Assembly: GCA_006503475.1 (NCBI GenBank)
Contig: RSEH01000065.1
Coordinates: 114,194-178,193 of the forward strand
DNA length: 64,000 nt
Direction of reading: 5' to 3'
Origin: Stentor roeselii
Lineage: Eukaryota > Ciliophora > Heterotrichea > Heterotrichida > Stentoridae
Within the stretch, counting starts at the first letter, position 1. Each line of letters starts with the position of its first letter. Below, one piece after another: positions 1-64,000 of this stretch. The notes under the pieces were generated by a model, which was not told where the DNA came from, did not search any database, and was given only the letters and a program-made list of their open reading frames with translations. The translations under genes were made by a program, and so were the position numbers.

Positions 1-697
1 TCTTTACCCCCGATCTATAATTAAAAATAGTCAAGCAATGAAGCAAACTTTCTTTCAAATCATCACTCAAAATATCAAACAAGGCAATCGAGTTAATGAA
101 AGATTTATTTTCCTGATAATTCTTAACATTCAAGTCCTGCAAAATGCTTCTAAAAGCAGTTCTATCCAAAGTCCAAAAAGAACTATTAATGATCGACTTA
201 ACAGTAGCACTTCTCGGAGTATCATGAATCAAAGCCAGTTCACCGAAGCTGTCTCCAGGTTTCAAACTATTAACTTTAACTTCATTAACAATCACATCAA
301 CCCTTCCAGTTGAAATAATAAAAAATGCGCTTCCTTTCGACCCTTGATTAAAAATGACTTCATTTGAATGAACTGCAAAAAGCCTCATCTTGTCAATGAT
401 CAAAAATTTCTGATTTTCTGTCATTGTTGAGAAAATGAAGTGCTTTTGAAGGCAGAGGTTTATTAGTTTTATATCTGATGAAGATTTCACCTTCTCTATT
501 TCAATTGCGCCTGGAAGGTCCCCTGATTCTACTGGACGGATTCGGTGGTCTACTACTGCTCGCTTTTGTTTTAGGTTTTTACGGTTTTGAGATGATATGT
601 CTTGAAATGGTTTTTCTTCTGGCTTTGATTGAAGTTTACTTGGTTTTCCAGATATCGGGTGCTCTAGACCTGATTTTTTACTTAAGCAGCCTCCCAT
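1..697 (-). CDS. cGMP-dependent protein kinase, N-terminal part (runs off window)
   Basis: Starts at the ATG at 695-697 and stays open to the window edge, giving 232 residues. The N-terminus MGGCLSKK fits myristoylation at Gly2 and palmitoylation at Cys4, as in alveolate PKGs. A cyclic-nucleotide-binding domain spans about residues 85-190. Its phosphate-binding cassette is seen near residues 149-166 (GDSFGELAL then PRSATV). Ser163 occupies the position that is Thr in cGMP-selective sites and Ala in PKA, which favours cGMP. A second domain begins near residue 195 and is cut by the edge, so no kinase domain is visible. A PKA regulatory subunit is the main alternative, but the acylated N-terminus and the Ser argue for PKG. 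Confidence 0.8.
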   Translation of the reverse strand, partial: MGGCLSKKSGLEHPISGKPSKLQSKPEEKPFQDISSQNRKNLKQKRAVVDHRIRPVESGDLPGAIEIEKVKSSSDIKLINLCLQKHFIFSTMTENQKFLIIDKMRLFAVHSNEVIFNQGSKGSAFFIISTGRVDVIVNEVKVNSLKPGDSFGELALIHDTPRSATVKSIINSSFWTLDRTAFRSILQDLNVKNYQENKSFINSIALFDILSDDLKESLLHCLTIFNYRSGVK

Positions 698-1012
698 TTT
701 TGTAACGAGTTTCATAAAGTGGGTTTAGTGAGGTTGGGAAAAAATTAGTAATGGAATGTTTTAGTTGGTTTGTTAAATAATATTAGTTTGATTCTTTTTT
801 TCACTATAATGTATTAATTCGAGGTAATGATTTAAAGCATTTTCGTGAAAAATTGAATTTCTGTAACATATCTACTTGTAAAATATTAGGTTTCTTCTTT
901 ATTTAGAATACCAAAAGGAAACTCTAAAGGTGTTAAGTAATATTCAAAATTTAGATGGGATATAATTTAACCTAATCAAACCCTTCATAAGTACAAATCC
1001 AAATACATAAAA
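698..1012. promoter_or_regulatory. Divergent intergenic region
   Basis: AT-rich spacer between two divergent genes. The part next to the minus-strand gene is G/T-rich on the plus strand, and the part next to the plus-strand gene is A/C-rich. Each gene therefore sees a G-poor, C-containing upstream flank on its own coding strand. I see no RNA gene or repeat. Confidence 0.4.
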
Positions 1013-1267
1013 ATGCTAATTCAAAGCAGAAACAGGTCAAGTCTAAACAAAACTCAAAGAATCATCTCAAGAACCCGAACAGTAAGCGCCGCATCTCGAG
1101 CCCAAGGGCGTCTTCACCTATTCAACAAGCAGCTTCCAAAATTTGCCCAAGTAAACATGAACGACATCAAAGAAATCTACTCAAAGCAAGAACTCGAGGT
1201 GACAATAAGCGTTCCATTAGTGTCTCACAAGTCGAAAAGATTAAGTGGAAGTAATAAACCTAACTAA
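1013..1267 (+). CDS. Small basic hypothetical protein
   Basis: 84 residues, rich in Arg, Lys and Ser, with no recognised domain, signal peptide or membrane segment. Support: ATG after an A-rich leader, an upstream A/C-rich flank like that of other genes here, and codon use matching neighbours. It ends in TAA at 1265-1267, and the convergent neighbour's TAG (minus strand) occupies 1264-1266, so the two stop codons overlap. The same arrangement recurs between certain genes in this window, which makes this short frame more believable. Function unknown. Confidence 0.55.
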   Translation: MLIQSRNRSSLNKTQRIISRTRTVSAASRAQGRLHLFNKQLPKFAQVNMNDIKEIYSKQELEVTISVPLVSHKSKRLSGSNKPN

Positions 1268-3195
1268 AGTTCTTGTCGTTCAATACGACTACAGCTCTTA
1301 TCCTCAAATACTAAAGTACTTGTGTTAAAATCATTGAAATCGACGTCACGTTTAAGAACTTTAAAGACAAAATCGCCGATATTGAAAAGATTTTCCTTCG
1401 CATCAAAAAAAGCAAGTTTTTTCCTTTCTGAGTCGAGAGCAATCACGACAGGCTTTTCATTCTCAATTCCAAGAGACTGAAAAAATTCTTCATGGCAGGT
1501 CTGGTTAAAACTAAAAACTTTCGCATAAAAGTTCCTCTTCGCAATGACTGCTTGGACCATCTTCACATTATCAATCATTTTCAAGTCATCAGGACTTTTT
1601 GCGATTTTTCTCGACTGTTTAAAAGTTACTGAAAAAGTCTCTGGAAATAAAAAACATAAGTGAGAACTGGTCAAACATGACTTGGAAAGTGCTGAAAAAG
1701 TCTTTATTTCTTTCACAGGGTCCAAGTCTTCTAAGTCGTCAAGTTGATGAAAAGTTTGGTTTAAAGGAACCAGCAATTTTTCTAAAGCGATTTTTTCGAC
1801 GAAGTAATAAAGTGACGTAAAATCATTCAACTTTCCTTGAAACTCTAAAATTCGAAGACCACTCTTTTTTTTCACAAAAGCGAAAAAACTTGGGTATCTG
1901 TCGATGTCGAATTTTTTTAAAACCTGGTCTTTTGAAAGGTTTGTGAAACCGATTTTTATGAAGTGCTGGAAAATGGGGACTTTTCCTAAGGCTTTTATTT
2001 GGATTGGTACTTTGTTTTGACTGACTAGGAAAAAGCCTACCTTTGACTGGGTGTCGAGGGTGTTGATGAATGAGGTGATTGAGCTGTCGTGAAGAACGGA
2101 GACTTCTGATTTTAATGCTAAAGAAAGTTCTTTTTCTAGGTCCTGAAGATTTTCACTTGTTAAAATCATTCCTCGTGTTTTTTTCGAAGGAAGAAGTTTA
2201 ATAAAAGGCAGTTTCTGGTTCCCCAAGTCGATCAAAGAGCTATCTTCTGACCTAAGATCATAAAACTTAACGACTCCTTTATACTCCTTCAAAACTTCCT
2301 CCCAAATAGGACTAGGTCTATCTTTATGCACATGAATCACTGAAAATTCCTCATTTTTCCCAACAACTTCTGAAAAATTCACCGAACTTACAGGAATCAC
2401 TGGAAATTCCGGTAAAAAAGCCAGCTGATCAGGGTCAAAAAACTCATTCAAGAACCTTCTAGGCCTAAGCTTTTGTTTTTCCGCAGCCGCAAAAGGACTT
2501 AAAAATTTTACCAGGTCTTCAAAAATAAAAACTCCTTCAAACCAGGTGTTTTTTTCATTCTCCACAACTAAAATGCTAGGAAATCGATAAACTTGAAACT
2601 TGTCTAAAATTTCAGTCTGGTTGATAAAAACGACTCCGAATTCGAGTCTTCCTCTGAATTTTGATGAAAGGGCTTTGAGGTCGTTGTCGATCTCCTCGTC
2701 TCGAAGGAAAATAAAGACTTTTCTCATTGGGAGAGATAAAAACTCTTCGATGTAGTCCTTTCCGACGAAGTCTCCGAGGTATGGAACGTTTTCTGTGATA
2801 AATTTGTTTAGGTGGAATGGGTGAAAGTCTTCTGTGAAGATCTTTTCTGATATTAAGGGGCTTCCTGTCAAAGGACTTATCCCTCGAGGGATGAAGGACT
2901 GGACTGCTGGAAGGTTTTCTTTCATGTCGACTGTGCAGAATTCTGGATCGTTTTCGCAGCTTATTGCGAAGATTTTTATTAGATGATTCAGTCTTGGAAG
3001 GAGGGGAAGGAGGGATTCTCCGAGAAATATTGACTTGTAGTTTAGAAGGTCGTAGATTATCACGATTGTCTGGTAGTCAGGCCGCTCAATGTAGAAGTTG
3101 ATTTCGCTTGATTTTATCTGAGATACGTACTTTGGGTCGAAATAACTGTCGATTGAAAGGACTGATTTGATTATCAAAAAGAAAAGAGCTCTCAT
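1264..3195 (-). CDS. PDI-like secretory-pathway protein with thioredoxin-type folds
   Basis: 643 residues starting with a hydrophobic signal peptide (MRALFFLIIKSVLS). Several segments have the thioredoxin-fold pattern in which a strand and cis-Pro loop precede a hydrophobic strand, for example FQVYRFPSILVV near residue 205 and FDIDRYPSFFAF near 440. This resembles tandem thioredoxin domains of protein disulfide isomerases. I see no CXXC active site, so a chaperone or structural role in the ER lumen is more likely than disulfide exchange. There is no KDEL-type tail. The 3' end overlaps the convergent small gene by four bases. Family assignment is by fold pattern only. Confidence 0.55.
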   Translation of the reverse strand: MRALFFLIIKSVLSIDSYFDPKYVSQIKSSEINFYIERPDYQTIVIIYDLLNYKSIFLGESLLPLLPRLNHLIKIFAISCENDPEFCTVDMKENLPAVQSFIPRGISPLTGSPLISEKIFTEDFHPFHLNKFITENVPYLGDFVGKDYIEEFLSLPMRKVFIFLRDEEIDNDLKALSSKFRGRLEFGVVFINQTEILDKFQVYRFPSILVVENEKNTWFEGVFIFEDLVKFLSPFAAAEKQKLRPRRFLNEFFDPDQLAFLPEFPVIPVSSVNFSEVVGKNEEFSVIHVHKDRPSPIWEEVLKEYKGVVKFYDLRSEDSSLIDLGNQKLPFIKLLPSKKTRGMILTSENLQDLEKELSLALKSEVSVLHDSSITSFINTLDTQSKVGFFLVSQNKVPIQIKALGKVPIFQHFIKIGFTNLSKDQVLKKFDIDRYPSFFAFVKKKSGLRILEFQGKLNDFTSLYYFVEKIALEKLLVPLNQTFHQLDDLEDLDPVKEIKTFSALSKSCLTSSHLCFLFPETFSVTFKQSRKIAKSPDDLKMIDNVKMVQAVIAKRNFYAKVFSFNQTCHEEFFQSLGIENEKPVVIALDSERKKLAFFDAKENLFNIGDFVFKVLKRDVDFNDFNTSTLVFEDKSCSRIERQEL

Positions 3196-3541
3196 TTTTG
3201 ATTAAATTTAGTCAAGATCATGAGTATTTAGTGTTGATTAGACTTTGTTTTTAGAATAATTAATTATCAATTTATAGTTTTACAAGGAAAATCATACTTT
3301 TATGAGAAGTTGATTCTTAATGTCTTTGATTTTTATAGCCTTGTGCTTTTTCTCTTAAAAATTTTCTACAAGAATGATAATTGCTAAGTCTTCAAATTAA
3401 TAAGATCTAACAATAAAATAACCAATTCCCAACTGATAAATTCAAGAATCCCTGACAACCCCAAATTTTTCTTATCACATTAAAAACCCTTTCCCTTTAA
3501 ACCTCTAATAATCCCTGTAGAGATAATGACATAAATAAAAC
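3196..3541. promoter_or_regulatory. Divergent intergenic region
   Basis: Spacer between the PDI-like gene and CLN3. The half near 3380-3540 is C/A-rich and G-poor on the plus strand, the composition seen upstream of plus-strand genes throughout the window. No RNA gene or repeat is recognised. Confidence 0.35.
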
Positions 3542-4753
3542 ATGGAAGGATTTTTCAAGTTCTTCATCGTTTTATTCCTAGTAGGTCTAATAAACAACTT
3601 CAGCTACGTGCTAATCTCTGTAGGAGCTCAAGCCCTCTCAGCTCAATTCGGCGAGAAAGACCTGATGCCTCTTTTTACATTTATGTTAGTATCCTTCAAC
3701 ATTCCGATGCTGATACTGAACTTCAGGTACCTTGCAGGTGTGAATAGTTTGATTCGAATAGTATCAGTTTGCATAATCACCTTGTTAGCTTTCATAGCAA
3801 TGGCCGCTTGCACATCAATCTCGGGAAGCTGGGGCTTCCCAGTGGCCCTTCTAGCGTCACTCGTGATGGGCATGGCTCAAAGCATCGGAGAATGCGTAAA
3901 TCTCGGCTTCCTAAAAGCCTTCCCTTCCGACTACATCGTAGGCTTCACATCAGGGACAGGCTTTGCAGGAATTGCAGGTTCAGGTGCATGGCTGATTTGT
4001 AATGCAATCGGCCTTCACGGTTACCAAGTCTTTTTATTATTTTCTCCTCTGATCATCGTTTACTTCTTCAGCTTTCTCTGGGTTTACAGAAGAGGGAAGA
4101 ATTTTGTGAATGTCCAAAAGTACTCAATGGTTGAAGGGCCTATTTTAAATGAGGAGTCTTATTCAAAGTCACTTGAATTAATGAAGGAAGAAGAGAAAAA
4201 AGAAGATATTTCGAATACAGGAAATTCTGCTTTTTCAATGGAACTTTTGAAGAAGGTCTGGAAAAAAATGTGGTTTTGGGGAATGAACTTGTGCGCTGTT
4301 TATTTTTTAGAATATTGCATCATTACTGGCTTCGCTGATCGCGCCACGCTTAAGTACTCGGATCATAGTTCGTTCGTTAAGGAAAATGCTTTTGTTATTA
4401 TTCAGTTTTGTTATCAGTTTGGAGTTTGGATGAGTCGATCTAGTTTAAAGGTTTTTAAGGTTCAAAGAGTTTGGATTGTCACTGTTTTGCAACTTATTAA
4501 TTGGGTCGTTTGGTGGTTTGAGGCTGAATTTTTGTTTTTGAGTGAGTGGGGAGAGTTTGTGTTGACTGTTTGGGTTGGGTTGATGGGAGGACTTGCTTAT
4601 GTTAATACTGGGTACCTTATATTAAATTCTGATGATATACCTAAAGAACACAAGGAAGCTTCTATGAATGTAGTCCTAGCTTTGAATAATCTTGGGGTTC
4701 TTGCAAGCACTATCTTTTGTCTGATTTTAGATAATTTTATAATGAAAGTTTAA
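3542..4753 (+). CDS. CLN3: CLN3/battenin family membrane protein
   Basis: 403 residues with about ten to eleven hydrophobic segments, close to the family's usual length. The N-terminal GLINNFSYVLISVGAQ block matches the battenin NNFSYV signature. The C-terminal half carries YQFGVWMSRSSLK, where human CLN3 has YQAGVFASRSSLR, and GLMGGLAYVNTGY, where human CLN3 has GLLGGAAYVNT. CLN3 proteins sit in lysosomal or vacuolar membranes and have been linked to glycerophosphodiester export and pH balance. An acidic/Lys-rich cytosolic loop lies near residues 195-235. The frame is single and ends in TAA. Confidence 0.93.
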   Translation: MEGFFKFFIVLFLVGLINNFSYVLISVGAQALSAQFGEKDLMPLFTFMLVSFNIPMLILNFRYLAGVNSLIRIVSVCIITLLAFIAMAACTSISGSWGFPVALLASLVMGMAQSIGECVNLGFLKAFPSDYIVGFTSGTGFAGIAGSGAWLICNAIGLHGYQVFLLFSPLIIVYFFSFLWVYRRGKNFVNVQKYSMVEGPILNEESYSKSLELMKEEEKKEDISNTGNSAFSMELLKKVWKKMWFWGMNLCAVYFLEYCIITGFADRATLKYSDHSSFVKENAFVIIQFCYQFGVWMSRSSLKVFKVQRVWIVTVLQLINWVVWWFEAEFLFLSEWGEFVLTVWVGLMGGLAYVNTGYLILNSDDIPKEHKEASMNVVLALNNLGVLASTIFCLILDNFIMKV

Positions 4754-4868
4754 GTAATGAGCTTTAATTTTTTATTTAATAAAGACCTTGATCTATAAAA
4801 AACCTTCATAATCTCTAATTTTAATTTTCTTATCATCCCATTTACCCTCATCTGAAAGCTTACTTAAC

Positions 4869-7207
4869 CTATTCAGTTTTTCCCTTGCCCAAATATACAT
4901 TCCTTGCATATCTCCGAACATGTCTCCACTTAATAAGATTACGATACTTTTCAGGGTTATCATAAATATAAGCCGCTTTCAAAATAGCTCTCTCCTTCTC
5001 CTCAGGACTAAGCCAAACTCTAACCTCACTATCAGTTTGCGGTAACTCCGAAGAAACAGTAGCCCTTCTATCAATCCACTTATGCACAGGCTGTGTAATA
5101 ACCGGTTCCGGGTTGCCTTCAAGTTTATTTTTTCTCTGCAAGTTCATAAAAGCATTAGGATAATTCAAGAACTTATCCAAAAACGCATTAATAGGAGTGA
5201 GTTGATATCGAATGAACCCAATATCAGTTCCTTTTCCATAGCTTTCAAAGATAATCTTCCCTGAATGCGGGTCAATAAATTCAGGGTAAAAAATTCCAGG
5301 GTCGCTTCTCTTTCCAGCGAGTGGATCATAAATATCAGCATCCCAATCGGCCATATTTTTCGCATCATAATAACTACTGTAAATGTTCCTATCCAAGTTC
5401 TCATCCATTCCTTTCGTGTGGATTCCTTTCGTCAAGGTCCAGACACGAAAAGCGATTTTTTCGCTGAGAGTCATTTTTTTGATGGCTTGTTTATAATATT
5501 TTTCGAAGAACTTGCTGTGAATTTTCAAACAGTAAAGGTAAGAATTGTGCTTTTGTGGGTATAAAAGACCTAGTTCAATAAATACACGGATTATTGACTT
5601 TTGCTTGATTTCTTCACCGATCGGACCCATGACCATGATGACAGGTGATTTGAAAAAATTACTTAAAACGTCAAGAATTGCAAAGTTCAAAGTACCGTTG
5701 TTGAGAAGGTACTCGACTTCAGGTCTGTCGTACATCGAGTTGATCTTATAACAGAACTTTTGGTATTCCTTGTCCCATTCAGGGCCGTTACAGTCAAGCA
5801 ACTTGTAAAAGTCTGGGTTTTTATCTTGAATATGGATCAAGTTGTCTGTGAACACTCTCCAATAATGAAGATTTTTTCCGATATTTCTAGAAATCAACTG
5901 GATATGGTCTTTATTATAGATGTGACTGAAAAGGTCTTCCATTTCTTTCAGACTTTCAGCTCCTTCCCACTCTAAGGTAGGAAAAGCAGTTTCTAGTAGA
6001 TTTAAGTCATCATAAATCTGAGTGTTGAAGTAAAAACTTCCACCTTCCAAGATGATTGGCATGTGATTCCTCCAAGCGAAGTCATTCTATTTACTTTTAC
6101 GAATTGTCTCAATGCAAGAGCTTCTAACCAACTCACAGGCCTGTCTTCGTTTGTTTCGATTTCTAATAATTTTCCAGCTTTTTCTGCATAAAGGTTACCT
6201 AAGACTAGTAACAGATGAGGATATTCCAAGTCTTTTATGTTTAACTCGTGAAAACCTGATATCAAGTCGAGAAGGTCAAGTAAAAACCAGGTTGTTTTTA
6301 AACCGCTACGGAAAATACCGACGAAATTCTCCTTTGGGCAACTTGAGGCTTCCTCGTTTCGGTAGAAAGTTAAACATAGGTCTAGTGCTGCTTGAACCAT
6401 TGCTTTTGATGAACTTTGAGGGTCTTGGGAATTTACTTTGACTCGATCTTTTGAGATTATTTTTAGAATTTCTTTTAAGGAATCTACGATTGGGGTTGAT
6501 TGAGGTAGTCGATCTTCAAATTCAGCTAAAAACTTAGCCAACTCTTTTTTCTGATCATTTCCCAATCTTAAAAACTCATCACTCTTAATATTCCTCCTCA
6601 ATATTTCATTTAACTTTACATCCAAGTAAAGCCTTTCATGATTCGCAACGAGTAGATCAACAATCATTTCCCATCGAGTCATATACACCGATGCGAATTT
6701 AACATCAGCATGTTTAACCAAGAACTTCACGATTTTAGCTTCAAAAAGGTCTAAAAATGATTCAAAGTTCAAAGAGTTGACCTCGCCAAGGTCAACATGT
6801 ATTAAAAATGTTCCACTTTTGACATTGGCGAATTTTTCAAGGTTTGACTTAAGAAACCAACTTTTTCCTGAAGATTCAGGACCAGTGATGAACATCAAGT
6901 TGTTTATGTTACGATTCGTGCTTGACTCTTCTCTGAATGAAAACATGAACTTGGTTATCTCACGGTTATAACGAGCGTTTGAGTAGAATGGCCAGGAATA
7001 TGATGTTACTGGCTTGAATGGCTCTTCTTCGAATGGCCGGACCCAAGAGGAACGGAAAAAAGTCATGATGTATCTGTCGTAGTTTATGAAAGTGTGTTTT
7101 GTCCATCTTCTGACTCGGTCTGATTTTTTGAACTTATCCCAGGCAGGATGCTTTAGACTGAATCTTGCCCATTGACGCTTTGCTGCGTTAATCCAGGCAG
7201 TCAACAT
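4869..7207 (-). CDS. P-loop ATPase (prokaryotic-type/AAA-like ATPase domain protein)
   Basis: Two exons (7207-6101 and 6086-4869) joined by a 14-nt intron give 774 residues. A Walker A motif GPESSGKSW lies near residue 108, followed by a hydrophobic strand ending in HVDLGEV. This is the layout of the ATPase-domain family often found in archaea and in protist organelles. Basic residues at the N-terminus (RRWTKHTF region) could act as a mitochondrial presequence. The second exon (LLETAFPTLEWEG onward) has no domain I recognise. Without splicing, the upstream frame runs on briefly and stops, and the downstream frame would begin at an internal Met. Joining restores AWRNHMPIILEG in frame. Confidence 0.72.
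6087..6100 (-). other. 14-nt intron
   Basis: Minus strand reads GTAAAAGTAAATAG. Only removal of a number of bases equal to 2 modulo 3 joins the two frames. GT, AG and the A five bases before the last G are all present. Confidence 0.75.
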
Positions 7208-8361
7208 TAATTTGAGTAAATTGGTTAAATAAGCTAAAGATATTAGATTTGAGATTTTGTTTCTTAGTTTTTGAGTTATCTTAGCCTAATCTAATAATTA
7301 CAGCATTTCGATGAACAAGTATGATAAGCCTATCTTTTATAATTTTAGCTAAAAATCCAGCAGTTTATGCTAATTGTGATTCAAATGGTATTAAAATGAA
7401 TATAAAAAATCGAGTTTTTTACTTTAATAGCAAAATTTGTTTGAATGTTCAGTTAATGCTATAATAAGATAAATAAAGTTCAATTAAATCATTCTCTAAA
7501 TCTTGATTAATTCATATTTCAGTGATCTTCAATTAACTCAAGAGACATCAATTTAACTGATTGATCAATTAAGTATATGAATAAAACTAGTTTATACAAA
7601 GCACTTTTGATTTTCCTGAAAGATAAGTTCCATTACCAAATAAAGCTAAAATTGGCAAAGATAGTAATCTAGAATTTTTTGATATACTATTAATAGAAGA
7701 TTAGATTTTGAGAACTTTAATGTTTGTAAAATTCTAAATTTGTAGAAAAGAAATATTTTTTATTTACATTCAATAATTATTTACACATAAATGTGAGCCG
7801 AATAAGGTTTATTGAAAAACTTGAGTTGAATGCGCAAGTATTTGAAGAATTATAATAAATATCTTGAATGTAAACTGGCCAAAGTATCGGTAATGTTTAT
7901 AGGAGTAGAAAAAATCAAGAACGATAAGCTTAAATTTTCGTGTTGGATATTAAAAGTCAAATTTATAATTTTTATAGCTAATCTAACTCGGGAATTTCCC
8001 TCTAATAGTAGACTTGATGATCATTCAAAATTCATAAATTTTTGAAAGGTTTATATAACTTTTAGTTTGTATTTAAAATATTATAACTTATTGATATTGA
8101 ATCTTAATAAACAAAATCTCATAGATAATTATACCATTTTATAGAAATTAATTCTAAAACCTCATATCACAAGAATTCTTATCAATTATATTACTTTAAT
8201 ATCCAGCAATCACTATGATAAGTTAATGATTTAAACAATTTATCCTTCACTACCAAATCTCCATAAAAAAAATAAAAACTTCTCTTAAATTCTCTTCACC
8301 ATCATTAAAACCCAGAGTAATCTAAATCCATTCTCTATGACAGTAAAGACACTTAAAAATC
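7208..8361. other. Long AT-rich intergenic region
   Basis: The largest gene-free stretch of the window, 1.15 kb. It is very AT-rich, with short open frames only (the longest, 7830-8045, has no homology I recognise and unlike composition). I see no tRNA T-loop, no tandem repeat and no snRNA signature. The right end (8240-8361) is C/A-rich and G-poor on the plus strand. An unrecognised non-coding RNA or a regulatory block remains possible. Confidence 0.4.
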
Positions 8362-9000
8362 CTAACTACTTCCCGAGTCCTTAATACCTTTCCAAGCATT
8401 CGAGGTACTATAAAAGCTATCATCCTCATCCTCCTCAATCAAAACTTCCATATTAGGTCTATACTTGCCAAAAATCCTCAATTCATTATTTTTCTTCAAT
8501 CCATTACTACCAGGTTTGTGAATCAAGTTGACAGCGATAACATTCGTTTGTTTCTGATGCTTAAAGACAAGTACAAGTCTAGCCAAAAAAACAATATTTC
8601 TGATGACAAGTAAAACATCGATGGTCGTATTTTCAAAGTTCTTCAACAACCTGTTTTGAAGAGATAAGACTATTCCAACAATGCACAAAAGCGTGACAAG
8701 AACGTCAAAAAAATTACTCAACGAGCAGCAGGATGATGGACCTTGCAAGTAAATCCTTATTGATATCTCTGTAACGATGATAATACAAATCAAGATCTCT
8801 AATACTACCAAAGCACTGTGAGCTGATTGGATAATACCTGAAACGTTTGCCTGGATCAGAAAGTTTAGGACTATACTTGCAATGCAGAGAAGAATTAGGG
8901 ATAAGTACATCATCTGCATGATTCTGGAGAAGTATATTCGACTTAAGATGATTCTGCATTTTGAGGATTGCTTTCGACTAGGACTTTGAACTTCGAACAT
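8362..9000 (-). CDS. Voltage-sensor-domain membrane protein (four-TM, no pore)
   Basis: 212 residues with four hydrophobic segments near residues 28-50, 64-84, 95-115 and 125-147. The fourth resembles an S4 helix with spaced arginines (IRNIVFLARLVLVFK) and is followed by a basic stretch (KHQKQ). S2 contains an acidic residue (VTEISIRIY) and S3 an Asp (FFDVLV), as in voltage-sensor domains. There is no S5-pore-S6, so the protein resembles Hv1/TMEM266-type isolated sensors. The C-tail is acidic (EEDEDDS). It could conduct protons or only report voltage; the sequence does not decide. Expected at the plasma or ciliary membrane. Confidence 0.65.
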   Translation of the reverse strand: MFEVQSPSRKQSSKCRIILSRIYFSRIMQMMYLSLILLCIASIVLNFLIQANVSGIIQSAHSALVVLEILICIIIVTEISIRIYLQGPSSCCSLSNFFDVLVTLLCIVGIVLSLQNRLLKNFENTTIDVLLVIRNIVFLARLVLVFKHQKQTNVIAVNLIHKPGSNGLKKNNELRIFGKYRPNMEVLIEEDEDDSFYSTSNAWKGIKDSGSS

Positions 9001-9074
9001 TGCAATTCTTAAATATTAGAATGGGTTATTTTATTAAATCACCTATTTTTGTTTTCTCTTGATTGATTAGATGA

Positions 9075-10373
9075 TTATTTGCAGTAATCATGAAACCCGA
9101 AATCAACATCGTCTCGACTGGCAGAGTCATAAATACCGTAAACTAGAGATACGATTCCGGATAAGACTTGAAATACGCCAAGGGTCAGAGTGATCAAGGA
9201 GCTTCTTTTATACTTCTCTACAAAGCTTTTAATACCAAAAACTCCTAAAGCTGAGCCTAGCAAAGAAAATACGAGAGTCCAAAGTCCATAGTCTAGTCTT
9301 ATCTTCCCTGCAATCATGAATTGCAATGCTGAAACAGTTGATGTAAAAACAATCATAAATGAAGTAGTCGCTGTCATCACCTCCGGCCGTACATTGTAAG
9401 TCATAAGCGTAGGAGATAAGATTAAAGCCCCACCCACACCAACTATTGCTCCTAAAAATCCGGCTAGGAACCCTGCAACATTAAGCTTAAAACAAGGCTT
9501 TATCTCCCATCTTATATCTCCAGAGTCGAAGTTATATCCTGCAGCTACTTTCTTCTTATATTTTGATATAATTGTCTTAGAACAGAATACAGACAAAATT
9601 CCTAGAAAAATAAGCAGCACTGAAGTTAGTAGCCAATATTCTAAAGAGCAGAACTCAATATTAAAAACAGATTTAAACTTCGAACTTCCTCTACTCAATG
9701 AAGCTAAAATGATAATAACCCAAACCACCAAAATCCAAATCAAAGAGTCCCTGGGAAACAATCGTTTTTCTTGATCAAGTATAATTTGCAGATCTTGACT
9801 AACTGGTTGAGATTCAGTACTAACAATAATCTTCTCATCAAACACTCGAAGACTCTCTTTCTTAAAAATTTTAATTCCTGACTTGAATGTTTTGATTGAT
9901 AGAAAAGCCAATAAAAATACAAGTGACAAAGTGATGATCCAATAAGGAAGGACAATATTCATGATTACTCCTGTCGTTGTTCCAATCATTAGAGGGCTGA
10001 TAACAACAGCATTGACATCGAATTCGATTTGTGGCTTGTTATGAGCAGGATGCTTGAGGAATAGTTTGATTAAAGAAGGCATCACTGAAGCTCCAACAAT
10101 AGTAAAATGACTCAAAGCTACTGCATTGCTAGAGTTATAAAAGAATAAAGTGATGTAAATCACTACATATAAAGCTCCGCCTCCTACACCTGAAGCTCCT
10201 GCCAATCCACTTGAAAAAAAAACCAAACAGGTTCCGAGGATCTCGTAACCTGTTAATGGGAATAAAGGCTTTTGGACGCATTCATTGTTTCTGCAAATTT
10301 TTCCTGATGAGCAGTCGTTGTCGGATGTGCATGCGGATGCACAAAGAAAAAGAAAAAACAATGGAGCAATCAT
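9075..10373 (-). CDS. TauE/SafE-family anion transporter
   Basis: 432 residues with a signal peptide, a short Cys-rich luminal segment (CTSDNDCSSGKICRNNEC) and about eight to nine membrane segments. The duplicated family motif is visible twice: SSGLAGASGVGGGALYV near residue 53 and LAGFLGAIVGVGGALILSP near 305. The family moves sulfite, sulfoacetate or related organic anions in bacteria and is widespread in ciliates and plants. A central cytosolic loop (residues about 165-205) separates the two halves. Substrate unknown. The gene sits 74 bp from the end of the voltage-sensor gene on the same strand. Confidence 0.85.
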   Translation of the reverse strand: MIAPLFFLFLCASACTSDNDCSSGKICRNNECVQKPLFPLTGYEILGTCLVFFSSGLAGASGVGGGALYVVIYITLFFYNSSNAVALSHFTIVGASVMPSLIKLFLKHPAHNKPQIEFDVNAVVISPLMIGTTTGVIMNIVLPYWIITLSLVFLLAFLSIKTFKSGIKIFKKESLRVFDEKIIVSTESQPVSQDLQIILDQEKRLFPRDSLIWILVVWVIIILASLSRGSSKFKSVFNIEFCSLEYWLLTSVLLIFLGILSVFCSKTIISKYKKKVAAGYNFDSGDIRWEIKPCFKLNVAGFLAGFLGAIVGVGGALILSPTLMTYNVRPEVMTATTSFMIVFTSTVSALQFMIAGKIRLDYGLWTLVFSLLGSALGVFGIKSFVEKYKRSSLITLTLGVFQVLSGIVSLVYGIYDSASRDDVDFGFHDYCK

Positions 10374-10493
10374 TTTATACTATTAGATATGAAAAAAAAG
10401 GGATAATTCTAGTGTATTTTCTAAGTGAGTATTAAATAACTTCAACAAAAAATGTTTGTATCCTTAACAATTAACATAATTAATTCACTCCTT

Positions 10494-11435
10494 CTATTCA
10501 TTAATCCACTCTACCCTTTTCCCCTTATTCCACCTTCCCTTCTTCTGTGAATTTCCAATCCTCGTAACTCCAACTCCATGTTTTTTTCCATTAAGCCAGT
10601 TACCCTGAAAGACTTTTCCATTTCCCTTAACAAGAGTTCCCAGTCCATTTTTTTTATCACATTTATACATGCCTTCATAGACCCTTCCATCAGGCCAAGT
10701 GAATTTTCCATTTCCATGCATTTTATTTTCAAGCCAATCTCCAGTATAGCTTCTTCCATCACTCCAAACATAAAGTCCTTTTCCTTCAATGTTATTTTTG
10801 CAGAACTCTCCAGTATAGCTGCTTCCATCAATCCATTTGAAGATTCCATGTCCATGTTTGCACCCGTCTTTAAATTCTCCTGAATATTCGGCTCCATCAG
10901 GCCACCTTTCAATGCCCATGCCGTGTTGTTTTTCATTTAACCATTGACCTTCGTATCTGGCTCCGGATTCACTTACTAAGAAACCCAACCCATTCACTTT
11001 ACCATTTTTGAATGTTCCTTGAAAGTACTCGCCGTTCGCGTATATCACACGGCAGAGACCTTCTAACTTTCCGTTTAGCCAGTGACCTTCAGCTAAACTA
11101 CCATCTTCGAAGGCCTGGACTCCTCTACCTTGCGGAAGAATCCCGTCAAATTCTCCTTGGTAAATTGAATTATCTGCTAGTTTCATGTTCTTCCACTTTA
11201 CCTCATCTCCAAAGTTAGAATACGGAAAAGGTGGTAATGAGTTCCACACACTTATTACTTTTTGAGAAATTGGAAGCAATGCAATATTTATCGCAAACGG
11301 TAAACAAGGCATATCGATTGTGTTTTCAAAAGGAACGGAAGGAGCTCTGGTTAATTTCGACTTTCCGATAGACTCAACTTCGACATGAGTCTCTGAACTT
11401 TGTTCACTCATACATTGACAGCTCAAATTTCCCAT
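10494..11435 (-). CDS. MORN-repeat protein with acylated N-terminus
   Basis: 313 residues. About eight MORN repeats (Y-x-G-x-W/F ... G-x-G) fill residues 85-300, for example SYTGEFCKNNIEGKGLYVW. The N-terminus MGNLSCQC fits N-myristoylation plus palmitoylation. MORN arrays bind membranes or scaffold cortical structures in alveolates. The 90-residue N-terminal part has no other domain. The start codon is preceded by an AATAAATG context, and the upstream tandem gene ends only 13 bp away. Confidence 0.88.
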   Translation of the reverse strand: MGNLSCQCMSEQSSETHVEVESIGKSKLTRAPSVPFENTIDMPCLPFAINIALLPISQKVISVWNSLPPFPYSNFGDEVKWKNMKLADNSIYQGEFDGILPQGRGVQAFEDGSLAEGHWLNGKLEGLCRVIYANGEYFQGTFKNGKVNGLGFLVSESGARYEGQWLNEKQHGMGIERWPDGAEYSGEFKDGCKHGHGIFKWIDGSSYTGEFCKNNIEGKGLYVWSDGRSYTGDWLENKMHGNGKFTWPDGRVYEGMYKCDKKNGLGTLVKGNGKVFQGNWLNGKKHGVGVTRIGNSQKKGRWNKGKRVEWINE

Positions 11436-11448
11436 TTATTCAAACTTA

Positions 11449-12027
11449 CTATCTTTTAAGCAAAGTGAGCAATCTAAAAGCGGCAGCTCCACCCATTCCA
11501 AAAAGTTCAGAATCCTTCTCATTGCTATTTCTGCTTGTAACCAACAACAAAAATCCAACAAGTACAGCAGGAACAGGGAAAATAACCAAATAAATAGTAT
11601 CCCAGGGTCTTTTCATGATAAAATAAGCTAAAACAGCAGCAACAGATGCTCTCTGAGAGTTAAAACTCGGCAAATTGCTCCTATACCTATTCGCCAAGTA
11701 ATAATTCCCAGCGAAATTAGATGCAGCTCCAGCAAAATAAAGAGTATAAAGTCCAGTCCCTCCGACCATCGACGCGACTTGTGTTCCAAAGAAATAAAGA
11801 GTCAAACAATTAAAAAAAACTTTAAATCCATCTCTTTCAGACACTGCTGAAGTGAAGATTGTGTAAAACTTCTTCTGTCTAATGGTATTTACCTCTGAAT
11901 TCACCGTATGTGAGAACATAAACGATGGGTTTATCATCCACCCAACATATCCGCCGATACTAAGCGAGATCAAAACTTTTGCAGGGTCTTCTATGTTGTT
12001 ATTGTTGAATAACCTCCTCCAGGACAT
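11449..12027 (-). CDS. Rhomboid-like membrane protein, probably inactive
   Basis: 192 residues with about five to six hydrophobic segments. Order and spacing suggest a rhomboid core: FNCLTLYFFGTQVASMVG corresponds to the N-L-x-x-F-G-x-x-x-E segment, RASVAAVLAY to the G-x-S-G serine loop, and GMGGAAAFRLL to the G-H-x-x-G histidine helix. The serine is kept (R-A-S-V), but the catalytic His appears replaced by Met and the first Gly by Arg. That favours a pseudoprotease or a derlin-like role. Its start codon lies 39 bp from the divergent metaxin gene. Confidence 0.55.
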   Translation of the reverse strand: MSWRRLFNNNNIEDPAKVLISLSIGGYVGWMINPSFMFSHTVNSEVNTIRQKKFYTIFTSAVSERDGFKVFFNCLTLYFFGTQVASMVGGTGLYTLYFAGAASNFAGNYYLANRYRSNLPSFNSQRASVAAVLAYFIMKRPWDTIYLVIFPVPAVLVGFLLLVTSRNSNEKDSELFGMGGAAAFRLLTLLKR

Positions 12028-12066
12028 TTATATTCTCGAAACAAGAGCTGAAGATGGTTTAATAAC
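12028..12066. promoter_or_regulatory. 39-bp bidirectional promoter region
   Basis: The only non-coding DNA between the start codons of the rhomboid-like and metaxin-like genes. On the minus strand it ends in TATAAATG at the start codon. Both promoters must fit here or reach into coding sequence. Confidence 0.5.
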
Positions 12067-13053
12067 ATGTCAGTCACTCTTTACAGACTTGACTCTCCAA
12101 GAGACCCGATCTCGATCATTGTGCAGGCCTGGATGGTCCTTGCTGAACATCAGGAATACCGAGAAGTCCCTTCTGGATACTCCTGGAATGCTGTAGGCGA
12201 CTTGCCAGTCCTTCAGTACAAACATCACCTCGTCCAAAAAAACAACATTTTACACTTTCTCAATGTTTTACTTAACTTCGACGAGGATTTAACTGAAAGT
12301 GAAAAAGCTGTCTCATTAAACTTGCAGCAAGTCTGTCAAGACTTCCTGGGACCTGCTGTCATGTTTTCTTTATGGGGAGAGGAAGAGACTTCTAAAGACT
12401 TCTGGACTCCTAAAAGCGGGTTCTGGGAAAAACTGGTCACTGGCCCAGTGCAAAAGGTTTTATTTTCATTGGAAAAAGGAAGAGTTTTAGAAGCTCTTAA
12501 TAAAGACTTCTCGATTGAATCTGCCTCAGGTGCTTTAAACAAATGCAAAATGGCGCATTTGAAGCTTAGTCATTTTTTAGGTGAAAAAAACTTCTTTTTC
12601 AGTGAAGCTGAAAGACCGGAACACCCCCGAGCAGCTGACTTGGTTGTTTATGGTTACTTGAAATACCAGCTGATCACTTTAAAGAACCATCCACAGGTGA
12701 CTGAATCTTTGGAAAGTCATGAAAATCTCTTGAAACTCATTCTACGTGTTGAAGACGCGATTCTTCTAAAGGCGAAAGCGAATCGTTACGACCTGAGCAA
12801 CTACGAGTTTATTAAATTTCCAATAAGCAGTTACAGTCCACAGGAGTTTTTCAGTCCAGTCATCTACCAGTCGTTGGACTCTTTGGACAATGAACTTTCA
12901 AGTCTCTTCCATCGATGTATCTGGGAACAGCCACCAGAGCGAGTGCATTCATCAACAAGTTCAGAAGCACAGATATTAAAAACCTCATCTCGAAGTTTCT
13001 ACATCACAAGTTCATTCGTCGCACTTTTCTTATTTTTCTATCTTAAAACTTAG
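12067..13053 (+). CDS. Metaxin-like mitochondrial outer-membrane protein
   Basis: 328 residues. The N-terminal thioredoxin-like part keeps the metaxin/SAM37 pattern (SPRDPISIIVQAWMVLAE then GDLPVLQYKHHLV). The C-terminal GST-like part has PRAADLVVYGYLKYQL near residue 190, matching the metaxin D-x-x-x-x-G-Y-L helix. A single hydrophobic tail (SFYITSSFVALFLFFYLKT) anchors it. Metaxins act with Sam50 in beta-barrel protein insertion. It converges on the TPR gene with 9 bp between stop codons. Confidence 0.75.
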   Translation: MSVTLYRLDSPRDPISIIVQAWMVLAEHQEYREVPSGYSWNAVGDLPVLQYKHHLVQKNNILHFLNVLLNFDEDLTESEKAVSLNLQQVCQDFLGPAVMFSLWGEEETSKDFWTPKSGFWEKLVTGPVQKVLFSLEKGRVLEALNKDFSIESASGALNKCKMAHLKLSHFLGEKNFFFSEAERPEHPRAADLVVYGYLKYQLITLKNHPQVTESLESHENLLKLILRVEDAILLKAKANRYDLSNYEFIKFPISSYSPQEFFSPVIYQSLDSLDNELSSLFHRCIWEQPPERVHSSTSSEAQILKTSSRSFYITSSFVALFLFFYLKT

Positions 13054-13062
13054 ATATTTATA

Positions 13063-16000
13063 TTAAAAGTTCAGTTCATCAAGGTCGTCCAAGATTTCAC
13101 TTAAAGAACTGTCAAAGTCTTCTGATTTTTTCCTCACCTGAGGACTGTGAATCATTATTTCTAAAGACTTGTATTTTCGAAGAGACTTTTCAGAAAAAAC
13201 ATCTGAATCTTCACTTTTTTCGATTGGGTCTTCTCCGATGGACTCACTTTCGATGTTTTGGATTTCGTCAGTGAATTGGATTGAACCTTTTACTCGATTT
13301 AACCAGGGAGTCTCGGGCTTTGATTTGATTAGACTCATCGTGAACAGTTTTAGGATTTCTGACTCGACGTTGAACTCGAAGTTGCAGAGACTTGGACGTG
13401 GGTAACCTAAAGATGGCTTTAGGAGAATTGGCTTGTTGTCGCCGATTGTTACTTTGAAACTTGAATACTTGCTGAGAAGAGATGATTCGCAGTCTAATGG
13501 AAGGACTTGTAGGTCAGGTTTTTCTTCGAGAAAGTTGCCCACAATATCCGGGTCATATTTAAATGCTTCAGTCAAGATAGACTTAGCTTCCCTATTCTGG
13601 TTCAGTGCATATTTCAGCATCCCAACCAACAACAGTACTTTCCCCCTATCATTTTCATCCAGATAATTACATATCTCCATAAGCTGCTGAAGTGCTTCTT
13701 CATATTTATTCTCAATCAAAAAGCAAAGAGCCAAGTTATAAATAAGTTCAGCATTATTTTTTTCCATAACCTGTTCCTTTTTCTTCTTCCTCACAATAAC
13801 AGAGCTGAACTCCGCCCTAGCCTTTTCAAGTTCACCCAAATACATAAAAACAGTCCCCTTCAGCCAATGAACATGAAAATTTTTACAAATATTTCCTTCA
13901 TTTTTATAGCTAAGAATCGCTTGCAACAGCGACAAGACCTTATTCCCCACAGCAGGTCCTTCAGCAGCTACAAGAAAAATGCTTAAAAGTTCACTATCAA
14001 AGCTGGTCTTAGGAGACTTGCACATCGCGTTAATCCCAGCAAGTTCCTTAACAGCCAAATCAATTTTCTCCTGCAAAACAAGGCACTTGACCTTCTGATT
14101 CAAAGACTCAGGTGAACAACTCGCAGAACACATAACTTCACAAGTTTTCATCGCTTCTTCAAGCGAGCCTGCGAGCATTAAAAAGTCAAGAGCTTGACTC
14201 TGAACCATAAAATCATTAGGACTAAGTTCAAGGGCTTTTAAAAAGTCACTTTGAGCCGATTCAAAGTCTTCAATTAAAAACAAGCTCCTTGCACGGAAAA
14301 GATGTCCAACAGCTGATTTTTCATCAAGTTGAATCACGATGCTGAAGTCTTGAATCGCTTCTTTAAACATCTTCAACCTTGCAGAGCACAGTCCTCGAGC
14401 CAAGAAGTGAGAAGCGACATTGTCCTCTGCTTTTTCGATGGCTTTTTCGAAGTCGTATACCGCGTCGATTGTTTTGCCGTTGTAGTAAAGGACGATTCCT
14501 CGGTAGAAGTAAAGGTCGCTGTCGGAGTCGCGGATTTTCACTGCTTGGTCTAAAAGGTCTTTGCTTTGAACGGCTGGGGACTTGCTTTGAACGGCTTGTT
14601 CGAAGAAAATAGCTGATTTGTACTCGAGTGGCTCGATGTTCTTTGGAAAGAGGTCAGCTGCTGATTGGATTAAGGATAAGGCTTGTGTTTGGTCTTTCGC
14701 TAGAATTGCTTGAGAGATTAAAAGATTGTAAAGAGAAGCATTGTCTAGTTCCTGAGCTTTTTGTGCAGCGAGTAAGTCCTTCACAGCCTTATCATGCATT
14801 TCTAAAGACGAGTAAGCATATCCACGATAAGCTAAACAATTTCCCATGTACTCTTGTATCAGTAAATGTTTTTTCTTGATAATCTTAGAAAGGGCAGCAA
14901 CACCTTCCTTGAAGTTCCTCCTGACAAGACATAAAATCGCATCAACATAAGACCTTAAAATTTTCTGTTCCTCAATTTCAACACCCAGTTCAACTGCTCT
15001 TTGAAAAGTAAAATGCGCTCCGTAAAAGTCCCTTTGTTTGATTTTAATAGCTCCCAAGTTATAAATCGCCGGGCCTGTCAATTTTTTACTTACGTCATAT
15101 TTGATCACCTGTTCCAAGGCCACTGCCGCGTCAATCAAGTTATGCTGACCTAGGAAACAAAAGGCTCTGTAATAATGAGCTTCTGCATTGTGAGACTCGC
15201 ATTCGACTAGTTTGTTGAAGTCTTCTAAGGAAGACTCGAAATCTTGCCTTTCGAAGAGAAGCTTGCCTCGCTTTAATAGAGCTGCTGAGTTACTCGCTGG
15301 GCATTTCAAAGCGTAATCAAGCATCTTCACCGCACCTGCCGTGTCCCCTGCGCCGATGAGTGCATCGGCTAGGCCGAGGTAACCGTTTCCTTCGTTGGGG
15401 GAGATGGAGAGGGCTTCGTAGAAGTCGCTCATTGCTTTGTCCCATTTTTGAAGCTGGTTGTAAAGAGTGCCTCGACTTATGAAGCCTTCAGTAAACTTTG
15501 GGAACTTTAGAAGACCTCTTGTTAGTTGTCGGATCGCTGTGTTGTAATCTTTGCCTTCGATGAAACAAGTCGCTATGTCGATGTAAACTGATTTTGAAAA
15601 GGATGGGTGGTCTTGAATTATTGTTAGAAGGTCTGGAATTGCTAGCTTGAATTCTTTCATTCCCATGAAACATTGAGCTTTTAGGTGTAAGCCTTTTATG
15701 TTTCCTGAGTCTTCTTTGAAGACTTTTTTTAAACTTTGCATTGCTTGGTCGAAGGCACCTGAGGAGACTTCTTTTGAGGCTTTTTCGAGGTTTTCGGCGA
15801 TCATTTCTTTTTTTAGTTTTACTTGTTTTGATTCTTCTAGTTCTCTTGGACCTGGATGGCCATTCGAGAACTTTGCTGATGAGTTGAGCATCATCCTCAT
15901 GGAAGTAACTTTACGGTGACAAGGGGTATTACTGCCTATTGAAAGGTTCCGGTTTCGGTCTTTAGTATTGCTCTCCGAGTATTTGAATATTTTGGAGGAC

Positions 16001-16152
16001 ACGTTGTAACAGGCGAAGGACTTGTTGATACGAGGAGAAGATTTCTTACGAGGAGAGGATGTCTGAACAGATTCTTTTTTGGCAGACTTTACTCTCGGCT
16101 TCTGTTTACGCGCATCTGGGTCAATGAAAGTGGAGGCTCCTAGTCTGGACAT
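13063..16152 (-). CDS. Large TPR-repeat protein
   Basis: 1029 residues. The first 110 are Lys/Ser/Arg-rich and disordered. Roughly residues 125-890 consist of tandem tetratricopeptide repeats, seen as repeated A/G-Y-x-x-A ... P helices such as KWDKAMSDFYEALSISPN and KMFKEAIQDFSIVIQLDE. The last 140 residues are acidic and Ser-rich. Large TPR proteins of this kind are common in ciliates and act as scaffolds, often at basal bodies or cilia. No catalytic domain is visible. One uninterrupted frame with a TAA stop. Confidence 0.85.
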   Translation of the reverse strand: MSRLGASTFIDPDARKQKPRVKSAKKESVQTSSPRKKSSPRINKSFACYNVSSKIFKYSESNTKDRNRNLSIGSNTPCHRKVTSMRMMLNSSAKFSNGHPGPRELEESKQVKLKKEMIAENLEKASKEVSSGAFDQAMQSLKKVFKEDSGNIKGLHLKAQCFMGMKEFKLAIPDLLTIIQDHPSFSKSVYIDIATCFIEGKDYNTAIRQLTRGLLKFPKFTEGFISRGTLYNQLQKWDKAMSDFYEALSISPNEGNGYLGLADALIGAGDTAGAVKMLDYALKCPASNSAALLKRGKLLFERQDFESSLEDFNKLVECESHNAEAHYYRAFCFLGQHNLIDAAVALEQVIKYDVSKKLTGPAIYNLGAIKIKQRDFYGAHFTFQRAVELGVEIEEQKILRSYVDAILCLVRRNFKEGVAALSKIIKKKHLLIQEYMGNCLAYRGYAYSSLEMHDKAVKDLLAAQKAQELDNASLYNLLISQAILAKDQTQALSLIQSAADLFPKNIEPLEYKSAIFFEQAVQSKSPAVQSKDLLDQAVKIRDSDSDLYFYRGIVLYYNGKTIDAVYDFEKAIEKAEDNVASHFLARGLCSARLKMFKEAIQDFSIVIQLDEKSAVGHLFRARSLFLIEDFESAQSDFLKALELSPNDFMVQSQALDFLMLAGSLEEAMKTCEVMCSASCSPESLNQKVKCLVLQEKIDLAVKELAGINAMCKSPKTSFDSELLSIFLVAAEGPAVGNKVLSLLQAILSYKNEGNICKNFHVHWLKGTVFMYLGELEKARAEFSSVIVRKKKKEQVMEKNNAELIYNLALCFLIENKYEEALQQLMEICNYLDENDRGKVLLLVGMLKYALNQNREAKSILTEAFKYDPDIVGNFLEEKPDLQVLPLDCESSLLSKYSSFKVTIGDNKPILLKPSLGYPRPSLCNFEFNVESEILKLFTMSLIKSKPETPWLNRVKGSIQFTDEIQNIESESIGEDPIEKSEDSDVFSEKSLRKYKSLEIMIHSPQVRKKSEDFDSSLSEILDDLDELNF

Positions 16153-16459
16153 TATTACGCGATTTAAATATGCAAGTGTATGAAACGATGATTTGAGAGG
16201 TGTTATCGAAGGGCTTTTACTTGAAGAAGGGTTGGTGGAATGAGTTGTATTAATGGAGCAGCTTTCAAATGTAAGGAGTTTTGGGATAAAAAGTTTTCTT
16301 TTGTTGATGATTTGAATAATAGAGAAAAAACTTGAATTTTTTAGGGTTTTAGAATTTTTTAGTTATTTTTATTAACTTTGAATATTTTTAGGTTATTTTA
16401 AGATTTTTTTTGATATTTGATGGATTTTTGAGAATAGTTTATTTGGATTCTTTAACTAT
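16153..16459. promoter_or_regulatory. Intergenic region upstream of TPR gene
   Basis: Between two tandem minus-strand genes. The plus strand is G/T-rich, so the coding strand is C/A-rich and G-poor, with several TTTTTAGG/TTATTTTAAG-like words resembling those in 34170-34270, upstream of another minus-strand gene. No gene seen. Confidence 0.35.
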
Positions 16460-16894
16460 CTAATATTCAGAACTTTCTGAACTTATATATGAAGAATGAG
16501 TCGTGTTTAGCAGGTCAAGGTCGGCTAAACTTACTTCTTCACTGTAGGTAGTGTCTATTGAATCGAGAACTCCCCTAACTGCTACCCTGTGGATTGCCTG
16601 GCATTGAATTGAGTCTTGTTCGTATAACTGGGTTCCTACTCGCGCTGGCTCTATCACTGCTCTGAAGTCATCTTTTGGCTGGTAAGAATGAATGCTTAAA
16701 TCAAATGATCTGATTTCTAAATTATTTAGCCTCATATCGGGAATCGCATAAGTATTGAAACCTACTTGACTGTTGAGAGAATGATGAACTGCAAATCGCT
16801 CTAGTTTTCCTATTCGGTAGATTGGGATGGTGCTTTTCGGTGTTAAAACCTTGAAAAACGCGTTTTTTACTGCTGTGAAAAATAATCTTTTCAT
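16460..16894 (-). CDS. Hypothetical protein
   Basis: 144 residues, no family recognised. The N-terminus is basic and hydrophobic (MKRLFFTAVKNAFFKVL), so a mitochondrial presequence is possible. The C-terminus is acidic and Ser-rich (SSYISSESSEY). The start codon follows TATATATAAATG, a strong example of the start context seen in this window. It lies 68 bp from the divergent HINT gene. Ends in TAG. Confidence 0.6.
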   Translation of the reverse strand: MKRLFFTAVKNAFFKVLTPKSTIPIYRIGKLERFAVHHSLNSQVGFNTYAIPDMRLNNLEIRSFDLSIHSYQPKDDFRAVIEPARVGTQLYEQDSIQCQAIHRVAVRGVLDSIDTTYSEEVSLADLDLLNTTHSSYISSESSEY

Positions 16895-16962
16895 TTATAT
16901 ATAGATTGTTATTTTAGAGCTGTATCTGCCATACCCATCAAATATTCCCATCAATTCTAAAA

Positions 16963-17394
16963 ATGTTGAAAAATCGTCTCTTGCATTCACTGATCCGGAA
17001 TTTTTCAGAAGTCCAAAATTCAAAATCAGCTAAAATCCCGACTCCAGACGAAGAAACCATCTTCGACAAGATAATCCGCGGAGAAATCCCAAGCCGAAAA
17101 GTATTCGAAGACGATCTAGTTCTTGCGTTCCATGATATCAACCCTAAAGCTCCAGTTCACATAATTCTGATTCCAAAACAGCGAAACAATCTTTTAAACC
17201 TTTCAACTTCGAACCCAAGCCATCAAAATCTTTTAGGTTACCTTTTGATAAAGGCAGCTGAAATCGCAAAGCAAGAACAACTCTCAGAGGGTTGGCGACT
17301 TGTTTCAAACGTTGGAGTTCATGGCTGCCAGTCAGTCTACCATCTGCACTTTCACATCCTGGGCGGCCGACAGCTTTCATGGTTTCCAGGGTAA
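16963..17394 (+). CDS. HIT-family nucleotide hydrolase, HINT type
   Basis: 143 residues. The histidine triad HLHFHIL lies near residue 129, preceded by GCQSVY and followed by the HINT-specific tail GGRQLSWFPG, the natural C-terminus of the family. PDEETIFDKIIRGEIPS near residue 27 matches the HINT N-terminal helix. A 20-residue Arg/Ser-rich extension before it looks like a mitochondrial presequence. HINT enzymes hydrolyse AMP-lysine and other phosphoramidates. The stop codon is followed after 9 bp by the ATG of the next plus-strand gene. Confidence 0.93.
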   Translation: MLKNRLLHSLIRNFSEVQNSKSAKIPTPDEETIFDKIIRGEIPSRKVFEDDLVLAFHDINPKAPVHIILIPKQRNNLLNLSTSNPSHQNLLGYLLIKAAEIAKQEQLSEGWRLVSNVGVHGCQSVYHLHFHILGGRQLSWFPG

Positions 17395-17403
17395 TAATAA
17401 ATA

Positions 17404-19905
17404 ATGAACAGCAAAGAGCTGAGCACTCTGAACTACCTAGACCAAGACATCAACCAATACGTGAAACGAGAAATGCAGAACTCACTAGTCATGTCGACAG
17501 GTTTCGACGCGACATCAAACGACCGACTGAGTTACCAGAAAGCAGCTCTTCTGGCAACAGCGAAACAACAGCAGTCGACCTGGAGATCGCACGAAAACCT
17601 GCACACATCTAAAAAGCCGATAGAAAAGCGTTTGAAACCAGTGATCCGCGAAGAGACAAACGATCACAAATACGCAAAAATCCAGGAAAAAATCGGTGTA
17701 AAAGTTCCAAATCTTTACTACAAAGACATTCCAGTAAAGCCAGGTCTTTTCTTTTTCGACACTTTATTAAAAGCTCCAAGAACAAACTACAGAAAGTTGA
17801 AAGTTAACATTCCGAACATGCTTTACTACACTGATAAGCTTTATTATGTTCATACTGAAGAGGGACACCTCGCTTGCACTACTGAAATCAACGGGTTTCG
17901 ATTTAGTAGATATGTGGAAAAGTACCGCGCTGAAGCACGTGAGGATAACCCGCCCATCAGTCATCGCGTCGCTGTTGTCTTTCGGAGAAGAGGCGACCAT
18001 GAAGGAAACTTGGAGAAGATTCTGTTAGATTGGAATGCATTTAAAACGAAGATGTCGGGAAATGAGTATATTCAGTCAAGTATCCTTCAAAGATATATCA
18101 GGTCTCCTGGAGGACGGCCGGCTGTGACTCGTCTTCATTATCAAGGATATCAGAAAGGCAATAAAGCTAACTACGCGTTTTTTTTAACGAGTAGGCTAAA
18201 AGCAGAAGAAATGACTTCTATTCAACAATGTGTCGTTGATAACTCGAACCCGGAGTCAGTTGATGTTTTTACTAAGTCAGGTGTTGCTTTGAGACCTTTT
18301 GAGCAGGAAGCTGATAAGATTGTGAAGTATTTGAATACTGGGTATAATATTAGAATTGAAGAAATCGTTTTAGATTTCATGTCGGATGAAGATGGGTTCA
18401 TTTGGCTGATTGGATGTAAAGAGATTAAGATTGACCAGAATACAACGACTCTTTCAACGCCGATGCTTAAAGACTGGTGGCCTGACTTTAGGGCTAATGA
18501 TTATGTCAGGTCACCTAATGATAAGGATAAGCAGAAGGAAAGGCAAGAGGAGAAAAAGAAGAATTTGATGAGTTTTGTTCATTGTAAGCTATGCAGACTT
18601 TATTATCAAAATAATGAACTGGCTCATTTGGTTTCGGTTAGAATGCTTATGTTGTATAAGGTGCATGTCAATCGAAGAATGGATTTGACTTGGGATACTT
18701 CTCATCTGAAAATCACTTCGAATACTATGCTTAGTCAGAGTGTTCGTGTATGTCAGTATTGCTATATGCTGGTAACAAGTGAATTTGAACTGATGAGAGT
18801 CGAAAAACAAATAGGAGAAATCCTAAGCATCCCTCAAATGGACCTTGGTTATGAAGAAGATCCAAGACTAGTAGTTCAACTTCAATTTCTCCCAAAGCAA
18901 CTCATCCAATGGAGAGTCTTAATCCAAGGGTCTAAAATTTTTGACTACAGTCCACTGCCAAGGACTTTTTTCCTTCACTACAACTTCGCAGGCCACATCA
19001 CAACATTTGAAATAAAAAGTGATCCTATCACAAACGAATACGAGCCATATCTGCCAATAAACATTTCCAGAATGCATTATTTATTCTCTAGTCCAGAAAA
19101 GTCCATCAAGAATTTTTTAAGTGTTTTTATATTTGAAATGAGAATCACTGAAAGCGATAAGTTTGATGAAAAAGTGATAGCGACGACTAAAGGAAAAGCT
19201 TTAAGTGAACTTCCTAGTTCAATGCCTTTAGGACTTGCGCTCACACAGAAGAAGCAGATGTTGTTTTTTAATGCGGACAATGAAACTATGTGCAACATGT
19301 CAATTCATATTGGGCTGTCTTGTGATAAACTATTTCCAAGTAAGAAGATCAAAGTTTTGATGAGTAAACAGAAAGAGACTTATATTCCTGAAAGTCATTT
19401 CATGACCACTGACCCACTTCCTCTGGAATGGATGGAACTATTTGGAGTAGAAGCTCTTGATGAAACGGCATTCGGGCCTCAAATTGATGAAGAAAAGTTT
19501 TACTGTCCTCAGATGACTCGATTGGAGATGCTTAGGATGGAAGACATCACCAGTCCTTATAGAAAACTACACAGTGCCAGTTATGATCACATAACATCAA
19601 AAATCTTAAGACCGGCCACTGCCAGACTTCCTGAAACCAAGCCAGAAAAAGAGATGAAGATCAGGAAAAGAAACTTAAAAATCGAAACCAACGATAAAAT
19701 CGAGGAAGTCCCTGAAGAAGTGGCTCCATTCTACAGGGTTGTGAGTGATTATCTCAAGTCTCGCCCTGTGACAGCCACAAACAAGAAAAAAATGAAAATG
19801 GACGACTCTAAAAGGTCCACCACTAGCAATGCTATTGAAAGTCTTTCAACTCTTGTTTCGCCTCGAATTGGTGGACTTCCTTTTGACTTGAATCAGAAAT
19901 TATAA
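17404..19905 (+). CDS. Large conserved-looking protein with paired CXXC motifs, function unknown
   Basis: 833 residues, one frame. No family recognised with confidence. Visible: a possible Zn-binding pair, CKLCRLYY near residue 397 and CQYCYML near residue 451; a Lys/Glu-rich stretch just before the first pair (KDKQKERQEEKKKN); and a basic Ser/Thr-rich C-tail. The central part mixes strands and helices like a globular protein. It starts 9 bp after the HINT stop, so it either uses a promoter inside HINT or is co-transcribed with it. It converges on the next gene with 27 bp between stops. Confidence 0.75.
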   Translation: MNSKELSTLNYLDQDINQYVKREMQNSLVMSTGFDATSNDRLSYQKAALLATAKQQQSTWRSHENLHTSKKPIEKRLKPVIREETNDHKYAKIQEKIGVKVPNLYYKDIPVKPGLFFFDTLLKAPRTNYRKLKVNIPNMLYYTDKLYYVHTEEGHLACTTEINGFRFSRYVEKYRAEAREDNPPISHRVAVVFRRRGDHEGNLEKILLDWNAFKTKMSGNEYIQSSILQRYIRSPGGRPAVTRLHYQGYQKGNKANYAFFLTSRLKAEEMTSIQQCVVDNSNPESVDVFTKSGVALRPFEQEADKIVKYLNTGYNIRIEEIVLDFMSDEDGFIWLIGCKEIKIDQNTTTLSTPMLKDWWPDFRANDYVRSPNDKDKQKERQEEKKKNLMSFVHCKLCRLYYQNNELAHLVSVRMLMLYKVHVNRRMDLTWDTSHLKITSNTMLSQSVRVCQYCYMLVTSEFELMRVEKQIGEILSIPQMDLGYEEDPRLVVQLQFLPKQLIQWRVLIQGSKIFDYSPLPRTFFLHYNFAGHITTFEIKSDPITNEYEPYLPINISRMHYLFSSPEKSIKNFLSVFIFEMRITESDKFDEKVIATTKGKALSELPSSMPLGLALTQKKQMLFFNADNETMCNMSIHIGLSCDKLFPSKKIKVLMSKQKETYIPESHFMTTDPLPLEWMELFGVEALDETAFGPQIDEEKFYCPQMTRLEMLRMEDITSPYRKLHSASYDHITSKILRPATARLPETKPEKEMKIRKRNLKIETNDKIEEVPEEVAPFYRVVSDYLKSRPVTATNKKKMKMDDSKRSTTSNAIESLSTLVSPRIGGLPFDLNQKL

Positions 19906-19932
19906 TAGTTTATTCTTCATTGGGTAAAGAAT

Positions 19933-20490
19933 TTAGATTAATTTTAACTCTCGCATTGGAGAAAATTGGATCGGGTCTTTCATGTCGAAACTCTTTGGAT
20001 TTGATCGTCGGGTACTTAGAATGTTCTTTAATGAAGGCGTTCTTCGTAGTGGGTATTTTTTTAAAGCAAGGTCTGGCTGCTTTGAACAGATATCGAAGTT
20101 TAAGTAAAGATTTTTTATAAGATTTTTATTCTCTGGCTCTGGGAATTGAACTTTTTGCTTCAAATTAGAGAAGTATCGTTTTTCAATTAACTTGCTTTTC
20201 GTTACTGTAAAACAACGACTGGCTGATTTAGAAGCTGAATTTTTTACTTTAAGCTCGAGTATTACAGGGTTGATTTCATTTTGAGATTTTTGAGTGTCAA
20301 GCCTTCCTGAATTACTTCCTTTCTTTTTACTGTCAAATCTATTCATCGATTCAGCGTGTTTAATTAAATTATGTCCCTGAACTGAGTTCCTAAAGACAAC
20401 AGGAGTAGGTTCAAGTCTATAAACAACATCCACATATTTCTTCATCGCGAGTTTTCTGATCCTAGGCAAGCTACTGCGAGATTTTTCCAT
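19933..20490 (-). CDS. Hypothetical basic protein
   Basis: 185 residues, rich in Lys, Arg, Ser and Asn, probably disordered. I recognise no domain. The motif-like segment PLRRTPSLKNIL occurs near residue 148. The upstream neighbour on the same strand ends 48 bp away. Ends in TAA and converges on the 833-residue protein gene. Confidence 0.6.
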   Translation of the reverse strand: MEKSRSSLPRIRKLAMKKYVDVVYRLEPTPVVFRNSVQGHNLIKHAESMNRFDSKKKGSNSGRLDTQKSQNEINPVILELKVKNSASKSASRCFTVTKSKLIEKRYFSNLKQKVQFPEPENKNLIKNLYLNFDICSKQPDLALKKYPLRRTPSLKNILSTRRSNPKSFDMKDPIQFSPMRELKLI

Positions 20491-20538
20491 AAAAATATAA
20501 TTCTTTGAATGATCTAATCCTAATTATATATTTCTAAG

Positions 20539-21723
20539 TTATTTCTCCTTGGACTCATACCCTTTAATGATATTGGAAGAAGAAAGCTCTAAGTCGATAT
20601 GATCTGCATTCGGGTATTCCTTAAAGATATCCTGTTCAATTCTTATAATAGAAATATCGATAATATCATCAAAGTTGATCGCACTTTCCATCAAAAGCTT
20701 CTCAATTTTCTCTATCTTTTCCGGATCCTGTGTAATACTGAGAATATCTTGTTTATACTGCAAGATGAGGTTTTCAGCGATATACCTTCTATTATGTTGA
20801 ATTTTCAAGTAAACCTTCACTGATTCATCTCCTCGAAATTCACTTTTGAAGTCAACAATCTTAGAAATTTCTTTCATAGTCATCAAGTTCTTAATAATCG
20901 CGTTTTTATCTTGATCTTTTATACTCTTTCCAGCTAAAATGCTGAGATTCGATTTAATAATCAAATATCCCAGATATATCTGAATATTTCCGTTAATCAT
21001 CTGCCCTACCAAGTCAAAAGTATTGATTCCAGTCCACATACAAGCGAAACTAGTGACGATAGGAGTGACGACGCCCATGACAGCCAAAACATTTTCAGTG
21101 ATAATCGCGTCTTGAATGGCATCAATTGACTTTTTCTTCATAATCACGCTGAAACTCAGTCCACATCTCAAGTAAAGCCGATTGAAAAAAGACAGGTGAT
21201 GGTCTTTCGAGATATCTCCCAAATTCTTGTAAAATAAATAAAGTTCTCCTAAACTCGTCGCGCAGATAAGCTAAATGAAAACTACTGCTAATGAAGAACT
21301 ATTTAACATCAACTCGGGTTCTATCCGGTTTTGAATAAGGGACCATAGTGGAAAGGTCAGATTCCCGACTCCAGAGCCAAAGAAGCAGATGCCTGGGAAG
21401 AGAACTGCGAAGTTTTTGACTTTCTCGTAGCCTTTTTAAATTTTACCGTAGTTGTAATGATCGTTTGGAGGCTTTCTTGATTTGATGTCAGCCCCGAGCA
21501 TTACTAGGTGGTTCAAGAAATCGATGAAAGCTCTCATTAGCTCTGAAAATACGGCGTGAGAACCTGACTGATACGCTGCAAATCCCTTTAAAGGGTTTTG
21601 GATGATATCGGCTACTAACTCTCTTCGGATCATCTTCGCTGTACTTGCTGAGGGCTTGAATAGTGTTGTAAGAGCTGCATTTTTACTTAAGATTTTTTTT
21701 AGAAGATTTCGCAGACCTTTCAT
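20539..21723 (-). CDS. SLC30A9: Zinc transporter, SLC30A9 (ZnT9)-like cation diffusion facilitator
   Basis: Three exons (21723-21447, 21431-21286, 21270-20539) joined by two 15-nt introns give 384 residues. The first exon has helices with SHAVFSELMRAFIDFLNH, matching the ZnT9 S-x-S-x-x-x-D/E-x-x-H-S-x-x-D metal-site helix, and then PPNDHYNYG. The spliced sequence continues GYEKVKNFAVLFPG as in SLC30A9. The C-terminal cytosolic domain (residues about 255-360) follows. The usual His/Asp zinc ligands are only partly kept (E-L-M-R-A-F-I-D-F), so transport activity is uncertain. Human SLC30A9 acts in mitochondria. Confidence 0.82.
21271..21285 (-). other. 15-nt intron
   Basis: Minus strand GTAGTTTTCATTTAG. 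Contains an in-frame TAG if not removed; removal joins SSLA to LICATS. Confidence 0.9.
21432..21446 (-). other. 15-nt intron
   Basis: Minus strand GTAAAATTTAAAAAG, with A at position 10. Removal restores NYGYEK, a conserved SLC30A9 segment. Confidence 0.92.
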
Positions 21724-22081
21724 TTATAAGAAGGAATCAAGTCAGCATCTTGAAAAGGGCTTATTCATTAGAGTTAATACCGTTTTTAAGGAATGGGATG
21801 TTTTAACTGTTATTTTATAAGATTCTTGAAGTGGGATTCAAAGAGTGATGAAATGTTAAAATTTTAGAGGATGGTCAAATTTCATTTTTCTTGAAGGATT
21901 TCAAGTCTAAAAATTTTGTCATGTTGACATTCTATATCGGGATAAAACTTTTAGGATAATCCAGGTCATCCTAAATTAACACCCTAACACCCTGGTAAAC
22001 CTTAATCACTCTAAAACTTCCCAATATCTAAAAACCCTTTTCTCATATCTCCTGAAACCTCAGACTCCATTTATAAACAAC
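21724..22081. promoter_or_regulatory. Divergent intergenic region
   Basis: Between the zinc transporter and nucleostemin genes. 21960-22080 is C/A/T-rich and G-poor on the plus strand. No RNA gene or repeat recognised. Confidence 0.35.
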
Positions 22082-23116
22082 ATGCGCCGACTTTCGCGAA
22101 AGAAAAGCAAGCGCATGTCGTTAAGAAAAAAACACACCGTAGTCCGAGAAGCAGCTGAAGCAAAGCGAAAACTACGAAAAGAAGCCCGTCGAATGGCCCG
22201 TCAGGGTGTTAAACGTCCAGAGCCAAAAGACCCAGGTATTCCAAACAGTTGTCCAAACAAGAAGCAGCTATTACAAGACCTAGAAGATCAGCGAAAGATA
22301 GAAAGCGAGCATCGCCGAGAGGTTCAAAAGCGAGCTCGCGAGCAGCGAAATTCTGAAGAATTCGAAAAATTGACATCATCTAAACAAGACCAGCCCCTTA
22401 AGTCTTCATTAGAAGCAATGATTTCAATGTCAGACATTATAATCGAGGTCCTTGACAGTCAAGACCCGGCACCCAGCGCTATTGTTGAGTCAATGATCGG
22501 GTCAAAGGAGCATATTTTTGTTATCAACAAAATCGACCTGGTCCCTGAGACTGTCTCTTCCGGCTGGCAGTCGTTTTTGGCATCTAAGTCAATAACCTTC
22601 CTTTTCAAGTCCCCAGCGACTGATGCGCTTCGCCAGCCTATTCTTGAAGTCATTGAAGATTATCCAAAAGTCGCTGTTGTTGGCTTTCCTAATGTCGGCA
22701 AGTCCTCCTTCATCAACGCTTTCAAAGGGTTTAAAGTAGCGAATGTCGGGAAACTTCCTGGAATGACTAAAAAAATTGAAGAGTTTGTCGTTGAAAAATG
22801 GACTTTTATTGATGGACCTGGTTTAGAACATGATGAAAAAACACCTGTGGGGGCTTTGAGGACTGTAAGAAATATTGAAAGTTTAAGTGATCCTTACACC
22901 CCAGTAATGGGAATTTTAGAGAAAGTGCCAAAGGAAAAGCTTTTAGTTTTATATGCGATTCCTGATTTCACCTCTATTCAAGAGTTCCTGACCCACGTCG
23001 CTAAAAAGTTAGGAAAAGTCGCGAAAGGTGGAGTCCCTGATTTCGACTCAGCAAGTAAAATGATTCTTCACGACTGGTTCACTCACCGAATTCCTCACAT
23101 GACTTTAAATCCTTAG
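22082..23116 (+). CDS. GNL3: Nucleostemin/GNL3-type circularly permuted GTPase
   Basis: 344 residues. The basic N-terminus (MRRLSRKKSKRMSLRKKH) is a nucleolar signal. A coiled coil rich in Arg/Glu follows (residues 60-100). The GTPase motifs appear in permuted order: G4 NKIDLVP near residue 147, G1 GFPNVGKSS near 203, G3 DGPG near 245. Nucleostemin-family GTPases promote 60S ribosomal subunit maturation in the nucleolus. Shorter than the human protein (549 aa), lacking the acidic C-tail. The TAG stop overlaps the convergent gene's TAA. Confidence 0.92.
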   Translation: MRRLSRKKSKRMSLRKKHTVVREAAEAKRKLRKEARRMARQGVKRPEPKDPGIPNSCPNKKQLLQDLEDQRKIESEHRREVQKRAREQRNSEEFEKLTSSKQDQPLKSSLEAMISMSDIIIEVLDSQDPAPSAIVESMIGSKEHIFVINKIDLVPETVSSGWQSFLASKSITFLFKSPATDALRQPILEVIEDYPKVAVVGFPNVGKSSFINAFKGFKVANVGKLPGMTKKIEEFVVEKWTFIDGPGLEHDEKTPVGALRTVRNIESLSDPYTPVMGILEKVPKEKLLVLYAIPDFTSIQEFLTHVAKKLGKVAKGGVPDFDSASKMILHDWFTHRIPHMTLNP

Positions 23117-24783
23117 CTAATTCGATTAAAATAACTATCAATAGCTTGTGAAACCTCTGCACTTGACAAGCTTTCTTTTTCAACAAGAAGTTGAGCAAGG
23201 CCTTTAGCGAGGTCAACTTTATCCTTCAGCTTCTGAGTGACTCTTGAATAACTTTGCTGCATTAAAGTGCTAACAGCGGAATCAACCATTTTCTTAGTAA
23301 GAGGCGCAAGTCTTTCCTTATCCTCGACATACATGAGTCCGAAGAGTTCACGAAAGAGTCCTCCCATGACCATTCGATTAGCGAAAGAACTTGCCTTTCC
23401 CAGTTCTCGCCCGTCTTTATCAGTCACTTCTTCATTGGTCAATGCGAGGTCCTGCATGACTTTTCCAGAGACCAAGACATCTAACTGAGCCAAGGCTTTT
23501 TCTTTCGTGTAATTTAAAAGATCTTTCTCAGGTAACTGCGAGGTTTTGCCGTAGTTTTCTCCTCGAACTAAAATAGAAGTCTTGTGTAAAGGCTCAGCGC
23601 CTTCAGTTTCTAAGATAATCAATGCCTGGCCGATTTCACTAAGTGCAATGATATATTTTTCCTTATCACTGAAGCTCATCGACCTGTTAGGGACTCCTAA
23701 AAGAAGCCGATCTTTAGCCTCTTCAATATCTTCAGAATTACACTCTTGACGACCTGCTCGAATCGCACATAAAATTGCAGTATTAATCAAATTCGCTATA
23801 TCCGCACCTGTGAAATTCACAGTTCCTTTCGCGATTTTCTCAGAAGAGACTGATGAATCTTTTGCAACTTTCTGAAGGTAAAGCTCGGCGATTTCTTGTC
23901 TTGCTTTTAAATCAGGTTTAGGAATATGAATAGTTTTATCGAATCGGCCAGGTCTTTTAAGTGCGTCGTCTAAGACTTCAGGTCTATTAGTAGCTGCGAT
24001 GACGATCACGTTTTCTCTTGACTGGAAGCCGTCCATTTCGACAAGGAGCTGATTCAAGGATTGACTGTTCAGACCAGGGCCGAACCTGCCGCGTCTTGTT
24101 CCACCCACTGAGTCGATTTCATCAATGAAGATGATGGCAGGGGCGCTTTCTCTAGCTTTTTTAAACAAGTCTCTTATTCTTTTCGCACCGAGACCCACGA
24201 TGAGCTCGTCGAATTCAGAGGCACTACAAGCGATAAACTTTACACCGGCTTGACCAGCGATCGCTTTCGCCATCAGGGTCTTGCCAGTTCCAGGTTCTCC
24301 TGTTAAAAGAATGCCTCTTGGGACTTTTGCGCCGATTTTCTCGTACTTTTCGTGATCGTTTAAAAGTGACACGATTTCTTCCATTTCTTTTCGGCATTCG
24401 TCGATACCTCGCACGTCGGCGAAAGTTGTGGTGACTTTTAAAGGGTCTATGAATTTGGCAGGATCTTCTTTGAAGAAATTGTAAATAAAGATAGAAAGTA
24501 TTATTGTGAGTGAAGCTACTTTGAATCGTTGAGTGGAATCTGGTTGGTTTTCGAATGAGATTGGAAGGGGATTTTTCAATGTGCCTTTAGGTGGGTCTTT
24601 GATTGAGAGCTTTAAGTGCATCAGTGCGTAGATGTATTGGTGGGTTTCTTTTAATGTGTGAGATGGAATGTTCTCGTATTGTGATTTTACCTCTGAAAAA
24701 TTGAATGAACGGTTTAGGTCCTGCGTGGAAATTACTCTGAGTCTTTTGTGCTGAGAAAATAACCGAGTTAGAGATTTTAACAT
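23113..24783 (-). CDS. FtsH/YME1-like AAA protein with degenerate protease site
   Basis: 556 residues: mitochondrial-type presequence, one membrane segment near residue 84 (VASLTIILSIFIYNFF), AAA domain with Walker A GEPGTGKT, Walker B IIFIDEIDSVGG and second-region-of-homology R-P-G-R-F-D. The M41 peptidase domain follows, but the HEXXH zinc site is replaced by SEIGQ (residues about 385-389), and the downstream zinc-ligand Glu/Asp region is also changed. By family knowledge it cannot bind the catalytic zinc, so it is probably an unfoldase or a regulatory partner of an active i-AAA protease, as plant FtsHi proteins are. ATPase residues look intact. Shares stop-codon bases with nucleostemin. 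Confidence 0.9.
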   Translation of the reverse strand: MLKSLTRLFSQHKRLRVISTQDLNRSFNFSEVKSQYENIPSHTLKETHQYIYALMHLKLSIKDPPKGTLKNPLPISFENQPDSTQRFKVASLTIILSIFIYNFFKEDPAKFIDPLKVTTTFADVRGIDECRKEMEEIVSLLNDHEKYEKIGAKVPRGILLTGEPGTGKTLMAKAIAGQAGVKFIACSASEFDELIVGLGAKRIRDLFKKARESAPAIIFIDEIDSVGGTRRGRFGPGLNSQSLNQLLVEMDGFQSRENVIVIAATNRPEVLDDALKRPGRFDKTIHIPKPDLKARQEIAELYLQKVAKDSSVSSEKIAKGTVNFTGADIANLINTAILCAIRAGRQECNSEDIEEAKDRLLLGVPNRSMSFSDKEKYIIALSEIGQALIILETEGAEPLHKTSILVRGENYGKTSQLPEKDLLNYTKEKALAQLDVLVSGKVMQDLALTNEEVTDKDGRELGKASSFANRMVMGGLFRELFGLMYVEDKERLAPLTKKMVDSAVSTLMQQSYSRVTQKLKDKVDLAKGLAQLLVEKESLSSAEVSQAIDSYFNRIS

Positions 24784-25002
24784 TTTTATTAGTGAAGATT
24801 GGAAATAATTTGAGATTGAGAAATGAATAGTTGTATGAGGGTTGAATTGAAATTATTAAATATTTGTTATTTTGATTTTTATAAATACAGGAATTATTGA
24901 ATGAGTTTAATATAATATGATCTATTTAAAAGAAAGAGAAATGCTTGTAGTTGATTGATAACGATTCTTTAACTAGTAGTAACTTATTTCTAAAAAAATT
25001 TC

Positions 25003-25473
25003 TTAAAATAAAATACATTTGCAAGCCAGAGAGGTCTGATCATGATTTTTTTTCTCGAATTTCCTCAAAAACTTAAGAAACCCTTTATTAGGGCAGGTAT
25101 CCGGGTGCACACTCTTCAGATATTTCAATGAAACCTCCAGACTAAGATGTTTATACTTAATAAAATACCCCAGTACCAAAGAAGGACTTCTCGAAATCCC
25201 CTGATTACAGTAAACTAAAACAATTCCCCCCTTTGCTAAACTTTCATGAATAAAACTAACTCCATCGTTAAAAAACGGCTGCAAGTCAAATTTCGGCCGA
25301 TCCTGAATAGGAAGCTTTTTATATTCAAAGTGATCCGGGAAACTAACAGGAAGCTCTAAAGCGCAAATCAAAATATGTGTAACTTTTTTTAATTTCAAAA
25401 AACTTATGCTAAAACCGCAGGTCGAATCACTTAAAAACAGTCGACTGCTGACAAGATGAAAACTTTCTTCCAT
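25003..25473 (-). CDS. Dual-specificity protein phosphatase
   Basis: 156 residues, the length of small atypical DSPs. The signature loop is YCNQGISRSPSL near residue 98, which keeps the catalytic Cys and Arg of C-x5-R but has Tyr where the family normally has His before the Cys. The opening MEESFHLVSSRLFLSD matches the DSP N-terminal strand. A likely general-acid Asp lies in PIQDRPKFDL near residue 60. The C-terminal CKCILF could be lipidated. The start codon follows the upstream gene's stop by only 4 bp. Confidence 0.85.
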   Translation of the reverse strand: MEESFHLVSSRLFLSDSTCGFSISFLKLKKVTHILICALELPVSFPDHFEYKKLPIQDRPKFDLQPFFNDGVSFIHESLAKGGIVLVYCNQGISRSPSLVLGYFIKYKHLSLEVSLKYLKSVHPDTCPNKGFLKFLRKFEKKNHDQTSLACKCILF

Positions 25474-25477
25474 TTAT

Positions 25478-26395
25478 TTAATCTGGTAAACCCTGAAGAG
25501 AAAAATTTCCTCTCATTGAATTGTAAAATTCTCGAATATCACTGCGAAATTTTTCGTATTTTTGAGATCTGGATTTTTTCAGGATTTCGAGAATTTCTTC
25601 AGAGCATGGACTGGGATTGACTTCTAGGCGACTTGAAGAAGATACAAGAAGTAAAAATTTTTCGATTCTTTTCTCGATTTCCAGGAGTTTTTCAAGGTTT
25701 TCAGTGAGTCTGAATGAAAATTACTTTTCTATCTTGTAATTTTGTAAAGTTTGTTCTAAATTAGGAGATTGAGTGGTGAGGGTGTTATCAAGGAAGTTTT
25801 TTATTTGATTGATGATGTTTTCAAAGTTTTTAAGGGCTTGAGTCAAGGCTATCTGTGCTTTTCGTGATTTGGAATCAGTGTCTTCTAAAGACTGTAGGTA
25901 CTGACTGTAGACAATTGAAAAGTAATTATCAACTTCAATGGAAAATGAAAGATGTTTGTATTTTAATTTCAACTGATTTTGTATTTCTTCAATCAATATC
26001 AAACAGTTTTCATTTTTAGATAAATTTTTACCTCGGAGATTTTCAATGAAGTCTTTGGTTAATATCTCTGGAGTGTCGTTAATTGGAAGGCTTTTATTTT
26101 TTTTCTTACTTTTTCCATCGTTTTTCACTTGGGATTGATTTTTTTTCAGACCTTTGCCTCTTTTCATCTGAGGTTTGAAGTTTTCCATGTCTCTTTCAAG
26201 ACTTTTGCTTAATGGGGACTTTTTTTTTATGATGAATTGAAAACTGGATTTTTCATCGATTTTTAATGGTTTTTGGATTATTGGTGAGTCAGGATCGACT
26301 GGGGCTTCTTCTGGTTCGGGCTTTTCGGGTTCTTTGGCTGATTGAGTTGGAATCGGCGTGGCGATTGTTTTGATCCAGGGCGGAAGGTTCTGCAT
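25478..26395 (-). CDS. Hypothetical coiled-coil protein
   Basis: Two exons (26395-25725 and 25709-25478) joined by a 15-nt intron give 300 residues. The N-terminus is Pro/Glu-rich, then a Lys-rich linker (residues 50-105). A helical, coiled-coil-like region (residues 110-260) follows, where the splice restores YKIEKLTENLEKLLEIEK. No family recognised. The phosphatase gene begins 4 bp after its TAA on the same strand, one of the tightest tandem junctions in the window. Confidence 0.7.
25710..25724 (-). other. 15-nt intron
   Basis: Minus strand GTAATTTTCATTCAG, with A at position 10. Its retention gives an immediate TAA; removal adds 77 helical residues in frame. Confidence 0.9.
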
Positions 26396-26697
26396 TATAA
26401 GTGAATCTTATTTGGATTTAAAAATATTAAATCTTTAAAGATTTGAACATTTTTTATTATGATATTGTTTCCTTTGTCAATAGACTGATTAAATTAAACA
26501 GTAACTATTCAGCTAAACAATATATTAAACCATAATTATTCATCTTACCTTCATACATAAAAACAAAACAAATTTATCATCTTATTTCTATAAGTTCGAT
26601 ATAGAAAACATTTAAAATTTAACCTAACTTTCAATGTGAACCTATTATAATTAATCAATAAATCCTTGATTTCATACAAAAGTGATGCTAATCTTAT
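26396..26697. other. Intergenic region, nothing recognised
   Basis: AT-rich spacer between two tandem minus-strand genes. I see no repeat, RNA gene or coding frame in it. Confidence 0.35.
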
Positions 26698-28680
26698 TTA
26701 TACACAACACTTAATCATAATAATTCTATGAGCCAAGTCTACCTCTTCCAATGCCCTTGGCACAAAACAAACAACTTCAGAACCTTTAGGAAACTTCGCA
26801 TAATCCCCTAAATTCTCTACTTTTCCAAGTCCCCAAGCATAAGCTTTCGTATTCCTGCAAATACAAATCGCATGATTTTCTCCACAAACCAAGTCAATAA
26901 CTTTTTCCTTATTAAAAGCTTCAACTTTAGTAGGCAAATAATTTAATTTGACCTTAGGTCCCATCCCTAGCTGCCCTTTGGCACCATTGCCCCAAATAAT
27001 TACTTCTCCATGCAGGCTTATACAAGCTGAAAAAGTTGATCCTGCAGAAACTTTTTGGATTGGAACTGGAATTTCTACTAGTTTTGGTGTAAAAAGCATG
27101 ATATTGGCCTGCAGTTCTGAGGGTCCGAAGCCGAGCTGCCCATCATCGCCCCATCCGGTAGAATAAACATTTCCATTTTCATCTAAAAACAAAGTATGAG
27201 CCTGTCCAGCAGCGAGTGACTTGATTTTGACTCCAGCCAATTCCATGACCGGTAAAGGTGAGCAAGTAAGAAGTCCCAGTTCATCCTGTACCATAAGATT
27301 AGGACTGATTCCAAGTTGTCCAACATCTCCTCTTCCCCAAGCATAGACCTGTCCGCCTTCAGTGAGAGCTGCGGTATGATAAGCTCCACACTCAAGATAA
27401 AGTACGGAGAAGAGTGAATCAACGCATCGAAGCCCTGCACAAGACACGAAATCTCCGTGGCCCAGGACCCCTCCAGCGCCATACCCGATGGTGAGGACCT
27501 TGCCATAGACGCTGAGCATGGCGATGTGCTCCAGTCCACAGCTGATCAGCTCAATTGAGTTCTGCAAAACAGCAGGAATCACAGAACACCCCAACAACTG
27601 CGAGGTCAAATGCTTGTCAGACGGGTAAGGACAGGCACGGGACTTACCTTCTTGATGTGAGTAAAAAATCTGAAGAGCACTCAGATACCCTGACGTTGGA
27701 ATCGCTCTCAGGATTGAAGCGGATTTCACCTCGATTGAAGACTCTCGAGATTGAACCATTTTTCCTTCTCGTGATTCTTGGCAAATTACGATTTTTCGGA
27801 TTATTGGAGAGTTTAAGTCGTTTGATATGAACAGGTTCTCGTCTTTAAATAAAGGGACTGACTTTTTACGGCTAAGACGCTCTTTTGAAGCAGTGTCACT
27901 TAAGAACATGTGGTCCTTTGTAGAGAACTTCGGACCTTCATCAACTAATCCAAGAATTTCATCATCTTCGTCTTTAATCCCTTCAGCTTCTGAAGAGTTT
28001 CTTGGTTTTCGTTCTTCTTCTGCAAGTCGAAAGTCAAGAAAATCTTCAGTCCTTTGATCTTTTCTTTCTTTACCTTCCAGTTCTTTTTGCTCTTCCCAGT
28101 CAATTTTACTGAACTCGACAGTATCTGAGTTAAAAATAACTTCATCTGACTTTATAGAGGAAAGACTCAGTCCTGTGTCAACTGTGGCTTCTTTACGAGA
28201 GTCAAAAGGAATCGTGACAGGAGTTTGAATCCGAGCTTGAGGGATTGACCGAGAAGCGATTCCCTGTTCAGAAATCGACAAATCAGAAACTTCAAACGAT
28301 TCAAAAGAGCTCTGATAAGGGTTCAACTGATAAGGCGGCTTCAAAAGGCCAGAAGTCGGTTCAGGGTTAAAGGCAAGGCTAGATTCAAGAATCACTTCAC
28401 GCAACGATGTACTGTTGCTGAAAGGAGAAGACCTGTGAAGGTTCCAAAGTGTTTGTTTCACGTTGATGTTGTCGGAAATCGTGAAAGAACTGCGAGGAAA
28501 GTTCATTGTTTCACTTTTGGAGCGACTCACAACTGAAAACTTGTACAAAGGATGAAGCTGGAACTGACTGAACTTCTTGCTGTGGTGACGGGACTCCATG
28601 CCGAAGTAGTTGATGGACTTTTTTATCACTAAGGACTGAGAAATCGGACTTGATCGTTCACGTTGGTCTTTGGAAAACAT
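26698..28680 (-). CDS. RCC1-repeat (beta-propeller) protein
   Basis: 660 residues. The first 360 or so are Ser/Glu-rich and probably disordered. Residues about 375-650 hold five RCC1/RLD repeats, each with a G-x-x-H-x-x-x-L strand and a G-x-x-x-x-G-Q-L-G turn (GQVYAWGRGDVGQLGI, GNVYSTGWGDDGQLGF, GEVIIWGNGAKGQLGM). Such propellers act as scaffolds or guanine-exchange factors for Ran-like GTPases. No other catalytic domain is visible, so a function cannot be named. Single frame, TAA stop. Confidence 0.87.
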   Translation of the reverse strand: MFSKDQRERSSPISQSLVIKKSINYFGMESRHHSKKFSQFQLHPLYKFSVVSRSKSETMNFPRSSFTISDNINVKQTLWNLHRSSPFSNSTSLREVILESSLAFNPEPTSGLLKPPYQLNPYQSSFESFEVSDLSISEQGIASRSIPQARIQTPVTIPFDSRKEATVDTGLSLSSIKSDEVIFNSDTVEFSKIDWEEQKELEGKERKDQRTEDFLDFRLAEEERKPRNSSEAEGIKDEDDEILGLVDEGPKFSTKDHMFLSDTASKERLSRKKSVPLFKDENLFISNDLNSPIIRKIVICQESREGKMVQSRESSIEVKSASILRAIPTSGYLSALQIFYSHQEGKSRACPYPSDKHLTSQLLGCSVIPAVLQNSIELISCGLEHIAMLSVYGKVLTIGYGAGGVLGHGDFVSCAGLRCVDSLFSVLYLECGAYHTAALTEGGQVYAWGRGDVGQLGISPNLMVQDELGLLTCSPLPVMELAGVKIKSLAAGQAHTLFLDENGNVYSTGWGDDGQLGFGPSELQANIMLFTPKLVEIPVPIQKVSAGSTFSACISLHGEVIIWGNGAKGQLGMGPKVKLNYLPTKVEAFNKEKVIDLVCGENHAICICRNTKAYAWGLGKVENLGDYAKFPKGSEVVCFVPRALEEVDLAHRIIMIKCCV

Positions 28681-28719
28681 GAGAATGTTTATTATAGGAG
28701 ATTTTCATATTTTGAATAA

Positions 28720-28995
28720 TTACTTACAATTATAACTCACTGTGAAGCTGTCAATTATGCTGACTTTTATGACTTCTGAACGGCTTTCTGTTAGGGTCAA
28801 GGTTGAGATTAGGTCGTTCAGGTCTTTGTAGTCTTTCAAATGGGCTTGATGTTTCCAGTCATCCCAGTGAACTTCCTTGCAACTTGCACCGAAATCTAGA
28901 GATATGTCGAAAAAATCTTTACTTTCGGCATCGCGGGAGTTTTGGACGACTTCGACTAAGTCAATGCCAAGCTGTTGATTGAGGCAGTTCCCCAT
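28720..28995 (-). CDS. Small acylated hypothetical protein
   Basis: 91 residues. The N-terminus MGNCLNQQ fits N-myristoylation with palmitoylation at Cys4. The rest is acidic with no domain recognised. It ends in TAA with no splice signal beyond it. The tandem RCC1 gene starts 39 bp downstream, and a divergent coiled-coil gene starts 74 bp away on the other side. Membrane-peripheral protein by inference. Confidence 0.65.
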   Translation of the reverse strand: MGNCLNQQLGIDLVEVVQNSRDAESKDFFDISLDFGASCKEVHWDDWKHQAHLKDYKDLNDLISTLTLTESRSEVIKVSIIDSFTVSYNCK

Positions 28996-29069
28996 TTATA
29001 ACCCAACAAGATTCCTGGCAGGACAATTCCATTTCCTTTCATCTCATTTAAATAGAATTCAAATCATTC

Positions 29070-30020
29070 ATGTCCACTTCAGAGCTTCTTCAAAACAAAA
29101 TCAACAAGTCAAAGTCCAAACCTCCTGGCCTTGAACTCGACCTTGACAAGTTGAACTCAGCAAGTGAGTTCGAAAAGAACTTCTACGAGTTGTTCCGATT
29201 TGCTTTTATCACGAACTGCCACCTTGATGAAGCCAGTGTCACGGGGGAAGAACTCGACACTTTAGAAGAACTCAGCACTGAAGAAGTCTTCGAGAACTTC
29301 AAAGACCTTGTGAATGACTTGTTGAACTTCAAGAAAGACTACAAAGGCTCTGACAAGGCGGAACTGGCTCAAAGATCTGAGCAGTTTGAAAACATGTTGC
29401 AGAAGTTAGAAGCTGAAGTCAGGAACCACATCCGGATTGAACATCAACTAAAACTTCACATTGAGTCCAACCAACAAAAAATTGAAGAACTTGAGCGGTA
29501 TAAACTGGAAACTGATGAAAAAATTCAAGGTTTCGAAGGAAAAAATAAAGGAGATAATCAGAGAAAAGCTCAAGTTGAACTGTCGAAAGATAAAATCGTT
29601 CAGAAGTTCGAAGTTGAATGCACGAAACTTAAGTCTTTATTGGAAGATAAGGTTAAGGAATGTGAAAAACTTAAAAAGGAACTTGAAGTTCTAAGGGTTA
29701 TAAAAAATCCTGAGAAAAACTCAGCGAGTATTGAAACGTTGAAGAAAAAAATGGAGGAAAAAGCTGGAGATCTTAATAAAATTCATCATTTGTTGAAAGA
29801 AAAGGAAAAACCTCCTATTCGGCCTATAGACAGAAAAAAAAAGAAGAGTTTAGATGAGAACTCAAGAAATTCACCCTCGCCTTTTAGGACTAAGAAAGAA
29901 AATGAGTCAACTTTAAGTGAGTCTCGCCCTTCCACTGCTAAAAAAACACCTTCAAGGTCGCATGTTAGAAGTAACTCTGACCAGACGAGAGCTATAACAA
30001 GTAAAAAGATGATAATCTAA
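29070..30020 (+). CDS. Coiled-coil protein
   Basis: 316 residues. Residues 1-90 are acidic and helical. Residues 90-260 form a long Lys/Glu-rich coiled coil (for example KLKSLLEDKVKECEKLKKEL). The last 60 are basic and Ser-rich (SRPSTAKKTPSRSHVRSNS). No family recognised; cytoskeletal or basal-body role is plausible in a ciliate. Its TAA overlaps the convergent gene's TAG (shared bases 30017-30020). Confidence 0.7.
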   Translation: MSTSELLQNKINKSKSKPPGLELDLDKLNSASEFEKNFYELFRFAFITNCHLDEASVTGEELDTLEELSTEEVFENFKDLVNDLLNFKKDYKGSDKAELAQRSEQFENMLQKLEAEVRNHIRIEHQLKLHIESNQQKIEELERYKLETDEKIQGFEGKNKGDNQRKAQVELSKDKIVQKFEVECTKLKSLLEDKVKECEKLKKELEVLRVIKNPEKNSASIETLKKKMEEKAGDLNKIHHLLKEKEKPPIRPIDRKKKKSLDENSRNSPSPFRTKKENESTLSESRPSTAKKTPSRSHVRSNSDQTRAITSKKMII

Positions 30021-31351
30021 TTTTTTATATTTCCTCTTATTAGGCTGTCGTTTTTGTCGAATCGACGGATACGATGACTTGATATTGAATTCAATAAACG
30101 CATTCCTCCTGGAGATTTGCAGACACGCACTGGAATACGGACTGGAGTCGTTGAACGTGCTGTGTCGCACATGATTTTTCTTAGATCCTTGATTTTTTTC
30201 TTGCTGCCACTTAGAAATACATTCGAAATATCTGAATATCAAGTACCACTTAATAAACTATTCACTTGGACTATTCGATTATTCTCTTCGGCTCTGATTC
30301 TAGTTTCAATTGTGAAAAGTCTGGCTTCCAGAGGAGTCATGTTTTCCATGTCATCAGTGTCGTGTGGCACCCATTTCAACTTATCCTGGATGACCTTAAG
30401 TTCCTTTCTATACATCTCAGAAATATCATTCCTTATATTATCAAAAGTATCAAAAAACATTGCTTTAACCTCTGCTTTAAACCCATCAAAAGCCAAAAAA
30501 ACCTTCTGTATCGAGTTATTAAAGTCCTGCAAATAAACATTCCTAGTCGTTTGAAACCCGTTTAAAAGTTTATCCAAATCACTTTTTTCCTCATGAACTT
30601 TTTTAAATTCACTTTGAAAAACTTTTTGTCTTTCATTATCTTTCTTAGCAAGGTCCTTAAGAACCTCATCAGTTTCTTGAAGAAATTTCGAATAAACATC
30701 TTCAACTGACTTTTGACACTGCTGGACTTCTTTATGAACAGGTGCAATAATAGACCCTACTAACTCATCAGCACTTTTTAAGAAGTCACTGACAGTAGAC
30801 TCAAGTTTCAGCATTTTTTCTCTGTGGACATCAAAACGCGAGCTGAATTCTTTTAAACTTGAATCTTGATTCCACGACTGGACCTTAAGAGACTGTTCAA
30901 GTAAGTGAATCGCTTTATAGTTTTCTTTAAGTTCAAACTGAAAAGGCTTAACATAATCGTTTTGAATATCTTCCTTAAGTTTAAAGAAAGAAGTCATCAA
31001 AGATTTATCATTTTCTAAAGTTTCTAATCTTTTCGCGAAATTTTCAAGGTTTTTTGAAAGAGATCCTTGAAAAGATTCAAAGTTTTCTTCAAGTGAATCG
31101 ACTCGGTTTTCTGTTTTGTTTTTGTGAACTGATAACAAACGTTCGAGTTTTGATTCTGTTTGTTTGAGCTGGTTTGGAAGGTTTTTCAGCTCCGGGTCTG
31201 ATTTTTTTATGAGTTTTACTTGGGACTGAAGGTTCTGCAGGCTCAAGTCGAGGTTAACTAGGTTTGAATGAAGGTATTTTATTACTTTTTCTTGGTTTTC
31301 TGGAAGTTCTTTGATGAGATCTGCAGGTAAGTCGATATTTCTTAGAATCAT
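30017..31351 (-). CDS. Coiled-coil protein with basic C-tail
   Basis: Two exons (31351-30247 and 30231-30017) joined by a 15-nt intron give 439 residues. Residues 1-365 are mostly coiled coil (LEENFESFQGSLSKNLENFA and similar). Splicing replaces a premature TGA and adds about 71 residues of Arg/Ser-rich tail (ARSTTPVRIPVRVCKSPGG). No family recognised. It starts 39 bp from the divergent EF-hand gene. The tail is supported by frame continuity and by the overlap of its TAG with the convergent TAA, as at other gene pairs here. Confidence 0.75.
30232..30246 (-). other. 15-nt intron
   Basis: Minus strand GTACTTGATATTCAG, with A at position 10. Contains an in-frame TGA that would truncate the protein. 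Confidence 0.88.
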
Positions 31352-31390
31352 TTCAATTTTCTATGAATGTTTAACTTTTTTATTATTTTT

Positions 31391-31999
31391 ATGGGAAGTA
31401 CTGGATCGTCACTCATCGGGAAACAGGCTCTTATCAGTAATTCACTTATTGGCCGTAAGGCTTATTCAGTTAATTTGAATCAACTTAGAGTTTTTCATAG
31501 CACTTTGCAGAATGTTCTTAAGTCCTTGACTATGACTTCGGAAGAATTTGAAGAAATTTTTAAGTGTAGATGTTTTAATGTCTGGGATACTGATGCGAAT
31601 GGATTGATTAATCCTTTGGAAGTCATTGCAGGGCTTACTTTGATATCGAATACTTCTTCGAAGGATAAATTTCAGTGTATGGAGTAGTCAGTTCTTTTTG
31701 GATTGTTTGATTTTAATAGAGAAGGTGAGATAACAATATGCGACTTAAAGCTAATAATCCATCTCTCCCTTCAATCAATCTGCAAGATCTTCGGCCACAG
31801 CGGTGACTTAGGAATGAACGAAGAAAACGAGATCACATTAAACCGTACCCTAAACAGCAAGATAAACCTTCACGAGATGATAACAATCTGCGGGCAGCAC
31901 CCACACGTGACTTACTTCCTAAACATCTGCGAAATATTAAAATCTTCATCAAGTGACCTAATAAGCAACATTTCATTTCACCATCAATACTACGATTAA
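31391..31999 (+). CDS. EF-hand calcium-binding protein, N-myristoylated
   Basis: Exons 31391-31676 and 31692-31999 joined by a 15-nt intron give 197 residues. I chose the ATG at 31391 because it gives MGSTGSSL, a myristoylation signal; an upstream in-frame ATG at 31367 would add a hydrophobic octapeptide. Two EF-hand loops are visible: DTDANGLINPLE and DFNREGEITICD, the second completed by splicing (QFLFGLFDFN). A third, degenerate hand may follow. Architecture resembles calcineurin-B/recoverin-like sensors. The stop codon abuts the convergent gene's stop with no bases between. Confidence 0.83.
31677..31691 (+). other. 15-nt intron
   Basis: GTATGGAGTAGTCAG, with A at position 10. Contains an in-frame TAG; removal joins KFQ to FLFGLFDFN, the helix entering the second EF-hand. 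Confidence 0.93.
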
Positions 32000-34123
32000 T
32001 TATAAGTAAGGAGTATGACTTCTATCAGTATTTCGATGACTAAGCATTTCCTCCCCTTCCGCCCTGGACTTCAAAGTCTCAAGCTGAAGACTTGTAAGCA
32101 TCTTCGAGTACCCAAGTCCAGCCTTCAACATTCTTTCAGAAGCGTCTCGCATAGGAAGCTTTTTCCAAGGAGAGTGACTTGCAAGTCTTCCTGAAAGTTT
32201 TTCCAGTTTCTTTTCACAAGAGGCACAAGACCATCCTCCAAGTGGTTTTTTCGCAATCATAGCATCATCTATTTCATTTTTCAATCTTTCTGGTTCTTTC
32301 TTCGGCAGGTCCTGCAGAAACTTCGAGATTTTTTTTAGGTCTTTTTGACGAGCGAAGGTCGCAAAGCACTTTTCTGAAAAGTCTGAAAGCATCTTCGAGC
32401 AGGTCTCTTCTAATGACTGAAGAGATGAAGAGTCTACACGACTTTCAAGCTTTAAAAGAATTTCTTGTCTTTTTTGAACTTCCTGCTTTTTTAAGTCCTC
32501 GATAAGACTTTTCAAATTTTGAAAGGACTGGAAATTTTTTTTAGTTTCTTCCCAAAGTTGAGAAAGTTCAAGTCCTGCAGGAATTTTTAATTGTCTGATA
32601 ATTTCTTCAAATGCTGAAAGTCTTCGATTTATCGCGTTAAAAGCAAGATTTTCAAAATTTTTCGCAGCAGTTGTATTTTTTTCTTGAATTCCTTTTTCAA
32701 TTGATGCAAGATTTTTGATTTTTTCGTTGATTTCTGTGATTTTTTTCCAGAGAGGTTCTAAGTCTTCTTCAGAGATTTTAATTGCAAGTTTCTGTTCGAT
32801 TCTTCTGAGTTTCAATGAAACTTCTTCAATGTTTTCAGGGTAAACTTTGACGATATCTGACAAAGTTTTTTCGAGTTCTTGAATTCTTTTTTCAAGGAGT
32901 CTGATTTTGTTGACTTCAGCTGTTGGGATGATGACTGTCGGGTCGTGTTGAGGCGCTCCACTTGCCAAAGTGATGACAAGGTTTCTCACAGCGTCGAAGT
33001 CTTCTGTGTTGAGTTTGTTGGTCATTTCGGACTCGAGGGTTTTCAGGTTACGCACAAGGTGCATGATTTGGTCACGGTTTCTTATTGTTAGAGGCTCGCA
33101 GGAGTCAACGATTTGCTCTATGAATCTGTACATTGCCTCTAAGTTACGGATTCGAGAACTTGTTTCAGGGTTGTCTGGAGGCTTTAAGATTATTTTCTCA
33201 AGCGACTCTAGTCGTGAGGTTAAGTCTGAAAAACTGGCTTGCGAAGGCAGGGATGGTAGAAGGAGTTTTTCTACTCTTGATTGGGTTATTGGAGACTTGG
33301 AAGACGGCTTGAATGACTTTTCAGATGCTGATGAAAGGTAATCTTCGTGGGATTCTTCTTGTACCCTGCCAGGCTTCAGGATCCGATCTTTCCTTTTAAA
33401 TGCCTTAGGAAGCTGTTTTTTTTCCGAAGAGTTGCTAGAAGGCTGTTCAACAATTTCCAAGTTATTCGAGATCTGTGTATCTTTCGTGATATTTAACGAA
33501 GAATTCTGAGGACTAGACTCATAATTTTCACCTTTTTCTTCATTCTGTGCGAAAATCCCTGAAGGTTTAGCCTCACTAGGTACATAATATCTTTTCGTGA
33601 TATATTTCGGAAAGTGTTCCCTCGACTTTTCAACACCCTGGATGACACTTTTATCTAAAACCGGATTAGATTCGCTATAAAGTCGATTTTTCAGTTCTTC
33701 CACAGTTTTTTCAACGCTTTCCTTATGTGTCAGGACTTCAGTGTAAAGTTTTTCAGCTCTGAGCAGTGAAGAGTTATGTTCATCCAATGTTGTCAGAACA
33801 TATTTCAAGGTCTCAACGGTATCACCTCGATTTTCAAGATCTGTCTTGATTTCTTCGATTTTCATTGAATTTTTCAGATGTAACTTCTGAAGAGATGAAA
33901 ATTTCTCATCCAGGGACTCTTTGAATGACTGGAAACTGAAAGACTCGCTTGGAGAACTTGAGTCCTGGCCTAAGGATAAACGGATTCCTTGCTCGTGACG
34001 GTCCAACACGCTTAGAATGAACTTTAGAAGATGGTCAAGTTTTTCTGAGTTGATGTTCATGCTTAACAGGTTGTGAATTTCGGTCGGAAAGTCGACTTCG
34101 TGTTTAAAAAGGTCTTGTGACAT
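32000..34123 (-). CDS. Long coiled-coil protein
   Basis: 707 residues, mostly heptad-patterned helix in several blocks (residues 60-160, 300-630), separated by a Ser/Glu/Lys-rich linker (170-290). A CXXC pair (CASCEKKL) occurs near residue 636. Tail is basic. No family recognised; likely a cytoskeletal or cortical scaffold. Its TAA begins at the base right after the convergent EF-hand gene's TAA. Confidence 0.75.
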   Translation of the reverse strand: MSQDLFKHEVDFPTEIHNLLSMNINSEKLDHLLKFILSVLDRHEQGIRLSLGQDSSSPSESFSFQSFKESLDEKFSSLQKLHLKNSMKIEEIKTDLENRGDTVETLKYVLTTLDEHNSSLLRAEKLYTEVLTHKESVEKTVEELKNRLYSESNPVLDKSVIQGVEKSREHFPKYITKRYYVPSEAKPSGIFAQNEEKGENYESSPQNSSLNITKDTQISNNLEIVEQPSSNSSEKKQLPKAFKRKDRILKPGRVQEESHEDYLSSASEKSFKPSSKSPITQSRVEKLLLPSLPSQASFSDLTSRLESLEKIILKPPDNPETSSRIRNLEAMYRFIEQIVDSCEPLTIRNRDQIMHLVRNLKTLESEMTNKLNTEDFDAVRNLVITLASGAPQHDPTVIIPTAEVNKIRLLEKRIQELEKTLSDIVKVYPENIEEVSLKLRRIEQKLAIKISEEDLEPLWKKITEINEKIKNLASIEKGIQEKNTTAAKNFENLAFNAINRRLSAFEEIIRQLKIPAGLELSQLWEETKKNFQSFQNLKSLIEDLKKQEVQKRQEILLKLESRVDSSSLQSLEETCSKMLSDFSEKCFATFARQKDLKKISKFLQDLPKKEPERLKNEIDDAMIAKKPLGGWSCASCEKKLEKLSGRLASHSPWKKLPMRDASERMLKAGLGYSKMLTSLQLETLKSRAEGEEMLSHRNTDRSHTPYL

Positions 34124-34356
34124 TTTTAGAGAGGGTTGAATGAAGTGATGGATTTTGATGTTTGATAGTGAAGGGAAGTGTTTTTAAATTTAAGGATGTT
34201 TGAGGTTTGGATTAGGATTTAGAGATTTTAGGATATTTTTAAGGTTTAAGGTTATTTTAAGGGAATTTTAAGTGGTTTCTTTTCATTGAAGTAGGTTAGG
34301 TTTAAATTTTTTTTGTTTAAAAATAGGGAATTTTGGGATCTGCTAAGTTATTTATA

Positions 34357-35175
34357 ATGATTAAAAGAAACCATAGCAACACCCAGCAGAGGTTTATTGA
34401 TCTTGAGGAACAGGAAAGTCCTTCGAACTTAAAATACAGGCATTTGACTGATAAACAGGCTTATTTCACCCAAGAATTAGAAAGCGACCCTCAGAGCAGG
34501 ACAGATGTTTTTTCAATTAAAATTCGTTCTTTAGATGAAAAAGTATCGAAATTACGACTTTCTGAAGAAGCCAAAATGAATGTATTGCTTATTCAGATGC
34601 TTAAGGATCAGATTCTTAAACTTCAAGAACAACTCGCAAATGAACACCTTTCTAGAGAAATATTCAACGAAAAAAAGTCTAAAGAAATCAAACTTTCTGA
34701 AAATGAGTTGACGGCCGAGATCAACCAAGAAAAGCTAAGCCGTAAAGAAACTGAAAACAAACTCGCTAAGATAGTCGACGAAAAACTATTCAACTTACGT
34801 CTAGACGTCTCAAAAGAAAAAAAAATCCGAGAAGAAAGCGAAGAAAACCAAATAATGGAATTCGCCGACAACATCTCCCGTTTACAAGAAACTCTCGACA
34901 CCGAAATGAAAATCCGTGAAGAAGTCTACGAGAAGATAATCCAAAAGATCGGTGAAGACATGCAAAGATGTTTCACAAACCTAGAAACCGAAAAGAAACA
35001 ACGAGAAGATTCCCACAACCTCTTCGAAAAAGCCGTGGAAGACTTAAAAACCCGAGTAAAATCCGAACTTCAAAAAGAACGCAAAGAACGAGAAGCGACT
35101 GAAGAGCTTCTGATAAAATTATTAGAAGAAACCTGCAACCGTGTAGAAGTCGCTTTAAACACCGACGGGGTTTAA
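34357..35175 (+). CDS. SF-assemblin/beta-giardin family protein
   Basis: 272 residues from the ATG at 34357 (the frame is open further upstream only from a TTG). A non-helical head (residues 1-45) precedes a continuous coiled coil with the SF-assemblin repeat style (KIRSLDEKVSKLRLSEEAKM, EKKIREESEENQIMEF, EMKIREEVYEKI, EKKQREDSHNLFEKAVEDL). SF-assemblins form striated fibres attached to basal bodies; in ciliates, kinetodesmal-type fibres. Upstream 34124-34356 is G/T-rich without genes. Downstream gene starts 28 bp after the stop. Confidence 0.87.
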   Translation: MIKRNHSNTQQRFIDLEEQESPSNLKYRHLTDKQAYFTQELESDPQSRTDVFSIKIRSLDEKVSKLRLSEEAKMNVLLIQMLKDQILKLQEQLANEHLSREIFNEKKSKEIKLSENELTAEINQEKLSRKETENKLAKIVDEKLFNLRLDVSKEKKIREESEENQIMEFADNISRLQETLDTEMKIREEVYEKIIQKIGEDMQRCFTNLETEKKQREDSHNLFEKAVEDLKTRVKSELQKERKEREATEELLIKLLEETCNRVEVALNTDGV

Positions 35176-35203
35176 ATAAGTCTAGATCCATATCCAGATA
35201 TAA

Positions 35204-37979
35204 ATGTTCCAAAGTAAGGACGTAGCCGATCAAATGGTGATCTTCCTCACTAGTCCGAATGAGGTGGCTCGGAATCAGGCGCATTCTTATTTGCTTAGTT
35301 TTCAGGCCTCTGCTGAAGCCTGGGAAGTCTGTCGACAGTTGATGGTCCCTTCGACGCAGGAGATTCCTTTGTTCTTGTCGAGTCAGATTTTTTATAAGAA
35401 ACTTCAGAGTGACTTCCCGTTTTTGAGTGATGCGCAGAAGGTGGAACTTAAAAGATATATTTTTTCACTTGTCTTGGTTCCTTTTAACTCCAGTCAGGTT
35501 GTTAAGAAGATTTGTCAGAGTGTCGCCATGGTAGGCGTCATGGGACTTGCTTCGTTTTGGGAGGATTTTATTATTGACTTGCTTAGACTGCCGAAAGTTG
35601 AGGTTATGCTTGATATTGTTGATTGTATTCCTTTTTGTCTTGAAGAGTTTATTATTGCGAAAAAAGTGGTTGAACTCATTAAGACTAAACTTAGGGAAAA
35701 TATTGCAAGTATTATGCAGTGCTTGTATTTGGTTATTAAAGAACAGGGATACTTAACCCAAGCCTTACAAGTAATAAAAAACTGGAGAGTGGTTCACATC
35801 CCAGTATTCGATCACACAGGTCTCTTCACGGAACTAATCCAAAACCTATACATGTGCAACGATAACTTCTCCTTAATCTGCGAGGCCTTCACAACAACAG
35901 TATCTCTAAGTTCATACGCCCAGTTATTCCAGCAAAGCAGTGGAAAATGTTCAATATCCTCCTATTCATCAAAAATTCCAAGCGACTATCTACGAAATCT
36001 AGCGACTCTAATTGAGTCCCTTAGCGAGATTCCATTTTTAAACGCACAAGAAGGAGACGTTCAAAGATGGGGAAGTGAACTCGTGATTTCAATAGCAAAC
36101 AACTTCATGTTCCTTCTTCTCGAGCCCATCAGGCTATGGGACGTGATTCAATCAATAACTGGACATCAAAACCTTTCAGTCTGCATGGTCGCCATTGAAT
36201 TTTACTACAACCTTCGAGACATTCTGGTGTCTTTACACGAAATCCCTTCATTTATCTTCGAGAAACTCTTAATGTGCATAAAAAGTCTCGCACTTCGATG
36301 TAAGATCCAAAGTCACGAAATGTTCTTTAAAGTGATTCAACAGAAATCAGAAGATGAAGAAGTGATTTTTACCCAATTTCGAATTTCAGCTGAAGACACT
36401 TTTTACTCGATTTTTTTGATTTTTAACAAACATCATGTTTTGAAAGGAAGAGGACTGATCAAGGAACTTGGAGGACTATTAGATGGAGATGAGTTCAATA
36501 CAGAGATCTTCGTGTTTATGATGAGAAGTCTTCTTCTGGGAATCACTGAGCATGAAGAGACTCAACTTTTATGGGAGGTAAAGAATAATTAGGATACTCG
36601 AAGTGTGCCTTTCTCAGCCACCCCTGCCGATGGTTGTGAAGTCCCTGGTCTTCTTCATGAGCGACATCGGGAACTACTTCATAAAGCTGCCTGGTCTTTT
36701 CCCCAGGTCCTTAGAATACGTTTTGACTCATGGCCTGCTCAATACAAACAACTCTCGCTTTTTCATTGACAGTAACGCAGTTGAGTGCTTACGAAATTTC
36801 TCATTTGAATGCATCGACTTGTTCACAGGGGAAATGATTCAAAAGACCTTAGAAATCTCAGAAAGAGTTTTAAGCTTCATTCATACTGACCAGGCCGAGA
36901 AGTTAATCGAGGCAATCATCTGCATCATTGGAAAACTTTCAGGACTTGAAAGGACTCAAGCTCAGCAGAAGGTTTTTTTGTTTCTTTTAGAAGAACTCAA
37001 CGCTGCTTGCCCGGGTGAGTTAGAAGTCAACCCTGGACTTTTCAATAAGGCGACAAGTTTGATGTCTGCAGCTTTTGGAGCGCTTCACGGCTCTAACAGT
37101 CAAGAGATCTGGAATGATTTAAACTCAGTTATTTTGAAGTCAGTTGAAATCGTGATTAAAGCACTCAGCAGGTTGCAAGACCCGCCGAAGGTCGGTTTGA
37201 CTCTTTTGAAAAGAGCGATTTCACTAAGTTCAACGTTTTCTGACTGTTTTTTCAGTGAAATCTGTGAATTCGTGATGAAAACTTATGTCCCTGGGCGAGA
37301 AGATGCGGTTTCAGTCATTGTTGCAGGTATTTCAGTGCTTTTTAACGAGGGGAAGACCTTGGCTTGGCTTAACAGCAACTACCTGGCTCTTTACCTGAAG
37401 CTTCAAACAAGTCTCATGACAAGTCCGAACCCAGACATCATTGAAAAGTTTTACGATCTTCAATCAAAGCTTTTTGAATGCAACCTTCCAGTCTTTTCCT
37501 CAACTTTATCATCTTCCTTATCCCTTGCCAGCAATTTGGTGACCTTTTTAAGTGACCGGGTGGCAGCGAAGTCACTTTTAACCTTCTGTCAAATGATTTT
37601 TGCTCAAAGGTTCGAGGAACTTGCGGTATTCGTCCATGATCTAAGTAAAAACTTGCTATCTTCCCTGTCCTTAATCAGCATCAACGCAATTCAACCTCTT
37701 TCTTTCTTGCTAGTCAATTTAAAAACAAGTTACTTTCCAGAGTACGAGGCAGGTTTATCAGAAGCTCTATTGTCCAACAGTTACTCTTCATTCAGTGACA
37801 AGGACAAAGAACGTCTTCGTTATTGTTTCTCAATGGTCGACACTTCAAACGTTCACCAAATGAAAGGCCTGGTCAACTCCCTGTCAAATATTCTAAAAGG
37901 CCGAGGAACGATCGACTTGATCATAGCGACTGAAATCGCCATCAACTCGAAGGCAATTAAAGTACAGGTGATCGACTAG
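35204..37979 (+). CDS. TNPO3: Transportin-3/importin-13-type nuclear import receptor
   Basis: Two exons around 36578-36593 give about 919 residues, the size of TNPO3. The N-terminus has the importin-beta-N pattern (MVIFLTSPNEVARNQAHSYL, then FLSSQIFYKKLQSDFP). HEAT repeats follow throughout. The segment after the intron (VCLSQPPLPMVVKSLVFFMS) aligns by pattern with the TNPO3 central repeats. Such receptors carry SR-type and other cargos into the nucleus. Joining the frames requires removing 16 nt, although the sequence offers a perfect 15-nt GT-AG intron, so one base is unexplained. Arp1 starts 10 bp downstream. Confidence 0.83.
36578..36593 (+). other. Tiny intron, 15-nt consensus but frame needs 16 nt
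   Basis: GTAAAGAATAATTAG (36578-36592) has GT, A at position 10 and AG. The two HEAT-repeat frames join only if 16 bases go, which would include the following G at 36593 (or the preceding G at 36577). Either a 16-nt intron with an unusual border or a one-base sequence error. Confidence 0.6.
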
Positions 37980-37989
37980 TAACTAATAA

Positions 37990-39135
37990 ATGGTAGAGCC
38001 TTATTTCGACGTGATTTTTAAACAAGCCCTCGTTATCGACAACGGCTCTGGACTCATGAAAGCTGGCCTCGCCGGGGAAGAAAGGCCTTCGCTTGTCTTC
38101 CCTTCTTATGTAGGAAGACCGAAGTACAAGAAAGTCCTGCCTGGGTCCATGCACGAGCCTGAGTACTTCGTCGGCACTGAAGCTGAGCAGAATCGAGGCC
38201 TTTTGAAGCTTAGATACCCTCTGGCCCATGGAATCGTTGAGAACTGGACTGACATGGAGAATATCTGGAGATATATCTACAACCAACTTGGAAGCATGCC
38301 TCAAGACCATCCAGTCCTTTTGACTGAAGCACCTTTAAACCCTTATCAAAATAGAGAAAGGGCTGCTGAGATCTTTTTTGAAACTTTTAATGTTCCTGGA
38401 ATCTTTATAGCCGCTCAGGCTGTTCTTAGTCTTTATGCCTCTGCTGTGACGACTGGAGTTGTTCTTGACTGTGGAGATGGTGTCACTCATGCGGTACCGG
38501 TTTATGATGGCTTTGCACTTACTCATGCTGTTACTAGAATTGACTTGGCAGGAAGAGATATCACTGAACATTTGTTGTTGTTAATGAAAAGAGCGGGGTA
38601 CTCGTTTAATACTTCTGCAGAATTTGAACTTGTGAAGCAGATTAAGGAAAAGAATTGTTATGTTGCGACTATTTATAATAGTGAAGATAAGTTTCTTGAT
38701 GAACCGAATAAAAACCCGAGTAATTATTTGTTGCCTGATGGACGTGCGATTAGTCTTGGGTCTGAAAGGTTTAGAGCGCCTGAAATTCTTTTTACTCCTG
38801 ATAAGGTTGGACTTGAGTTCCCTGGAGTTCAGGAATGTCTTATTAATTCCATTCAGAAAGCGGATATTGACTTGAGGAAAACTCTTTATTCTTCGATTTA
38901 TCTTGCTGGTGGAACCACCATGATGCCTGGATTTGGAGAAAGACTTTTAAGTGATATGAGAAGACTTAGTCCTAAGGATATCAAGATTAAAATTAGTGTT
39001 CCTCCTGATAGGAAACTCAGTTGCTGGCTTGGTGGGTCGATTCTTTCCTCTCTAGCTGCTTTTAAGAGCATGTGGATCAAAAAGCAGCAGTACGAGGATG
39101 AAGGTAAAAGAATTTTGCATTCACGGTCGTTTTAG
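37990..39135 (+). CDS. ACTR1: Actin-related protein 1 (centractin), dynactin subunit
   Basis: 381 residues, actin length. Nucleotide-binding loops VIDNGSGLMKAG (residue 14) and VVLDCGDGVTHAVPVYDG (about 157) are present, and Arp1-specific features are seen: NYLLPDGRAISLG, DLRKTLYSSIYLAGG and the C-terminus YEDEGKRILHSRSF like the Arp1 EDGARAIHRKTF. The second DSGDG is changed to DCGDG. Arp1 forms the short filament of dynactin that links dynein to cargo. It starts 10 bp after the import receptor's stop. Confidence 0.93.
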   Translation: MVEPYFDVIFKQALVIDNGSGLMKAGLAGEERPSLVFPSYVGRPKYKKVLPGSMHEPEYFVGTEAEQNRGLLKLRYPLAHGIVENWTDMENIWRYIYNQLGSMPQDHPVLLTEAPLNPYQNRERAAEIFFETFNVPGIFIAAQAVLSLYASAVTTGVVLDCGDGVTHAVPVYDGFALTHAVTRIDLAGRDITEHLLLLMKRAGYSFNTSAEFELVKQIKEKNCYVATIYNSEDKFLDEPNKNPSNYLLPDGRAISLGSERFRAPEILFTPDKVGLEFPGVQECLINSIQKADIDLRKTLYSSIYLAGGTTMMPGFGERLLSDMRRLSPKDIKIKISVPPDRKLSCWLGGSILSSLAAFKSMWIKKQQYEDEGKRILHSRSF

Positions 39136-39283
39136 TAAGTAAGGAGTTAGTTAACAAGTCCCACAACCAGTATTCCTTTTCCTTTAAAAAATCAAGAGAT
39201 TCTTGAAAAAACCTTTAATAAGAAGAATCTGAAACCTCTAACTAATTTTCATTAGATAAAAGTTATAAACTTTAAAAAACTTA

Positions 39284-40753
39284 ATGAACAAATTCTTGCT
39301 TGGCGAAACAAATGACTGTGAAAAAGTAATGCAAGATCCAAGTTTAAAAGATGCTAAATCAGAGCAATTCCGAAAATCACGACAAATTGACTATAATCCT
39401 CTCTCATTTGACAAAAAGAAAAGAGTCGAACTATTAGAAAATATTGAAAAAATGTGTTTAAACTTCGAGGAAACTTTTGACCGCAACTCAAAACAAAGCT
39501 TAAAAAACCAGAGATACTTAACAATCGATAAGAAATCAAAGCCAATCCAAGTGCCTCGAATGAAGTTCATCATATCTGAACTAAAAAAAAGGATAAACTC
39601 GTTACCCAATCGTATCTCAACTTATATAACACCTACCCGAATGAAGATTAAAACAGAAAATTTCAGGCAGTCCAATTCAAATGAAATAAAAATTCCTTCT
39701 CTTCCTAAAGTCGAGTCTCATGAATTCACTTTAGCGCCAAGATTATCTTCTCCGATTTCTCACAACGTTTCTCGTATCGAAGCCTTGTATCCGAATAAAA
39801 ATAGTGTCCCTGAGGTCAGAATCAATTTAAAAAAAACTCATGATGTTTATACAGAAGACTTTTTCATTGAAAGAAAGAAAAAAATCTCACTTGAGAATAA
39901 AAAAGGAAGGAAAATTAAAGAGAAAAAAAAAGAAATTGATAAAGAAAAACATGATTATTATCTCAGAAAGTTTCAGAAGAAGATTCAACTTTTTGAACTC
40001 AGGATTAACAAAGAAGAAGTTTATCCTGTTAAAAAAGCCTGGAGTCTTTTTTTTGTAGTTTCAGGGTTTTGTTTAACTATTCTTGTCAAAGCGAAAATCA
40101 AGAAGTTTCTTCGAAGTCGATGGGAAATTTTATTAGGAAGGTTTGTTTTAATATCAAGGTTCTTAGCAAGGTTTATGATAAAACTAAAAGCAAAACGTAG
40201 AATTATCATAAATCAGAAACTAAACAAAATCGCTCCAGCATTCGATGAATTTTTTCGAGTGAAAATTCTTGAACAAAAGAAATTTATGCAAGATTTCATT
40301 GATGGCTACCATAATCTTCCAGGTCTTTCAAAATTAATGGTCAAGGTAAAGTTTTGCTCAGTTAAAGTACAGAGAAAGATAAGGAACTTTATTGTTGTTC
40401 AGAGAAATAGAGTTAGTACTTTGATGGTCTTGTGGGATAAGCTTTACCAGCAACTGATTCATATGAGACCTGAAAAAACTGCTGCTTATGAACGATTAGG
40501 ACCTATTTCTAAGGAAATGATTTTGATTTATTTGCACAGGTTTATTAAAAAATCAGTGAAAAACTATAACTCTGAAAAAATGAAAAAAATTGAAGAGTGT
40601 AAAGAAAATGAAAATTTTTGCCCTGTTCTTAAGATTTTTACTAGGCAGAAGAATTTATTGGCACAGATTGAACATGCTTTAAAGGCGAAAGAAATGATGG
40701 TAAAAAGACAAAAAATGAAAAAATATATTGAAAAAATAACGAAAGAGCCATAG
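39284..40753 (+). CDS. Basic hypothetical protein with IQ-like segment
   Basis: 489 residues, very Lys/Arg-rich. The first 200 are disordered; a Lys/Glu-rich helix follows (residues 200-240). A hydrophobic, basic helix region (SLFFVVSGFCLTILVKAKIKK near 252) and KVQRKIRNFIVVQRNRVSTL near 365 resemble IQ or other calmodulin/centrin-binding helices common in ciliate cortical proteins. The hydrophobic stretch is too interrupted by Lys for a confident membrane helix. Function unknown. Ends in TAG. Confidence 0.68.
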   Translation: MNKFLLGETNDCEKVMQDPSLKDAKSEQFRKSRQIDYNPLSFDKKKRVELLENIEKMCLNFEETFDRNSKQSLKNQRYLTIDKKSKPIQVPRMKFIISELKKRINSLPNRISTYITPTRMKIKTENFRQSNSNEIKIPSLPKVESHEFTLAPRLSSPISHNVSRIEALYPNKNSVPEVRINLKKTHDVYTEDFFIERKKKISLENKKGRKIKEKKKEIDKEKHDYYLRKFQKKIQLFELRINKEEVYPVKKAWSLFFVVSGFCLTILVKAKIKKFLRSRWEILLGRFVLISRFLARFMIKLKAKRRIIINQKLNKIAPAFDEFFRVKILEQKKFMQDFIDGYHNLPGLSKLMVKVKFCSVKVQRKIRNFIVVQRNRVSTLMVLWDKLYQQLIHMRPEKTAAYERLGPISKEMILIYLHRFIKKSVKNYNSEKMKKIEECKENENFCPVLKIFTRQKNLLAQIEHALKAKEMMVKRQKMKKYIEKITKEP

Positions 40754-41228
40754 TGTGCAATTTATTAAATAGATTAACTTTACTGTACCTTTTAAGTTTA
40801 TAAGGATTTGGATAGTAATTGTAGTGATCAGAGATTTTGAAATTTAACTTTATTACTGAAGGCCTATCAGTGTTGGAAGATTGAAGATTATTTGTTTTTG
40901 ATGTTTTATTCCCTTGATTATCGATTTTTATTAGTTTTAATTAAAATAGGGTTACTTCATTACATATTTTAATCAAGTATTACCAAATAACTAAAAGTGA
41001 TAATATATTAATAATTACCTAAATCCCCAGTTTTCTCGAAATTACTTCAAATATATTCCTAAATTGCAACAAAAATAAACCAAATTTAAAAAACCACTTC
41101 TCCAAATTCTCTAAAATTTCAATAAACCCCAAATCCACAAACCATTCCAATAAAAAAATCTCCCCCATCTAAATCTCCATACAAATGCTAATCAATTCGA
41201 GAGAATCAAAATCCAATCAACTAATTAA
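40754..41228. other. Intergenic region between tandem plus-strand genes
   Basis: The first half (3' flank of the left gene) is G/T-rich and the second half (5' flank of the right gene) is C/A-rich and almost G-free on the plus strand. The composition switch is near 40970-41020. No gene, repeat or RNA recognised. Confidence 0.4.
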
Positions 41229-42641
41229 ATGGACAGCTGCTCAAATCCAGTGTCATCAACCAAAACTCCAAAAAACCGAGGAAGTATCTTCCTAGCAAGT
41301 CACAAGCGAGCTCAAAGTTCATCCTCAACAATTCTTTCGCTTTTCACTTCAGCAAAGTCATTACTTCATTCAAAGAATTCAAACGAATTCCTGCTAAACT
41401 CGACACTGGAGCCTTCAAGCAATGCAAGTCCAGTAAACCCTGAACTAACCTTGAAAGAGCGGCGTCCATCATCAGTAGTGGCGAGACTAAACGAAGAAGT
41501 AAGCATTCTCAGTGGTCAGTTAAACCAATCTAATCTCGCAGTGTCTTACTACACAAGCAAGACCCTAAAAGCCAACGAAAAGGTCAGAACTTTGCAAGAA
41601 ATCATTGAAAGTCAAAAACTCCAGCTTAAGTCCTTTACTGCAGAAACCTCTTCATTAAAGCACCAAATTGAACTTTTAAATCTTTCTAAAGAAAACGATA
41701 GGAAAAAAATTGAACTTGAACAAGAGTCGCTTCGGTTGAGTTGTGAGGAAAAAATTCAAGAACTTGTTCATGAAGGTAAAAAGGAAAAAATTTCGATTGA
41801 AAATCATTTTATTGAAATGATCACAAGTCTTAACCACAAGTTTATTGAGGAAGTCGAGTTTATTAATAAGAAGTTCAAGGAAAAAATAAGAAGAATAAAG
41901 AAATTTGATAAGGAAACTCGAGGGTACTCAGAAAAAGAAAGCGATGTCAGCACTTTTTTTATGCCTGAAGGTCAAAGTTTATTGAAAATTAGTGCAAATT
42001 CCTCACCCACTCCTCTTGGCTTCTTGAAAAAATCAGTTGATTCAGAAGAACTTGACTTGTCACTTAGAGCTTTATATGGACAAATGAGCGAAAAACACAG
42101 ACAAAAACCAGAAAACTTAAAAATCGCTGCAGGGAAAATATTTGAAATATGTAAAAAACATGATGCTTGTGTGATGAAAGAGTCGTTTTTAATGTGGGCT
42201 GATCAGGAGCTTAAAGGTAAAACTGAAAATTTTGAAAGGTGCTTGGGAAAAGTTTGCTTTTTAAAAAATTCTCAGGTTTTTAAGGAAATTGTGAAGGTTC
42301 AGAAGATTTTCACTATAAGGAAAAGGATTTTAAGGAAATGGGCAGTTGTTCGCTGGAGGAGGAAAGGATTTAGTCTTGAGTGGATGAGAATGGGAAAGTT
42401 TTTTAACTTGATTCAGTTCTTTGTTAAAAGAGTTGTCGCTCGGAAAGTCTTTGCTTGGGATGCCATTTGCAAGGTATGTGGTGAAGACGGCATTCGAAAA
42501 AAGAAGATCTTGAAAAAATATCTTGACTTCTGGCAGGAGTTTAGATTTCTTGGAGATCAGATTGTCACTGAAGGGTTTTATAAGTGGAAAAGCTATCATT
42601 CCAGGAATAAACTTAAAGGGATGAAGCAGTTCTTTAATTGA
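41229..42641 (+). CDS. Coiled-coil protein with Sfi1-like centrin-binding repeats
   Basis: 470 residues. N-terminal 70 are Ser-rich, residues 80-235 form a coiled coil, and the C-terminal third has Trp-centred basic helices at regular spacing: LRKWAVVRWRRK, VFAWDAICKVC, YLDFWQEFRFL, FYKWKSYHSR. This is the pattern of Sfi1 repeats, which bind centrin in basal bodies and, in heterotrichs, contractile myonemes. One of only two genes here ending in TGA (42639-42641); reading TGA as Trp would add only WCN before a TAG. Partner centrin not in the window. Confidence 0.68.
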   Translation: MDSCSNPVSSTKTPKNRGSIFLASHKRAQSSSSTILSLFTSAKSLLHSKNSNEFLLNSTLEPSSNASPVNPELTLKERRPSSVVARLNEEVSILSGQLNQSNLAVSYYTSKTLKANEKVRTLQEIIESQKLQLKSFTAETSSLKHQIELLNLSKENDRKKIELEQESLRLSCEEKIQELVHEGKKEKISIENHFIEMITSLNHKFIEEVEFINKKFKEKIRRIKKFDKETRGYSEKESDVSTFFMPEGQSLLKISANSSPTPLGFLKKSVDSEELDLSLRALYGQMSEKHRQKPENLKIAAGKIFEICKKHDACVMKESFLMWADQELKGKTENFERCLGKVCFLKNSQVFKEIVKVQKIFTIRKRILRKWAVVRWRRKGFSLEWMRMGKFFNLIQFFVKRVVARKVFAWDAICKVCGEDGIRKKKILKKYLDFWQEFRFLGDQIVTEGFYKWKSYHSRNKLKGMKQFFN

Positions 42642-42882
42642 TGTAATTAGGTAATGTAATCTTCAGTTGAGTTTGGATTAGTTTAGAGGTAAGATTGATT
42701 AGGTTTAGTTTCTTATGTTTGAATCTAATTAGTTTAGACTTACCAGAATTAATTTTTCTTTAGGATTATTTTAACAGAAAACTCAAAGTTTATTGGGGTT
42801 GCAGGGTTCTTTTGATCAACTCAATAAATTTTGTTTTGTTCTTGATAAGTTGTATATTCATCGAAAAAAATTTATCAATTAA

Positions 42883-44205
42883 ATGTTTCGACAACTCCTC
42901 AGGCCATTCTCCTCACCAGTCTTCCTCAGAGGTGAGAAAGAGTCGGTTCTGAAAAAGTCGATGCTTCCAAACGGCGTTAAAGTGATCTCAGAGTCAAGCC
43001 GCTTTCCAGGTTCAATCTCTCTAGGCATCGTGGTTCAGGTGGGTATCCGAAACGACCCAGTGGGTTACCTAGACCTTTACAAAGACACATTCCTGCGTTC
43101 GAGGTCACAAGCGGACCAAAAAGCTTATTCAACGCTAGAACTGGCAGGCTGCGACGTGAGTTTGGTCCTCGAACGCGAAAACTTGTACATCCACACGACC
43201 TGCCTGGAAGAGCATCTGGACGTGGTTCTTCCAGCGCTTAAGCAGTCAATTTTCAGTAGCAAGCTGCAGATGGATGTTGCAGACTCACTCCAAAGACTAA
43301 ATATTTTAGAACCTGAGAAAAATGAAGAAAAAATCAAGCACATGATCCTGACAGCAGCCTACGGGGGAAGTACTCTCGGCATAAGACACCCAAGGCTAGA
43401 ACGTATCCCAGTAACCCATTCCGACTACTGCGACTTTATCGACTCTCACTTCACTTCTGAAAAATTAACAATCGCAGCGAGTGGTATCGAAGAACCAAAC
43501 GCTTTCGAGTCAATAGTTTCCAATAACTTCGGAGACATTCCAAAGGGCTCCTTTAAGAACGAGGCGAGTATTTACAAGGCTCAGACACTCAGAGAGACCC
43601 TGACAGACGATACAATGACTCATTACTCCATCGGCTTTCAAGGCGCTGCTTTCACTGACAGTGACATGCCCGCTCTCAATGTTTTAAAGACTATTATCGG
43701 CGATGGGGGCGGCTTCAGCACCGGGGGACCAGGGAAGGGGATGTATTCAAGAGCTTATACTACAATTTTACCTCAAGGCTTCATTGAAAGTGTCAAAACT
43801 CAACATTTATCGTTTAGTGACTCTGGAGTTTTTAGTGTTTCACTTGTTGGACTTGAAAAATATGCTCAGTATTTACCGATTGTTGTTGTTAAGGAATTAA
43901 CTGAATTACTTAAATTGGAACAGCCTGAACTTGATAGAGCGAAAAATATTATTATTAGAGAAGTGCTTATTAATTATCAGAAAACTGTATCGAGGATTGA
44001 GGATATTGCGAAAAATTGTGCAAATTTCTATATGACTCCTGATGAATTTGGATATTTGAAGAAAATTAACCAGGTTAGCTTGAAGGATATCAAAGTTGCT
44101 ATTGTTAGAATGCTTCAAGGGAACTTTTGTGTTTGGACTGCTACTAAAAATACTACAAATTTAACTGAATTGGATGTGATTTACAAGCAACTTGGAACAA
44201 AATAA
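42883..44205 (+). CDS. PMPCA: Mitochondrial processing peptidase alpha subunit
   Basis: 440 residues with an Arg/Ser presequence (MFRQLLRPFSSPV). Two M16-type halves. The zinc-binding HXXEH is absent as expected for the alpha subunit, and the alpha-specific glycine-rich loop GDGGGFSTGGPGKGMYSR is present near residue 280, with FQGAAFTDSDMPALNVLKTI before it. The alpha subunit binds presequences for the catalytic beta subunit in the matrix. The usual H-x-x-E-like helix region is rewritten as YLDLYKDTFLRS. Converges on the importin/H2A fusion gene with 27 bp between stops. Confidence 0.92.
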   Translation: MFRQLLRPFSSPVFLRGEKESVLKKSMLPNGVKVISESSRFPGSISLGIVVQVGIRNDPVGYLDLYKDTFLRSRSQADQKAYSTLELAGCDVSLVLERENLYIHTTCLEEHLDVVLPALKQSIFSSKLQMDVADSLQRLNILEPEKNEEKIKHMILTAAYGGSTLGIRHPRLERIPVTHSDYCDFIDSHFTSEKLTIAASGIEEPNAFESIVSNNFGDIPKGSFKNEASIYKAQTLRETLTDDTMTHYSIGFQGAAFTDSDMPALNVLKTIIGDGGGFSTGGPGKGMYSRAYTTILPQGFIESVKTQHLSFSDSGVFSVSLVGLEKYAQYLPIVVVKELTELLKLEQPELDRAKNIIIREVLINYQKTVSRIEDIAKNCANFYMTPDEFGYLKKINQVSLKDIKVAIVRMLQGNFCVWTATKNTTNLTELDVIYKQLGTK

Positions 44206-44232
44206 ATAATTATGGAAGTTTTAGTTAGATGG

Positions 44233-46167
44233 TTAGATTAGCTGTTGGCAGTTCCCTGATTCAGGAAAAACGACTTGAGTCATAACAACATCCAATTCTG
44301 TATCGTTTCTCACAGCTTGTTGAATATCTTTAGGAGAAATAATTTTCCTTTTATCTTGTTTCACTCTATCTCCTGCTACACAAAGGACTTCAGCACAGAG
44401 ATATTCTAGCATTCCAGCCATATAAACTGCAGCATTTCTTGATACTCGAAGTCGACTTTCTCTCATTTTTCGATGAATTCTTCCAGCAGGAAGCAGAAGC
44501 CCAGACTTGGCCTGTGCACTGACCCTAGTTCTTGACGCCTTTCCTGAAAAAGCAATTTTAGTCTGAATCAAGTTGACTGATTTTCCACTTGTGCTCTGCT
44601 TTTTTGCTTGAGGATGATTTTTCGGTTGTTTTTTATCCTTTTGATTCGAGACCCCTTTCTTCTTCCTATCAGAAACAGGCTGTACCGGTGTTTTCAACAC
44701 AATATTATTTGAAGAGTTTGCAAAGTTCATTTGATTAGCAGGAGGGTTAATAAAAGTTGCAGGTTTTGGATTATTAGCAATCTGTTGAGTAAAATTAGGA
44801 GCAACTTGATTAATAACAGCAGATGGTGCAACTTGATTAACAGCAACTGGTATATTATTACCTCCTGCAACTTGTTTAACAGGTGGATTCAGTAAAACTG
44901 CGACTGGCAAAGGAACTCTAGGGTAGAATTGCATTAGTATCCTCACACAAGTCTGATTCAGTGCCTCTTCTTTACCCACCTGCCCCAAAAGTCTAGAAAA
45001 CCTGCAAGAATCTGCAAAACTTTTAAATATTTCATTGTTGCACTGCAGTAAAGTATCCATTGCTCTTAATGAACTTATGCGGGTCTCGCCTTGGTCTCGC
45101 TCAATGATTCGACAGAGGATACTCACGATGTTGTTTTCAAGAAGTTCAATGATTTGATGCTGAAGTTGCTGGTAAAAGAAATTGTTGATTATTATAATCA
45201 TGTCTAGCTTTATCTTAAGGTCACTTCCTGTTAAAAACTTTACTAGAGTTGGAATGAAGTTTTTGTTGATTAGGTTTTCTAAGAAGTCCCAACCGCAGGT
45301 TGACTGGTGAGTTATTATATCGGAAAATAAGTGCTTTACAGGTTGTTGATGATGATCCAGATATGGTGGCAAAAAAGAAAAAAGCTCTTTAAAAACATTC
45401 TCCATTCCTTCAAAATTCCTAATTTTCCCTAAAACAAAAACACAATCTTCAAACAAATCCCTATCAGAAAGTCTTAAAACCACAGCAAACCCAAGCCTAT
45501 TATTCATACCTTCTTTAAAATTTTCAGGATTCTGCCACAACTCAAGTCCTTTTTTCAAAAACAGAAAAGAATAAGCCACCAAATCTTTTTCAATTCCTTT
45601 TTCCAAGATGCCTCCAAGTTGTTCAACAACTTTCTTAAAGTCCTTCAAAGGCAAATAATTAAAGATCCCAACAAGAATTTCCATGATATAAGCCATGGCG
45701 ACTTCATCAACATGCAATTCAAGAAACTCTAAAAAATATTCAAAAAGTCGACAATATTCATCAACCAAGGCCTTTTCATAAGCAATGCTAAGAAACCTGT
45801 AGACTTCTGCCCTCATTTGAACAAAGCGTGACCGAAGAAAGTCAGGTAAAAGTCCTTCAAGTTCTTTAAAGACCTTCACCCGACTACATTCAAGAGGAAA
45901 CTTGAGACACAAGTGACTAAGTCCCTGAATGCATTCAAATACCACCTGGTCTTCTTTTTCTTTAACAAGATCTAAGAAATATCTGCAAATTTTAACAGGT
46001 TCTGAACAATTCTGACGAACTTTCCTGTTAAGTACAACAGCGAGTTCCAGGGTGTTAGTCCTTGACTTGTAAAGCTTTTGAATTCTTTCGATCTAATTAG
46101 AAGTTACTGAGTATTCTTCAAGGAAAAGGTTTCGGGTGTCTGGAAAGCGAAGATCGACTTGCAACAT
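44233..46167 (-). CDS. Importin-alpha-like ARM-repeat protein fused to a histone H2A fold
   Basis: Exons 46167-46108 and 46092-44233 joined by a 15-nt intron give 639 residues in one frame. N-terminal residues about 20-50 are basic, reminiscent of an importin-beta-binding segment. ARM-like repeats span about 55-415; IPTLVKFLTGSDLKIKLDMI and QIIELLENNIVSILCRII match the pattern of the last importin-alpha repeats. A Pro/Asn/Gln-rich then Lys-rich linker (about 416-540) leads to a 99-residue H2A domain: SGLLLPAGRIHRKMRE, AAVYMAGMLEYLCAEVL, KIISPKDIQQAVRNDTEL. Against canonical H2A it has a 2-residue deletion in loop L1, and acidic-patch positions Glu64 and Glu91 changed to Cys and Thr. Domain calls are firm for H2A, moderate for importin-alpha. 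Confidence 0.85.
46093..46107 (-). other. 15-nt intron
   Basis: Minus strand GTAACTTCTAATTAG, with A at position 10 and terminal in-frame TAG. Removal links the ATG exon (LFLEEYS) to IERIQKLYKSR. Confidence 0.9.
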
Positions 46168-46207
46168 TATTAGTCCATATTGAATAAGGCTTTAGATATA
46201 TAGCAAA
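46168..46207. promoter_or_regulatory. 40-bp bidirectional promoter region
   Basis: All the non-coding DNA between the start codons of the importin/H2A fusion and SPC3. It contains TAGATATATAGC on the plus strand, a possible TATA-like element. Confidence 0.45.
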
Positions 46208-46726
46208 ATGGCCATGATGCATAATGTGACTGCTCGGCTCAATGCCTCGTTTTTCTTTGGGGTCTGGGCGATTGGCGTCTTGGCTGGCTTGAATGTTTTC
46301 ACATCGTTTTTCATTGAACAGCCCTTTGAGGTCTCAGTGCTTTCAGTGCAGAATACCAAGCTTTATAGTAATTCCAGGTTCAAATGGGATGAGGCTGAGT
46401 TTGAGTTTGTTTTGAAGGCTGACTTGAGAGATGTTTTCAATTGGAATGTGAAATTGATTTATCTTTACCTTGAAATTGATTATTTTTCTGATAGTCGCAA
46501 TGAAGTTGTCATTTGGGATAAAATTATTTGGAGGGAAGAACTCAATTCAACACTTTTTAATATGAAGAATACTCGGAGTAAGTACCTGGTTAAAACTAAG
46601 GCTCATGATCTTAGAGGAAAAACACCTACAGCGACTTTGAAGTGGGAAGTCATTCCTATCACTGGATTTGTGTATAAAATGAAATCAAAACCTGTGACTT
46701 TCTCGATGCTGAAGAATTATACTTAG
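46208..46726 (+). CDS. SPCS3: Signal peptidase complex subunit 3
   Basis: 172 residues, family length. One N-terminal membrane helix (FFFGVWAIGVLAGLNVFTSFF), then a luminal domain with the family blocks ADLRDVFNWNVKLIYLYLE and VVIWDKIIWRE, which match DLENIFDWNVKQLFLYL and VVLWDKI of human SPCS3. The subunit is needed for signal-peptide cleavage in the ER membrane. The start could also be one of the next two Met codons. The protein head-to-head with it is the importin/H2A fusion. Confidence 0.93.
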   Translation: MAMMHNVTARLNASFFFGVWAIGVLAGLNVFTSFFIEQPFEVSVLSVQNTKLYSNSRFKWDEAEFEFVLKADLRDVFNWNVKLIYLYLEIDYFSDSRNEVVIWDKIIWREELNSTLFNMKNTRSKYLVKTKAHDLRGKTPTATLKWEVIPITGFVYKMKSKPVTFSMLKNYT

Positions 46727-46749
46727 GTTAGATAGTTATAAAGATAAAT

Positions 46750-47184
46750 ATGGGATGCGGAGGCTCACATCATGATGTTCGAGAAAAACCTGAAAATCAC
46801 ATCACTTCAAAAAATAACCAAGTCCTCGACCATGATCAAGAAGACGCTGAGATTCTGGTGATAAGCCATGGCAAAGGACAAGAAAAATCTAAACTTGACG
46901 AAATAACTGAAAACAATTTGAATTTATCGAAAAGCGACCCAAAAAAACACTCATCTGAAAAAAATCATCAAATGATCAGCTCTGAAGTCCAATCAAACTC
47001 AGTCTACGTGAAACGTGAAGAAATCCAAGAAGAACCTGAAGTCATCTCAAAAGCTAAAACATTAAAGCCAGGCTTTGAAAGTCACCCTCATGAATTCGAT
47101 TTTTCATTCATCGATGAAAAGGCAAAAGATGAAGACCTTCTTACAGATCAAATTTTAAATGAAATAAAAGAAATGAGCAAATAA
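46750..47184 (+). CDS. Acylated acidic hypothetical protein
   Basis: 144 residues. N-terminus MGCGGSHH fits dual acylation. The rest is Glu/Lys/Ser-rich and probably disordered, with an acidic C-terminus. No domain recognised. It starts 23 bp after SPC3 and converges on the kinase/kelch gene with 9 bp between stops. Likely a peripheral membrane protein. Confidence 0.65.
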   Translation: MGCGGSHHDVREKPENHITSKNNQVLDHDQEDAEILVISHGKGQEKSKLDEITENNLNLSKSDPKKHSSEKNHQMISSEVQSNSVYVKREEIQEEPEVISKAKTLKPGFESHPHEFDFSFIDEKAKDEDLLTDQILNEIKEMSK

Positions 47185-47193
47185 CTAACACGA

Positions 47194-49089
47194 CTAATAA
47201 GGTTTCAAGTACCAAACCCCACTAACCTCATCAAAAACATGCACTCCAATAAGCGCACCAAGAAAATAAATACTTTCTCCATGAGAAACCGTGCATTGAG
47301 AAGCGAAAAAATCAGGTTCTGAAAGTCTTTCTCGTTCTTTCGTAATCACTGAATTCTTGATATCAAAGCAAAAAGTTTCATTAGTAACAATGCCTTTTTC
47401 CCGATTTCCTCCAAGTATCAAAATATTTCCATCAGTTTTCACTGCAAGGCCAAGTCCTGAGGAAGGTTTTTCCAGTTTCACATTTAAAATTTCCCATCTT
47501 TCATTTCTAAACTGTTCAATACTCGTAATTAACTCGCATTTATTTTTCGATTTGTTGCTTCCTCCAAATAGAAAAATTGAAGTCTCAGTGCTGACGGCAC
47601 TTGCATTTTCTCTTGAAATGTTAATCTCAGGGCCTAAAGTCCACTTTTCATTGAGCAGGTCATTTGTAGAGTACTCGAAAATCTCTGTTGATGTGAGAGT
47701 CTCTTTGTTATCAGCACGTCCTCCAATAAGCCAGAACTTTGAATTGAAAACAACAGTCGAGTGCCAGGAACGACTGATGTTTAGATCTTGAAGTTTTGTT
47801 GATTTTCCTGTGGTTATTTGTATTTTGAACACCCCGCGAGAGTTTTTTAAACCACCAGTGATTATAGTGGAGTCTTTTATTATGAAAGCTCTTGAGGAAG
47901 ACTGGATTTTCGTGTTGTTTAACGACATCAGTTTGAAATTACTGTCGTATACATTTGCTTTACCTTGACTCTGCAAAATCGCGATTACCTGAAAGGCGGT
48001 GCATCTTAAACTATTAGAACGAGAGACTCTTTGCAAGCCTTCATTTAAAAGATTTTTTGAAAGACTGGGATTAAGAAATTCCTTGAGTACTAAAAAATCG
48101 TATCTTTTGCTTTCATTTACTTGAAGCATGCAACTCAGGACATTTTTTACTCTGTCTGAATAAGACAGGCCTGCAACGATTTTTTCTATCTTTTGTTGTA
48201 AGCTGTCTTCACCGTTTTGCAAGTTATTCAACTCAATCGGCTTAGCCAAAGACGCCATATGCAAAAAGCTTAAACCCAAGGAAAAAACATCAGATTTTAT
48301 CGGGTTATGACGAACGTTTCCATCTGAGTTCTTTCCTTTAATAATGTCCAGATAAGCACCGAACAACAAAGGACTGAAATAAACAACAGTCCCCGTCACT
48401 TGATAAGTTTTCGTTATCAACGTCTGAGGACTTTTATTAGAATCTCCAAAATCTCCTATTTTTATCTGGTCTCCTGATAAATACAAGTTCCTCGGCTTGA
48501 TATCTCCATGCGCTAAATTTTTTTCCTGTAAATAAGCAAAAGCATCTACAAGTTGAGTGAAATGATTTAAAATTTCACTTTCAGTCCAAGGAGCCCTTCT
48601 AAGTTTTCTTCTTTCAATTTCAACTTCAAGGTCCCCATTTTCTGAAAATTCCATCACAATGACATACTTGAAGCCTTTAACATAAGATTCATCAAGAAAA
48701 GCAGAATGACAAACACAAATATTCGGATGTTTTAAACTCATCTGCAAAATCGACTCGTTCTGCTTCTTCTTCAAGTCAAGTTCACTTCTGCAGTACATGA
48801 TTTTAACTGCGAACTTTCCAGGGCGGTCCTTGATGATTGCTTCATGAACTTCAGTGGACCCATCAAGAGTGACATAAACTCTATTTAAAAGAATCAAAGA
48901 CTTGAAGGTAAGAGGCTGGTCAGACTTCTCTGAAGGTTCTTTTAAAAGGATGAACTTGTGAAGAACTCCTGGATTCACCGACTTGTGAATGTCGTAGCAG
49001 TTGGCGCAGAGAAGGATTGACTTGCACTGACAGATGCCATAAGGCGCTTCTCGACATCGGGCGCCTTGACAAGAGTTCTTGCCTCCCAT
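47194..49089 (-). CDS. B-box-like zinc finger / protein kinase / kelch-repeat protein
   Basis: 631 residues in one frame. Residues 1-50 carry a B-box-like Cys/His set (CQGARCREAPYGICQC, LLCANCYDIH). A protein kinase domain spans about 70-345: catalytic Lys in KFAVKIM, the catalytic loop reads HGDIKPRN in place of HRDLKPEN, and metal-binding DFG is intact (KIGDFGDSN). The glycine loop is weak (YVTLDGSTEV). Kelch-type blades fill about 390-631 (SWHSTVVFNSKFWLIGGRA, VSTETSIFLFGGSN). The MGGK N-terminus could be myristoylated. Substrate unknown. The start codon is 11 bp from a divergent start. Confidence 0.82.
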   Translation of the reverse strand: MGGKNSCQGARCREAPYGICQCKSILLCANCYDIHKSVNPGVLHKFILLKEPSEKSDQPLTFKSLILLNRVYVTLDGSTEVHEAIIKDRPGKFAVKIMYCRSELDLKKKQNESILQMSLKHPNICVCHSAFLDESYVKGFKYVIVMEFSENGDLEVEIERRKLRRAPWTESEILNHFTQLVDAFAYLQEKNLAHGDIKPRNLYLSGDQIKIGDFGDSNKSPQTLITKTYQVTGTVVYFSPLLFGAYLDIIKGKNSDGNVRHNPIKSDVFSLGLSFLHMASLAKPIELNNLQNGEDSLQQKIEKIVAGLSYSDRVKNVLSCMLQVNESKRYDFLVLKEFLNPSLSKNLLNEGLQRVSRSNSLRCTAFQVIAILQSQGKANVYDSNFKLMSLNNTKIQSSSRAFIIKDSTIITGGLKNSRGVFKIQITTGKSTKLQDLNISRSWHSTVVFNSKFWLIGGRADNKETLTSTEIFEYSTNDLLNEKWTLGPEINISRENASAVSTETSIFLFGGSNKSKNKCELITSIEQFRNERWEILNVKLEKPSSGLGLAVKTDGNILILGGNREKGIVTNETFCFDIKNSVITKERERLSEPDFFASQCTVSHGESIYFLGALIGVHVFDEVSGVWYLKPY

Positions 49090-49100
49090 TGTTAAATATT
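49090..49100. promoter_or_regulatory. 11-bp gap between divergent start codons
   Basis: The plus strand reads TGTTAAATATT between the reverse-complement ATG ending at 49089 and the ATG at 49101. No room for separate promoters outside coding sequence. Confidence 0.5.
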
Positions 49101-49562
49101 ATGCAGGTTGAGGACTTGATAAAAGAAGACTTTCAGGAAAGATTCGTGCAGAGCAGATATGAGGACCTTGTGCAGAAAGTCAGCAGGGTGTTAAAGAAGT
49201 TCACGCCGGCTAATAGAGAAATGATGGTAAGATTTAGGAAGAGGAATTTTTTATTGTGCTCCAGTCAATGCTTTGAAGCGAAGGAATTTGAATTGGTTGA
49301 AGCTCAGGCTTGTCAGGAAAGGTGTGAAGATGGAATTAGGTTCGTTGATATGAAGACTCAGGTCGCTTTTGCTAGGTTTGATAGAGTCGTCAATGGATGC
49401 TTTCATTCTTGTACTAAACAGAGGAGGAAATCTGCTGGGTTGTCTGGAGATGTCGTGAATTGTTATAATGATTGCTTTAATAGTGCAGAAGGGGTCCTTG
49501 GGGATTTGGACTTGCATTTGAATTCTTTGTATTCGAAGTACTGTGATATTGATTCGGTTTAG
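49101..49562 (+). CDS. FAM136A: FAM136A-like (DUF842) mitochondrial CX3C protein
   Basis: 153 residues from the ATG at 49101. Three CX3C motifs are visible: CSSQC near residue 54, CFHSC near 99 and CYNDC near 118; a further pair CQERC near 72 completes the pattern. Helical spacing matches FAM136A, a protein of the mitochondrial intermembrane space. No presequence, as expected for Mia40 substrates. The frame is open further upstream across the neighbour's start, but homology begins after this Met. Confidence 0.87.
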   Translation: MQVEDLIKEDFQERFVQSRYEDLVQKVSRVLKKFTPANREMMVRFRKRNFLLCSSQCFEAKEFELVEAQACQERCEDGIRFVDMKTQVAFARFDRVVNGCFHSCTKQRRKSAGLSGDVVNCYNDCFNSAEGVLGDLDLHLNSLYSKYCDIDSV

Positions 49563-50052
49563 GTAGATTCAGAGAATTAATTTGGATTGGAAGTGGAGGA
49601 GATTTGATTGTAGTCAGATGATTGAAGATTTTGTTTTTGATGGTTTTTTAGGAGGAATTTTAAGATTTTCATTTTTATAGTTTTATTTTAATTGTTTATA
49701 AGAAATCTTTTTGAAGAAAATTCTGGGTTTTTTACTGAAGAAAGTTTTTTTTTTTTAGATCTTATAACTTTTCTATGTTTGCCCTTTATAGTTTATCTCT
49801 AATTAAAACCATAAAGCTTATCCTTCTCGAGTCAATCATTGAAATAAACTTAAATCTTAGTTTAAATCATCTCCTTATGTTCCTCTTCATATATTCTATG
49901 TTTTTTCTTCATTCTGGCAGAAAATTTCGGAAAATCTCAAACATTGAACAAGCTACCCCAAAAATCTAGAATCTAGAAAACTATTGGGCCATTAGTATCC
50001 TATATCTAAATTTCCCAAAGTATAAAAGCCAAAATGCAAAATTCTCTTATAA
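49563..50052. promoter_or_regulatory. Intergenic region upstream of histone H2A
   Basis: The 5' half is G/T-rich (3' flank of the left gene), and the 3' half C/A/T-rich. TATAAAAG at about 50021-50028 and TATAAATG at the H2A start are candidate core elements. A short open frame at 49775-49969 lacks support. No RNA gene seen. Confidence 0.4.
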
Positions 50053-50454
50053 ATGTCAGGAAAAGGAAAAGGAACAAGAGGCAAGGCAGCGAACGTCACA
50101 AAGACTTCCAGATCTCAAAAGGCTGGACTTCAATTCCCAGTAGGAAGAATTTCCAGATTCATGAAACAAGGAAGATATGCTGAAAGAATTGGAGCAGGAG
50201 CGCCTGTATATTTAGCTGCAGTTTTAGAGTATTTAGCTGCTGAAGTACTGGAACTTGCTGGAAATGCCGCCAAAGACTATAAAAAAACCAGAATTGTCCC
50301 AAGGCACATTCAACTCGCTGTTAGAAATGATGAAGAATTGAATAAACTTCTTTCAAATACAACCATTGCCAGTGCTGGAGTCACTCCTTTCATTCATGGA
50401 GCTTTATTGCCGGACGGTGTCAAGGAGAAAGACGGAGAAACTCAGGATATTTAA
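50053..50454 (+). CDS. H2A: Histone H2A
   Basis: 133 residues. The canonical fold is intact: [39 protein letters not shown] and [18 protein letters not shown], with all acidic-patch residues. The N-tail is [13 protein letters not shown]-like, and the C-tail extends past the usual PALLP to an acidic end, without an SQ[E/D] motif of H2A.X. Intronless. It provides a direct comparison for the divergent H2A domain fused to the ARM repeats 4 kb away. Confidence 0.98.
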
Positions 50455-50461
50455 TTTTAAT

Positions 50462-51037
50462 TTAGTGCTTTGAAAAATAAGAGGTTAAAGAGTTTTGTCT
50501 TGGGATTTTTGATGGGCTGAAGCTGGGATTTGACCTTCCTTCCTTTCTCTCACAAATTATTCTCTCTTTATTTGAATTCTGGTCTAAACCTGGTATTTTA
50601 CTCTCATGATTCTTTTTAATCTTTTCTTTAAATATCTCAAAGTTAAACCCTTTGCTTCCACTTACCACAGCTATTTCTTCTATTTGAAACTTTGTCTCTT
50701 TCTTCGCTTTTGAGTCAAGCCATTTCTTAGTACTGTTTGAAAGCTGAGGAGTGAAAGAATATTCAGTAACCATCGACTTTCTAGTCTCGCTTTTCCGTAA
50801 CTCAATTTCCTGAGCCTTTTGAAAAAGTCGATGCCCAGGAGAGACAGGCGAGCTGCCTTTGATGCTTTTATTTGAATTTTCATGTTTGAGGTCTTTTAAG
50901 TGTTTTTCTGGTAATTTTTGAATTCGAGATCTTGATTTATTGAGATTACAGACCCAAAGATAAAAAGCTTTCAACAAATTTCTTTTCGAAATATGAACAA
51001 GCAGACGTAATGAATTTTTAAAAAGCTCTCGTTGCAT
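50462..51037 (-). CDS. Hypothetical basic protein
   Basis: 191 residues from the ATG at 51037 (the open frame extends upstream only from TTG codons). Lys/Ser-rich, with short helical segments and no domain recognised. The phrase SPGHRLFQKAQEIELRKSE occurs mid-protein. Converges on H2A with 7 bp between stop codons, and the tandem upstream gene's stop lies 49 bp away. Confidence 0.62.
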   Translation of the reverse strand: MQRELFKNSLRLLVHISKRNLLKAFYLWVCNLNKSRSRIQKLPEKHLKDLKHENSNKSIKGSSPVSPGHRLFQKAQEIELRKSETRKSMVTEYSFTPQLSNSTKKWLDSKAKKETKFQIEEIAVVSGSKGFNFEIFKEKIKKNHESKIPGLDQNSNKERIICERKEGRSNPSFSPSKIPRQNSLTSYFSKH

Positions 51038-51086
51038 TAACTGAAAACTATAAATATATTCCTTCAACAATTAAATTAATCTAAAA

Positions 51087-52325
51087 TTACTCAACAGGCC
51101 TCGCAATTTCCCCTCTCGAAAGTTTAAACAAATAACTTCCAGAACTAGCAGGTCTATTATCTCCACAAAACCTTTTCAAATTTTCATGAAAATGTGCAGG
51201 TTCAATAACTTTAACTTCTTTTTTCATCCTATGAATAGTTTTCGGGTTCTGAACATTTAAAAACTTATCCGAAAGATACCTCGGAGCATTATCAAAAAAC
51301 TTCTCCGCATTTTTCAGAAGATATTCCTGATCCTCCGCAGAACAATCATAAAACTTTTCCTCATTTTTCCTAAAACTCGCAGATTTTCTAGGTTTCGAAG
51401 TTTGTGGCCTAGTCTGACGTGAATTTAAGTTTCTTGGAGTGACTCCCCAGAATTTGAGTTGATTTTCAAAAATTTCCGGTTGTTTTTCTTCAACTTTTTG
51501 AGGAAGAGGTATCTGTTCAGGTTCTTCCACAGTCCAAACATAAACCGGTTGTAGAGGATTTGTAACTCTTGAAGTACTGAGTCCTCTTCTATGGGACCCA
51601 GCTGAAGACCCTGGAATATCTGAAGTGTCTAAAGGATTTTTGCTGTAGTTTCTTGACTTGCTTCTAAGAACTGGGTTGCCTAAGGTCCCTGCCTTGGAAG
51701 CTTCAATGTCGCTATTGTCAAGATTGCGACGATGGACTGGGTTCGAAGTGTTAATCTGAGGTTTTCCCTTTGAGCCTTCAATGAAGCCGATAGTTGAAGG
51801 GCCTTCTGAGCCGCTTATCACGTAAGTCGGTTCAAGCGGATTCGTCATTCTCGGTTTTTTTTGCGCGGGTTCGCTGATGTCTTGGACTTTCAAAGAGTCC
51901 GGCCTTTGCAGTAACTTCAGTTGTTTGGGGCAGGCGCCTTCAATGTCTTTCACTGTGATGTTGTCTCTTTGGCTCCACTTCAACTGCTTTTCTGGCTTCG
52001 AACCTTCGATGTCATCATTTTTCAAAGAGTCTCTTATGAACTTGCAGGGTGTTACTGTTTGAACTTGAGCAGTTGGAAGTTTGTACTCCGGGTTCAAAGG
52101 ATTCGTGTTGCGAGAAGACTTGAAAGACTTTTCACATGGCTGAGCTTTTTCGATGTCGTTCGTGCTGAGGTTACGACAGGGTTTGTTTAGTCTTGGGTGG
52201 AGTGGACGTGGAAAGGCTTTTTCTATGTCGAGGGTGTAGTTTGAGTATTCAGGTTTGTTTATAAATTGATAACCTTTTAACAGTGGCCTGGCCCCTTCGA
52301 TGTCGTCAGTTCTTAATGAAAACAT
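51087..52325 (-). CDS. DIEG-repeat protein
   Basis: 412 residues from the ATG giving MFSLRTDDIEGARP; the open frame runs farther upstream but over the next gene's 3' end. About eight imperfect repeats of a core (N/D)DIE(G/K/A)(A/S)xP, spaced 25-45 residues, each followed by a basic Asn/Pro-rich stretch; several are preceded by TNPL-x-P-x-Y. The first is RTDDIEGARP, others NDDIEGSKP, VKDIEGACP. I know this motif from uncharacterised alveolate and flagellate proteins, probably cytoskeletal; no function is established by sequence. The C-terminal 90 residues lack the repeat. Confidence 0.7.
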   Translation of the reverse strand: MFSLRTDDIEGARPLLKGYQFINKPEYSNYTLDIEKAFPRPLHPRLNKPCRNLSTNDIEKAQPCEKSFKSSRNTNPLNPEYKLPTAQVQTVTPCKFIRDSLKNDDIEGSKPEKQLKWSQRDNITVKDIEGACPKQLKLLQRPDSLKVQDISEPAQKKPRMTNPLEPTYVISGSEGPSTIGFIEGSKGKPQINTSNPVHRRNLDNSDIEASKAGTLGNPVLRSKSRNYSKNPLDTSDIPGSSAGSHRRGLSTSRVTNPLQPVYVWTVEEPEQIPLPQKVEEKQPEIFENQLKFWGVTPRNLNSRQTRPQTSKPRKSASFRKNEEKFYDCSAEDQEYLLKNAEKFFDNAPRYLSDKFLNVQNPKTIHRMKKEVKVIEPAHFHENLKRFCGDNRPASSGSYLFKLSRGEIARPVE

Positions 52326-52374
52326 AATATTTCCAAGAAAAGTTTTAAGGATTATTGAAAGAAAGACTTGGGTT

Positions 52375-53151
52375 TTAAATAATATTACACGTTCTACATA
52401 CATGCCCTTCTCTTGGAATGTCTTGGGAGACCGGGTTCGTTGATATCGAGCTCATGAAACTGTCATGCCCGTTGATTGTTAATTGGCTGTCGAATACTTC
52501 ACGAAATCTATGCTTGACCTGCACTTTGCAGTCGTTGCATATTAATAGACTTAGTCTGTGAATAGGGACTAGTCCTCTTAACTCTTTATTGAGCTTGTCT
52601 AGTTCTTTTATCAAATTAATTTGATTGAGAGTCGCTTCATCATTCTCTGCCCGAGCCCTGTAAAGCGCTTGCATTTCGACATTGAGTTTTTTCACAGTAT
52701 TAACTTCATTATTTTTACTTTCAGCTAAAGACTGTTCTAGATATTTTAAGAGTTTTTCTTCACTCGTAATTTTTTCAGTTTCCTGAAGAATCTTTTTTTG
52801 CATCATTTCGACTTTTTCGAGGTGAATTTCAAGACTGGACTTTTTTTGTTTATCGATTCTGTTAATGATATCGTTTTTCGTGTTTAAATCAAGACGGTAC
52901 TTCTTTTTTTCCTTTTCTAGATGACTCAACTCGTTTTTCAAGGTTTTTATCTGAAACAAGACATCGGGAAAATGTTCTTTTTTTACTTGGTTCTTTTCGC
53001 ACTGTTCGCAAATCAGCGAGTCAGAACGATTAAGACAATGTTCTTTGCAAACGAGCAGCTTGCAAGAAGAGCATTCAATTTTTTTAATGAAAAAACTGAA
53101 AGTTATGCTGCAGATGGGACAGGCGGAGTTCTTTAATGAAGCTCTTTCCAT
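52375..53151 (-). CDS. Zinc-finger coiled-coil protein, FYVE-related
   Basis: 258 residues. N-terminal Cys/His set (CPICSITF, CSSCKLLVCKEHC, CEQC) near residues 11-55 is the spacing of FYVE/PHD-like double zinc fingers, but without an RRHHCR basic patch, so lipid binding is doubtful. Residues 65-190 form a coiled coil. A second small Cys pair appears near residue 205 (CNDCK) and the C-terminus ends VCRTCNII. Family call is general. Confidence 0.68.
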   Translation of the reverse strand: MERASLKNSACPICSITFSFFIKKIECSSCKLLVCKEHCLNRSDSLICEQCEKNQVKKEHFPDVLFQIKTLKNELSHLEKEKKKYRLDLNTKNDIINRIDKQKKSSLEIHLEKVEMMQKKILQETEKITSEEKLLKYLEQSLAESKNNEVNTVKKLNVEMQALYRARAENDEATLNQINLIKELDKLNKELRGLVPIHRLSLLICNDCKVQVKHRFREVFDSQLTINGHDSFMSSISTNPVSQDIPREGHVCRTCNII

Positions 53152-53176
53152 TATTTATGTTATACTGCGAGGAGAA

Positions 53177-53452
53177 TCAGAGTTTATTATTAGACCCAGA
53201 AGATGAAGGACTTTCTGAAAGGCCGAACACTTTTAACATCTGTTCTCGACTTTTTTCGTCTCTTGCTAAAGAAGTCACCTCGTTTTTTAACTCTTCGATT
53301 CTTTGGTCACGCATCTTTTTGGCAAAGTCTAAGGAGTGGGTGAAGGTTGCGAAGATGAAGAATAAACCGGTCACTAGGAAGATTTTGGTTCGAAGATTGC
53401 GACGTTCGCCCATTTTATTCCACCTTGCGAGGTTTACAGGTAGCTTGATCAT
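53177..53452 (-). CDS. Small single-pass membrane protein with coiled tail
   Basis: 91 residues. One membrane segment (FLVTGLFFIFATFTHSL, near residues 25-42) preceded by basic residues and followed by an amphipathic helix (AKKMRDQRIEELKNEV). This outline resembles small mitochondrial assembly factors such as PET117, but homology is not certain. A second start at MGERRNL (residue 14) is possible. It ends in TGA, one of two such genes in the window; the zinc-finger gene starts 25 bp downstream. Confidence 0.55.
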   Translation of the reverse strand: MIKLPVNLARWNKMGERRNLRTKIFLVTGLFFIFATFTHSLDFAKKMRDQRIEELKNEVTSLARDEKSREQMLKVFGLSESPSSSGSNNKL

Positions 53453-53639
53453 ATTATTAATGGAAGAATGCGAATGAAATCTTCTAATAATGTTTAGACT
53501 CTAAGACTTTAATAGTCTCTAAAGATTTCTTCCAATTTTACTAAATGAAAATAACAAAATATTTAAAACCATTAACCATCTACTAATCTATTCTCATACT
53601 TTCAATCATTGACCAGGTCATTTCTCCTAAAATAAATCA

Positions 53640-55754
53640 ATGGAAGGCCCTCTTTACATCCAGCTAATAGTCGAAGAACTCCGTCTTTCATCCCACGACT
53701 TATCCTCCACAAAACTTTCCTTAAAAATCGATTCCATAACAAAAGACTATCAATACCCATTCCGCGACATATTCTTCCAACTTTCCAGCAAATATTCTCT
53801 TCCAGAGCTATCCTTCCAGATATCAAGTCCAAAAACAACAGCAGAAGGTTCTTACAAGTTAAAAACTTTGAAACTCACAGACAAGTTCCGCGTGACTTTA
53901 ACCTCAAACCGAGAAATAGTCGGTTTTCTGCTTCTTCAGATGAATTTACTAGAAAACTTAAATAAAGAGATTTGCAAACATTGCGCATTGTCCTGTGAAA
54001 TAATCACTCACACTTCAAAGTCAGCGAAAAAACTTGCGAATCTTGAAAACAAGATCATCGAAAATGACTTGGGACTTGAAATCAGTCTTCGCGACCTGGA
54101 AAGCAAAACTCACTTGGAAAAAGAAGACTTACGGTACTTTAAAAATCTTCTGCTCGGCGCTCATGAGAAGATCAAGTCTTTAGAATTAAGACAAAAAATC
54201 GAATTCACGACTTGCGTGGCTACTGCGAGTTCTTCAAACGGCGTCACTTTAGACTACCCGAAGATCATTCACACACTTGAACAGGAGATTTCATCTCAAA
54301 ATAAAATCATTGAAAAAGTTCATCTTGAGAACAAGAACCACATCGACTTGTATGAAAAGGAAAAGATGAAAAATAAAGAAATTCTTGGAGAACTTGAAGG
54401 ACTCAAGCTGGAAATAAGTGTTTTGAAGGGAGAGATGGTTAATATGATCTCGAATAAAAGACAGACTGCAAACTCTGAAGGGTCCTTTTTTGAAGTGATT
54501 GAAGTGAAAAAGCACATCGAAATCGAACTAGAAAAACTCAGACAACAATACAAAAAGTCAATCGAGGACTTCTCAAGTGTTACTAAAAATTATGAAGAAA
54601 CTATTCATAAACTCAATCTGGACAAAGCAGAACTCGAGTCCGCCAAAGACCAAGCCCTTGTTTCGAACAGAGAAATGAAGTCCTCAAACGACTCTCTTAA
54701 CAGCACAATCATCCTTCTTCGTTCAGAGCTTTACGAGAAAGACGCAAAAATAAAGATCTTAGAAAGTTACAGCAAACAATCTCTTGCACAAGAGCTGATA
54801 AAGGAAAACGTTGCAACTCTTTATGGAAAACTTGACGCAGACCAGAAAAGATTCAATGAATTTTCACGACTGATGAGAAAGGAAAAGTTAGACCTGTTAA
54901 AAAAAACAAGCGATCAAGCTGAGGACATGTTGAAACTAAAAGAAAAACTCGAGAATCTTGATAATTCTCTGAAGCAGGAAAAGGTTAAAAGCGAAGACTA
55001 CAACAACAAGTTCATCCTCGCCAAGAAAAAAAGTCTTGCAAATCGTGTGGACTACGACATTTCCTTAGAAGTGCGAGAACTCAGAACCAGTTCACAAGAA
55101 ATCGAAATCACGATGAACAAGCAATCAGATTACCTGATTCGAGCCCTTTTAGAACTTTCCCAAAAATACCTATTTCAACAGCGACTCATCACAAAAATGT
55201 TTAAGTTTATCCAGGACAAAGACTGTGAAATCTGCATTTTAAAAGGAAAAATCGTTAATGAACAAGGAGGGATGAACATCTACGTCCCTGAAAAAAACGA
55301 CCAACTTGACGTGGCAATGGCTGAATACGTTAATACCAGGCCTAACTTCTTGGAAGTGCCTTTTGTCAGGATTGAACCTGGAGTTTACCTTTTTGGTTCG
55401 AAAATCGTGAAGGTCAAGTACCAGAACAACAGAATCATCATGTGTTTGGGAGGCGGCTTCATGAGCATCGACGAATTTATCTCGATTTTCACGCCGCAAG
55501 AACTTGAAAAATATAAGGAAAGGAAAAAGTTCGACCAGGCAAGTTCTATGAAAGTCATGGTTCAAGAGTCACTCATGTATATCAACAATGAAGGCCCGAA
55601 TACTCCTGTTGAAATTAAGTACCCCACTTCCAGAAGGAATAAAAAAGAGATGTCTTTGAATATTTCAAGGGATAGCTCAAGAGGCTCCATATCTAGCCCG
55701 GCCTTGCTGCACAATCGAAGTATTACTCGTAAGAACTCTTTACTACCTAAATAA
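53640..55754 (+). CDS. Coiled-coil protein with C-terminal GAR (Gas2-related) domain
   Basis: 704 residues. The first 110 residues look like a C2-type beta sandwich (YIQLIVEELRLSSHDLSSTK). A long coiled coil fills residues 120-530. Near 580-640, KYQNNRIIMCLGGGFMSIDE matches the GAR domain core (M-V-R-V-G-G-G-W-x-x-L-x-x-F), known from Gas2 and spectraplakins to bind microtubules. The tail is basic and Ser-rich. Likely a cortical microtubule linker. The next gene starts 11 bp after the stop. Confidence 0.75.
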   Translation: MEGPLYIQLIVEELRLSSHDLSSTKLSLKIDSITKDYQYPFRDIFFQLSSKYSLPELSFQISSPKTTAEGSYKLKTLKLTDKFRVTLTSNREIVGFLLLQMNLLENLNKEICKHCALSCEIITHTSKSAKKLANLENKIIENDLGLEISLRDLESKTHLEKEDLRYFKNLLLGAHEKIKSLELRQKIEFTTCVATASSSNGVTLDYPKIIHTLEQEISSQNKIIEKVHLENKNHIDLYEKEKMKNKEILGELEGLKLEISVLKGEMVNMISNKRQTANSEGSFFEVIEVKKHIEIELEKLRQQYKKSIEDFSSVTKNYEETIHKLNLDKAELESAKDQALVSNREMKSSNDSLNSTIILLRSELYEKDAKIKILESYSKQSLAQELIKENVATLYGKLDADQKRFNEFSRLMRKEKLDLLKKTSDQAEDMLKLKEKLENLDNSLKQEKVKSEDYNNKFILAKKKSLANRVDYDISLEVRELRTSSQEIEITMNKQSDYLIRALLELSQKYLFQQRLITKMFKFIQDKDCEICILKGKIVNEQGGMNIYVPEKNDQLDVAMAEYVNTRPNFLEVPFVRIEPGVYLFGSKIVKVKYQNNRIIMCLGGGFMSIDEFISIFTPQELEKYKERKKFDQASSMKVMVQESLMYINNEGPNTPVEIKYPTSRRNKKEMSLNISRDSSRGSISSPALLHNRSITRKNSLLPK

Positions 55755-55765
55755 TAATTAACAGA

Positions 55766-56452
55766 ATGGGAAACACTTGCTCGCTCTTTGATTGCGCTGA
55801 AAATAGTCTTGAAAACACTTCTAGTACTTTTTTAGTCCAAAAACCACTTTTCTTGCAGAGGTCGGAAAATCCTGAAGTTTTAAAAGCTTGTATTAAAATA
55901 CAGGCTAGTTGGAAAGGGTTTAAAATTCGCAAGGCTACGAAATTCATGAAAAAACTCTTGAAAAATAGAGGGAATGGCCGAAAATGTCGAAATTTTCCAG
56001 GTTGCAGTGATGATGAAGTACATGTTAAATCGTCAACAGATTTAAAGAAACATTTTTTGGAGAGTGTTGATGATTCAGTTACTTTAGTTTCTGGAAAAGA
56101 TTGGAAGAAAGTGATGGATGGGACGATTTATTGTGGAGACTGGCTTGGTGACTCCATTACTGGATTCGGTGAAGAAATTAAACCTGATGGTACAAGGTAT
56201 CAGGGGTTTTTTATTTCTGGGAAGAAACATGGGTTTGGGATTCAAAGGCTTGAAGATGGATCTAAGGTTTCAGGATTTTGGGTCAATGGCAGTCTTACTG
56301 GAATGGAAGATGTGGAAATTAATGATGAGAGAGAATACTTAATCAATCTTCGAAACGTTCAGAAACATAACCAAAGCACTTTTCGCATTTCAGACATTAA
56401 TTCACTTTCACATGATTCCATCGAGTTAATCTCCCAAGACACCCATCAATAA
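55766..56452 (+). CDS. IQ-motif and MORN-repeat protein, acylated
   Basis: 228 residues. N-terminus MGNTCSLFDC fits dual acylation. An IQ motif (CIKIQASWKGFKIRKATKF) near residue 47 should bind calmodulin or centrin. Three MORN-like repeats (TIYCGDWLGDSITGFGEE, RYQGFFISGKKHGFGIQ) cover residues 118-185. It pairs in type with the MORN protein at 10494-11435. A Ca2+-responsive membrane scaffold is a reasonable inference. Starts 11 bp after the GAR-domain gene. Confidence 0.83.
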   Translation: MGNTCSLFDCAENSLENTSSTFLVQKPLFLQRSENPEVLKACIKIQASWKGFKIRKATKFMKKLLKNRGNGRKCRNFPGCSDDEVHVKSSTDLKKHFLESVDDSVTLVSGKDWKKVMDGTIYCGDWLGDSITGFGEEIKPDGTRYQGFFISGKKHGFGIQRLEDGSKVSGFWVNGSLTGMEDVEINDEREYLINLRNVQKHNQSTFRISDINSLSHDSIELISQDTHQ

Positions 56453-56550
56453 CAATATAAAATTCTCAATAATTTACCAACTTTCCAAAAACCCATCATT
56501 CAATAAGCCAAACCATTTAAGCACCAAGTAGAGTCAATTAATCAATTATT

Positions 56551-57864
56551 ATGGACACCTCTCCATCAATCCGAAAGCAGTTCCTGACAAAGATCTACAA
56601 ACGATCAGCAGAAAAGTCTCAAGACTCCAGTTTTTTCGAAGAAACAAACGCCGGCAACGTGAATTCCTCATTTTCCAGCCAAAAGTCAGAGACCGGTCAA
56701 AGCTGGACATCTTCTCCATCACGAGAAAAGCGTTCAGGGACTCCAGGGGTGCGAAGAAGAGACTCTCCAGGCAAAGAGTCGATGACAGTTTTTGTCACTT
56801 TCTTAACTGAGCTGTTGAACAGTCAGGGAAGAATAACTGAAGACCTTCTGAAAGAAGTATACCCAGTGACTAAAGCTTTAAACGACAACTTTGCAAAGAA
56901 TCCTGAGTTTTCGCTTCAGTTTTACATCAGCATGAGCGAAATTTTAAACGCTTTGAACGATTTGGACACCCTGAACTTTTCTGAGTTTCAGTCAAAAGTA
57001 GAAGAAGCATTAAGCTTAACAAATGACGGGATCACTGAGATTGAGCAGTTGACAAGTTTAAAGAAGCATATTTCGAAGATAAACTTAAGAGTCATAGCAG
57101 TAAAAAATATTTAGACATTGAAACGTTTCTTGACGAATAAAGAAGAAATCCAGAACTTGTCACATTCTTTTCTCGTGTTTTTCTCACAGGCGGATAAAGA
57201 CATTGAAGTAAGTCCAAATAAAAAAATCCCTGCGACAAGTGTTTTAAGCGTCATGCAGAAGTACACCTTGATGCCTGGGAAGATGATTCAAACCTGTCGT
57301 AAAGTCATCGAATTCATCCACAAAAAAATGATTCCAAGCCACTCAACAAGATCAGCTCAGGAAATCCTCAACAAGGTAAACCAACAAAATTTGATGGAAA
57401 TCGATAGAAGTGGCGGACTTCTTATTTTTTACGATTTCTTAAAAGCTTGTTTTGCTTACTTCCAGGCTTATTCCCAACAAGGCACTCGCCGTAGTTTTTC
57501 TCCTAATGCAAGTCTTCCTGAGTCGAAAATCGTTGAAGTTGAAGAAGAAGAAATCCCTGAACCTCGAGAGACTCCAGTCAAGTTAAAGCTTAGACCAGTT
57601 TATGAAGCGAAAGTCTTGGAAAGGACTCAATCAACCCACTCAGTGACCACAAAAGAAGAATTTGATCAAATAATTGAAGAAAGGTTTAAAAAGTTTTTAA
57701 GAAGCTCGAAACTTTCAGGTCTTGAAAAACTTGAGAACAGACTTGCTGTCATTGACGACTTCGAAAAAGAAATCCGCTGGGAAATAAGAGAAGCATTTTT
57801 AGACACCTTCCAAAGTGAGGCATGTCTGCGGCAAGAACTCGAAAAGTCTAGACTTACGTTTTAA
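56551..57864 (+). CDS. Hypothetical ciliate protein
   Basis: Exons 56551-57099 and 57115-57864 joined by a 15-nt intron give 432 residues. Ser-rich disordered head (residues 1-75), a helical domain (76-300), an acidic linker (EVEEEEIPEPRE near 318), and a helical C-terminus. No family recognised. The intron ends in an in-frame TAG, so the unspliced message would stop at residue 187. PSMD5-like gene follows after 11 bp. Confidence 0.75.
57100..57114 (+). other. 15-nt intron
   Basis: GTAAAAAATATTTAG, with A at position 10. Removal joins LRVIA to TLKRFLTNKEEIQ in frame. Confidence 0.9.
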
Positions 57865-57875
57865 TAATAGTTATA

Positions 57876-59192
57876 ATGGAAGAGTTTATAAAGAACCCGA
57901 ATGAGACCACTGCTAGTTTGATGCTTGAAAAGGATTCTTTGGTGACTTTGGTTAACTCTTGTCGGTCGGTGGAAGTCGTGTCGGAGATGCTTCGGCTGTT
58001 GTTTCAACTGAATAAGTTCAACATGCTGAACATTTTGAGCATTGAGGACCTGTGTGGACTTCTGAATGCTCCTTATTTGAGCAGAATGATCTTAGAGAAC
58101 TTGCAGGTTATTGACTATCCTCCACAAGACTACTCTTTACTCATTTCTAAGCTTTTTGATATTTTCGCATCAGAAGATGTCGGACAGTCGAAACTCAGTC
58201 ATTCTATTCTTCTGCAGAAATTCGCGAATGTTATTTCCAGTGATTTATATCTGAACCAGTTTTTAAGACTTATGAGTTCTCAAGACTCGATTATAAAAGT
58301 AAGGGCTTTTGAACTTGTCATTGATTTGGCAAATTCTCATCCTCAGTGTTTTGAAGTTTTTGAGAGAAATCGTTTAATTGATATGGGACTGGAAATGATC
58401 ACTTGTGGAGATATTTTACTGCAGATCGTCGCAATTGAAGTCGTTGTTGAACTTGGCAGGTCTGAAGCAGGATGCAAGAAACTCTTATCCCCTGCTGTTC
58501 AAAGTGTTTTAGTTGAGTCTCTAGCAACTGCTTCTGAAGTAAATTTCAAGAATCGTTTGATCTTGATGATAGGAAATATCGTCTTTTTTACAGGTAACTT
58601 GGCACTTGTAAATGAAAAATTCTGGAAAATCTTACACAACATGCTTAGCAGTTCACAGCCTTCATCAGTAAAAAACGCTTTAACATCATTAGGACTGGTA
58701 TCAAGTCGAAGTCAGGGCCTGCTTCAAACCCTGGAAATGAAAAACGTGCTAAGTGAGTTGAAGTCGATTCAAAGAAGTGCGAATTCAAGTATAAAATCAT
58801 TTTTTTACCATTTTTTCTCAGGGTTTTTAGAACTTCTAACAGAAGATCAGACAAATTCAGTGATGAGTAGTCTTCAGCCGTTAAACAACATGATGAATGA
58901 GTTGCTAAGTCCTTTCCAAGACCATCATTCCGACATCCTTCAAATCATAATAAAATTAGTGCAATTCAAAGACCAGGCCCAATCCTTGCTTTCCTTCGAA
59001 AAGTTCCAAGAGTACCTTTTCCGTCGTCCTCCTCATCAGTCCCACGAAGTATCATCCCTGAAGTTCCAAATCATCGAAGGCCTTCACCGTTTAGACTTGC
59101 CAGACTCATTGAAGACGCGAGTAGAAAAGTACCTAAAAGCAGGAGTTTGCGCAGTGGACTCTGAAGATGTTGAACTAGACTCGATGAACTAG
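57876..59192 (+). CDS. PSMD5: 26S proteasome assembly chaperone PSMD5 (S5B)-like
   Basis: 438 residues of HEAT/ARM-type helices throughout. The segment IKVRAFELVIDLANSHPQ followed by a LQIVAIEVVVELGRSEAG helix pair matches PSMD5 (VRYRVYELIIEISSVSPE ... LVRATCIEMV). PSMD5 binds the Rpt1-Rpt2-Rpn1 module during assembly of the proteasome base. Slightly shorter than human (504 aa). It converges on the next gene with 16 bp between stops. Confidence is moderate because HEAT proteins diverge quickly. Confidence 0.7.
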   Translation: MEEFIKNPNETTASLMLEKDSLVTLVNSCRSVEVVSEMLRLLFQLNKFNMLNILSIEDLCGLLNAPYLSRMILENLQVIDYPPQDYSLLISKLFDIFASEDVGQSKLSHSILLQKFANVISSDLYLNQFLRLMSSQDSIIKVRAFELVIDLANSHPQCFEVFERNRLIDMGLEMITCGDILLQIVAIEVVVELGRSEAGCKKLLSPAVQSVLVESLATASEVNFKNRLILMIGNIVFFTGNLALVNEKFWKILHNMLSSSQPSSVKNALTSLGLVSSRSQGLLQTLEMKNVLSELKSIQRSANSSIKSFFYHFFSGFLELLTEDQTNSVMSSLQPLNNMMNELLSPFQDHHSDILQIIIKLVQFKDQAQSLLSFEKFQEYLFRRPPHQSHEVSSLKFQIIEGLHRLDLPDSLKTRVEKYLKAGVCAVDSEDVELDSMN

Positions 59193-59208
59193 TTACTATT
59201 TATGTAGT

Positions 59209-59493
59209 CTAGTCTAATTCCTTCGCGATAAAAGGCTTGAATAAAGAGCTTCTCAAGTCGCCTGGCTGCGAACTAAGCATCGGTCGGATCAGTTCTCGTT
59301 GGCGTTCATCGCGAACCATCAACAAGGACTCCATGCGACCTGCTCTGTAGTTTTTCCTTCGAGGTCTTCCGTATCTTCTGATCGCCGTGAGTCGCTGAGC
59401 GACAAGGAAAAGTCCCAGAGCAGTGCTGAGCAGATGCAGAATGGCTCCAGTTTTTAGAACTGTCTTCACATATGGAGGGTAGTAGAAGGACAT
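59209..59493 (-). CDS. Small single-pass membrane protein, unknown
   Basis: 94 residues. One membrane segment (GAILHLLSTALGLFLVAQRL, residues 16-35), then an Arg-rich stretch (RRYGRPRRKNYRAGR). No family recognised. Position between two real genes, TAG stop and coding composition support it. Mitochondrial or ER membrane protein with basic tail, by inference. Confidence 0.6.
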   Translation of the reverse strand: MSFYYPPYVKTVLKTGAILHLLSTALGLFLVAQRLTAIRRYGRPRRKNYRAGRMESLLMVRDERQRELIRPMLSSQPGDLRSSLFKPFIAKELD

Positions 59494-59530
59494 CTTGAAT
59501 ATAAAGAAATTTAAAAGGATTATCTAAAAT

Positions 59531-60877
59531 TTACACATAAAGCAAACTTGAACTCCTGAAGCGGTTTCTTCTTCTTTTGAATAGAAAACCAAAGCAGCTT
59601 TTTATCAGGAAAACTATCAGAAAAAGTGCTAGAAATGCGTAAATCACAGGCGAAAACACCCCGACTGCCAGAAAAATAGTTAAAGCTCCACATCGGCCGA
59701 ACATTTGACGAATGGTTCGGGTGGAGTTGTTGTTGATCTGGTGGAAGAGGAAGAGACTAGGTCCGAAAATGATGAGCAAGGGACTTAAAACAAGTAAAAA
59801 GATCCAGACAAGGCAGATTTTCAGTCTTTTGCAGAGAATTCTGAAGCGAAGCCATCTTGAGCGCCGGACTTCTCCGAATTGCATGTTGGGACAACCGAAG
59901 GGGTTGAGACTGTTGAAGTGGTTTGAAGTGTACTTCCCTCGACAGAGCCAGCACCATTGAAAGCCGCAGACTGCGCAAGTCATATGATTGCATCCTTCAT
60001 TTTTTTCGATTTCAAAGCGACAGCTGGGGCAGGACTGGACTTCTCTTCCCAAAGCCCAGTTTTTATACTCTTTGTCGATGTTTTCTTCACATTTCTTCTT
60101 CGCATGCCACAGCAACCCACATTCAAAACAGATGAAAACTCCACAAATGTTACATTTTTGCTTCACTTGACCGTCGATGTTCTGCACAAGTCCTTCACAG
60201 TCAGGTTGACAGCAGAATTTTGTGGTTTTGTCTTTGTTTATCTCGTGTCTTTTTTTGAACTTCAGGTATTTTTCGAAGACTCGGCTGGAAACAACGCCCT
60301 GGACGTCAGAATCACTGAAAACTTCAGAACATTCAAGTGTAGGACACTTTAAGTTGTCGATTTTGCTTTCAGAAATTAAAGTTTCTAGGTACTTTTCAAT
60401 GCAACTTCGGCAGAACTGATGATTTTCACAGCCGGGTAAGTGAAAAGCCTGCTGAATTTGATTGAAACAGATTTCACAGAGGTTTTCATTTGGAAAGGCT
60501 TCGAAGTCGTTGAGTAGCTTCTGGGATAAAAGGCTTTGCTTTTCTTTTATCTCGGAAAAGATGAAGCTGCCAGTTGAAAGGGAGGATTTTTTGTAGTTTA
60601 AGTGAGATTCTGCTGTGTCTTTGCAAAGAGTGCATCTTTCGTTTTCGTCGGCTGGTTAGATATTACGGATAAAGTCATGATCCCAGGCATCGTCGCTTTT
60701 TAACATGAAGTTTAATAAGGTGTCGATGTTGTAGGAATGAGATGATTCTATCGCTGCCAGAGAGCTTTCACGAGAAAAACCCATCTCTCGCAGGATGTTC
60801 AGGGTTCGGTATTCTACTGATCCTGGACGCTCGAGGAATGAACGGCTTGAATCGCGAAATGAAAAATTTAAAGTCAT
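59531..60877 (-). CDS. UBA-RBR E3 ubiquitin ligase with membrane anchor
   Basis: Exons 60877-60667 and 60651-59531 joined by a 15-nt intron give 443 residues. Order: UBA domain (residues about 23-60; REMGFSRESSLAAIESS), linker with a Cys pair (CTLC), RING1 (CEICFNQIQQAFHLPGCENH, FCRSCIEKYL, CPTLEC), IBR (FCCQPDCEG, CNICGVFICFECGLLWH), RING2 (CPSCRFEIEKNEGCNHMTC, CAVCGFQWCWLC) and two membrane helices. The catalytic Cys of the GC-x-H motif is present, so it should form a ubiquitin thioester. RBR plus two C-terminal helices recalls RNF19. An open reading frame starting only at a GTG (60187) would miss half the gene. Confidence 0.9.
60652..60666 (-). other. 15-nt intron
   Basis: Minus strand GTAATATCTAACCAG, with A at position 10. 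Contains an in-frame TAA; removal joins the UBA exon to the RBR frame (FIPDENERC). Confidence 0.92.
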
Positions 60878-60926
60878 TTATTAATTTTTTAGTTTGGATT
60901 TCTAGCAAGACTGGGTGATTTCTTGA

Positions 60927-62989
60927 TTATACATTAATTAGTCTATATTTGTCAAGCTTTAACCTCGCAATAGCTTCCTTTTTACACAGTAACAAGACAT
61001 CATTTTTCAAAACCCTCAATTTCACTTTGATTTCATTGAGTTTATTATTCGACTTAAACTCACTATTTTTCGCATCAAGCTGCAAGTTAAAAGCCTCCAG
61101 ATTATTTTCAATTTTTTCATACTCATCACATAAAAGCTGAACCCTTTTCCTCTTCTCATTCAATCTCTTAAAAGTACTGACCCGTTTTTCAGCAACTTTC
61201 CTAAGTTCAACAAAACTTTCTTCACAAAGAACCTGAATTTTTTTTTCAGCATTAGAAATCTTTTCAAGCTCTTTTCTAATATTTTCCGTTTTTTTCTCTA
61301 AAACACCCACACAATTAGAATCATTTAAAAAACAATTCAATGCTTTTTGAGTATTTTTAAATAAAACAAGTTTTTCCTGTATTCCATTATCAAAGTCAAT
61401 TTCAAGAACAAGTTTCGAAGCAACCCTTCTCGCTTCAGCCATCCACTCAAGAGGGTCAACAGAACTTTCAATGATTCCTTCTCTTTTTTCCTCATCTTTT
61501 TCCACAAAGACAAGATCAGAGGCTCCAGTAGAGCTTGATTTAGGAAGATTTTCATAGTCCTCATAAGGTGCCTCATCTTGTAAGTCTTTCCAGATCATTT
61601 CATCAGGCATGTCGAAGTCGACTTCTTCGATGACATCAGGAGAAAGTCCTTCAGCCCTGTACAAGTTTGCACCTCCTTCATTGACGACGGGCATTTGGAA
61701 CTTGTAGTCCTGTCGGACGAGTTCCCTGTTGAGCAAGTCGTTGATGATGACGCAGACGCCTTCTCCATGGCCAGGTTTGATAGTGATGGGCGTGATGGTC
61801 TCAGCAGCTTTGATGCCGAAGTTTTTGACATCCGCAAGAATATGTTTCGCGATTTCCTCAGCGTCGCCCAGATGAGACGACGACACAAAAGGCGTGAAAG
61901 GCCGAAGTCCTGGAGATTTCTGCTTGTTCAGTGACATGAGCCAATAGACCAAGTCATAAAAATAACAGAGTTGCTCTTGTGGGTTGATGTGATGAGAGAA
62001 GTAAACTCGTGACACCGGCGGGTGCTTGTAAATCTTGCAGAAAAGGTTTTCATAGTCAAGTAGTTTCAGCTTTTCTTGGATGTCGTCCATGACGAGGCTG
62101 ATGTCCACTTTCGGCTTTTTGTTTGACCAGGACTTCAGCTGGATGTTGCAAAGTTCGACGACTTGGTCGATGTCGAGTCTTTTCTCTGGGTTGACTTGAA
62201 TCATTGAGTTGACGATCGTTCGAAGTTCTTCTGAATACCTCTCGCCTACAGGCACGAACTCGCCTTTGCTGATCGTTTGGAATAAGTCGTAAAGACTCAT
62301 CTTCGTGTCGTCTTTGCGGAATGGAGAGTGAAGGCAGGCTAGCTCGTAAACCACGCAGCCTAAGCTCCAAACGTCACTTTTCCAGTCGTACCCGCTACCT
62401 TTTAGAACTTCAGGACTCATGTACAGAGGAGTCCCTACTCTTGAAAAGGCCTCGATTGTCTGGCTTGATAAGAAACGACCTAGGCCTAGGTCACCCAGTT
62501 TCAAAGTACCGTCAGCGGTTATAAAGATGTTAGCTGGTTTAAGGTCACGGTGCATGATGCGCTTTTCTTGCATGTGTTTCAAAGCAGAGGCGATTTGATG
62601 CATATACTCCCAGACCTTGAGCTCTTCAATGGGCAGTTCTTCAGCCTGTGCTCTTTTGATCACTCTCTTGAGGTCTCCCTTTTCAGCCCATTCAATCGCG
62701 ATGAGAAGTTCGTTTTCTTCAATGAACGAGTCGAGGTAGTTAATGATGTTCGGGTGCTTCAGCGACTGAAGAAGTGAAACTTCTTTCAGGCACTTTTCGC
62801 GTTGCTTCGGGTCCATCATATCGAAAATCTGATTAGATTTACCTTTATTATCTTCATTGCTACTGGCAGGTTGTCTGAAACGCGCTCTGCCTTGTAAACT
62901 ATTGAAAATTTCCCTTGACCGATTGGCTTCAGGATTCGGTAGCCTTTGATTTCTTTTCCTGTCTTGCTTGACTCTTCGGATTTATTCAT
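60927..62989 (-). CDS. NEK6/7-type kinase fused to IFT57
   Basis: Exons 62989-62843 and 62828-60927 joined by a 14-nt intron give 682 residues. Kinase domain residues 17-275: glycine loop IGQGKFSIVY, Lys46 in VAMK, HRDLKPAN, DLG as in NEK6/7 (GDLGLGRF) and VGTPLYMSPE. Residues about 295-682 match IFT57: MDDIQEKLKLLDYENLF, SRVYFSHHINPQEQLCYFY, GHGEGVCVIINDLL, an acidic stretch, SVDPLEWMAEARRV and a long C-terminal coiled coil. IFT57 is a core IFT-B peripheral subunit. The frame is continuous across the roughly 20-residue junction. NEKs regulate cilia, so the fusion would tether a kinase to IFT trains. Confidence 0.9.
62829..62842 (-). other. 14-nt intron
   Basis: Minus strand GTAAATCTAATCAG. 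Removal joins VAMKIIK to IFDMMDPK, matching the NEK7 VQIFDLMD block; only 14 nt keeps the frame. Confidence 0.85.
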
Positions 62990-63827
62990 TTAAATGATTA
63001 TTGGTAATGGAAGCAGTTTCTTTACTGTTTGATCAAATGACTTACTTGTGTGAGCTTGGATCAATGGGCTTGATTTTATTTGGATTGTGAGAAGGGTTAA
63101 GAGGATATCGAGAAAAATTTTGAGGTTTGAGAACTGGTTTGAATGAGGAAAGTTTGGGATTTTTTAAGGTTTAATGGATTGTGGGTTATCAGTTGAGATT
63201 TTTATTTATTGAATATTATTGTGAGGGAAGAGATGTTTATTTTACAGTTAAGAGGGATTATTTTATTTGAAAATGTTTGGAGTTGAGAGTTGTTATGAGA
63301 AGATTGTGAATAATTTTTGTTTAGTTAAAAATTAGATGTTGTTAATGAAATGGGTTGGAAAACTGGCATCAGAGATTTTTTCATACTTAAACTAATTAAA
63401 AAATTTAAAACAATTAAATTTCTGATTTTTCGATGAAAGTCTATAACTGAATATAAATTTAGGCGGATTTGATGAATTAAAACACAATAAAATTCATCAA
63501 TCCTTCAGCCTATTGATTTACATATAAATTTATTTAATACTTAGTTTGTTATACCATTTAGTCGATTTACCTATCAAAATGATTAAAAATGAATAAATAT
63601 GATAATCGAAATATAGACTCAAAGCAGCTCCAGCCCTAGATCCTCAATTTCCACGACTCCCTTACTCAATCCGAAAATTTTCCAATCCCACACTCTCATA
63701 AGTTTTTGCCAACTTTTAAAATATCCACTATTCTCTAAAATATCCAAAACCATCTCAAAACCTTCATCTTCATTCTTCAATCCAATACAATCTCGATTCC
63801 ATTAAGCCAAATCATTCCTTATAATAA
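62990..63827. promoter_or_regulatory. Divergent intergenic region with strong strand asymmetry
   Basis: 62990-63260 is G/T-rich on the plus strand (upstream of the minus-strand NEK/IFT57 gene). 63610-63827 is C/A/T-rich and nearly G-free (upstream of the plus-strand gene). The middle is AT-rich. No gene, repeat or RNA recognised. Confidence 0.45.
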
Positions 63828-64000
63828 ATGGACCAGCGTTGTTCAATCGAGGGCTGCCCAGGCAGTCCGAAGTACATCAGCCAAAGCGACCCAAGCCAAG
63901 CATACTGCTCTGAGCACTCAACCCAGGAGATACAAAGACTTCAAGGCCACCCTACCTTCGCAATCAGAGAAATGGGGAAACTCTCAGGGCTTGTATCTGA
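63828..64000 (+). CDS. 5' part of a B-box-like zinc-binding protein (runs off window)
   Basis: ATG at 63828-63830 after ATAATAA; open to the window edge (57 residues). It begins with a possible zinc set, CSIEGCPGSPKYI ... YCSEHS, whose spacing resembles a B-box or the N-terminal finger of the kinase/kelch protein at 47194-49089. Nothing more can be said without the rest. Confidence 0.6.
   Translation, partial: MDQRCSIEGCPGSPKYISQSDPSQAYCSEHSTQEIQRLQGHPTFAIREMGKLSGLVS

Follow-up and report, generated by a model that had tools for sequence, protein, structure and literature searches.

Within the 64,000-nucleotide stretch of the Stentor roeselii genome analyzed here (the window), a single gene on the minus strand (46167-44233) appears to join an armadillo (ARM) scaffold, via a flexible linker, to a histone fold resembling that of the short H2A variants. 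In the reading we favor, with a probability of roughly 45%, this fold pairs with H2B and anchors the ARM part to chromatin or to free H2B. After removal of a putative 15-nt intron, the gene encodes 639 amino acids, comprising a helical N-terminal region (residues ∼1-418), which is followed by a linker that becomes basic along its length and by the C-terminal H2A domain.

The ATG at 46167 starts 20 open codons (exon 1, residues 1-20; 46108-46167), which are followed by an in-frame TAG. This TAG is the 3′ end of GTAACTTCTAATTAG (46107-46093), an element of 15 nt and a putative phase 0 intron proposed because its removal repairs the frame and its length is typical of heterotrichs. Exon 2 (residues 21-639 plus the TAA stop codon at 44233; 44233-46092, minus strand) is open without any splicing. 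Thus, the “one continuous frame” of the original prediction does not hold before splicing, where the TAG intervenes; it holds after splicing, and literally so for 46092-44233. Introns of heterotrich ciliates are typically 15-16 bp long (PMC9942806, PMC10946202). In a survey of the window for GT..AG elements of 10-39 nt that, once removed, bring two broken frames together, the commonest length was 15 nt (n = 17), followed by 24 nt (n = 13), all other lengths being found 0-10 times. Five of the 17 elements of 15 nt have the form GTA...TAG, and at least one of these five, a candidate at 43373 lying antisense to another gene, looks like chance. Further putative frame-mending GTA...TAG introns of 15-16 nt were observed at 36578-36592 (plus strand), 57100-57114 (plus), 21285-21271 (minus), and 7301-7286 (minus), as expected of a heterotrich.

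Judged from sequence comparisons, the C-terminal domain (about residues 541-629; 44266-44532, minus strand) is a genuine H2A, and a divergent one, just as had been predicted. The Pfam Histone model matched it with an E-value of 5.8e-10; a sequence search of the PDB yielded 218 matches at E up to 10, with an H2A on top (E = 1e-19), and each of the best 60 of these 218 was either an H2A or a chain that contains one. A profile built from nine H2A sequences gave the fused domain 88.7 bits, human H2A.B 88.6 bits, and seven other histone-fold proteins at most 17.0 bits; the nine references reached 181-225 bits, being members of their own profile. These scores rule out NF-YC, DRAP1, or an archaeal histone as the identity of the fold. 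Compared pairwise, the domain scored 60-74 bits with the nine reference H2As, 33.6 bits with H2A.B, 15.2 bits with HMfB, and at most 11.0 bits with NF-YC, NF-YB, and DRAP1.

Alignment to human H2A confirmed the changes originally proposed, that is, a two-residue deletion in loop L1 (residues 40-41) and the replacement of E64 by cysteine and of E91 by threonine. Two further losses had not been predicted, as had neither the failure to find import-receptor parts nor the nearby canonical H2A gene (see below): R77 is replaced by isoleucine and the docking segment is missing. The last position of human H2A to be aligned is 112, no Pfam match to Histone_H2A_C was obtained for the fusion protein at E up to 1, and a short C-terminal tail (44236-44265, minus strand) stands in place of the docking segment. 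The acidic patch (E56, E61, E64, D90, E91, and E92) is retained at four of six positions; of the DNA-contact positions, R29, R32, R35, R42, and K74 are also retained and K75 is changed to arginine. A hydrophobic residue (counting A and C as such) was found at 20 of the 21 positions that are large and hydrophobic in all nine reference H2As, versus only 8 of their 14 invariant polar positions being kept, which suggests that the pairing core has been retained while the surfaces have been altered. Conservation of this core, together with the loss of the docking segment and the changes in R77, in L1, and in some acidic-patch residues, argues for a domain that still meets H2B but would form weak nucleosomes or none at all. 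What the loss of the docking end and of the acidic patch entails is illustrated by the short H2A variants, which lack the last part of the docking segment and in which loss of the segment destabilizes nucleosomes (PMC7226823).

The favored reading, an ARM scaffold anchored through its own H2A fold, would work as follows. The scaffold, derived from or related to importin-α, would have lost its import parts; pairing of the H2A fold with H2B would anchor the ARM solenoid either to free H2B or within chromatin, in nucleosomes that are unstable and unwrapped in part, and the anchored solenoid would then recruit a partner. We infer the existence of one message, the pairing with H2B, the tethering to chromatin, and a partner for the ARM groove. 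It is conceivable, if unlikely, that the protein represents a new class of tethered H2A variant, in which a former importin ARM scaffold sits in or on chromatin by virtue of its own H2A fold, opens nucleosomes locally in one of the two nuclei of the ciliate, and recruits its partner there.

The same genome also contains a separate, free-standing canonical H2A gene, 4 kb from the fusion gene (50053-50454, plus strand). Its product of 133 amino acids is an ordinary H2A with a complete C-terminus (Pfam Histone 1.1e-13, Histone_H2A_C 4.5e-11), sharing 71 of 80 core residues with Tetrahymena H2A. The fused domain is identical to this canonical H2A at 44 of 100 aligned residues (37 of 78 in the core), to the core of human H2A.Z at 37 of 77, and to H2A.B at 24 of 78. 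In an H2A tree with one of eight inner branches starred, the fused H2A was placed on a very long branch, which does not indicate its parent H2A class.

The N-terminal part is highly diverged. It is covered by an armadillo-like helical region of putative importin-α type, as derived from sequence, profile, and fold searches (exon-2 part, residues 21-418; 44899-46092, minus strand). With an E-value limit of 10, a phmmer search of the PDB with residues 1-439 returned 47 sequences, comprising 46 that were importin-α or chains containing it and one engineered protein. At 0.015, the best E-value exceeded the threshold normally applied, and the match to importin-α covers about 90-107 residues, that is, approximately two repeats; the matching stretch (residues 285-375; 45028-45300, minus strand) corresponds in register to roughly ARM 7-8 of importin-α. 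In a single comparison with a two-sequence importin profile, hhalign gave a probability of 87.8 (E = 3.3e-6) over 107 columns. The same profile, used with hmmsearch, scored the N-terminal region at 20.2 bits, versus 3.3 for the best of 200 shuffles, −2.9 for the reversed sequence, and −0.4 for the best score reported for other proteins of the window. As β-catenin reached 44.1 bits on this profile, the profile alone detects ARM proteins generally and cannot single out importin; a β-catenin query, however, scored the N-terminal region at −1.9 bits, so the region leans towards importin. Pfam matches to Arm (15.3 bits; cut-off 20.6), to Dopey_N (17.9 bits; cut-off 26.4), and to further families all fell below their cut-offs.

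Two single-sequence AlphaFold models represented the region as helical throughout, with low mean pLDDT (44.5 and 49.8). With both of these low-confidence models, Foldseek ranked importin-α at the top: for one model, 7 of the 11 matches at E up to 0.001 were importin-α and the other four designed repeat proteins; for the other model, the first 12 matches were importin-α, of which a single one satisfied this E-value limit. The TM-scores of the importin matches listed did not exceed 0.36, and a PP2A scaffold further down one list had a TM-score of 0.44. Given these values and the low pLDDT, the fold matches are suggestive but no proof of the fold. Taken together, searches and models point, weakly, to importin-α as the nearest relative of this highly divergent ARM region, and it is only in this sense that the label “importin-α-like” is supported.

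Parts that would make the protein an import receptor were not found. The fusion protein gave no Pfam match to the importin-β-binding (IBB) domain at E up to 1, with the same library detecting the IBB domain (1.3e-28) and Arm (5.5e-93) of yeast Srp1 as a positive control, and it contains none of the WxxxN motifs of the cargo groove, of which the ARM part of Srp1 has five. A classical import receptor is therefore unlikely, and a classical NLS receptor was rejected as the leading idea; the receptor of the original prediction is not supported, and its autoinhibited or cargo-mimicking versions are left with little footing. The linker is basic in part only: between the helical region and the H2A fold (residues 411-540; 44533-44922, minus strand) it is of low complexity, first rich in NQVAP, Asn, and Pro (net charge +2 for residues 426-480) and then basic (+12 for 480-540), so that the term “basic linker” fits its second half and not its first. 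Basic clusters of the form RKKK...KDKK...AKK (residues 496-518; 44599-44667, minus strand) may serve as an NLS or contact DNA.

Some of these features would also suit a chaperone or import adaptor for H2B, in which the fused H2A catches newly made H2B in the cytoplasm while ARM region and basic linker carry the pair into one type of nucleus. The retained H2A core and the basic clusters of the linker are consistent with such a role, and nucleus-specific importins and the import of linker histone are documented for ciliates (PMC5450191). Yet with neither an IBB domain nor a WxxxN groove detected, we consider it unlikely. Rather improbable is a non-nucleosomal scaffold, that is, an H2A-like fold that has drifted to a role like that of NF-YC, as part of a complex for DNA binding or transcription. 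The fused fold does exceed the canonical H2A of the window on the CBFD_NFYB_HMF model (37.6 versus 28.6 bits), which makes a non-nucleosomal role possible, and on the archaeal-histone model (22.2 versus 18.5 bits, both below the cut-off of 50); moreover, PKDI replaces PRHI where the last helix of the histone fold begins, and the docking segment is gone. Against this stands the clear H2A identity apparent from the pairwise scores given above.

The 141 linker codons at residues 411-551 are free of stops, an outcome seen in 5 of 20,000 sequences from a first-order simulation, and the five alternative frames over this stretch are closed by 4, 17, 5, 8, and 15 stops, respectively; the linker, where the original prediction had suggested looking for a stop codon, thus contains none in frame. 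The codon score of the fusion frame was positive in all ten scoring windows of 180 nt (covering 1800 of 1920 nt), whereas the other two frames of the minus strand were negative in 10 of 10 each; the underlying codon table was derived from 40 ORFs that include the fusion ORF minus its first part, which entails mild circularity. The gene model, linker included, is open and coding, which supports the single-gene architecture originally claimed.

The fusion gene fills the gap between its neighbors, an M16-peptidase-like gene 27 bp away and a gene for a signal-peptidase subunit 40 bp away. Such intergenic gaps of tens of bases would accommodate a recent or neutral fusion, in which a gene for an ARM protein merged with one for a histone variant in a compact genome and the joint protein is decaying or of little function; the long branch of the fused H2A and a second joined ORF within the window, protein kinase plus IFT57, are in line with this. 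As exon 2 is open for 619 codons, carries coding signal throughout, and has retained the hydrophobic core, such an origin is very unlikely. Least probable of all are two messages, or an assembly join, instead of one protein: Met 475, the last before the H2A core, could begin a separate long-tailed histone, but the linker is stop-free with the other frames closed, both sides share strand and coding signal, and the candidate 15-nt elements listed for ARM part and linker leave the frame unshifted.

In the 40 ORFs chosen from 51 (11 being dropped because they overlapped, were nested, or had no ATG start), the stop codon is TAA in 22, TAG in 16, and TGA in 2 cases. TGA as a tryptophan codon (the Blepharisma code) was rejected: table 4 barely alters the main ORFs, which, together with TGA ending 2 of 40 of them, makes the standard code likelier without proving it. 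The joined ORF mentioned above (60927-62819, minus strand) encodes a protein kinase domain (residues 4-222), presumably resembling NEK6/7, and IFT57 (residues 244-608) in a single open frame, with no GT..AG element of 14-16 nt near the junction; the incomplete N-lobe of the kinase makes another exon upstream of 62819 probable. Another ORF (26698-28680, minus strand) encodes an RCC1-repeat protein (WD40_RLD, E = 9.2e-65).

No fusion of H2A with importin or ARM repeats was found in the literature (titles and opening parts of abstracts), nor was H2A joined to ARM repeats among the best 60 of the 218 PDB matches; in the available part of a survey of algal H2A variants, the terms “importin,” “fused,” and “N-terminal extension” do not occur. 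Short exact peptide matching yielded one pattern match for the ARM part and 16 for the H2A part in viral contigs, and 28 for exon 2 in contigs of prokaryotic genomes, none of them confirmed, and these collections, containing no eukaryotes, have little bearing on heterotrichs. If an H2A has indeed been combined with a degenerate importin-type scaffold, this would be a new way of tethering a protein to chromatin or of handling H2B, in a cell that has to send histones to two different nuclei.

Among the nearest parallels are fused histones such as the H2B-H2A chains of the PDB (for example, 7dlx and 7wlp), which likewise place a histone fold within a longer chain but are engineered and join two histones. 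With importin-α, the fusion protein shares an all-helical region of similar length, with the best-matching stretch at about the same position in the chain; it differs in the lack of a detectable IBB domain and of WxxxN motifs and in being alignable over approximately two repeats only. To our knowledge, core histones rarely bear large extra modules, the well-known case for H2A being macroH2A, the docking segment of which is complete. There, as here, an H2A fold and a large non-histone module are joined by a basic linker; in the fusion protein, however, the module is N-terminal and ARM-like, and none of the seven matches that Pfam gave for the protein (E up to 1) is a macro domain, whereas the macro domain of macroH2A is C-terminal (PMC12459048). 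A cut-down docking segment, a changed acidic patch, and high divergence are features that the fused domain shares with the short H2A variants H2A.B, H2A.L, and H2A.P. These variants occur in placental mammals as free histones, whereas the fusion protein carries ∼540 residues N-terminal of the fold and has kept four of the six acidic-patch residues; the low identity to H2A.B suggests that the likeness to the short H2As arose by convergence.
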